Positions 1 to 33,920 of a stretch of 33,920 nt of DNA are shown one piece after another (the stretch's first letter is position 1; every line of letters starts with the position of its first letter). The translations under genes and the position numbers were made by a program. Source of the stretch: Bacteroidia bacterium (lineage in GTDB: Bacteria; Bacteroidota; Bacteroidia; SpSt-205); assembly GCA_026413325.1 (NCBI GenBank), contig JANZYW010000016.1, positions 1-33,920 of the forward strand, read 5' to 3'. The notes under the pieces were generated by a model, which did not search any database, was not told the origin of the DNA, and worked only from the letters and a program-made list of their open reading frames with translations.

Positions 1-1025
1 AAATAGTATCGAACAACACTGGTGCCAGGGTTACTTACGATAGTGATACCTTCTAAGGAACCGTGATTTTCTGGGCCGACGATCTTCCCTCCTAACAATC
101 CTTGAGCTGTTCCGGTGCAGCTCGAATTTGTAAAAAGCTGAAATGGGCCTCCGACAGAGGCATCACCAGGGATAGCGGTTAGAGACTTGACACCTGTGGG
201 GTCATTGACCATCACTACCCACTGACCTGGTGGTAAGTCGATGTAGATACCCGTATACTGCATACAAGATGCATGACAACTACAACTCCCTGGGATAGTA
301 TAGGTACCAGGTTCCTGGGTACTCAGGATCGGATAGATATACCGCATGGGGGTCCATCGTGTCCCGTCCCAGTAGTAGTAGCCAGGGGTGACGGCATTGA
401 TCCCACCGCCAGCCGTAGCCGTATTGTAGACGAGCATGCGAGCGGTAGCAGCACCTCCCACGGGGCTCCAGGTATTGGCAGAGGTAAGGGCCACTTGCGG
501 GAGGAGCACCCCCTCTGTGCCGCTGCCTTGCACGTCTAACCGGCTTCCTACATGCGGAGTAGTGGTCCCAATTCCGACCCGTCCTACTTCGGTGACTCGC
601 ATTCGTTCGGTGTTGTTGGTTCGGATAACGAGGGGCTGCGCATCCGTAGTACCTAAGAAGTTTATCGCCGGATTAGTGCCGCTGTTGCCAATAAGGCGCC
701 AGAAGAGTCCGTTGCCGTTGTTCCAGGTCGGAAGGCCCCCTGTAATGGTGAGGATGTCTCCATTAGCACCAGGGCTAATCCAAACAGGAGGAACACCTGT
801 CCCTGCCGATCGGAGAAGGGCACCAGCCGCTCCAGGATTGTTTCCCGGCATAAAAGCCCCTTCCAAGCGCAGGTTCCCCTGTACGTGGAGCCGCTCTGTG
901 GGAGTAGAAGTGCCGATACCGACATTCTGAGCGTACAATACGGCCCAGGAGCCCCACAAAACGAGAGACACCCTTATCCTCTCATACGTTCTCTGTAACC
1001 GCCGGAAGTAATTGTTTATTTTCAT
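1..1025 (-). CDS. Secreted surface protein of Bacteroidota type, C-terminus outside the window
   Basis: An open frame runs on the minus strand from ATG at 1025 to the window edge without a stop (341 codons), so the gene is cut at its 3' end. Residues 1-32 look like a signal peptide: a basic n-region, a hydrophobic stretch near residues 19-31, and a likely cleavage at Ala32-Gln33 (LYA/QN), a common Bacteroidota junction. The mature part opens with NVGIGTSTPTERLHVQG and later has VGIGTTTP and LDVQGSGTEGVLLPQVALT. Such repeats are typical of large secreted or cell-surface proteins of this phylum, often type IX secretion cargo. A small cysteine cluster (CSCHASC) lies near residues 245-253. No enzymatic domain is seen. 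The start is fixed by a promoter whose -7 box ends 4 bases before the ATG. A phage tail-fibre origin was considered, but no phage genes are nearby. The sorting signal would be in the missing C-terminus, so export by type IX secretion is inferred. Confidence 0.8.
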   Translation of the reverse strand, partial: MKINNYFRRLQRTYERIRVSLVLWGSWAVLYAQNVGIGTSTPTERLHVQGNLRLEGAFMPGNNPGAAGALLRSAGTGVPPVWISPGANGDILTITGGLPTWNNGNGLFWRLIGNSGTNPAINFLGTTDAQPLVIRTNNTERMRVTEVGRVGIGTTTPHVGSRLDVQGSGTEGVLLPQVALTSANTWSPVGGAATARMLVYNTATAGGGINAVTPGYYYWDGTRWTPMRYIYPILSTQEPGTYTIPGSCSCHASCMQYTGIYIDLPPGQWVVMVNDPTGVKSLTAIPGDASVGGPFQLFTNSSCTGTAQGLLGGKIVGPENHGSLEGITIVSNPGTSVVRYY

Positions 1026-1029
1026 ATAA

Positions 1030-1062
1030 CAAAGTTAGGTAAAAAATCGGCATACACCCAAA
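1030..1062 (-). promoter_or_regulatory. Bacteroidota promoter of the surface protein gene
   Basis: On the minus strand TTTG (1062-1059) is followed after 21 bases by TAACTTTG (1037-1030). This matches the Bacteroidota -33/-7 consensus (TTG, about 19-21 bases, TAnnTTTG). Only TTAT separates the -7 box from the ATG at 1025, so the transcript would start at or within a few bases of the start codon. Confidence 0.75.
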
Positions 1063-1095
1063 TAGAAATGAGGGGTCTATCCTGTGTTATTCTTA

Positions 1096-1113
1096 ATCTG
1101 AGGCGCCTCAGAT
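1096..1113. promoter_or_regulatory. Perfect 18-bp palindrome, candidate operator
   Basis: ATCTGAGGCGCCTCAGAT is identical to its reverse complement over all 18 bases. It lies about 60 bp upstream of the -7 box of the surface protein gene, a position suited to a dimeric activator or repressor. There is no loop and no T-run, so it is a poor terminator. The binding factor is unknown. Confidence 0.4.
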
Positions 1114-1433
1114 ACCCTATCTCGTGCCCTTATTGGATATGAACTCGGCCTGCCTATCGATGGCCGGATTTCTCGAAGTGAAGACCGCGATTTGGAAGCA
1201 AAAAGAAGCAAAACCTCCTCGGCAGAAGAGTGCTTTTGGGAGGAAGGCCATCTATGTTGAGGGAAGATGCCCTGTATGCATTGTGCTCTTCAAAACACCT
1301 ATAGAGACGCAGACGTGCGAGGACTGAGCTTGCCTCAGGAAGTCGCGCTACCGAAAAGAGAGACTGCTGTGGGACGGTGAGCAAGAAGGGGAGAATTCTC
1401 TTCTTAGGGTGGGCAGAGGGGAGGTTAGGGATA

Positions 1434-1457
1434 CGGTTAGAGGTATCTTTCTAACCG
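1434..1457. repeat. Inverted repeat, 8-bp arms with 8-base loop
   Basis: CGGTTAGA (1434-1441) and TCTAACCG (1450-1457) are perfectly complementary across an 8-base spacer. A second GGTTAG copy lies just upstream (1423-1428), so an alternative pairing with CTAACC is possible. No T-run follows on either strand. Function is unknown. Confidence 0.45.
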
Positions 1458-1713
1458 ATGGTGCAAAGTAGGTCGTCCTAATCTACTCTAAAGGGGGAAA
1501 AATGTTCCCTCCTCGGTGTAAGCAGAAAGAGATCTCTTCGGCACTTTCAGGAATCAGGGGCATAGAGGACTCCCTGCGGGCCGCGGATCCTTAAGAGAGA
1601 GCGCCCCGTATGATAGGGCGTATTTACTTCTCTTAGTTGGAAAAGGCCTCTCTCGATTTGTGAGGGTTGCCTTACAGTGCGCTCCGGTAGGCTCCAGGTG
1701 TATCATTCTGCTC

Positions 1714-2934
1714 TCAGGCAGAAGGACGTGCCGGTAGTCCTAAGAGCAAGTCGAGCCATCCCAGGAGTTCTTGTTCGGCCAGTTCTGGTGAGAGCCTTTC
1801 GATGCAGGGTACGGGTTTCTGGTGCGATAGTTGGTATCCACAGTGCCATCCGCAGCCGAAGCAGGACATCTTATGCGTTAGAACCTTCATTGGAAAGGGC
1901 GTTTGAACAGGATAGGGGATAAAGCGCCCCCAATGTCCTCCACCTGCTATCAGCAGGGTAGGTACGCCCATCGTGGCGGCGATGTGAGTGAGACCTGTCT
2001 CGGGCCCTACGACTAAGAATGCTTTTATCACTTTTTCGGCCGCTTCAGTCAGAGAATGCTTTCCGCAGAGGTTTTTGTAGGTGATGGGTTTCAGGTAAGG
2101 TTCTAACGCCTCGGCGACAGCTGTTTCCTTATCAGTACCTACGGCGTAAATGGGGAGTCCAAGCCGTCGCTGGAGCGTCTGGAGAAGGCGAGCCAGGAGA
2201 GGCACTGGCGGCACTCTATAACTTCTACCCGTTCCCAGGAGAAGGATGATGTAAGGCTCCCCGTTTGGGGTTGTTTGCCACTGGTCCCGAAGGTGGACGT
2301 ACACAGAGAGGTCGAGTTTATCTAAGGCCAAGGTATGAAGCCAGTGCTGGTATCGTACCCACTCGTGAGCAAGTGGTGAAAGGGAAGAGGGGAGAAGCTT
2401 TTCATAGAGGTGGCGGTCGATCCATCGGCTGAGAAGGAGCGGTTCGGCTGTGGCAGGGTCTCTTTCCCAGGCGATACGACTCTGGGTGGGGATGCTCCAG
2501 GCAAGCAGGTCTTCTACCACGATGCGTCTCGTATAGGTAGTTTGCCAGAGTACCTCTGGAGGAGGAAGCTGTCGGATGAGCTCGGAAAGGATACTTCGTC
2601 TGTAAGCGGATTTGTGACGGAAAAGAACAGGGTCCACGGGAAGGACGTCCAGAAAAAGGTTTGTCCTTTGAGCGAGTTCTTTCCACAGAGGATTGGCGAT
2701 GAGAACGAAAGGCTTGTCGGGAAAGGCTTTCTTGAGGGAGGCTACAAATGGCAGCCACAGCCAGAAGTCGCCCAGTCCGTCTAAGCGAAGGAATACATGA
2801 TAGGGTACCCCCTTGGCAGCACGCCTGGGGCGGCCTACCCACTTCATCCCTTCTATGAGGGCCAAGGTACTCCGCGCTGCTACCTTTCCCCTCCACAGGG
2901 CTTTTTGGACTCCCTGGCGAAGGGTAAAAAGCAT
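1714..2934 (-). CDS. Glycosyltransferase family 9 (heptosyltransferase-like)
   Basis: This 406-residue protein has the GT9 layout. The N-terminal Rossmann domain holds LDGLGDFWLWLPFVASLKKAFP at about residues 51-72, the variant of the family's RxxxxGD acceptor-side motif. The C-terminal donor domain holds LLLGTGRSYR (residues 231-240) and the nucleotide-sugar site VVGPETGLTHIAATMGVPT (about 308-326). A cysteine-rich stretch CFGCGWHC (358-365), with another Cys at 377, is seen in some Bacteroidota GT9 proteins. The family transfers sugars, classically ADP-heptose, to the LPS core on the cytoplasmic face of the inner membrane; the sugar here is not predictable. ATG follows the hpd stop by one base, so it is the third gene of the hmgA-hpd operon. 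That is an unusual partner for tyrosine breakdown and may only reflect compact gene packing. Confidence 0.85.
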   Translation of the reverse strand: MLFTLRQGVQKALWRGKVAARSTLALIEGMKWVGRPRRAAKGVPYHVFLRLDGLGDFWLWLPFVASLKKAFPDKPFVLIANPLWKELAQRTNLFLDVLPVDPVLFRHKSAYRRSILSELIRQLPPPEVLWQTTYTRRIVVEDLLAWSIPTQSRIAWERDPATAEPLLLSRWIDRHLYEKLLPSSLSPLAHEWVRYQHWLHTLALDKLDLSVYVHLRDQWQTTPNGEPYIILLLGTGRSYRVPPVPLLARLLQTLQRRLGLPIYAVGTDKETAVAEALEPYLKPITYKNLCGKHSLTEAAEKVIKAFLVVGPETGLTHIAATMGVPTLLIAGGGHWGRFIPYPVQTPFPMKVLTHKMSCFGCGWHCGYQLSHQKPVPCIERLSPELAEQELLGWLDLLLGLPARPSA

Positions 2935-2935
2935 A

Positions 2936-4066
2936 TTAGAGGTTACCCCGTCGAGCTTGCTCGCGCTCTATCGCTTCAAACAGCGCTTTGAAGTTGCCTT
3001 TCCCGAAAGATTTGGCCCCTTTCCGCTGGATGATTTCATAAAAGACCGTCGGGCGGTCCTGGACGGGTTTCGTAAAAATTTGCAGGAGATACCCTTCCTC
3101 ATCTCGGTCTACCAAGATACCCAGCTCCGATAGCACTTCCAGCGGTTCGTCGATAGCACCTACTCGTTCCAACACGGTCTCATAATACGCTTTAGGTGTT
3201 TCTAAGAACTCCACGCCTCGCCGACGGAGCTCTCGTACCGTATATATGATGTCATCCGTAGCCAGGGCTATGTGCTGGACACCTTGACCGTGGTAAAACT
3301 CCAGATACTCCTCTATCTGAGATTTTCTACGGCCCTGAGCAGGCTCGTTGATAGGAAACTTAATGTAGCCATTTCCGTTAGCCATCACTTTGCTCATGAG
3401 AGCGGAGTACTCTGTAGAAATATCTTTGTCATCGAAGGAGACCAGCTGTTTGAAGCCCATCACATCCCGGTAGAATGCCACATATTGGAGCATCTCGCCG
3501 AGATATACATTCCCTACACAGTGGTCGACGTACTTGAAACCGACAGGCTCACTCTGCCCAAAGCCGCGCCACGGGATAAAGCCCGGAAGGAAATCTCCTT
3601 TATAGTTTTTTCGTTCTACAAATAGGTGCACGGTGTCACCGTATGTGTGAATGCCAGATAGGATGACGGCTCCCTTCTCATCCTCCAGTCGAGTGGGAGG
3701 TAAGAAGGATTTCCCGCCCCTTCGAGTCGTCTCTTCATAGGCCTTCGTCGCATCCTCTACCCATAAGGCTAACACTCGAACGCCATCCCCGTGCCGATAA
3801 ATGTGATCAGCGATAAAGTTTCCAGGATGATACGGGGTAGTAAGGACGAGGGTGACCTTGCCTTGTCGGAGGACGTAACTGGCGGCTTCTCGGTAGCCGG
3901 TTTCTAACCCGCGATAGGCCAAGGGCTGAAAACCGAAAGCATGCTGATAGAAGTAGGCAGACTGTTTGGCGTTCCCCACATAAAACTCGATGAAATCGGT
4001 CCCCAAAATGGGAAGGAAGTCGGCTGTTTCCGGCACGGTAGAAAGTATTTCTGTCGTGGTACTCAT
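2936..4066 (-). CDS. hpd: 4-hydroxyphenylpyruvate dioxygenase
   Basis: The enzyme converts 4-hydroxyphenylpyruvate, CO2-releasing and O2-dependent, to homogentisate in tyrosine breakdown. The 376-residue length is normal for bacterial HPPD. Two vicinal-oxygen-chelate (glyoxalase-fold) domains are visible. The C-terminal one carries the Fe(II) ligands His182 (YVDHCVGN), His265 (GVQHIAL) and Glu344 (FYEIIQR), and the C-terminal gate-helix region [19 protein letters not shown] is intact. I place the start at ATG 4066, two bases after the hmgA stop (TGA at 4071-4069). An in-frame TTG at 4072 overlaps that stop and is less likely. The product is the substrate of the enzyme encoded just upstream, so the pair forms a coherent homogentisate module. 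No own promoter is seen; transcription should come from the hmgA promoter. Confidence 0.96.
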
Positions 4067-4068
4067 AG

Positions 4069-5247
4069 TCAAGCGGTTTTTTCCGTTTCAGGTATCCAGC
4101 TGAGGTAATAATCGGAAACTTCTATCGATAAGGCTGCAGGTGTAAGCATCAGAGGTCGGAAGGTATCTACCATTACGGCAAGTTCTTTGGTTTCTTTCGC
4201 CCCGATGCTCTTCTCCACTGCACCTGGATGAGGCCCGTGGGGGATGCCCATCGGATGGAGGGTAATCATCCCTCTTTCGACGTGTTTTCGGCTCATAAAC
4301 TCTCCCTCTACGTAGTACAAGACCTCGTCGGAATCGACATTGCTATGGTTGTATGGAGCGGGGATAGCAAGGGGGTGGTAATCATAGAGGCGAGGCACAA
4401 AGGAGCATACCACGAACTGGCGAGCTTCGTAGGTTTGGTGTACGGGTGGGGGTTGATGGACCCGGCCAGTGATGGGCTCAAAGTCGTGGATCGAAAACGC
4501 ATACGGGTATAAGCAACCATCCCATCCTACGAAGTCAAATGGATGAGAGCCCAGCCAATAGTGAAATAGTTCTCCTCGCTTCTTCAGCTTGACTAAAAAC
4601 TCACCTGTCTCATAGTGCGTCTCTAAGTCGGTAGGGGGTCGAAGGTCACGTTCACAGAAGGGAGAGTGCTCCATCAGCTGGCCGTATTCATTCATATACC
4701 TTTTAGGGAAGCGAAGCGCTCCGCAATACGACTCGATGATGAAGAGGCGATTTTGGGGGGTGTCAAAGTGAAACTGATAAATGGTACCCCGCGGGATATG
4801 CAAGTAGTCCCCTGGTCCAAATCGGATTTTCCCAAAGCCTGTTCGCAGCTCCCCTGTGCCTTCATGAACGAAAATCAACTCATCGGCTGAAGCATTCTTG
4901 TAGAAATAATCTGAGAAGCCCTGGGTAGGAGCTGCTAAAGAGAGATGAACGTCGTCGTTAAAGAGGACAACTGTTCGGCTCTCCAGATAGTCTGCAGCCG
5001 GTTGGACTTGAAAGCCTCTAAAAGCCCGATGGCGCATGTTGTTGGGAATCGCAGCTTGGGGACGAAGGTCGTGGGTCTGCTCTTCGACCCCTCGCACGAG
5101 TGTGGGAGGGTGTACGTGATAAACCAGACTGTATAGATCAGAAAAGCCCTCCGTACTGATGAGCTCTTCAGCGAAGAGCTTTCCATTATTTCGAAACTGG
5201 GTGTGTCTCTTGTGAGGTACCTGGCCTAAGCGCACATAATATGGCAT
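4069..5247 (-). CDS. hmgA: Homogentisate 1,2-dioxygenase
   Basis: This Fe(II) enzyme opens the homogentisate ring to maleylacetoacetate, the step after Hpd. The protein is 392 residues from [19 protein letters not shown], which matches the start of bacterial homologues. The open frame extends 50 codons further upstream to 5397, but that part has no family similarity and the promoter lies inside it. The metal-site region is preserved: [16 protein letters not shown] and [19 protein letters not shown], with candidate ligands in the HSN, DEVLYY and PHGPHPG motifs. It is the first gene of an operon with hpd (2-base gap) and a GT9 glycosyltransferase. The maleylacetoacetate isomerase and fumarylacetoacetase needed to finish the pathway are not in this window. 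Confidence 0.95.
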
Positions 5248-5251
5248 ATAG

Positions 5252-5283
5252 CAAAGGTAAAGAAGGTTTCTTAGATTCGCAAA
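5252..5283 (-). promoter_or_regulatory. Promoter of the hmgA-hpd-GT9 operon
   Basis: On the minus strand TTTG (5283-5280) is followed after 20 bases by TACCTTTG (5259-5252). CTAT then leads directly into ATG at 5247. Both elements match the Bacteroidota consensus, and the short distance predicts a leaderless mRNA. This site decides the hmgA start in favour of 5247. Confidence 0.8.
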
Positions 5284-5348
5284 CGGTCGTTCGGATTTCG
5301 TAGGAAAAAGTGTTTCTCCGCCAGGAGCCCGAATGCAGAGAAACTCAA

Positions 5349-5356
5349 TATCTTTG
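5349..5356 (+). promoter_or_regulatory. -7 box of the FkbM methyltransferase gene
   Basis: TATCTTTG fits TAnnTTTG and ends 5 bases before ATG at 5362. No clear TTG lies at the -33 spacing, so it is weaker than the divergent hmgA promoter about 70 bases away. Confidence 0.55.
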
Positions 5357-5361
5357 TCCAA

Positions 5362-6357
5362 ATGTTGATCAAAAAAATTATCAAGCAAGCAGTTCAAATC
5401 CTGCAGTCCTATGGCATGCTAAAAGATACAGGTGAGAAGAGTTTCATTAGAAGGCTTCTTAGAGTAGATTATCTTATTAAGAATAGAAAGAATGCTCGGC
5501 AGATTATCCCCTCTTTCTGGCGTACCTGCTGGCGAGTGTTGCGCGGGGATATCCGTCATACTGTTTGCTTACCCCATCCTGTGGAGATGGATATTCTTCC
5601 TTCGAATTTAGCAGCGCTTGTGAAGCTCTGGGGGGCATACCCTCTCTCCGAAATCATTCCTTCTGAGAACCGTCTCGTGTGGCAGATTGCCCCCGGTGTA
5701 CGATTGCCAACCCAGACGGATAGGGGATTTGATATACCCATCCTCTACGAAGTGTTCATACAGAAGCAATATGGTTTTAGGTATGAAGGGTTACAGGTGC
5801 TCGATGTTGGAGGCTATAAGGGAGAGTCCGCGCTCTTTTTTCTCTTGCAGGGGGCAAAATCGGTCGTCTCCGTAGAACCGTTTCCACCCGCCGTAGAACA
5901 TATTCGTACTCTTCTGGTACAGAATGGTCTCGTAGATCGCGTACGATTGTTTCCTGTCGCAATAGGATTAAGAGAGGGAGAAGGAAACTTACTTGTTTCT
6001 CACGAGGATCTACAGTCTAATATTTTGGAAGCAGAGCGACTTGGCGAGGTTCCTTCTACCTTCTCCGAGCAGGTAAGAGTACCTGTTTGGACTTTTGAAC
6101 GGCTTCTCCAGGAAATCGGATGGGAAACGGTCGATGTGGCTAAACTCGACTGTGAGGGGTGTGAGTATGCGATTGTACTCCATACCCCAGAAGCTACTCT
6201 CAAGCGGGTTCATGTGTGGATTATGGAGTTTCATGCTGGGGCAGAGCCGCTCGTAAGCCGCTTTCGGCAAATGGGGTATGAAGTCTTCTTTGAGGAACGT
6301 CCGGATAGGATGGGTACCCTTAGGGCTTGGAAGCCAGGAGCGAGAATCCCTTGGTAA
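5362..6357 (+). CDS. FkbM family SAM-dependent methyltransferase
   Basis: The protein has 331 residues. The first 120 show no motif I recognise. From about residue 145 it has the Rossmann methyltransferase core of the FkbM family: motif I VLDVGGYKGESALFF (about 147-161), the acidic motif SVEPFPPAVEHIRTLL, and VAKLDCEGCEYAIV, the FkbM signature around KxDxEG. FkbM proteins O-methylate sugars or secondary metabolites, often surface glycans; the substrate here cannot be read. The ATG is preceded by a -7 box 5 bases away. The first 50 codons are clearly richer in A/T (many AAA, ATT, AGA) than the rest, which may keep the 5' end of a leaderless mRNA unstructured or may reflect a distinct origin. 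trmB follows after 9 bases, so the two are probably cotranscribed. Confidence 0.85.
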   Translation: MLIKKIIKQAVQILQSYGMLKDTGEKSFIRRLLRVDYLIKNRKNARQIIPSFWRTCWRVLRGDIRHTVCLPHPVEMDILPSNLAALVKLWGAYPLSEIIPSENRLVWQIAPGVRLPTQTDRGFDIPILYEVFIQKQYGFRYEGLQVLDVGGYKGESALFFLLQGAKSVVSVEPFPPAVEHIRTLLVQNGLVDRVRLFPVAIGLREGEGNLLVSHEDLQSNILEAERLGEVPSTFSEQVRVPVWTFERLLQEIGWETVDVAKLDCEGCEYAIVLHTPEATLKRVHVWIMEFHAGAEPLVSRFRQMGYEVFFEERPDRMGTLRAWKPGARIPW

Positions 6358-6366
6358 CTTCGAGGT

Positions 6367-7023
6367 GTGATAGGGAAAATCGAAAAAAGACGTCGCTTCC
6401 GAGAGAGTACACGAGCCCTAATGATGGAGCATCTTCCCTGGCCTGGGGCCTGGAGGACCTCTTGGGGCTTTCCTCCGACCGCTCCTCTTATCTTAGAGGT
6501 GGGATGTGGGAAAGGGGAGTTTGCGGTATATCTCGCCCAGCGTCGCCCTGATGCACTGGTTATCGCCATAGATCGGCGTGCAGATAGGTTGGCCACCGGC
6601 TGTGCGCTTGCCGAGAAAGCGCTCATTTCCAATGTCTTTTTTGGTCAAGTGGATGCCCTCATTTTAGAGACTCTTTTCGCACCCGGGGAGATAGATATTC
6701 TTTGGCTTAATTATCCGGATCCTTATCCAAAACGGCGCCATGAAAAACATCGTCTGGTTCATCCCCGATTTATTCGACAGTATCAGCAGCTGCTTTCTGT
6801 AAAGGGGCGGCTCTATTTTCGCACAGATGCTCCGTTTTTATACACTTATGCGTTAGAACGACTCAGGGATGCCCAGTGGATTATCTATAAGGCTACCCCT
6901 GATTTGCAGCTGGGAGAAGGACCAGCAGAGGCCCATTTTGAAACCGAATTCCGGCGAAGAAAAGGGGGTACGATCCATTATATAGAGGCGGCCCCACCGC
7001 AAACTACTTTTCTCTCTGAGTAA
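6367..7023 (+). CDS. trmB: tRNA (guanine-N7-)-methyltransferase
   Basis: TrmB methylates G46 in the variable loop of tRNAs using S-adenosylmethionine, in the cytoplasm. The 218-residue protein has the SAM motif LILEVGCGKGEFAVYLA (about 41-57), the acidic end AIDRRADRL, and the family signature NYPDPYPKRRHEKHRL (115-130), equivalent to the usual NFPDPWPKKRH-K-RL. The C-terminal ETEFRRRKGGTIHYIEA (about 192-208) is the usual TrmB end (TxFE-xG--I). The start is GTG at 6367, 9 bases after the FkbM stop. The next in-frame ATGs (residues 19-20) would remove a basic N-terminal helix, so GTG is preferred but not certain. Confidence 0.93.
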   Translation: MIGKIEKRRRFRESTRALMMEHLPWPGAWRTSWGFPPTAPLILEVGCGKGEFAVYLAQRRPDALVIAIDRRADRLATGCALAEKALISNVFFGQVDALILETLFAPGEIDILWLNYPDPYPKRRHEKHRLVHPRFIRQYQQLLSVKGRLYFRTDAPFLYTYALERLRDAQWIIYKATPDLQLGEGPAEAHFETEFRRRKGGTIHYIEAAPPQTTFLSE

Positions 7024-7281
7024 AAATCCCTGTCTTCGTGCCCAGTATGGAATGTTCAGCTGCTTCTCTAATGAGGAGTCGTTCTTTTCCCCCGTCTGAA
7101 TCCCCGATATCTGGAGTGAAGTGCTGTCAAAAGCTCCCTGGCACAAGGAGAGCTCTCTTCAAGGTCTGATAGGTGGCAGTGGCATCGGTTGGGGGATAAA
7201 AAGCTTTCTGGAATCTAAAAGGTCTTGAAAACACGAGCAGAAGCCTGCTTGAAAGGCTTCCCTTCTTTTTCTCAAAATCGC

Positions 7282-7289
7282 TACCTTTG
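7282..7289 (+). promoter_or_regulatory. -7 box of the OmpA/TPR lipoprotein gene
   Basis: TACCTTTG lies 25 bases before ATG 7315, so this mRNA should have a short leader, unlike most other genes here. There is no TTG at the expected -33 distance. The rest of the 291-base gap after trmB (7024-7314) shows no gene and no clear terminator. Confidence 0.55.
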
Positions 7290-7314
7290 CGGCAGAACTT
7301 GAAACACCACGCTT

Positions 7315-9072
7315 ATGCGAGCGAATCGACTGTACACTCGTCTGGGAGCCCCGGGGCTCCTGATTAGCCTGGGCTTCCTGACCCAGTGCGCAAAGTTTAA
7401 GGGTACTGTGGTAACCGTTAATCCTAACCCTTTAGAAGTGCATGCGGATTCGGTGAAGTACAGCGTGAAGGTTACTGTGCCTCCGAAGTCTGGTTTCCGT
7501 CGGAAGTCGACCTATAACGGCAAGCTTGCCGTGAAGAATGGCGCAAACCGGTATGAAGTTCGCACGGTAACCATTTCTGCTGACCAATACCCGAAGAAGC
7601 AGCTTAAGAATGAAGGCGTTACGCTCAGTACACAGGGCATTTTTGCCTTTCAAGAAGGCATGGATGGGGGTATGTTTGTAGCGGAGAACAGCTACGAACG
7701 CAAGGGGAAAACCTTTGATCTCCCTGATTTTGACTTAGCTCCTTGCTGCATTACCACTTCCCGGCTGGTGGATGCCCGGCCTTATGTGCTATTTGAGCAG
7801 ACGACCTATACTTCCAAGCGCCCGATTACCTTGGAGGCCCTCTTCCAGTTCCCTCAAAATGTACACCTTATCCAACCGGGGGAATATGAGCGACAAGCAG
7901 TGAAAGATATCGTAGCGTTTCTTCAGAAGAAATATCCTGCCACCTCTGTAACCCTTGCTGGGTACGCTTCTCCAGAGGGCCGCTTTAAGCGAAATCAGTT
8001 CCTTTCCCTCAATCGCTACAAAGAGGTACAAAAATGGCTGGTGGAGCAAATGCGGAAGGAGGGATACAAAGAATATCTCGACAGCGCTTTCTTCAAGGTC
8101 TCTGCAACTCCGCAAGACTGGGAAGGCTTCAAGCAAAACTTGGCCCAGACTTCCCTTCCTGACAATGTTCGGGAGCAGGTGGTCCAGGTGATAGCTTCTA
8201 ACCTTAATCCTGATGCGAAAGAGCAGAAAGTTATGGCGCTCGTGGGCGGCCCTAAAGAAGTGGAGTTTATCTTAGCGCCCCTGCGTCGAACCAATGTCCG
8301 CTTGGAAGGATTTTCTGGTCGGCTCTCAGATGAACAGATCGATAGCATAGCCAATGCGTTCCTTTCTGGCGCCATCACCCAGGAAGCGCTCCTAAATGCC
8401 CTTATACAAGAAGAACTGTATTTTGCCACTACCCGCCAAAAAGATAATACCCGTCGGGAGCGGCTCTTGAAAGCATATTCTTCTCGTTATGGACAAGACC
8501 ACAGGGCTATCAACGATCTGGGTGCCCTCACATTCCTCGCGGGTCGGCTCGATGAGGCGATGGATTACCTCAATACCGCTAATCGACTTTCTGCGAACAA
8601 TCCCGCTGTCTTGAATAATATGGGGCTGATATACGCCGCACGGAAAGAACATGCTCAAGCAGCACAAGCTTTTCAAGCTTCCTATGCTGCCCGTCCTACT
8701 CCTGAAGCTGCTTTCAACCTCGGGGTAGTGTATGAGAAGACCGCTCAGTACGCAGCCGCTGCTGAGGCTTTTGGTAATGCGGGCGATCTCCCCGGTGCTC
8801 ATTACAACGCCGGACTTTCTCGCTTGCTCATGAATGACCTGGCTGGAGCAAAAGTTTCTCTCGAACGAGCGATCCAGCAAGATTCTAAAAATGCATGGGC
8901 TTATTACGTGTTAGCTATCGTGGGGGCCCGTTCTGCCGATAATAATCTGCTGGTTACCAACTTGCGTAGAGCGGTCCAGGCTAATCGTGAGTTAGCAAAG
9001 AAGGCGCAGTCTGACCTTGAGTTTCGTAAACAACGAGAGTCAGCTGAGTTCAAGGCAGCACTGAATCCCTAA
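7315..9072 (+). CDS. Putative lipoprotein with OmpA-like domain followed by TPR repeats
   Basis: The 585-residue protein begins with a hydrophobic segment (GLLISLGFLTQ, 14-24) ending at Cys25. LTQC is a loose lipobox, so lipid anchoring is probable but not sure. Residues 30-165 form a beta-rich domain (VNPNPLEVHADSVKYSVKVTVPPKSG) of unknown function, including a CC pair at 144-145. Residues about 171-250 resemble the OmpA C-terminal peptidoglycan-binding fold: periplasmic phrase AGYASPEGRFKRNQFLSLNRYKEVQKWL in place of GHTD-G---N--LS--RA--V---L. Residues about 385-540 contain TPR-like helical repeats (for example NPAVLNNMGLIYAARKEHAQAAQAFQ). PorE of the type IX system combines TPR and OmpA domains in the opposite order, so this is not an obvious PorE. 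A periplasmic or outer-membrane scaffold linking peptidoglycan to a complex is inferred. It ends in a strong terminator and appears monocistronic. Confidence 0.75.
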   Translation: MRANRLYTRLGAPGLLISLGFLTQCAKFKGTVVTVNPNPLEVHADSVKYSVKVTVPPKSGFRRKSTYNGKLAVKNGANRYEVRTVTISADQYPKKQLKNEGVTLSTQGIFAFQEGMDGGMFVAENSYERKGKTFDLPDFDLAPCCITTSRLVDARPYVLFEQTTYTSKRPITLEALFQFPQNVHLIQPGEYERQAVKDIVAFLQKKYPATSVTLAGYASPEGRFKRNQFLSLNRYKEVQKWLVEQMRKEGYKEYLDSAFFKVSATPQDWEGFKQNLAQTSLPDNVREQVVQVIASNLNPDAKEQKVMALVGGPKEVEFILAPLRRTNVRLEGFSGRLSDEQIDSIANAFLSGAITQEALLNALIQEELYFATTRQKDNTRRERLLKAYSSRYGQDHRAINDLGALTFLAGRLDEAMDYLNTANRLSANNPAVLNNMGLIYAARKEHAQAAQAFQASYAARPTPEAAFNLGVVYEKTAQYAAAAEAFGNAGDLPGAHYNAGLSRLLMNDLAGAKVSLERAIQQDSKNAWAYYVLAIVGARSADNNLLVTNLRRAVQANRELAKKAQSDLEFRKQRESAEFKAALNP

Positions 9073-9094
9073 GCCATCTGTCTTGGCTTTTTAG

Positions 9095-9129
9095 AGGGGG
9101 CGGTGGACATTCCGCCCCCTTTCTTTTTT
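9095..9129 (+). terminator. Rho-independent terminator of the OmpA/TPR gene
   Basis: AGGGGGCGG (9095-9103) and CCGCCCCCT (9112-9120) form a 9-bp GC-rich stem with an 8-base loop, followed by TTCTTTTTT. It starts 23 bases after the stop codon. Its T-run touches the -7 box of sucD. Confidence 0.9.
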
Positions 9130-9130
9130 G

Positions 9131-9138
9131 TAGGTTTG
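9131..9138 (+). promoter_or_regulatory. -7 box of sucD
   Basis: TAGGTTTG ends 4 bases (CGCC) before the sucD ATG at 9143, predicting a leaderless mRNA. The -33 region is occupied by the terminator stem of the preceding gene and has no TTG. Confidence 0.6.
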
Positions 9139-9142
9139 CGCC

Positions 9143-10027
9143 ATGGCTATCCTCGTGGATGCACACACAAAGGTTTTAGTTCAAGGTTTCACAGGAAAAG
9201 AGGGAACTTTTCATGCTCAGCAGATGCTGGAGTATGGGACCAAGGTGGTGGGGGGCGTAACACCTGGGAAAGGCGGGCAGCTGCATTTAGGCCTACCTGT
9301 GTTCAATACGATGCGAGAGGCGGTAGAGGCCACGCAGGCAGATGCTTCTATTATTTTTGTACCAGCACCTGGTGCGGCTGATGCCATCCTTGAGGCAGCA
9401 GATGCGGGTATCCGGCTGGTCGTTGCCATCACTGATGGCGTTCCCGTGCGAGATATGCTGCGTGTCAAGCACACCCTGCAGAGTGACTACCCGCACGTTC
9501 GGCTTATCGGTCCGAACTGTCCTGGGGTAATCACCCCAGGACAGTGCAAGATTGGGATCATGCCAGGCTTTATTCATCGTCCAGGGACTATCGGACTTGT
9601 AAGTCGCTCTGGGACGCTTACGTATGAAGCTGTACATCAGATTTCCCAGGTCGGACTCGGCCAGTCTACCTGTGTGGGCATCGGAGGAGACCCCATTGTA
9701 GGCTCTAAGCACATCGATATTGTTCAACTTTTGATGGAAGACCCTGGCACAGAGGCTATCGTTCTGATAGGGGAGATTGGGGGAACGGACGAAGAAATAG
9801 CAGGGGAATGGATACGTAATCACGGGACGAAACCTGTCGTTGCTTTTATTGCGGGGCAGACAGCCCCACCCGGCCGCCGGATGGGCCATGCAGGTGCTAT
9901 CATCGCGGGGGGGAAAGGAGGTGCTCGTGATAAGATGGATTTCCTCGCTAAATGTGGCGTCCAAGTGGTAGAAAGCCCTGCCGAGATCGGTCGGACGGTC
10001 GCTCGCGTGCTGGGCAAAGCCGCCTGA
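9143..10027 (+). CDS. sucD: Succinate-CoA ligase, alpha subunit
   Basis: With SucC this subunit interconverts succinyl-CoA and succinate with nucleotide phosphorylation in the TCA cycle. The 294-residue length is standard. The N-terminal CoA-binding domain shows [33 protein letters not shown] (about 13-45). [12 protein letters not shown] (122-133) is a family signature. The phosphorylated active-site residue is His249 in [15 protein letters not shown], matching E. coli His246. No sucC is adjacent: the upstream gene is the OmpA/TPR protein and the downstream gene a glycosidase, so the beta subunit must be encoded elsewhere. It has its own -7 box directly before the ATG. Confidence 0.97.
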
Positions 10028-10078
10028 GCTGTTTCTTGCCTTCCTATCCCTCCGTAGAGCTCTGAGGCCAGATTCAAT

Positions 10079-11455
10079 ATGACGGGGAGAAGGCCCTTGT
10101 TAGAAGAGCCCCTTTGGCGAAAGGATTTTGGGGAGGGATTTCACTGGGGCGTCGCCGTCGCAGCCTATCAGGTCGAAGGCGGGTGGAATGCTGATGGTAA
10201 GGGTCCTTCCATCTGGGATGCCTTCGTGCGACGACCCGGAAAAGTCGATCGTCGTGAAAATGGGGATGTGGCCTGTGATTTCTATAATCGCTACTTAGAG
10301 GATATTCGGCTTTTGCGGGAGCTGCATATTCCTGCTTTTCGGTTTTCGATTTCGTGGCCGCGTGTCCTGCCAGAAGGACGAGGCCGTCCCAACCCATCTG
10401 GTCTCGCTTTTTATCATCAAGTAATCGATGCTTGCCTGGCAGCCGGAATAGAACCGTGGGTTACCCTCTATCATTGGGACCTGCCTTTGTCCCTTGAAGA
10501 GGGGTATGGTGGATGGGTAAGCCGCCGCATCCTCACAGATTTTTCGGAGTATGTAGCGCTCTGTGCACGAGAATACGGCGATAAAGTCAAGTACTGGATG
10601 GTCCTAAATGAACCCTTAGCCTTTACTGCTTTAGGGTATCTCTTAGGTATCCATGCGCCAGGTAAACGGGGGCTGAAGTATTTCTTCCCCGCAGTCCATC
10701 ATGCTGCTTTGGCGCAAGCAGAAGGGATCCGTCTCCTAAAGGCCCTCCTTCCAAAGGCGGTCGTAGGAACGACTTTCTTCACCTCTCCTTGTTTCCCCCA
10801 TCGAGAGAAAGAACCCAAAGACCAGGCTGCGACGCTTCGATACGATGCGGTTCTGAATCGGCTCTTCGTAGAGCCTTTGCTCGGAAAGGGCTATCCTGTA
10901 GATGCTTTCCCTGCCCTTGCTGAGATTCCTCGTCGATACGCTCAGCCAGGGGATGAAACACGCCTACAAGCACGTCCGGACTTCATCGGCATCCAAAACT
11001 ACACAAGAGAGGTTATCAAGTATCATCCTTTCGTGCCGTGGATACACGGCCGCCCTATCCCCGCTCGACGAAGGGGAGTTCCCTATCAGGCTATGGGTTG
11101 GGAAGTGTATCCCGAAAGTGTATACCTGGCTCTGCGGCAGTTTAGTCGGTATGATCCTGCCCTTCCTATTGTCCTTACGGAGAATGGATACGCTCGGGAG
11201 GGGGAAACGACCGATGACCCTCCACGCGTAGCGTATCTCCAGGCAGCTTTGAAACAGGTATACCGAGCTCTCCGAGAAGGTATACCCGTACAGGGATACT
11301 TTGTGTGGACGTTCATGGACAACTTTGAATGGGCGGAAGGGTATCGCCCCCAATTTGGTTTAGTGCATGTGAATCGAGCCACACTGGAGCGAAGCCCTAA
11401 AGCTTCCGCCTATTGGTACCGGGATTTTTTGATGGGGAAAGTGGGCGTGGAGTAA
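10079..11455 (+). CDS. Beta-glucosidase, glycoside hydrolase family 1
   Basis: The 458-residue protein is a complete GH1 TIM-barrel retaining glycosidase. Visible signatures are the N-terminal FHWGVAVAAYQVEGGW (21-36), the acid/base Glu178 in MVLNEPLA, and the nucleophile Glu368 in VLTENGYA. The C-terminal aglycone/glycone site is GYFVWTFMDNFEWAEGY. No signal peptide is present, so it acts in the cytoplasm on imported beta-linked disaccharides or aryl glycosides; exact substrate preference is not readable. The start ATG at 10079 follows sucD by 51 bases with no recognised -7 box, so read-through from sucD is possible. The next gene has its own promoter starting 11 bases after this stop. Confidence 0.93.
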   Translation: MTGRRPLLEEPLWRKDFGEGFHWGVAVAAYQVEGGWNADGKGPSIWDAFVRRPGKVDRRENGDVACDFYNRYLEDIRLLRELHIPAFRFSISWPRVLPEGRGRPNPSGLAFYHQVIDACLAAGIEPWVTLYHWDLPLSLEEGYGGWVSRRILTDFSEYVALCAREYGDKVKYWMVLNEPLAFTALGYLLGIHAPGKRGLKYFFPAVHHAALAQAEGIRLLKALLPKAVVGTTFFTSPCFPHREKEPKDQAATLRYDAVLNRLFVEPLLGKGYPVDAFPALAEIPRRYAQPGDETRLQARPDFIGIQNYTREVIKYHPFVPWIHGRPIPARRRGVPYQAMGWEVYPESVYLALRQFSRYDPALPIVLTENGYAREGETTDDPPRVAYLQAALKQVYRALREGIPVQGYFVWTFMDNFEWAEGYRPQFGLVHVNRATLERSPKASAYWYRDFLMGKVGVE

Positions 11456-11466
11456 GAGGAGTGTTT

Positions 11467-11474
11467 TACCTTTG
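11467..11474 (+). promoter_or_regulatory. -7 box heading the SCP2-to-murA gene run
   Basis: TACCTTTG ends 4 bases (AGCT) before ATG 11479. No TTG was found at the -33 spacing. It would drive the overlapping genes through murA as a leaderless transcript. Confidence 0.6.
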
Positions 11475-11478
11475 AGCT

Positions 11479-11775
11479 ATGACTGTAGAGGAGATCACGC
11501 AAGCGATACAGCAACGGCTTGATCGAGCCTCCGACCTGCGCGGCACCGTCAAGTTTGTCATAGACGGCGATAAAATCATCCACATCAACGCCAATCAGCA
11601 GCCCCCCCTTCTTACTGTAGGGGACCAGCCTGCTGACTGTACAGTTAAGCTGAGCAGTGATACCTTCCAGGACATTATCACTGGGAAGGGCTCGGCTATG
11701 ACTGCTTTTATGTTTGGCAAAATCAAAGTCGAAGGAAACATGGGTATCGCGATGGCGATAAGCCGCATCCTCTGA
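11479..11775 (+). CDS. SCP2 sterol-binding domain protein
   Basis: A 98-residue single-domain protein resembling the SCP2 lipid-binding fold: an N-terminal helix (TVEEITQAIQQRLDRA), beta strands GTVKFVIDGDKIIHIN, ADCTVKLSSDTFQDIITGKGSAMTAFMFGKIKVEG, and a final helix GIAMAISRIL. SCP2 domains bind acyl chains or acyl-CoA in a hydrophobic tunnel. The TGA stop shares its A with the ATG of the next gene, so translational coupling with the thioesterase is likely. A joint role in acyl-CoA handling is inferred from that coupling only. Confidence 0.85.
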   Translation: MTVEEITQAIQQRLDRASDLRGTVKFVIDGDKIIHINANQQPPLLTVGDQPADCTVKLSSDTFQDIITGKGSAMTAFMFGKIKVEGNMGIAMAISRIL

Positions 11776-12137
11776 TGCGTCAGCCACATGCTCCCGGGAC
11801 CCAGAAAAGGTACAAGACCCGCGTAACACCAGAAAAAGCTGCGCAGTTTCACGGAGAGACTGTACATCCTTACTATTCTACATTCGCTTTAGGACAAGAT
11901 GTGGAGTGGGCCTGTAGGCTGTTTGTATTGGATATGAAGGAGCCCGGGGAAGAGGGCATCGGAACATTCCTTTCCGTGCATCATATAGCCCCCGTTCCCG
12001 TGGAAGCGGAGGTGGAGATCGTGGCGACTCTCCTCTGGGTGCGAGACCGAACTGTGCACTGTGGCTACGAGGTGTGGTGGCAGAAGCAGCGAGTAGCCTA
12101 TGGAGAACAGACACAAAAAATCATTGAAAAGCGTTAG
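11775..12137 (+). CDS. Hotdog-fold thioesterase, FlK-like
   Basis: This 120-residue protein has the size and pattern of a single hotdog domain. The phrase GIGTFLSVHHIAPVPVEAEVEIVATL (about 56-81) matches the conserved core of fluoroacetyl-CoA-thioesterase-like proteins (GT-v-i-H-a-tP-G--V---a-L), and DRTVHCGYEVWWQKQRVAYGEQTQKII supplies the last strands. Such proteins hydrolyse acyl-CoA or act as housekeeping thioesterases; the substrate is unknown. ATG overlaps the SCP2 stop (TGATG). The N-terminus is basic and has no signal peptide. Confidence 0.75.
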   Translation: MRQPHAPGTQKRYKTRVTPEKAAQFHGETVHPYYSTFALGQDVEWACRLFVLDMKEPGEEGIGTFLSVHHIAPVPVEAEVEIVATLLWVRDRTVHCGYEVWWQKQRVAYGEQTQKIIEKR

Positions 12138-12146
12138 TTTTATGAT

Positions 12147-13811
12147 ATGAGAACTTTAAGGTGGCTCGGATGGTTGGGGTTAGGTGTATCAGCTGGTTTA
12201 GGGCTGCTCTTAGTGGGTTTCCGCTGGCGAGAAGCTGAGCCCGATCGCATCCAAGTAGATGACTTGCGTAAACTTCAGTTGATCGTTGAGTTGGTGGAGA
12301 AGTATTACTATCGGCCCATCACACAGGAAGAGCTCGTTCGAAAGGCCATCGAAGGACTCTTCCGAGGCCTGGACCCCCATTCTTTCTATATACCGAAAGA
12401 GATCCAACAGCAAGAGGAGGCCGAGATGTCTGGCGGATTTGAAGGGATTGGCGTGGAGTTCCAGATTATAGATGACACTATCCAGGTGGTTTCTCCTATT
12501 CGAGGGGGACCCAGTGAGCTCCTGGGTATCCAATCAGGTGACCGCATCATAGAGGTGGACGGGCGAGTGGTAGCTGGCAAGGGGATTACCACACAGGATG
12601 TCTTTCGCATGTTGAGAGGAAAGAAGGGCACAAAGGTTCGAGTCAAAATCTTGCGACCGGAGGAGCAAGGTATTTTGGAGTTTGAAATAGTGCGGGATAG
12701 AATCCCTCTCCATGCGGTTTCCTTCGCAGGCAAAGTGGGAGAACTCGGCTACATCCAGCTCTCTCGTTTCTCAGAAACCAGTCATGAAGAGCTGCGGAAG
12801 GCATTGCGAGACCTCAAAGAAATGGGGGTCAAGGGCATTCTACTGGATCTCCGGCGTAATCCGGGGGGGTACCTTCACATGGCGCAGCGCATTGCCGATG
12901 AGTTTCTTCCAGAGGGGAAAAAGGTAGTCTACACGCAGGGGAGGGTTCCTGAAAGCAATACCAGCTATGTTGCAACCAGTTACTATAGCACCTATGAAAA
13001 AGGCCCCTTGATCATCTTGCTTGGGCCTGGGAGTGCTTCTGCCAGCGAGATAGTCGCTGGGGCTGTTCAAGACTGGGACCGAGGTCTCATCGTGGGGCAG
13101 CGTTCGTTCGGGAAGGGGGTCGTTCAGACCCAGCGCTATCTTCCAGATAGCTCAGCCGTCCGTATCACCTTTTCCCGTTACTTTACGCCCAGTGGCCGAT
13201 GTATCCAAAAGCCATTTGAGGGCATGTCTGCTGAAGCATATGAAAGAGAACTAGAGGAGCGAGGCAAGAGAGGAGAGTTTGTCGATGAGGAAAAAATTCC
13301 CATGCCAGACTCTCTTCGGTACCGGACTGCCTCTGGACGCATCGTATATGGAGGTGGAGGGATTATACCCGACATATTTCTCCCTTTGGATACCAGCCAG
13401 CGACTGGCTCCTTGTGCGACGGCTGCGCAACGAAAGAGTATTTATCTCCTCGTCGCTCAAGCGTATCTTGCACAGCATCCCGATTTGAAAAGCCGATATG
13501 CCTCTCCCGAGGACTTTGCACAGAAGTTCAAGGTAGATGCGGAGTTGTGGGCACTTTTTGAGAAAAAAGCCAAAGAACGCAGTTTAGAATGTGCTTATCA
13601 GGCCGATACGAATCGTCGAGATATCGAGTGGTATCTCAGGGTCTTTGTAGGAAAGCTTGCCTTCGGCGAGGAGGCTCGTACCCGCATCGAGATGGAAAAA
13701 GATACCGAGCTTCGTCGAGCTCTTAAACTTCTTCCTGCGGCTATAGAGCTGGAGAAAACAGGGAAGTTAGATAAGGCCCGATACAAAGCCATGGTTCTCA
13801 AAGGGGAATGA
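12147..13811 (+). CDS. S41 C-terminal processing peptidase (CtpA type)
   Basis: The 554-residue protein begins with a signal or anchor segment (WLGWLGLGVSAGLGLLLVGF, 6-25), so it acts in the periplasm. A PDZ domain spans about residues 98-180 (GIGVEFQIIDDTIQVVSPIRGGPSELLGIQSGDRIIEVDG). The S41 catalytic part follows, with ILLDLRRNPGGYLHMAQRIADEFL (231-254), the nucleophile Ser within GPGSASASEIVAGA (293-306) and the general-base Lys323 in SFGKGVVQ. A long C-terminal helical region (about 430-554) resembles the extension of Bacteroidota S41 proteases. The family trims C-termini of envelope proteins. The gene is 9 bases after the thioesterase and overlaps uvrD by ATGA. Confidence 0.93.
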   Translation: MRTLRWLGWLGLGVSAGLGLLLVGFRWREAEPDRIQVDDLRKLQLIVELVEKYYYRPITQEELVRKAIEGLFRGLDPHSFYIPKEIQQQEEAEMSGGFEGIGVEFQIIDDTIQVVSPIRGGPSELLGIQSGDRIIEVDGRVVAGKGITTQDVFRMLRGKKGTKVRVKILRPEEQGILEFEIVRDRIPLHAVSFAGKVGELGYIQLSRFSETSHEELRKALRDLKEMGVKGILLDLRRNPGGYLHMAQRIADEFLPEGKKVVYTQGRVPESNTSYVATSYYSTYEKGPLIILLGPGSASASEIVAGAVQDWDRGLIVGQRSFGKGVVQTQRYLPDSSAVRITFSRYFTPSGRCIQKPFEGMSAEAYERELEERGKRGEFVDEEKIPMPDSLRYRTASGRIVYGGGGIIPDIFLPLDTSQRLAPCATAAQRKSIYLLVAQAYLAQHPDLKSRYASPEDFAQKFKVDAELWALFEKKAKERSLECAYQADTNRRDIEWYLRVFVGKLAFGEEARTRIEMEKDTELRRALKLLPAAIELEKTGKLDKARYKAMVLKGE

Positions 13812-15979
13812 TCTGTTGGGAGAATGAGTTAGATCCCCAACAGTGGGCGGCTGTCTCGCACCCTGGGGGTCCGGTTATCGTATTGGCAGGCGCAGGAAGT
13901 GGGAAAACCCGCGTTTTGACCTACCGCATCGCCTACCTTCTCTCTCAAGGCACTCCTCCTCAGGCAATACTGGCACTTACCTTCACCAACAAAGCAGCAG
14001 ATACCATGCGGCAGCGGATAGGGCAGCTTGTCGGCCAGATGGCTCTGGATGTTCGGATGGGTACCTTTCACAGTGTGTTTGCCAGATGGCTTCGGCGAGA
14101 GTTAGGAGGGTTTCCCGTAAATGGAGATTTCACGATATATGATGAGGATGACTCCCGGGCTGTGATCCGAGACATCCTTCGAGAAATGCATTTGGATCCC
14201 AAGCAGGCATCAATCCTGCGAAGTATCATCAGCCGATGGAAAAATGAAGCGCGCACGTGGCGGCAAGTCCATCCTGGCACCTCAGCTGAGCGAGTCGCCG
14301 TCGAGGTATATAAGCGGTATGAAGCCCGACTCCGAGCAGCTAACGCATTAGACTTTGATGACTTGTTGGTCGAGACAGAACGGCTCTTTCAAAGAGAGCC
14401 GTCCATTCTGGAGCGATACCAGCGTACCCTCCAGCACATCCTCGTAGATGAGTACCAAGACACCAATCCTCTCCAATATCGAATACTACGTCTTCTGGCG
14501 GAAACACATAGAAATCTATTTGTCGTAGGAGATGATGCGCAGAGTATTTATCGGTTTAGGGGGGCTGATGTAAAGAACTTTCGTTATCTTGAAAAGGACT
14601 TTGCCCCGGTACATATGATCCGTCTGGAGCAAAACTATCGTTCTACCCCCCAGATACTTACCTTGGCAAATAGTCTTTTGGAGCACAGTCGGGAGCTGTA
14701 TACCAAGAGACTTTTCACACATAATCCATCAGGTCCTTCTCCACAGCTTTACACAGGGTGCTTGAATACGCGGGAGGAAGCTGTCTTTGTGGTGAAGAAG
14801 ATTCGAGAGGAGCTGGCCAGGCACCATCTTCGATACAAGGATTTTGCTATACTGTACAGAGTGAATGCCTATTCCCGTTCTTTTGAAGAAGAACTCCGTG
14901 CCGAACGAATACCGTATCGGTTGGTGGGGGCATTATCGTTTTATCAACGAGAGGAAATCAAGCACTTCTTGGCATTTCTCCGCTTTTTGCTGAATCCATC
15001 CGATGAGCAAGCTCTGCTGCGGATACTATCTGTAGTGGGGAGTGGTATTGGGGACATTACGGTGGAGCGCCTGATTCGATTGGCGGGGGAGAGGCAGAGC
15101 TCTATTTGGCAAGTCCTGCCTGAGGCTGTAGAACTTTTCCGGGGTCCTGCCCAGCGTGCACTGGAGGCTTTTTACGACCGCATGCGATCCTTTCGGGAGC
15201 AACTTCTCCCTTTGCCCTTCATCGAGCAAGTCGAGGGAGTCCTCCAGCAGAGTGGGCTTTTGGCGTATTATGAGTCGGATGAGCGGGCACAGGAAAGGAA
15301 AGAAAACCTGCGGGAGCTGATTATCGCTGCGCGAGAGTATCACCAGCAAGCAGGGGACCAAGCTTCCCTTCGAGATTTTCTTGAGCGGGTGGCGCTTACC
15401 TCTGCTACAGACGATCCGAAAGAAGGGCCTCCTGATGCGGTGTGGCTCTCCACCGTGCATGGTGTGAAAGGACTGGAGTTCCATACGGTATTTTTGGTGG
15501 GGGTTATAGAGGGGCTTTTTCCCCATGCTTATGCGAATGAAGAAGGGGAAGAAGCGCTGGAGGAAGAGAGACGTATTTTTTATGTAGCATTGACCCGTGC
15601 TGCTCGACACTTGTATCTTACTAAGCCGCAGTTTGATATGCGACATGGGACCATGCGTCCTGCTCTATCGAGTCGCTTTCTGACTGAGATCGGTCTCGAT
15701 TCAGGTGAGAGTGCCCGCCCCGCTTTTATGGGGCGTCTCTCTGTTTCGCCTCCTCCCACTTTTCCCTCTCGTACTCCTGCCTTTCCCCTTTCAGAGGCTG
15801 CGCCTTCCTCTTCTATCTTGCCTGGATGTCGGGTAGAGCATTCTCACTTTGGACGAGGTGAAGTCCTTCACCGAGAAGAAAATGGAGCGGAGGGGGTTGT
15901 TCAGGTACGATTTGAATCAGTTGGTGTGAAAAAGTTAGACTTGCGATATGCTAAGCTCCGGTTACTCTCGACGACTTGA
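13808..15979 (+). CDS. UvrD/PcrA/Rep family DNA helicase
   Basis: A superfamily 1A 3'-5' helicase of 723 residues, used in repair and in displacing bound proteins from DNA. Motifs in order are DPQQWAAV (Q motif), Walker A GAGSGKT (28-34), LTFTNKAADTM (Ia), ILVDEYQDTNPLQYRIL (II), VVGDDAQSIYRFRGA (III), the motif IV/V region including LSTVHGVKGLEFHTVFLVG, and EEERRIFYVALTRAARHLYL (VI). The C-terminal end, CRVEHSHFGRGEVLHREENG, resembles the PcrA C-terminal Tudor-like module that contacts RNA polymerase, so PcrA-like assignment is favoured. ATG overlaps the S41 protease stop by ATGA. The next gene begins 32 bases before its stop. Confidence 0.95.
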   Translation: MICWENELDPQQWAAVSHPGGPVIVLAGAGSGKTRVLTYRIAYLLSQGTPPQAILALTFTNKAADTMRQRIGQLVGQMALDVRMGTFHSVFARWLRRELGGFPVNGDFTIYDEDDSRAVIRDILREMHLDPKQASILRSIISRWKNEARTWRQVHPGTSAERVAVEVYKRYEARLRAANALDFDDLLVETERLFQREPSILERYQRTLQHILVDEYQDTNPLQYRILRLLAETHRNLFVVGDDAQSIYRFRGADVKNFRYLEKDFAPVHMIRLEQNYRSTPQILTLANSLLEHSRELYTKRLFTHNPSGPSPQLYTGCLNTREEAVFVVKKIREELARHHLRYKDFAILYRVNAYSRSFEEELRAERIPYRLVGALSFYQREEIKHFLAFLRFLLNPSDEQALLRILSVVGSGIGDITVERLIRLAGERQSSIWQVLPEAVELFRGPAQRALEAFYDRMRSFREQLLPLPFIEQVEGVLQQSGLLAYYESDERAQERKENLRELIIAAREYHQQAGDQASLRDFLERVALTSATDDPKEGPPDAVWLSTVHGVKGLEFHTVFLVGVIEGLFPHAYANEEGEEALEEERRIFYVALTRAARHLYLTKPQFDMRHGTMRPALSSRFLTEIGLDSGESARPAFMGRLSVSPPPTFPSRTPAFPLSEAAPSSSILPGCRVEHSHFGRGEVLHREENGAEGVVQVRFESVGVKKLDLRYAKLRLLSTT

Positions 15980-16562
15980 AGTACCTGTGCACCGCGGCAC
16001 AAGCGAATATGGTCTCTGGTTGAAAGCATTCTTAGACCAAGCTGTGGAAAGCCTACCTGAGAGCCATTGCCCTGCTTTTCTGCGCCAGCTTTTCCGATGG
16101 CTTCTACAAATAGAAGGGGGGGAGAAACTTTCCGAAGAGGAGCTAAGGGTTCGTCGCGAGCGGTTTTATTTTCTCTTACCAGAGCCATTGCGCACCTTTT
16201 ATCCCTGGGAAGAGCCTCAAAGCCTCCCTGCTGTTAAGGGCACTCCTCCTCCGTACCCACAAGAGCATACTCCTTTTCGCCAATACGGATTTTTAGCGAC
16301 ACAGTGGGCCGAAGCGCTCCTTAGTGTACCCGAAAACCAACGAGCTCGCATAGGACAGCGGCTGGTATGGTATCTGCTCCAAGCAGCGCGCAATCAAGGC
16401 CATACGGTCGAAGAGGCGGTTCTTCTCCAACATCTCTCCCTGCTGAGTGGCGATCGGTTACACTTAGAAGCTCAAGGCATAGAACCGGAGCAGCGAGGTC
16501 CTGTTATGCGTCCGGACCGTCGTCCTTCGAAAGGAAGGCGGCATTTTCATCGAAGAAGATGA
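15948..16562 (+). CDS. DUF4290 family protein, diverged
   Basis: This 204-residue protein has no predicted enzymatic motif. Its spaced features, EYGLWLKAFLDQAVESLPE near the N-terminus, FRQYGFLATQWAEALL in the middle and HTVEEAVLLQHLSLLSGDRLHLEA near the end, fit the pattern I know for DUF4290, a Bacteroidota family usually encoded next to murA. That is its position here. The C-terminus is a strongly basic tail (RPDRRPSKGRRHFHRRR), which suggests nucleic-acid or membrane contact. The assumed ATG at 15948 overlaps uvrD by 32 bases; GTG at 15987, just after the uvrD stop, is an alternative. The stop overlaps the murA ATG (ATGA). Function is unknown. Confidence 0.65.
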   Translation: MLSSGYSRRLEVPVHRGTSEYGLWLKAFLDQAVESLPESHCPAFLRQLFRWLLQIEGGEKLSEEELRVRRERFYFLLPEPLRTFYPWEEPQSLPAVKGTPPPYPQEHTPFRQYGFLATQWAEALLSVPENQRARIGQRLVWYLLQAARNQGHTVEEAVLLQHLSLLSGDRLHLEAQGIEPEQRGPVMRPDRRPSKGRRHFHRRR

Positions 16563-17866
16563 GGTTCATCATAGAAGGGGGCTCTCGTTTGCAGGGAATA
16601 TATGTCCCTCAAGGAGCGAAGAATGAAGCCTTGCAAATCATAGCAGCTGCTCTTCTGACCCCTGAGCCCGTTGAGATAGAAAATGTCCCCGACATTATAG
16701 ATGTAAGGCGGCAGCTTGAGCTTGTGGCTTTTTTAGGAGCGACTGTCGAAGAGCTCTCTCCGCATAAAGTGCGGATTCGGGCGGAGGAGGTCGAGCCGCA
16801 TCGCCTCCTGAGTCCAGAAGGTCGTGCTTTATTTCGGAGTATACGGGGTTCTGTCTTGATAGCGGGACCCCTATTGGCTCGCTGCGGTGAAGCCTACCTA
16901 CCCCGCCCAGGCGGTGATAAGATAGGGAGGCGAAGATTAGATACCCATTTGTTAGGGTTTACTCATTTGGGAGCAGCTATTTCTTACGATGAAAGCCGAG
17001 AGATTTTCCATCTGGCTGCCCCCCGTCGCCTTCGAGGTACCTCTCTTTTGTTAGAGGAGGCGTCTGTAACAGGCACAGCCAACATCCTTATGGCTGCCGC
17101 CTTGGCCGAGGGAGAAACGACCCTTTATCATGCTGCGTGTGAGCCTTACATTCAGCAGTTAGGCCTTCTTCTCCGACAAATGGGGGCTTCTATAGAAGGT
17201 TTAGGAACCAATCGGCTTCACATAGAAGGAAAGCTGTCTTTGCGAGGGGCGAAGCATCGACTGCTGCCCGATATCATCGAGATTGGGAGTATTATTGGTC
17301 TTTCCGCCATGACCCAAAGTCCTATCCAGATACGAGACGTCCCTGTAGAACATTTGGGTCCTATTCTCCATCCGTTTTCTCGGATGGGCATTTCCACTTC
17401 TATCCAGGGAGACGCTCTGCATGTGCATCCGCCCGCTATATATGAGCCTGATACCCTGTATGATGGGAATATTCTCACTTTGTCTGATCACACTTGGCCT
17501 GGCACGCCACCGGATATGCTCAGTGTCCTTTTAGTCGTGGCCACTCAAGCTGCTGGAAATGTCCTCATCCATCAAAAGATGTTTGAAAGTCGCCTTTTCT
17601 TCGTGGATAGACTGATAGAAATGGGTGCTCAGGTTGTGCTCTGCGACCCGCATCGTGCGTTAGTTATAGGGTTGGGACGGCGTTCTGCCCTTCGCGGGAT
17701 TCGCATGAGCAGCCCGGATATCCGGGCGGGTATGGCGCTTCTGATTGCAGCGCTTTCAGCGGAGGGAAGAAGCACTATCGAGCAAGCCGAGCAAATAGAG
17801 AGAGGATATGAGCGATTAGATGCACGATTGCGAGAGTTAGGTGCTCAGATAGAACGAGAAGAGTAG
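16559..17866 (+). CDS. murA: UDP-N-acetylglucosamine 1-carboxyvinyltransferase
   Basis: MurA adds enolpyruvate from PEP to UDP-GlcNAc, the first committed step of peptidoglycan synthesis, in the cytoplasm. The protein is 435 residues from MRFIIEGG, a normal length; an in-frame ATG further upstream would add 64 residues without family similarity. The substrate residues Lys21-Asn22 (GAKNEAL) and the conserved SVTGTANILMAAALAEGET are present. In the catalytic loop the usual Cys (E. coli Cys115, PGGCTIG) is Asp120 in PGGDKIGRRRLDTH. Cys-to-Asp MurAs are active and insensitive to fosfomycin in other bacteria, so intrinsic resistance at the target is predicted. ATG overlaps the DUF4290 stop by ATGA. 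It is the last gene of this run. Confidence 0.95.
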   Translation: MRFIIEGGSRLQGIYVPQGAKNEALQIIAAALLTPEPVEIENVPDIIDVRRQLELVAFLGATVEELSPHKVRIRAEEVEPHRLLSPEGRALFRSIRGSVLIAGPLLARCGEAYLPRPGGDKIGRRRLDTHLLGFTHLGAAISYDESREIFHLAAPRRLRGTSLLLEEASVTGTANILMAAALAEGETTLYHAACEPYIQQLGLLLRQMGASIEGLGTNRLHIEGKLSLRGAKHRLLPDIIEIGSIIGLSAMTQSPIQIRDVPVEHLGPILHPFSRMGISTSIQGDALHVHPPAIYEPDTLYDGNILTLSDHTWPGTPPDMLSVLLVVATQAAGNVLIHQKMFESRLFFVDRLIEMGAQVVLCDPHRALVIGLGRRSALRGIRMSSPDIRAGMALLIAALSAEGRSTIEQAEQIERGYERLDARLRELGAQIEREE

Positions 17867-17915
17867 CTTACGGTCCTCCCCTCTCGGAAATGCTGTTCAT
17901 CTCGTCAACACAGCG

Positions 17916-17934
17916 GGCCTTCTGTAGAAGGGCC
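17916..17934 (+). terminator. Hairpin after murA, weak terminator candidate
   Basis: GGCCTTC pairs with GAA plus GGCC across a TGTA loop, with one bulged G, giving a 7-bp stem about 50 bases after the murA stop. There is no T-run, so it may be an mRNA 3'-end stabiliser, not an intrinsic terminator. The rest of the 199-base gap to rbfA is unremarkable apart from the rbfA promoter. Confidence 0.3.
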
Positions 17935-18032
17935 TATGAGTGGGCTTGAGAGCTCATACCCTCTCATAGATGTATCTTTTTGAGGTATCATCCTTTTGAG
18001 AGGTTGGGTTTGAGGGGGGCGGGCTGGAGAGG

Positions 18033-18062
18033 TTGAAGGGCCAAAGAAGTTCAGTACTTTTG
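18033..18062 (+). promoter_or_regulatory. Promoter of rbfA
   Basis: TTG (18033-18035), 19 bases, then TACTTTTG (18055-18062) match the Bacteroidota -33/-7 consensus closely. Only GCT separates the box from ATG 18066. The TTG that could be taken as an upstream start codon of rbfA is this -33 element, so the start must be 18066. Confidence 0.8.
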
Positions 18063-18065
18063 GCT

Positions 18066-18476
18066 ATGGCCCGGCTCCCCAATCTCCGTCAGCAGCGCTT
18101 CGCCGGAGAAATCAAGCGGATACTCGGCGATATCCTTCATGAAGCGCTATCAGAACTACCTGAGCTTTCTTCTTTGCTTGTAGAAGTCAGTGACGTACGA
18201 GTTACTTCAGACCTACAACAGGTTCGGGTCTATCTACTGGTTTCTCCTGCAGAGAAAACCTCTTTTGCGGTGAGACTCCTCAATCAGCACCAACGCACTC
18301 TACGATATAGGCTGGCACAGCGCATTCGGCATCAGGTCAAGGTTATGCCCACGCTTCAATTCTTTCCAGATGAGGTGGAGCTCAAAGCCCGACGGGTGGA
18401 GGAGATTCTTCGGAACCTCCCTCCGCCGGGAAAAGAATCCGAAGGAACCCTCTTCTCCGATTCTTCCGAAGGGTGA
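18066..18476 (+). CDS. rbfA: Ribosome-binding factor A
   Basis: RbfA helps mature the 30S subunit by contacting the 5' end of 16S rRNA. The 136-residue protein shows the family start RLPNLRQQRFAGEIKRILGDILHEAL, the KH-like core SSLLVEVSDVRVTSDLQQVRVYLLVS, and RHQVKVMPTLQFFPDEVELKARRVEEIL, the usual C-terminal phrase (--P-L-F--D----ga--i--lL). A short acidic tail follows. The start is chosen from the promoter, which leaves no room for an upstream start. The ABC permease gene follows after 57 bases, an arrangement that recurs in Bacteroidota. Confidence 0.93.
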   Translation: MARLPNLRQQRFAGEIKRILGDILHEALSELPELSSLLVEVSDVRVTSDLQQVRVYLLVSPAEKTSFAVRLLNQHQRTLRYRLAQRIRHQVKVMPTLQFFPDEVELKARRVEEILRNLPPPGKESEGTLFSDSSEG

Positions 18477-18533
18477 GAGCGTGATGACCTTTCCTGGCAA
18501 TGTGATTATGCTGGGGGATAGCGAGGAAAATGT

Positions 18534-19724
18534 ATGTGGACCATAGCGTGGAGGTATCTATGGGCCAGCCCCCGTCGAGTGATTCGCTGGCTTGTAGGTT
18601 TGACAGTTACGGGCATAGTCCTGTCTACGTGGGCATGGGTAGTGGTGTCCTCTGTGTTTAACGGCTTTAGTGGGTTTTTAGAGGAGGTGTTTCAGCGAGT
18701 AGACCCCCATGTTCGGATAGTAGGTACTGGTCTTACGGATTCTTTGCGGGTGGTACTGCGGGGGCTCCGGGATGTAGCAGCTGTTTCTGGTGTATATGAG
18801 CGAGTAGGGGTACTTAAGTTTGGTCAGCGGCAGGTAGTGGTGCGTATCCGTTTGGTGGATGAATTTTACCCACAAGTGAGTCGAGTGGGGCATCAGCTGG
18901 TAGTGGGGGCTGGGTTTCCTTTGAGCGAAAAAACAGTTCTGGTCGGAGCGGGTGTAGCTGCACGAGCTGCTCTTTTGGATCCCGCAGAAAGCCCTGTGTG
19001 GTTATACCTCGTGCCATCAGGTCGGAAGGTGGCTCTTGCTGGTATGGAAGGGATTCCCCGCCGTCGTGTAGAGCCTCAAGGTATCTTTAGCGTTCAAAAA
19101 GAGTATGATGAGAGCTGGGTCATTTCTCGGCAGCAGGATTGGCCGGAAGTGAGGGGAGACTATGATGCCATTGAGATTCGGCTTCGAGAGGGAGTATCTC
19201 CGGAGGTATTTATACGGAACGTTGGTCGGGTCTTACCCCCTGGTGCTATCGCTATGGATCCTCGGAGGCAGCATGAGGGTTTATTTCGGATTTTGGCGCA
19301 GGAAAAAGCGCTCGCCCGCATAGGACTTGTGCTTTTGGTACTACTCACGGCGAGTGGAGCGGTGAGTACATTGTCAACATTCCTCATCCATAATCGGCGG
19401 GATTGGGGGATATATCAAGCCTTAGGAGCTCCTCGTAAATGGGTAGAAGGCCTGTTGGGGCGAGTGAGTGCACTATTGCTTGTCTTAGGAGGGGGGGTGG
19501 GGCTGGGTATAGGGGGGCTTACGGTATGGTCCCAGGCTACGTTTCGCTGGGCGAAGCTAAGGGGAGGAGAGGGATTTCTCCTTCAGCATTTTCCTGTAAG
19601 GTGGGAATGGAGCGATATTCTTTGGCACATGGGTATTCTATTAGCTGTCGGAGGGGGGCTTTTTTTATATAGTCGATATCAACTTAGGCAAGTGACCTTT
19701 CGGGAAGCATTACAGGGAGATTGA
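18534..19724 (+). CDS. LolC/E-type (FtsX/MacB superfamily) ABC transporter permease
   Basis: The 396-residue protein has one N-terminal transmembrane helix (about 18-42), a periplasmic domain of roughly 230 residues, and three C-terminal helices (about 262-284, 312-336 and 360-378). This is the four-helix topology of LolC/LolE and MacB permeases. The stretch RRDWGIYQALGAPRKWVEGLLGRVSALLLVLGG matches the cytoplasmic coupling region and third helix of the FtsX domain. LolC/E extract lipoproteins from the inner membrane for outer-membrane transport. The partner ATPase is not adjacent, as is common in Bacteroidota. ATG at 18534 is chosen by frame and position; no strong promoter is seen, so read-through from rbfA is likely. 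The patatin gene starts two bases after its stop. Confidence 0.85.
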   Translation: MWTIAWRYLWASPRRVIRWLVGLTVTGIVLSTWAWVVVSSVFNGFSGFLEEVFQRVDPHVRIVGTGLTDSLRVVLRGLRDVAAVSGVYERVGVLKFGQRQVVVRIRLVDEFYPQVSRVGHQLVVGAGFPLSEKTVLVGAGVAARAALLDPAESPVWLYLVPSGRKVALAGMEGIPRRRVEPQGIFSVQKEYDESWVISRQQDWPEVRGDYDAIEIRLREGVSPEVFIRNVGRVLPPGAIAMDPRRQHEGLFRILAQEKALARIGLVLLVLLTASGAVSTLSTFLIHNRRDWGIYQALGAPRKWVEGLLGRVSALLLVLGGGVGLGIGGLTVWSQATFRWAKLRGGEGFLLQHFPVRWEWSDILWHMGILLAVGGGLFLYSRYQLRQVTFREALQGD

Positions 19725-19726
19725 AT

Positions 19727-22036
19727 ATGCGTGTAAACATACTCTTGGGATTGATAGGTATCATTTGGTCTCAGGAGCTGGATAGTATGTTCCGGCCTCG
19801 GATCGGACTGGTTCTCTCTGGGGGAGGGGCTCGGGGTGCAGCACATGTTGGTGTGATACAGGCATTGGAAGAGGCAGGCATCCCCATAGATTATATTACG
19901 GGGACTTCGATGGGGGCGATGGTGGGAGCTTTTTATGCAGCGGGGTATACGCCTGCGCAGATGCAGCTGCTTCTTTTACGAGAAAATCGAAAATGGTTGA
20001 GCCCTGGCCCTTTCTATCGGGAGTATGCGTACTATGCTCCTACTCGATCATATGATATCACCAGTTGGGAGATACCCCTGGAGTTTTTGTCGCGGGGGGA
20101 TCTGCCTATCCCAGAGCAGATAGTATCGGATTTCGAGATAAACTTAGGACTAAATGAAAAGTTAGCGGCTGTCAGCCTTGCGGCAGGGGGCAACTTTGAC
20201 AGTCTTTTCGTTCCCTATCGGGCTATTGGGGCGGATCTCTTTCGAAGGCGTCCTGTGGTATTTCGACGGGGTAGTCTTCCTCTGGCAGTGCGGATTTCGA
20301 TTTCGGTACCGATCTTTTTTGCTCCCTTGACGACACGAGAACATTCCAATCTTGTCGATGGAGGTGTTTATGATAACTTTCCTGTCGAGCCGATGCGTCG
20401 CGAGTTTCGCCCTGATTTTATTATCGGGGTGCATGTGGGGAGTCCCCCCATGTCGATAGAAGATTTCCGTAAAAAGGGGTATTACTGGCGCTTGTTCTCC
20501 CATTTGTCGGATCCGCTAAGCTGGCAAAAAATGCCTGAGCGGAGCTTTTTTATCCAGCCGGACTTAGGGGATATGAGTAGTACGGATTTTTCGGGAGGGG
20601 CATTGTCTTTTGCTGTTCGTAGGGGGTATGAAGCGGCTTCAGCATGTATAGAGGAGCTTCGACGGGAGATAGGGTTTCAACGAAAAGACTCGATTGCGAT
20701 GCAGGAGCGCCGTCGTTCTTTTCAAAGTTGGTGGGCGCGGCCGATTGCGGTGAGTGGGGTGGATTTTTTCCCGGCTACGCCTGCGCAGGCTTTTTTCTAC
20801 AGGCGTGTAGTGGGTATCTCTGCAGGAGATACTTTAGATACGGATCGACTCCGTCGGCGGTTATTTATTCTCCGTCGTTCTGCGGCTTTCTACAGTATAT
20901 TTCCAGAGTTTGTGCCCGATACGGTGAAGAAAGGGGCCGCTCGCTTGACCCTTCTAATGCGGCCGAGGGGAGATGTTTTTCTGCGGGTAGGGCTGGGGAT
21001 ATTTTCCCCCTCTGGGTACACAGTGCAAGTGGGAGCTCGGGTGGAGAAAGTCTGGTGGGCGGGATGGGAGGGGGAGGTTTTGTTCACCCAGGGGTCTTTT
21101 GCGCAGGGGGTGGAGTTTCGGGCACGGATTCGCCCTCCCGTCCCTGTGGATATACGGCTTTTCGGGGAGAGTCAGGTGAATCGATATATCTACCAACAGT
21201 TGGGGCAGTATTGGCTTCCTCTTCCCCGTCAAGCGAATGTGTTTTCCGCTGTTAATCAAATATCGGGTGGGCTGCAGTTTTCCATCAAGCGCTTTGAAGC
21301 GCAAGTAGGCATCAGTCAACAGGAGATAGAAGACTCTTATAGCAGTTCTGGGGCTGAGCGGACTACTGTGGTGAATGCTACCAGTGGGTCGCTTCGCTTC
21401 CTGATAGATACTGAAGATGACAGACAGTACCCCATGGAGGGAGGACGTCTTTTTGTCGGGTTCTATCTCAATCGGGCTATTGAGCGGCCCCTCTACAGGG
21501 GGGCTCTGTATCAGCGAGCAGAACACTACTGGCCGCAAGGCGTACTTCGTTATCGGCAAAGTATCCTTCTTCTCAGAGGGTTTAGTTTAGGACTTCGGGC
21601 TGAGGCGGGCCTCTCTTTGCAGCAGCCTTATACGGATTCTGTTCCTACTTTGCTTGCTTCCCCTGCGTTTTATCCTTTTCCAGAGAGCCCTATACTTTTC
21701 TTACCCGAGCTCTACAGCAGAGGCTTCCTGGCCGGCGGAGGGTATGCGACAGTCCAGTTTTTTAGGAAAATGTTCCTTCGTATGGAAGCCTATTTGTACC
21801 AATCCACTGTTCGTTTCGTTCTCCCTGATGTAGTCAATCCTACGGGCGCTCTTCTACTCCCTCGTACAGCGCAAGCCCTTCCACCCCTCTACCGGTATTT
21901 CATGCTGGGAATTTTTTATAGGACTTTTATAGGACCACTGGGTGCTTTCCTATCGTATTATGACCGGCAACCTCAGCCCATGCGGGTTTTTATTCATCTG
22001 GGCTATACCCGATTTTTGGAGCGTCCCTGGCAGTAG
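19727..22036 (+). CDS. Patatin-like phospholipase fused to an outer-membrane beta-barrel
   Basis: The 769-residue protein starts with a short signal peptide (about residues 1-16, IIWSQ). The patatin domain follows with oxyanion loop SGGGARGAAHVGVIQAL (31-47), nucleophile Ser61 in GTSMG, and Asp211 in VDGGVYDNFPV, giving an intact Ser-Asp dyad. Residues about 340-415 (SGVDFFPATPAQAFFYRRV to ARLTLLM) look like one POTRA-type domain. The remaining 350 residues are rich in alternating aromatic/hydrophobic strands typical of an Omp85-family barrel. The architecture matches PlpD-like type V autotransporters, in which the lipase is carried by the barrel; patatins of this kind act on phospholipids. 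ATG 19727 lies two bases after the permease stop (TGA 19722-19724). An in-frame TTG at 19721 overlaps it and is less likely. Confidence 0.88.
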   Translation: MRVNILLGLIGIIWSQELDSMFRPRIGLVLSGGGARGAAHVGVIQALEEAGIPIDYITGTSMGAMVGAFYAAGYTPAQMQLLLLRENRKWLSPGPFYREYAYYAPTRSYDITSWEIPLEFLSRGDLPIPEQIVSDFEINLGLNEKLAAVSLAAGGNFDSLFVPYRAIGADLFRRRPVVFRRGSLPLAVRISISVPIFFAPLTTREHSNLVDGGVYDNFPVEPMRREFRPDFIIGVHVGSPPMSIEDFRKKGYYWRLFSHLSDPLSWQKMPERSFFIQPDLGDMSSTDFSGGALSFAVRRGYEAASACIEELRREIGFQRKDSIAMQERRRSFQSWWARPIAVSGVDFFPATPAQAFFYRRVVGISAGDTLDTDRLRRRLFILRRSAAFYSIFPEFVPDTVKKGAARLTLLMRPRGDVFLRVGLGIFSPSGYTVQVGARVEKVWWAGWEGEVLFTQGSFAQGVEFRARIRPPVPVDIRLFGESQVNRYIYQQLGQYWLPLPRQANVFSAVNQISGGLQFSIKRFEAQVGISQQEIEDSYSSSGAERTTVVNATSGSLRFLIDTEDDRQYPMEGGRLFVGFYLNRAIERPLYRGALYQRAEHYWPQGVLRYRQSILLLRGFSLGLRAEAGLSLQQPYTDSVPTLLASPAFYPFPESPILFLPELYSRGFLAGGGYATVQFFRKMFLRMEAYLYQSTVRFVLPDVVNPTGALLLPRTAQALPPLYRYFMLGIFYRTFIGPLGAFLSYYDRQPQPMRVFIHLGYTRFLERPWQ

Positions 22037-22048
22037 AAGACAAAGTGC

Positions 22049-22056
22049 TATTTTTG
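22049..22056 (+). promoter_or_regulatory. -7 box of the universal stress protein gene
   Basis: TATTTTTG ends 6 bases before ATG 22063. No TTG is seen at -33. An in-frame GTG at 22045 lies ahead of this box and would therefore not be in the transcript. Confidence 0.5.
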
Positions 22057-22062
22057 TCTCAA

Positions 22063-22923
22063 ATGAAAAACATACTGCATCTCACTGACTTTTCTGAAGT
22101 CGCACGAAACGCGTACGAGTATGCTATCCATCTTGCTCGGCAAGTAGGGGCAGAACTGCATGTGGCGCATATATATGACCGGCCATATGCAAGTATCGCC
22201 TACCAAGGGGGCTTGTCCGCCGTGATAGATGCGGAAATGGATGCCAAGATCCGGGCCGAGCTCAAAAAGCATTTGGAAACATATGCTACTGCTGTGGCCC
22301 ATGAAGGGATACGGGTCATCCTCCATCTATGGGGAGATATGTCGGTATGGCGTCCAGACCAGTATTTGGATAAAGTCCCTGGAACAGGCCTGATAGTAAT
22401 GGGTACTCGTGGGGCTACGAGCTTGTGGCACGGAGGTCTTTTCGGAACGAATACCGCTCGCCTCATTCGCCATAGTCCCGTTCCAGTCCTCGCCGTGCAT
22501 CCTCAAAATACCTATGCTCCCTACCAAAAGGCGCTTCTTCCAGTAGATATTTTTGATGAAGGCACACTCCCTATTATCAAAAAGGCGGTAGAATTTCTCC
22601 GTCCGTGGAGCGGAGTGAAAATATCTCTTCTTGTGGTAAATACCCCGTACGTGTTTTACGATACGGCATCCATAGAGAAGTTTATCCAACAAGTGAAGGA
22701 GAACGTTCGTCATGAAGCCTTAGACCTCCGAGTCTATAATGATATTTCGGTGGAGGAAGGGCTGCGTCAGGCTATGGAGACTGAAAAAGCGGACCTGCTG
22801 GTCATGGGTACGCATGCGCGAAAGGGATTGGCTCAGCTTCTTTTTGGGAGTATTACCGAGAATGTGGCGCAGCATTTATCCTATCCACTTTTGGCTTTCC
22901 CTCCAGAGGGAGTTTCCTCCTAA
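22063..22923 (+). CDS. Universal stress protein with two UspA domains
   Basis: The 286-residue protein has tandem Usp domains, about 1-140 and 150-282. The first begins MKNILHLTDFSEVARNAYEYAIHLARQVGAELHVAHIY and contains VMGTRGATSLWHGGLFGTNTARLIRHSPVPVLAV, which holds the family nucleotide-binding pattern G-x2-G-x9-G(S/T). The second ends with VMGTHARKGLAQLLFGSITENVAQHLSYPLLAF, with the same pattern, so both may bind ATP. Tandem Usp proteins are stress-induced cytoplasmic proteins of poorly defined action. The start is set by the -7 box just before ATG 22063. Its TAA stop interlocks with the TAG of the converging anmK (4-base overlap). Confidence 0.92.
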   Translation: MKNILHLTDFSEVARNAYEYAIHLARQVGAELHVAHIYDRPYASIAYQGGLSAVIDAEMDAKIRAELKKHLETYATAVAHEGIRVILHLWGDMSVWRPDQYLDKVPGTGLIVMGTRGATSLWHGGLFGTNTARLIRHSPVPVLAVHPQNTYAPYQKALLPVDIFDEGTLPIIKKAVEFLRPWSGVKISLLVVNTPYVFYDTASIEKFIQQVKENVRHEALDLRVYNDISVEEGLRQAMETEKADLLVMGTHARKGLAQLLFGSITENVAQHLSYPLLAFPPEGVSS

Positions 22924-24002
22924 AGGCTGAGAGTTCCGCTGCTATGGCCAGAGCGGGCTCCCGTCCACATTTTGCTTGTGTTGGGGAGTCCAAGCCATCG
23001 CAGTAGCCCTATTAGCCCAAACCCAATAACTTCTCGATAAGCTACAAGAGTCGATGGAGCTGGTTTATACTGGATATCCTCTTCTTTCGCCTTTTCCTGG
23101 AGAGTAGCTACGAGAAATGTATTGTAAGTGCCCCCTCCTGTTAGGGTGAAGGACCGAGCTTGTACCCTTTTTAGCTCCTTGATTAGAGTAGAGGCTATGA
23201 CGTGTACTGCGGTGTGGAGTTTATCTTTTGGGTGGGCATGATACGATAGGAATGGCTGTATAAAATGCTGTTGTGCAGATTGGTTGTCCAATGCTTTTGG
23301 AGGGGGGAGGTGGAGGAACGGTTGGCTTTCGAAGTAGGAGGCCAGCGAGGGAATAAGGTCTCCTGTCTGTGCCAAGGTTCCTTCGGGGTCATATAAAAGG
23401 TTGGGGTCTGCTTGCTGAGCGAGAGCATCCAGCAGTTGATTGCAAGGACAGATATCGTATCCTGTGGGGCGGGGGAGGTATGTGAGATTGGCGATCCCCC
23501 CTAAGTTGATGAGGGCTTCGTAAGAGGAAAAGAGGAGGGCGTCTGGGAAAGGGATAAGAGGGGCTCCCACACCTCCTGCGGCAATGTCTCGGGCTCGGAA
23601 ATGGGTTACAACAGGATGGCCAACTTGTACCCGCAGGCGCTCTGCATCTCCTAAGCTCCATGTCAGCCCCTTGTCTGGGCGATGGAATACGGTGTGGGGG
23701 TGCCAGGCTACTATGTCGTAGGCCTTATGAAAGAAGGTTTCCCGTACTTTCTGTGCGGTCCAGTCGGTGTACGAAATGCTTAGCTCCAGGATATCTGCTG
23801 CGGAGAGGTCTCTGGCTTTGAGCAGAACCTCTCGTAGGCTATTCGGGTAGGGAATGGTACTTCCTTCCAGGAGTTCATAGTGCCAGCGGTCGCTGAGGTA
23901 GCAGAAACGAATCAGGCCCAGGGTGATACCATCTGCGGAGCTCCCGGCCATAATCGAAAGGGTTCGGAAGTTACTTTGTTCCTTTCCCGAGAACTGTGGC
24001 AT
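22920..24002 (-). CDS. anmK: Anhydro-N-acetylmuramic acid kinase
   Basis: AnmK phosphorylates and opens 1,6-anhydro-MurNAc during peptidoglycan recycling, giving MurNAc-6-phosphate in the cytoplasm. The 360-residue protein shows the phosphate loop IMAGSSADGITLGL (cf. MSGTSLDGVD), SLGDAERLRVQVGHPVVTHFRARDIAAGGVGAPLIP and INLGGIANLTYLP. YDICPCNQLLDALAQQ contains the catalytic Asp region (DxGPxNxLLD in E. coli), and TLTGGGTYN is near the end. The first in-frame ATG at 24041 would overlap the upstream glycosyltransferase by 71 bases. I prefer ATG 24002 (MPQFSGKEQ, 32-base overlap), and a still later Met is possible. It is the last gene of the fbp operon and converges on the universal stress protein gene. 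Confidence 0.92.
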   Translation of the reverse strand: MPQFSGKEQSNFRTLSIMAGSSADGITLGLIRFCYLSDRWHYELLEGSTIPYPNSLREVLLKARDLSAADILELSISYTDWTAQKVRETFFHKAYDIVAWHPHTVFHRPDKGLTWSLGDAERLRVQVGHPVVTHFRARDIAAGGVGAPLIPFPDALLFSSYEALINLGGIANLTYLPRPTGYDICPCNQLLDALAQQADPNLLYDPEGTLAQTGDLIPSLASYFESQPFLHLPPPKALDNQSAQQHFIQPFLSYHAHPKDKLHTAVHVIASTLIKELKRVQARSFTLTGGGTYNTFLVATLQEKAKEEDIQYKPAPSTLVAYREVIGFGLIGLLRWLGLPNTSKMWTGARSGHSSGTLSL

Positions 24003-25152
24003 AAAAAGCTTGTAGGCGAGGTAAAAGAGCCTTTCGATCATAGTGGCTCTCCGCTAATAGGCGAGCGGCCGTTCCCAGCTGGATTCGGAGCTGCTCATCA
24101 GTATAGAGAGCAGAGAGGGCTTCGCTAAAGGAACGAGGATCATCTGCTATAAGAAGGTCTTTACCCGCAGTGTATATCAGGCTTTCTGCCGCTATAGAGG
24201 TAGCTACGATGGCTCGACCCATCGCAAATGCTTCGATAAGTTTGATACGGATCCCGCTGCCCGAGAAAAGCGGCGCAATACATATTTCGTGGGCCTGTAG
24301 GAACGCTTTGGCATCGGGGACAGGACCTAAGATGTGGGTCTGCTCGTCTGCATACCTGTACAGCCAGGGAGGACAGTTTCGTCCTGCTACGGATAAATGG
24401 GCTGAAGGATGTTTTCGGCGGAAAGAGGGCCATACTTCCTCTAAGAACCACAGGATGCCTTCTTGATTTGGTAGCCAATCTAACCCGCCGATAAATCCTA
24501 TTCGTGGGTTTTTTTCTCCCAAATGGGACGGCAAGTATGAAGATACATCTACGCCAAAAGGGAAAATCTCTACAGCTCCTTCATACCCTGTATGCTGTAT
24601 CCAGTCGGCTTCTTTCTCGGAGATAGGGAGTAAACCCGCGTAGTGGGTTAGTATATGCTTCTCATACTTGCGGATTCGCTTTGCTTGCAAGTGTAAGTAG
24701 CTTCGGAAAGGTTGGCGCCGTTCTCGGGCGTGTCTCTCCCATATTTGCCACTCGATATTGTGCAATCTATATACAGCTGGGATGGGGATTCTCTCGATGT
24801 AGGGAGTGAGGTACGGGCTTTCTACCTGGATAAGGTCTGGCTGGAAAGTAGTTAGAAGGGTCTGAAGAGCGGTCTTGTACATTTTTGAGCGAAAGCGGGC
24901 GACGTGGTAGGGCTCGTGAGAAAGGAGATTTCGTAGCGCCCCTCCTATTGTGGGACGCGTATCAACAGGTACCGCTGTAAGGGGGACTGGAGTGGGATAG
25001 GAGGGATCATAAGGGTGCTTGTATGTGCTCATCGTGAGGCTGTGGGGTTCCCAACCGGCCATCTGCCACAGCTCTAAGAAGTAAGCATTACCGATGGCTC
25101 CGCCATCGTGAGGGGGGTACGGTGGCTTGGGGGTCAGTTGAAGAAGTCGCAC
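23971..25152 (-). CDS. Glycosyltransferase family 4 (GT-B fold)
   Basis: This 393-residue protein has the two Rossmann domains of GT-B enzymes. The N-terminus, RLLQLTPKPPYPPHDGGAIGNAYFLELW, is the acceptor-side glycine-rich start. The C-terminal domain has IGFIGGLDWLPNQEGILWFLEEVWP (about 220-244), LSVAGRNCPPWL, ILGPVPDAKAFLQAHEICIAPLFSGSGIRIKLIEAFAMGRAIVAT with the donor-phosphate motif and catalytic-site Glu of the E-x7-E region, then AAESLIYTAGKDLLIADDP. It would transfer a sugar from a nucleotide donor to a glycan or lipid on the cytoplasmic side; the product is not predictable. The start is GTG, sharing its G with the TAG stop of the upstream small gene. It lies between that gene and anmK in a gap-free operon. 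Confidence 0.88.
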   Translation of the reverse strand: MRLLQLTPKPPYPPHDGGAIGNAYFLELWQMAGWEPHSLTMSTYKHPYDPSYPTPVPLTAVPVDTRPTIGGALRNLLSHEPYHVARFRSKMYKTALQTLLTTFQPDLIQVESPYLTPYIERIPIPAVYRLHNIEWQIWERHARERRQPFRSYLHLQAKRIRKYEKHILTHYAGLLPISEKEADWIQHTGYEGAVEIFPFGVDVSSYLPSHLGEKNPRIGFIGGLDWLPNQEGILWFLEEVWPSFRRKHPSAHLSVAGRNCPPWLYRYADEQTHILGPVPDAKAFLQAHEICIAPLFSGSGIRIKLIEAFAMGRAIVATSIAAESLIYTAGKDLLIADDPRSFSEALSALYTDEQLRIQLGTAARLLAESHYDRKALLPRLQAFYATVLGKGTK

Positions 25153-25394
25153 TACAGAAAAGTTTTATCCGAAGGAGGTAGCTCTGAGGGGGGGAGAGGA
25201 GGAGGGGATTCTTCTGAGGGAGCGTGGGGCTCTATACCGAGGGAGCGCAGAGATGCCTCCATTTGATGAAGGTGCCATTCTGCCTGCTTTCGAAGGCGGG
25301 CGAGCCGCATGCGCTCTTGTATTTTTTTCTGTTCTTCTAAGTCTTTTTTGTAGAAAGATTTGAGCTCTTCGTACTCTTCAGGAGTGTAGGACAT
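25152..25394 (-). CDS. Small charged coiled-coil protein of unknown function
   Basis: An 80-residue protein I do not recognise. Residues 5-52 are a highly charged helix rich in Glu, Lys, Arg and Gln (EEYEELKSFYKKDLEEQKK), probably a coiled coil. Residues 57-80 are rich in Pro and Ser (PSEESPPPLPPSELPPSDK) and likely disordered. It has no signal peptide or membrane segment. It is supported as a real gene by tight spacing: ATG three bases after the pspA stop, and its own TAG overlapping the GTG of the next gene. Its position next to pspA suggests, but does not prove, a link to PspA assembly. Confidence 0.7.
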   Translation of the reverse strand: MSYTPEEYEELKSFYKKDLEEQKKIQERMRLARLRKQAEWHLHQMEASLRSLGIEPHAPSEESPPPLPPSELPPSDKTFL

Positions 25395-25397
25395 ACA

Positions 25398-26141
25398 TCA
25401 GAGAAGCGGCTGCTTGCCTTCTCTTTCTTGTTCTCGGCGGGTAGATTCTTCTGGGGCAGGAGGAGTTGATTCTGCGATTCCGAGCTCTGCTTTGAGACGT
25501 GCCAGAGAATCCTTGGCTTGGATGCGTTCCATCTCTTCGTCTATCTTGAGTTTGGAAGTGTCGATGCTGTCCATTGCTAATTCCAGACGAGCTTCATACT
25601 GAGCGGATTTTTCCTGTAAGCGACGCACCATTTCGTCGTGGGTTTGGTCAATGCCTCCTACTTCGAACTGCTCGAAGGCGTCTGCGATCTTAGCCTGCCA
25701 TTTGGCTCTCTCGTACTGCTGGAGAGCAGCTCGGGCCTCTTGGATTTTGCGCTCTCGCTCTCGCATAAAGAGCTTTTTCACTTCCAGTGCTTTTTCATAG
25801 GCTTTTCGAGCGGCTTCTAACTCGGCTTGGGTCTGGCCGATGCTCTGTTTGAGCTTCTCTATGCGGAGGGCGTATTGCTCAGCCAGGTCCTCGCGGTTCT
25901 GGTTCAGAGCGGCCTTTACGCGTGCGATGAGGTCATTGTATTCGTTTTGGTATTTCTCCAGTTCTTTTTCCAGAAGAGTTACAGTCGCCTTGACGGAAGC
26001 GATATGCTCATTCATTTTGGGCACCTGCTCATTGAGCTCCCGGATATTTTGCTCTAAAATGAGCTTAGGGTCTTCGATCGTTTCTACGGCTTTTCCGAGC
26101 AGGGCGCGTATGGCACGCTTAAAGCGTTTCCACAGGGACAT
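25398..26141 (-). CDS. pspA: Phage shock protein A / IM30 (Vipp1) family protein
   Basis: PspA-family proteins are peripheral membrane proteins related to ESCRT-III that protect the inner membrane under stress. The 247-residue protein is almost entirely helical. The N-terminal amphipathic segment SLWKRFKRAIRALLGKAVETIEDPKLILEQNIREL (2-36) is followed by long heptad-rich coiled coils to about residue 200, then a polar tail (TPPAPEESTRREQEREGKQ). Its ATG lies within the last 23 bases of fbp, so it is translationally coupled to it. No PspF, PspB or PspC is in the window, so regulation would differ from the enterobacterial system. Confidence 0.92.
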   Translation of the reverse strand: MSLWKRFKRAIRALLGKAVETIEDPKLILEQNIRELNEQVPKMNEHIASVKATVTLLEKELEKYQNEYNDLIARVKAALNQNREDLAEQYALRIEKLKQSIGQTQAELEAARKAYEKALEVKKLFMRERERKIQEARAALQQYERAKWQAKIADAFEQFEVGGIDQTHDEMVRRLQEKSAQYEARLELAMDSIDTSKLKIDEEMERIQAKDSLARLKAELGIAESTPPAPEESTRREQEREGKQPLL

Positions 26142-27120
26142 TTTCGGTGAGGAATGCGGTTATTCGGTCTATTTCGTCAGCTGGACCTAAGAAAAGAGGG
26201 GTGCGTTGGTGGATAGAAGTAGGGGGTACGTCTAAGAGCGGTTTTACACCATTTGTGGCTTTCCCTCCTGCCTGTTCTGTGAGCCAGGCCATAGGATATC
26301 CTTCGTACAGCAGGCGAAGTTTCCCTTCGGGCTTTTTAGTAGTACCTGGGTATAAAAATATCCCCCCTTTCAGCAGATTCCGATGGAAGTCAGCCACCAG
26401 AGAGCCGACATAACGGAGAGATTGTGGCTTGGAAGTAGCTTGATTGCGGGAGTGCAGGTCTTGAACATATCGCTGTAAGGCAGGTACCCATTCATGCAAC
26501 TGGTTATCATTGAAGGAGTAATAGGTACTGCGAGGGGGCATCTGTACTTGAGGGTAAGTAAGTAGAAATTCCCCCGCGGCAGGCTCTAAGGTGAAGCCGT
26601 GTACCCCTCTCCCTGTCGTATAGAAAAGTAGCGTACTTGTTCCATAGAGAACATATCCTGCAGCAAGCTGAGCTCGACCTCCCTGGAGAAAATCTGCTTC
26701 TGTACAAGGAGTTCCGATAGGGGAAACCCGTTTGTAGATAGAGAAGATCGTCCCCACAGGGACGCCTACATCGATATTAGAGGAGCCGTCTAAGGGGTCA
26801 AATAGCACCACGTACTTTCCTTGGGAGTTGGTGGCGATGAGGTGCTCTTCTTCCTCAGAAGCTACTCCTGCTACATGTGGATTCTGAGATAGGAGGCGGA
26901 GGAAGAGGTTATTTGCCAGATGGTCTAACTTCTGGACCGTTTCTCCTTGGATATTGGTCAACCCCAGCTCGCCGAGAATGCCAGAGAGAGACGCTCTCCG
27001 TAGATAGAAGCTGATGAGTTTGGCTCCCAGCCCTATGTCGCGTAAGATTTTGGAGAAAGCGCCCGTGGCACCTTCGAACTCCTGCTGGCGATCAGCAATA
27101 AATTGCTCTAACGTGACCAT
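26119..27120 (-). CDS. fbp: Class I fructose-1,6-bisphosphatase
   Basis: This enzyme hydrolyses fructose-1,6-bisphosphate to fructose-6-phosphate in gluconeogenesis. The 333-residue protein is a complete class I FBPase: VASEEEEHLI (metal-binding Glu), the signature VLFDPLDGSSNIDVGVPVGTIF, RYVGSLVADFHRNLLKGGIFLYPGT and KLRLLYEGYPMAWLTEQAGGKATNG with the conserved Glu. The first residues, MVTLEQFIADRQQEFEG, match homologue starts. The ATG lies one base from the 3' end of tRNA-Ser, so there is no room for a separate promoter or ribosome binding site; the gene is probably cotranscribed with the tRNA and released by tRNA 3' processing. pspA begins inside its last 23 bases. Confidence 0.96.
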   Translation of the reverse strand: MVTLEQFIADRQQEFEGATGAFSKILRDIGLGAKLISFYLRRASLSGILGELGLTNIQGETVQKLDHLANNLFLRLLSQNPHVAGVASEEEEHLIATNSQGKYVVLFDPLDGSSNIDVGVPVGTIFSIYKRVSPIGTPCTEADFLQGGRAQLAAGYVLYGTSTLLFYTTGRGVHGFTLEPAAGEFLLTYPQVQMPPRSTYYSFNDNQLHEWVPALQRYVQDLHSRNQATSKPQSLRYVGSLVADFHRNLLKGGIFLYPGTTKKPEGKLRLLYEGYPMAWLTEQAGGKATNGVKPLLDVPPTSIHQRTPLFLGPADEIDRITAFLTENVPVETL

Positions 27121-27121
27121 G

Positions 27122-27209
27122 CGGAGAGAGAGGGATTCGAACCCCCGAGCCCGCTTAGCGAGCTACCTGATTTCAAGTCAGGCCCGTTCGACCACTCCGG
27201 CATCTCTCC
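27122..27209 (-). tRNA. tRNA-Ser (anticodon UGA)
   Basis: An 88-base class II tRNA on the minus strand. The acceptor stem is GGAGAGA/TCTCTCC with discriminator G. The anticodon stem CCTGA/TCAGG encloses loop CTTGAAA, giving anticodon TGA (27175-27173), which reads UCN serine codons. The long variable arm has stem GCTCGC/GCGGGC with loop TAA. The T arm is GGGGG-TTCGAAT-CCCTC. No CCA is encoded. Its 3' end is one base from the fbp ATG, and a -7 box lies 4 bases upstream of its 5' end. Confidence 0.95.
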
Positions 27210-27213
27210 TTTA

Positions 27214-27221
27214 CAAAGATA
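27214..27221 (-). promoter_or_regulatory. -7 box of the tRNA-Ser/fbp operon
   Basis: TATCTTTG on the minus strand ends 4 bases (TAAA) before the first base of the tRNA. Transcription would thus begin at or very near the mature 5' end, with little or no leader for RNase P to remove. No TTG was seen at -33. Confidence 0.6.
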
Positions 27222-27267
27222 CGGAGATTGCGTGCACCTTTTAGGAAGATCTTAAGTAGAAAACTCC

Positions 27268-27275
27268 TACCTTTG
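27268..27275 (+). promoter_or_regulatory. -7 box of porV
   Basis: TACCTTTG lies 24 bases before ATG 27300 and about 50 bases from the divergent tRNA-Ser box. This gene and the OmpA/TPR gene are the two with a short leader. It excludes the in-frame upstream start at 27228 for porV. Confidence 0.6.
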
Positions 27276-27299
27276 TTTGGCGGTTTTGGGGATTCTCAT

Positions 27300-28427
27300 A
27301 TGCTTGGTCGGATAGTGTGCGTGAAAATGCTTCTCTGCCTCCCCCTCATGGTATGGGGGCAGGCTCAGTCTACCCCCTCTGGACAGATTAGAGCGATCAC
27401 GACAGCGGTTCCTTTCCTTTTGATTTGTCCAGATGCTCGAAGTGGAGGCTTTGCCGAAGCTGGAGTCGCCCTTCCTCCCAACATGTATAGCATGCACTGG
27501 AATGTAGGGGCCCTTGCTCTTATGCAGGAACGTATGGGGGTTGCTTTCTCATATACCCCTTGGTTGCGTGCCTTAGGCATCGGGGATATCAATCATCTGT
27601 ATGTGCCTTTCGCCTGGAATATCAGTGAAAAAGCGGGGGCTTTCGGTGCTTCTCTAACTTTCTTTAGCCTCGGCAAAATAGAGTTTACCGATAATGCAGG
27701 TATAAAGACTGGAGAGTACGATGCGAATGAATTCGCTATCTCTACTGGCTATAGTCATGTTATCACTGGAAACCTCTCGGCAGGGGTAGCTTTGAAATAT
27801 GTACAAAGTAATCTCACTGGGGCTACGACGGTGGGAGGGCTTACCACGCAACCGGGACGTTCGGTAGCTGGTGACATGGGAGTTTTCTATCAAAAGGATG
27901 TTACTCTCAAGGTAAATCCTAAACCTCTTCCCTTGACTGTCCGCTGGGGCGTCCATCTGAGTAACCTCGGGGCTAAAATGGCCTATACCAGTTCGGGTCA
28001 ACGCGATTTTCTGCCTGGGAACCTTCGGATTGGGTATGCTCTGACCCTAAAGATGGACGATTTCAATAGCTTTACCCTCGCAAATGATTACAACAAATTG
28101 CTCGTTCCCTCTGCAGGTGGGGCGGCGCAGGTAGCCCTATTAGAGGGAATGTTCAAGAGCTTTGCAGACGCTCCAGGAGGGTGGAGAGAAGAAATCTCTG
28201 AAATCTACTGGAGCGTGGGGGCAGAGTATGACTACAATCGCATTTTTCAGGTCCGAGGGGGCTTTTTCTACGAGGACCCCATGAAAGGGAATCGGCGATT
28301 TATCACGCTCGGGGCGGGCATTAACTTTCGCCAGATCGGGCTGGATGTCGCCTATCTCACCTCTCTTGTGCAGAATCACCCTCTGCAAAACACGCTTCGA
28401 TTTACGCTGCGGTATATGTGGCGCTAA
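27300..28427 (+). CDS. porV: Type IX secretion outer-membrane protein PorV (LptO) family
   Basis: PorV is an outer-membrane barrel of the type IX secretion system that shuttles cargo from the translocon to the attachment complex. The 375-residue protein starts with a signal peptide (MLGRIVCVKMLLCLPLMVWGQAQ). The mature N-terminus has ITTAVPFLLICPDARSGGFAEAGVALPPNMYSMHWNVGALAL, the PorV family hallmark (cf. TAVPFL-I-PD-RAGAMGDAGVA). Many alternating strands follow, with a typical last barrel strand ending in Arg (LRFTLRYMWR). The start ATG 27300 follows a -7 box; an upstream in-frame start would lie before the promoter and spoil the signal peptide. No other secretion gene is adjacent, although the surface protein at the left edge could be a client. 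Confidence 0.9.
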   Translation: MLGRIVCVKMLLCLPLMVWGQAQSTPSGQIRAITTAVPFLLICPDARSGGFAEAGVALPPNMYSMHWNVGALALMQERMGVAFSYTPWLRALGIGDINHLYVPFAWNISEKAGAFGASLTFFSLGKIEFTDNAGIKTGEYDANEFAISTGYSHVITGNLSAGVALKYVQSNLTGATTVGGLTTQPGRSVAGDMGVFYQKDVTLKVNPKPLPLTVRWGVHLSNLGAKMAYTSSGQRDFLPGNLRIGYALTLKMDDFNSFTLANDYNKLLVPSAGGAAQVALLEGMFKSFADAPGGWREEISEIYWSVGAEYDYNRIFQVRGGFFYEDPMKGNRRFITLGAGINFRQIGLDVAYLTSLVQNHPLQNTLRFTLRYMWR

Positions 28428-28659
28428 GAGGCCAACACCTACTGCCCCATCCCTATAGAAATGAGATTTTTCTTGACGAGGATCGTGTATGGCTCAGGGG
28501 TCTTGGGAGTTTTTCGAGCGGGTAGTTATCGCTGAGGTTGCATCAAGGGAGGGCTGCGATCTTCTTATCCAGGGTGGAGGGAGGTGACTAAGCGGCAGCA
28601 GCCGCCACTTGGACGCACAGCCGAGAGGCAAGCAATATAAGGGATAGCCCCAGGGATCT

Positions 28660-28687
28660 AAAAAAGCAACGAGGCTTATAATGCCTC
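28660..28687 (-). terminator. Probable terminator of lpxB
   Basis: On the minus strand GAGGC (28687-28683) and GCCTC (28675-28671) form a 5-bp stem around a 7-base loop, then GTTGC and six T (28665-28660). The stem begins within the lpxB stop codon. The stem is short, so strength is uncertain. The rest of the 258-base gap to porV (28428-28685) holds one other hairpin (GCGGC-AGCA-GCCGC, about 28592-28605) and no gene. Confidence 0.45.
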
Positions 28688-29765
28688 AAACCTCAAGGGC
28701 ATCGAGGATACACTGAGCGGCAGCTTCTGCAGCACTTTTCTCTCCGAGGAGGCTGTGGAGATTTGCCAGCTTCAACTGGATTGTGTCTCGCTCTTTTATC
28801 TGAGACTCCAAGGCAGTGGCGATCGAAGTGGGCGTACACTGGCGCTGGATAAGTTCAGGAAAAACAGCCTCTCCCAAGATAAGATTGGGAAGGCCGATGA
28901 AGGGAACCCTCACGAGCTGTTTGGCTATCCAGTAGGAAAGAACATTGCCTTTGTACACAATCACACTGGGACAGCCTAAAAGTGCGGCTTCAAGGGTCGC
29001 CGTTCCAGATGTCACCACCGCTGCAGCGGCTCCTTTGAGCAGGGGGTAGGTCTGCCCTACCAAGACAGGAAGGTGAGGAGCGAGTTTTCGATAGAATGAC
29101 TCTGGAAGATGGGGAACCCGTGAAACATAGAAATCCCATTTGGGAAGCAGGTCTGGCAGCCGAGCCATTAGGGGGAGTATGTGTCGTACTTCATGTATCC
29201 GACTTCCAGGGAGAAGGGCGATGTACGGTTTAGAAGCGGAGAATGCTGGTATGCCTCGGAGTTTGTCTACCAGCGGGTTTCCCACATACTCGGCATGTAC
29301 CCCCCGGCTTCGATAAAAGTCGGGTTCAAACGGAAGTATGCACAATACTTGGATGAGGGGGTGTCGGAGGTAGCGTACTCGCCCTGGGTTCCATGCCCAG
29401 AGTTGAGGAGGAATAAAGTATGTTACGGGTATCCCTTGCCTGACGAGCCATCGAGCCAGTCGTAAGTTGAGGCCCGGATAATCTACCAGCACTACTCGAT
29501 GAGGTTTCCATGCAAGGATATCTCTTTGTAACTTTCGATAGAGAGAGACAAAGCGGCCGATATGCTTGAGTACCTCGACAAATCCAACGACGGCGTATTG
29601 CTCCCAGGATGTCAGGAGAGACACCCCTAACTGAGCCATATCAGTTCCACCCATTCCTCTCATGAGAAGGGTAGGTTCTCTTGCTCGCAAGACAGAGATA
29701 ACGGAAGCGGCATGTTGCTCCCCTGACAGCTCTCCTACTACCCAGTACAAACGGGGAGACTTCAC
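28686..29765 (-). CDS. lpxB: Lipid-A-disaccharide synthase
   Basis: LpxB (GT19) condenses UDP-2,3-diacylglucosamine with lipid X to form the lipid A disaccharide at the inner membrane. The protein is 359 residues from a GTG start (read MKSPRLYWVVGELSGEQHA), with the family motif GE-SGD-H at the N-terminus. MRGMGGTDMAQLGVSLL, VLVDYPGLNLRLARWLVRQGIPVTYFIPPQLWAWNPGR, YVGNPLVDKL, ALLPGSRIHEVRHILPLM and VVTSGTATLEAALLGCPSVIVYKG are all conserved. An in-frame TTG at 29774 lies inside the -7 box and is therefore not a start. The gene is monocistronic, convergent with porV, and has a probable terminator at its stop. It confirms a lipid-A-containing outer membrane. Confidence 0.94.
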   Translation of the reverse strand: MKSPRLYWVVGELSGEQHAASVISVLRAREPTLLMRGMGGTDMAQLGVSLLTSWEQYAVVGFVEVLKHIGRFVSLYRKLQRDILAWKPHRVVLVDYPGLNLRLARWLVRQGIPVTYFIPPQLWAWNPGRVRYLRHPLIQVLCILPFEPDFYRSRGVHAEYVGNPLVDKLRGIPAFSASKPYIALLPGSRIHEVRHILPLMARLPDLLPKWDFYVSRVPHLPESFYRKLAPHLPVLVGQTYPLLKGAAAAVVTSGTATLEAALLGCPSVIVYKGNVLSYWIAKQLVRVPFIGLPNLILGEAVFPELIQRQCTPTSIATALESQIKERDTIQLKLANLHSLLGEKSAAEAAAQCILDALEV

Positions 29766-29771
29766 GATATC

Positions 29772-29779
29772 CAAAGGTA
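29772..29779 (-). promoter_or_regulatory. -7 box of lpxB with adjacent inverted repeat
   Basis: TACCTTTG on the minus strand ends 6 bases (GATATC) before GTG 29765. Directly upstream, AAGCCT (29779-29784) and AGGCTT (29788-29793) form a 6-bp inverted repeat around ATA that touches the box, a possible operator. No TTG lies at -33. Confidence 0.55.
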
Positions 29780-29840
29780 AGCCTATAAGGCTTTATCCCC
29801 TCCTAAGGAGAGTGGAAAAAGGGGGAGGGGGCTTTTTTCC

Positions 29841-29848
29841 TACCTTAG
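29841..29848 (+). promoter_or_regulatory. Imperfect -7 box of the flavoprotein gene
   Basis: TACCTTAG differs from TAnnTTTG at one base and lies 9 bases before ATG 29858, preceded by a run of T. It is the only candidate promoter for this gene and its transporter partner. Confidence 0.3.
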
Positions 29849-29857
29849 GGCGCGAGC

Positions 29858-31285
29858 ATGCGATATGACCTGGTTATAGTAGGGGGAGGGGCTGCTGGCT
29901 TTGCTGGGGCCATGCGTGCGATGGATTTTGGGAAGCGCACCTTGCTCATCGAAAAAGCACAGATTGGAGGAGCCGCTCTCTTCAATGGAGCGCTGTCTTC
30001 AAAAACATGGTGGGAGCTTGCGAAAGACTTTGATAAGCTTCTGCTCACAGACAGAGGCTATCGGGTCAAAGAATATACCTTCTCTTTTACAGAGTTTCGC
30101 CGAATCGTAGCTCAGGCAGTAGAGGAGCGACATCAGCAGATGCTTCGCCAGGTGAGACATTATCAAGAGCTGGGTCTTTTGGAGGTGGTATATGGAGAGG
30201 CTGAATTTGTCTCTCCCCATACCATTCGAGTGAAGCCGCACGCCGCGGAAGCCTATACGGTGGAAGGGGATTTCTTTTTACTGGCGACGGGGAGTCGTCC
30301 GAGGGTTCTTCCGCATTTACCTGTGGATGGAAAACGGGTTTTTACAAGTGAGCATATAGATTTACTTGAAGATTTTCCGTCCGAGCTGTTGGTAGTGGGG
30401 TCAGGCGTGATCGGCTGTGAGTTTGCTACGATATTTTCCACTTTTCCAGGGGTACGGGTGACGATGATCGAAAAAGATGCACGCATTTTGCCGTATGAAG
30501 ATCCCGATGTTTCTGAGGTGGTGATGCAGAATCTTTCAGAATGCAACGTTCGTTTTTTTACGAGGGCGCAGCTGGGAGCGGTTCAGGTGCGAGAAGAAGG
30601 AATCATCTATGGGGTAGAGAGGGAAAGAGAGAGCGTGATACCGGAGAGGGCATCGCATGTCCTGGTAGCTATCGGACGAGTCCCCAATGTGGAGGGATTA
30701 GGTTTGGATCACATTGGTGTGAAGGTAGAGTCCACGGGACATGTAAGCACGCATTTGACCCAAACCTCAGTTCCACACATATTTGCAGCGGGAGACTTGG
30801 ATAACCAGAAAGCAGGTTTTGTTAACGTGGCAGAACAAGAAGCGCGATATGCCGTAGAACGAATGTTTGGGCAGGTGAAACGGCCCTTGCAGTATGACCA
30901 CCTTTCGTGGATCATGTTTTTGCGGCCTGAAGTAGCGGGGGTAGGCCTCAATGAGCAACAAGCGAGAGAAGGAGGGTATGCCTATCGAGTGGTTCGTTAC
31001 AATTATGACCTCACTGCTCGAGGGATCGCCATGCGAACCCGACGAAGTTTTTTTAAGCTGATCACTACGGATGAACCGGATCCCTATATCCTGGGTTGCC
31101 GAGCGGTAGGGCCCCAAGCTTCCACCATCATTGGTTTGGTGGCTTTGATGATTCGATTTGCGAGAAGAGTAAGTGACCTGTGTACCATACTTCAGCCCCA
31201 TCCTGCGTTGACAGAGGGGATCCAAGAGTGTGCCCGAGCCCTTCTGGGAGAGGCGATCTTCAAGCCTGAGCTACATGTAGAATGA
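29858..31285 (+). CDS. Dihydrolipoamide-dehydrogenase-like flavoprotein lacking redox cysteines
   Basis: This 475-residue protein has the full fold of group I pyridine-nucleotide disulfide oxidoreductases: FAD-binding GGGAAGFAGAMRA (9-21), ATGSRPRVLP, NAD(P)-binding LVVGSGVIGCEFATIFS, the second FAD motif HIFAAGDLDNQ, and the dimerisation domain from about residue 340. Its C-terminus keeps the catalytic His448 and Glu453 (QPHPALTEGIQE). The redox-disulfide motif GGTCLNVGCIPSK reads GGAALFNGALSSK (37-49), so both cysteines are Ala (40 and 45). It therefore cannot be a lipoamide or disulfide reductase by the classical mechanism. NAD(P)H oxidation with another acceptor, or a transhydrogenase-like role, is possible. 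It shares ATGA with the downstream transporter, so the two are coupled. Confidence 0.88.
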   Translation: MRYDLVIVGGGAAGFAGAMRAMDFGKRTLLIEKAQIGGAALFNGALSSKTWWELAKDFDKLLLTDRGYRVKEYTFSFTEFRRIVAQAVEERHQQMLRQVRHYQELGLLEVVYGEAEFVSPHTIRVKPHAAEAYTVEGDFFLLATGSRPRVLPHLPVDGKRVFTSEHIDLLEDFPSELLVVGSGVIGCEFATIFSTFPGVRVTMIEKDARILPYEDPDVSEVVMQNLSECNVRFFTRAQLGAVQVREEGIIYGVERERESVIPERASHVLVAIGRVPNVEGLGLDHIGVKVESTGHVSTHLTQTSVPHIFAAGDLDNQKAGFVNVAEQEARYAVERMFGQVKRPLQYDHLSWIMFLRPEVAGVGLNEQQAREGGYAYRVVRYNYDLTARGIAMRTRRSFFKLITTDEPDPYILGCRAVGPQASTIIGLVALMIRFARRVSDLCTILQPHPALTEGIQECARALLGEAIFKPELHVE

Positions 31286-33636
31286 GAAGTTGGCCTGATT
31301 TTCTTCTAAGAGGACGCTATATGTGGCTTGGATTGGTGGCGATGGGGTCTATTTATATGCTTTGGCGGGCTCAAGGGGTAGAGATCACCCAGGATTTCAT
31401 CAAAGTGGTGCCAGAGGATGATGCGGATTATCAGCTATATAGACGATTTCGAAAAGAGTTTGGAGAGGATGCGGGCTTAGTTTTGGTGGGGATTACTCTT
31501 CCTCCGGTTGCGGCCGATGCCTACTGGGCCCGCTTGCGTTCCTTATCGGATACATTGGGGGCTATCCCAGGTGTGCAGGGGGTATTTGGGTTGCCCACTG
31601 CCCCTGTGCTTCGATGGACAGAGGAAGGATTTCATACAGAGCCTCTGTCCCTCCCAAAGAATTCCCAAGAGTGGGATAGTTTGAGACGAAGACTGCCCTT
31701 GTATGAAGGCTTTCTGTGGGATAGAAATGGCGAGAGCCTCCTCTTTTTTATTCAGATCGATTCACTTTCTCTCCACACTCGAGCTAAACATGCGCTCATC
31801 GACCGTGTCGAAAAGATAGTTCGGAGATGGGCTGAACCACTTGGCGTTCAGGTACATTTTTCAGGAGTGCCTTATTTGCGGCATTACGTCGCTCAGCTTT
31901 TGCCAGAGGAGCTTTGGTTCTTCACGGTTGGGTCGTTAGTCCTTACCGTCGTTGCACTTCTATTGTACTTCCGCTCTTGGTATGCGGCAGCTTTTCCGGT
32001 GGTACTCTTGGGCCTGGCTTCCCTTTGGACGGTGGGGATCATAGGCATTTATGGCTACAAGATCACGCTTTTGACGGCCCTTTTGCCCTCCGTCATCATC
32101 ATTTTAGGGATCCCCCCGAGTATTTATATGCTTTCTGAGTATCATCGGCTTTATGTAGCGAAAGGAAATAAGCTCTCAGCGATTCGGGAGATGCTCCGGC
32201 AGCTGGGTTTAGTCACTTTCATGATTCATGGTAATACAGCCTTGGGCTTTCTGACGCTGTATTTGACCAATGTGGTTCCGCTTCAGGAGTTTGGACTTGT
32301 TGCCTTTTGGGGGACAATTACTACCTACTTTCTTACCATCCTTCTATTGCCATCCTTTTTTATGCTCTTGCCAGAGCCGAAAGAAAGGCACCTTAGGCAT
32401 CTGACGAATCGCTGGGTGGTCCGGTGGGTTCACTGGGTGGGTGCGGTGGTAGAGCGGCGGAGGGGTTGGGTATATGGGATATCACTGGTGCTTTTTGGTG
32501 TGGCAATAGGGGGGATTTTGCGATTGAAAGCAGTTTCTTACATGGCAGATGACCTTCCTTCTTCAGCGCAGGTGATGCGAGACCAGGCATTTTTTGCCGC
32601 TCGGTATGGGGGGACGATGCCATTTGAGATAGTGATAGAGGCGAGTCAACCGCAGGGCGTTCGCCGACTCCGTGTCTTGAAGGCTTTGTCTGCTTTGCAG
32701 GACAGCCTCAGTCGATATCCTGAGCTGGCCCGAAGTATCAGCATAGCCGACTTGCTCAAGGCAGCTCGTCAAGCGTTTTGGGGAGGAGTGCCGCAGGCGT
32801 ATGGCCTTCCCCAGCCAGAAGAGCTACCTACTCTCCTTCGGGCGACTCGTCAGGGAGGGTCCCTACAGCTCCTGGGTACCTTAGTCGACTCTACCTATCA
32901 GCGGACTCGAATAACGGCCTTCGTACAAGATGTGGGCTCTATGGAAATGCCTCTCCTTTTGGAACGGGTACGGGAGGATATCCGTACGACTTTCGGGGAG
33001 GAGGCGGGACGGGTATATATCACGGGTACGACCTTGATTTTCCTCAAAGCCATCTCGTATCTGGTTGATAACCTTGTCTGGAGCTTAGTGGCGACCTTTT
33101 TGCTGGTTGCCTTTCAGATGTTTCTGCTCTATGGATCTTTCCGCATCATGTTGATTAGCATGGGTGTGAATCTATTACCGCTTTTTCTCGTTGCGGGCCT
33201 CATGGGATATATGGGGATGCCAGTCAAGCCTTCTACGGCTCTTATTTACGAGATGGCTTTTGGCATCGTCGTGGACAGTGCTATCCATTTCTTGAGTTCA
33301 TATCAGTGGTATTACCGTCGTCATCCGCGTCCTTCTCGGGCTGCTGTGGTGAGTGTCCATCACACCGGGGCCCTCATTGCATATACTTCTTTTGTCCTGC
33401 TGATGGGATTTGGGATTTTTGCGTTCTCTTCTTTTGGAGGGACTCGAGCTTTGGGTATCCTCACAGCCCTATCGCTGGGGATCGGGCTTTTTTCGAACTT
33501 GTTCTTGCTTCCGTCCCTGGTTATCAGCTTTCGGCAGGCGGATAAAGGAGCGGTAGGACGATTCATCCAACAGGTGCGGCGCCAGAGCCCAGAGCGACCG
33601 GCGCAGCAGGACCATAGGGGAGGGGATATGCAGTGA
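31282..33636 (+). CDS. MMPL/RND family transporter
   Basis: The 784-residue protein has the two-fold RND layout: a first transmembrane helix (about 13-30), a large extracytoplasmic loop (31-205), and a block of about five helices (210-365) that includes SLWTVGIIGIYGYKITLLTALLPSVIIILGIPPSIYMLSEYHR. A seventh helix (about 395-415), a second loop (416-590) and a final block of helices (595-755) follow. FGIVVDSAIHFLSSY is the fourth-helix-type motif with an acidic residue in the second half. Size and pattern suit the MMPL subgroup that exports lipids or hydrophobic compounds, although the substrate is unknown. It begins inside the stop of the flavoprotein gene (ATGA). Its 3' end overlaps the converging glyA by 74 bases. 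Confidence 0.88.
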   Translation: MRSWPDFLLRGRYMWLGLVAMGSIYMLWRAQGVEITQDFIKVVPEDDADYQLYRRFRKEFGEDAGLVLVGITLPPVAADAYWARLRSLSDTLGAIPGVQGVFGLPTAPVLRWTEEGFHTEPLSLPKNSQEWDSLRRRLPLYEGFLWDRNGESLLFFIQIDSLSLHTRAKHALIDRVEKIVRRWAEPLGVQVHFSGVPYLRHYVAQLLPEELWFFTVGSLVLTVVALLLYFRSWYAAAFPVVLLGLASLWTVGIIGIYGYKITLLTALLPSVIIILGIPPSIYMLSEYHRLYVAKGNKLSAIREMLRQLGLVTFMIHGNTALGFLTLYLTNVVPLQEFGLVAFWGTITTYFLTILLLPSFFMLLPEPKERHLRHLTNRWVVRWVHWVGAVVERRRGWVYGISLVLFGVAIGGILRLKAVSYMADDLPSSAQVMRDQAFFAARYGGTMPFEIVIEASQPQGVRRLRVLKALSALQDSLSRYPELARSISIADLLKAARQAFWGGVPQAYGLPQPEELPTLLRATRQGGSLQLLGTLVDSTYQRTRITAFVQDVGSMEMPLLLERVREDIRTTFGEEAGRVYITGTTLIFLKAISYLVDNLVWSLVATFLLVAFQMFLLYGSFRIMLISMGVNLLPLFLVAGLMGYMGMPVKPSTALIYEMAFGIVVDSAIHFLSSYQWYYRRHPRPSRAAVVSVHHTGALIAYTSFVLLMGFGIFAFSSFGGTRALGILTALSLGIGLFSNLFLLPSLVISFRQADKGAVGRFIQQVRRQSPERPAQQDHRGGDMQ

Positions 33637-33920
33637 GGTAGTCGCGAATCTCTTTTCGAAGCTTAGAGAGGTAGCTCTCATCGGTGAGGTGGGAGAGCGC
33701 CTGGTCTATCCACTTTGCTATTTGCTGCATATCTGTTTCTCCCATTCCTCTGGTGGTGAGAGCCGGTGTGCCCAAACGGATACCACTAGCTATGAGGGGC
33801 GGTTGTGGGTCATAAGGAATGAGGTTCTTGTTCACAGTAATACCCGCTTTTTCCAGTCCTTTCTCTGCATCTCGGCCAGTCAGCCCCTTTGAACGGAGGT
33901 CTACCAGCACGATATGATTG
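33563..33920 (-). CDS. glyA: Serine hydroxymethyltransferase, C-terminal part
   Basis: Only the last 118 residues are in the window; the 5' part lies beyond the right edge. The sequence NHIVLVDLRSKGLTGRDAEKGLEKAGITVNKN, followed by IPYDPQPPLIASGIRLGTPALTTRGM, is the C-terminal domain of GlyA, including the conserved Arg in SGIRLGTPA that binds the substrate carboxylate. GlyA is a PLP enzyme that converts serine plus tetrahydrofolate to glycine and methylene-tetrahydrofolate. The end is longer than I expect: after YPLPYGP there is an extra AAPVALGSGAAPVG tail, encoded entirely within the opposite-strand 3' end of the MMPL transporter gene. Confidence 0.95.
   Translation of the reverse strand, partial: NHIVLVDLRSKGLTGRDAEKGLEKAGITVNKNLIPYDPQPPLIASGIRLGTPALTTRGMGETDMQQIAKWIDQALSHLTDESYLSKLRKEIRDYLTAYPLPYGPAAPVALGSGAAPVG

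Follow-up and report, generated by a model that had tools for sequence, protein, structure and literature searches.

The gene for fructose-1,6-bisphosphatase, fbp, begins immediately behind a tRNA-Ser gene, and we propose that both belong to a single punctuated operon, in which maturation of the tRNA 3' end would free a leaderless fbp-pspA-orf80-glycosyltransferase-anmK mRNA, a reading to which we assign a probability of about 0.7. The DNA analysed is a stretch of 33,920 nt from a Bacteroidia bacterium (assembly GCA_026413325.1, contig JANZYW010000016.1), hereafter the window. The Ser/fbp arrangement is not a singleton and forms part of a family-wide set of tRNA-CDS junctions, and from their sequences we predict co-transcription, the site of cleavage and leaderless translation, and conjecture that there may be a regulatory role.

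The acceptor stem of tRNA-Ser(UGA) (27122-27209; GGAGAGA/TCTCTCC), encoded on the minus strand, ends at 27123 and is followed by the discriminator G27122, a single C at 27121 and the ATG of fbp at 27120. Both the sequence and the Rfam boundaries thus confirm the initial annotation, which had placed the tRNA, with its discriminator at 27122, one base before the fbp start codon. A motif scan finds a -7 box of the Bacteroidota sigma-A type (TAnnTTTG), TATCTTTG, at 27214-27221 on the minus strand, i.e. 4 nt from the first base of the tRNA (27209). Between 22,900 and 27,300 this strand contains no second TAnnTTTG box, so that the stretch from 22,900 to 27,213 offers none for a separate fbp promoter. 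A scan of 22,500-29,500 for sigma-70-like sites returned 5 sites in total, as compared to 5.1 expected by chance, none of them on the minus strand from 26,802 to 28,633. Thus, for TAnnTTTG and sigma-70-like sites, the two types covered by the promoter scans, fbp has no promoter separate from that of the tRNA, just as expected for tRNA punctuation, and the earlier statement that the box lies 4 bases upstream of the tRNA and that no room is left for an fbp box is borne out by the motif scan. A separate box on the plus strand (27268-27275) belongs to the divergent porV gene.

The start of fbp (26119-27120, minus strand; class I enzyme, 333 aa, ATG start) is firm. Reading in frame from the upstream stop codon, which is a TAG within the tRNA, no ATG, GTG or TTG is encountered before 27120; both FBPase domains are present (PF00316, PF18913), the Pfam domain beginning at residue 3, which corresponds to profile position 2; and the N-terminus that starts with the ATG at 27120 is conserved among relatives. 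Initiation at a downstream or other alternative codon, which the initial annotation had still allowed for, is therefore rejected. On the same strand fbp is followed by pspA (25398-26141; PspA/IM30 family, PF04012), which overlaps the end of fbp, by orf80 (25152-25394), an 80-aa ORF without assigned function with a similar ORF in 12/12 loci compared, by a glycosyltransferase gene (group 1/4 according to Pfam, GTG start; 23971-25152), and by anmK (22920-24041; anhydro-N-acetylmuramic acid kinase, PF03702), which overlaps the listed glycosyltransferase ORF, so that all neighbours overlap or are a few bases apart. The previously described operon of fbp, pspA and anmK is therefore correct in the genes it names and has to be extended by orf80 and the glycosyltransferase gene, which are located between pspA and anmK. 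The order fbp-pspA-orf80 is kept in all 12 loci, pspA adjoining fbp in each of them, and the glycosyltransferase and anmK genes are present in 8 of the 12, some of which end early; these loci comprise 11 named contigs and one stretch of genome G006, and two of them represent one genome that is counted twice.

The presence of the Ser/fbp junction in all 12 genomes examined of the family, which consists of uncultured Bacteroidia, argues that it is more than chance. Named relatives are Bacteroidia MAGs including KatS3mg025, SKYB95 and SKW77, and RSWP8, which is filed as Sphingobacterium sp. The spacer comprises 1 nt in ten genomes (C|ATG), 2 nt in G007 (CC|ATG) and 3 nt in G006 (CAA|ATG), i.e. 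the C at the junction is retained throughout, and the spacing stays at 1-3 nt while the fbp proteins are only 74-85% identical across the family. In G011 the ATG at +1 gives fbp two residues more than in the other genomes. Nine of the 11 genus genomes have 4 nt between box and tRNA and the other two have 5 nt; in G011 the distance is 11 nt. Altogether, 30 fbp loci were scanned for tRNAs (12 family and 18 class outgroup loci; 25 further outgroup fbp matches were left out), and no tRNA was found upstream of fbp in the 18 outgroup loci, of which up to about 1.5 kb of upstream DNA was scanned. Conservation of the junction in relatives, a check that had been suggested earlier, is therefore given within the family, and the junction was not found in the class outgroup loci examined.

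The layout recurs elsewhere. In genome G000, to which the window belongs, 11 of the 42 tRNAs are followed by a protein gene whose start codon lies at most 4 nt past the discriminator; wider junctions (Asp/ligA, Gly-CCC, Lys-CUU) are not part of this count, and ORF matches inside tRNA clusters (Ala-ggc, Ile-gat) were excluded as in-frame readings of tRNA sequence. The distance is 1 nt for Ser/fbp, Val-CAC/dxr (TTG start), Thr-CGU/cytochrome c554-like (GTG), Met/OsmC-like (GTG) and Leu-UAG/trigger factor (tig, TTG), 2 nt for Arg-UCG/ribosomal protein L25 (rplY), His/DUF2480 and Trp/secE, 3 nt for Phe and an ORF without identity, and 4 nt for Leu-UAA, followed by a 68-aa ORF for which no Pfam family was found, and for Gln/prs. 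Pfam supports fbp, dxr, tig, L25, prs, OsmC and DUF2480, and cytochrome c554 weakly; the first 16 residues of G000 SecE were matched to ORFs of G006, G010 and G011, which we take to be secE from their place and sequence. For 10 of the 11 junctions the orthologous ORF is found behind the same tRNA in G006, G010 or G011 with similar gaps, the exception, Gln/prs, being matched in G012 only with a gap of 10 nt, and the gap of Trp/secE widens in the outgroups from the 2 nt of G000 to 4 nt (G012) and 8 nt (G050). The position of the start codon is better kept than its identity: in the OsmC-like gene it reads GTG, TTG and TTG in G000, G006 and G010, respectively, always at C+1, and in tig it also switches between GTG and TTG at a fixed C+1 position. 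Most junction tRNAs, or the short tRNA clusters they belong to, are preceded by a promoter box. Of the two tRNA-Phe genes of G010 (locus L181), a single one is followed by a CDS start, 3 nt downstream.

In a census, the tRNA+ATG pattern was matched 65 times in the 12 genomes of the family and 76 times in the 48 outgroup genomes, and the control with GTA instead of ATG gave 13 and 57 matches, respectively, all figures being sums of per-genome counts that include non-tRNA background; of the 8 ATG matches in G000 five were checked, yielding four confirmed junctions (Ser, Arg-UCG, Trp, His) and one tRNA-tRNA pair (Arg-CCU). Housekeeping genes of mixed function lie behind the other junctions, so that the link to gluconeogenesis and stress, which the initial annotation drew from the genes of the operon, finds no specific support, and a device unique to gluconeogenesis or stress has to be rejected, the same layout recurring at unrelated genes.

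Of 200 tRNA genes from G000, G006, G010, G011, G012, G050 and G051, 192 have a C behind the discriminator, and the next base is free. Since the Bacteroidia tRNA genes examined nearly all encode C74, the single C at 27121 (minus strand) can be assigned to C74 of tRNA-Ser, C75 and A76 being unencoded. A complete CCA end is encoded in 2 of the 42 tRNA genes of G000, and tRNA-Ser, reading C-ATG, is not one of them. In the same genome 10 of the 42 tRNA genes have another tRNA within 60 nt downstream, and tRNA-tRNA pairs whose spacer is one C, i.e. C74 of the upstream tRNA, were seen in G000, G006, G010, G011 and G012; pairs spaced by one base in at least one of these genomes are Val-Thr, Lys-Leu, Pro-Arg, Ile-Ala, Ala-Ala and Leu-Met. 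Class-wide, 59 of the 60 genomes have 1-22 matches each to the pattern of a tRNA end followed by a base other than C, and on visual inspection most of those listed do not resemble tRNAs; the exception in this census is G037, a genome of 0.5 Mb, with 25 matches.

With the spacer C being C74, cleavage may fall behind it, which would leave no leader at all. Cuts between the two Cs of CCA provide a precedent for cleavage that leaves C74 on the tRNA, as they are documented for P. acnes (PMC3848588) and S. coelicolor (PMC4681348). There, C74 stays on the tRNA as it would here, but the affected genes encode CCA, whereas here C74 alone is encoded (PMC3848588, PMC4681348). A candidate for the 3'-processing endonuclease is present in the form of an RNase Z homologue, which was found at full length in 4/4 genus genomes searched; its bit scores of 271-284 do not reach the equivalog cut-off (293). 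CCA-type residues inhibit RNase Z in model bacteria, and C74 could therefore hinder RNase Z here. The RNase P RNA of the genus has a length of 302-306 nt (loci L304 in G010, L305 in G000 and L306 in G006) with segments of the model missing, as compared to 394 nt in G050.

An mRNA with 0-1 nt in front of its AUG should be translatable in this lineage, as the promoter boxes generally lie at positions that fit transcripts beginning with the start codon. The -7 element of F. johnsoniae is separated from the transcription start by 4-5 nt (PMC6847099), and in the genus boxes at this distance from start codons are a genome-wide habit. Counting non-operon genes with a box within 150 nt of their computationally predicted start, the box lies 0-9 nt before the start in 62/92 genes of G006 (400 kb; 31 of them at exactly 4 nt) and 31/52 genes of G000 (321 kb), as compared to 9/30 in G012, 13/38 in G050, 1/28 in 19 Chitinophagales-type loci (L072-L090) and 0/5 in 17 class loci (L013, L015-L030); Fisher's exact test against the Chitinophagales-type set gives p = 2.7e-7 for G000 and 8.7e-10 for G006. 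Genes were called with a dicodon model (334 genes) that replaced a cruder caller (114 genes in 400 kb), and as the starts are computational the test was repeated without gene calls, yielding for both G000 and G006 an ATG peak at offset 4 from the box, and none at this offset in G012, G050 or the Chitinophagales-type loci. Over the 12 family genomes TAHHTTTG-N4-ATG occurs 1728 times versus 153 for the N30-ATG control (ratios 5.7-29.8), and over 48 outgroups 3563 versus 2801 times (median ratio 1.09). This excess over the control makes leaderless mRNAs look like the default in the genus. Five outgroups (G020, G021, G025, G028, G031) also exceed a ratio of 3, so the habit is not exclusive to the family with the Ser/fbp junction, and across the 48 outgroups the ratio and the abutment of tRNA and ATG are uncorrelated (Spearman -0.11, p 0.47), which gives no support to a causal link between them. 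The window itself has further candidate leaderless genes, marked by boxes at 1030-1037(-), 5252-5259(-), 9131-9138(+) and 11467-11474(+) that are each followed by an ATG after exactly 4 nt.

Published Bacteroidota are mostly reported to be poor in leaderless genes: the published figures are 1 of 37 Bacteroidetes/Chlorobi genomes (PMC3160421), about 3.7% leaderless in B. thetaiotaomicron (PMC7366714), 5.5% in F. psychrophilum (PMC9723704) and, for F. johnsoniae, 87% of leaders longer than 10 nt (PMC6847099), although a high leaderless fraction is attributed to earlier work in another paper (PMC5397173). In contrast, the family described here shows the signature strongly and resembles Actinobacteria and Deinococcus-Thermus, where the box likewise puts the transcription start at the start codon and AUG, GUG and UUG serve as starts.

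Based on these findings, we suggest the following scheme. Transcription would begin at 27209, where tRNA-Ser has its first base, or directly beside it, as the spacing of the box indicates, and, with a single promoter box at hand, read through from the tRNA into fbp-pspA-orf80-glycosyltransferase-anmK. An endonuclease, most likely RNase Z, would then cut directly after G27122 or after C74 (C27121), so that the tRNA is completed by addition of CCA or CA and the mRNA begins with C-AUG or AUG, from which, given the genome-wide habit, it may be translated by leaderless initiation. The same type of junction would serve about ten further genes. In the uncut RNA the AUG abuts the acceptor stem and might be translated badly, and we speculate that maturation could for this reason gate expression. 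The processing mechanism put forward initially is thus supported in part, i.e. by the single box, the lack of room for an fbp promoter, the conserved junction, the roughly ten similar junctions and the leaderless habit, with an endonucleolytic cut at this place and a control of the fbp level by maturation as its predicted elements; the one-base leader it assigned to fbp becomes one of 0-1 nt, as a cut after C74 may leave none. For the scheme we count the conservation of the junction, the single box, the eleven junctions, the fixed position of the start codons, the one-C tRNA spacers, the box statistics, the RNase Z homologue and the precedent for a cut at C74; against it we count the score of the RNase Z homologue, the potential hindrance by C74, the missing correlation between leaderless ratio and abutment in the outgroups, and the possibility of mere genome compaction.

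Compaction without function, to which we give a little less than an even chance, would mean that deletion bias joined tRNA and CDS, that fbp is translated from any RNA and that the junction has no regulatory meaning. The equally short tRNA-tRNA spacers and the many CDS pairs that overlap or almost touch fit this view, and the wider Trp/secE and Gln/prs gaps in G012 or G050 are what gradual shortening would give, but a spacing kept at 1-3 nt despite the divergence of fbp does not. Moreover, compaction conflicts only with a selected role of the junction and not with 5' ends generated by tRNA processing, as the processed mRNA would still be leaderless. It appears improbable that fbp is transcribed from a weak or alternative-sigma promoter of its own, inside or upstream of the tRNA, with the tRNA sequence remaining as an unprocessed leader: the limitation of the scans to two types of sites leaves some room for such a promoter, but neither type was found in the relevant regions, and in a leadered RNA an AUG abutting the 7-bp acceptor stem should, judged from the predicted fold, be poorly accessible. 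Slightly less probable still is a maturation that makes the tRNA at the expense of the mRNA, either exonucleolytically from a far 3' end or after RNase E-type cuts in fbp, so that fbp is expressed from escaping transcripts only. Exonucleolytic maturation of tRNA 3' ends does occur in bacteria, but the encoded RNase Z homologue and the eleven genes sharing the layout, several of them usually essential (dxr, tig, rplY, secE, prs), argue against destruction of the mRNA.

A punctuated operon would, if confirmed, be a bacterial counterpart of mitochondrial tRNA punctuation in which the tRNA acts as a removable 5' leader. The question whether genomes become free to fuse tRNA genes with protein genes through leaderless initiation can then be tested, the encoded C74 precisely predicts the position of the endonucleolytic cut, and the general picture of Bacteroidota as leadered and SD-less changes, as one family seems to be mainly leaderless. 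A more far-reaching version, which is conceivable but which we rather doubt, holds that tRNA 3' cleavage after C74 is required for fully leaderless mRNAs of about ten housekeeping genes (the fbp operon, dxr, tig, L25, secE, prs and others) and thereby ties the supply of these mRNAs to the maturation of tRNAs, as a standing, mitochondria-like device of a mostly leaderless lineage. A literature search, with bioRxiv outside its scope and few subscription journals covered, turned up, among the papers listed, none that deals with leaderless mRNAs abutted by tRNAs in bacteria or with tRNA genes encoding C74 only.

The abutting layout of tRNA and CDS is familiar in mitochondria and unusual in bacteria. 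In animal mitochondria tRNA excision defines the 5' ends of the mRNAs, and, as here, tRNA genes abut CDS starts so that excision would give (nearly) leaderless mRNAs; in contrast to mitochondria, the case proposed here concerns a bacterium of about 2.2 Mb and about one quarter of its tRNAs, mostly with a box before each tRNA or short cluster. Bacterial tRNA-mRNA operons such as thrU-tufB and trpT-secE also unite a tRNA gene with a protein gene in a common transcription unit, and Trp/secE is even common to both, but with only 1-4 nt between tRNA and CDS the junctions described here, unlike these operons, have no room for a leader or a ribosome-binding site, the distance of Trp/secE being 8 nt in G050.
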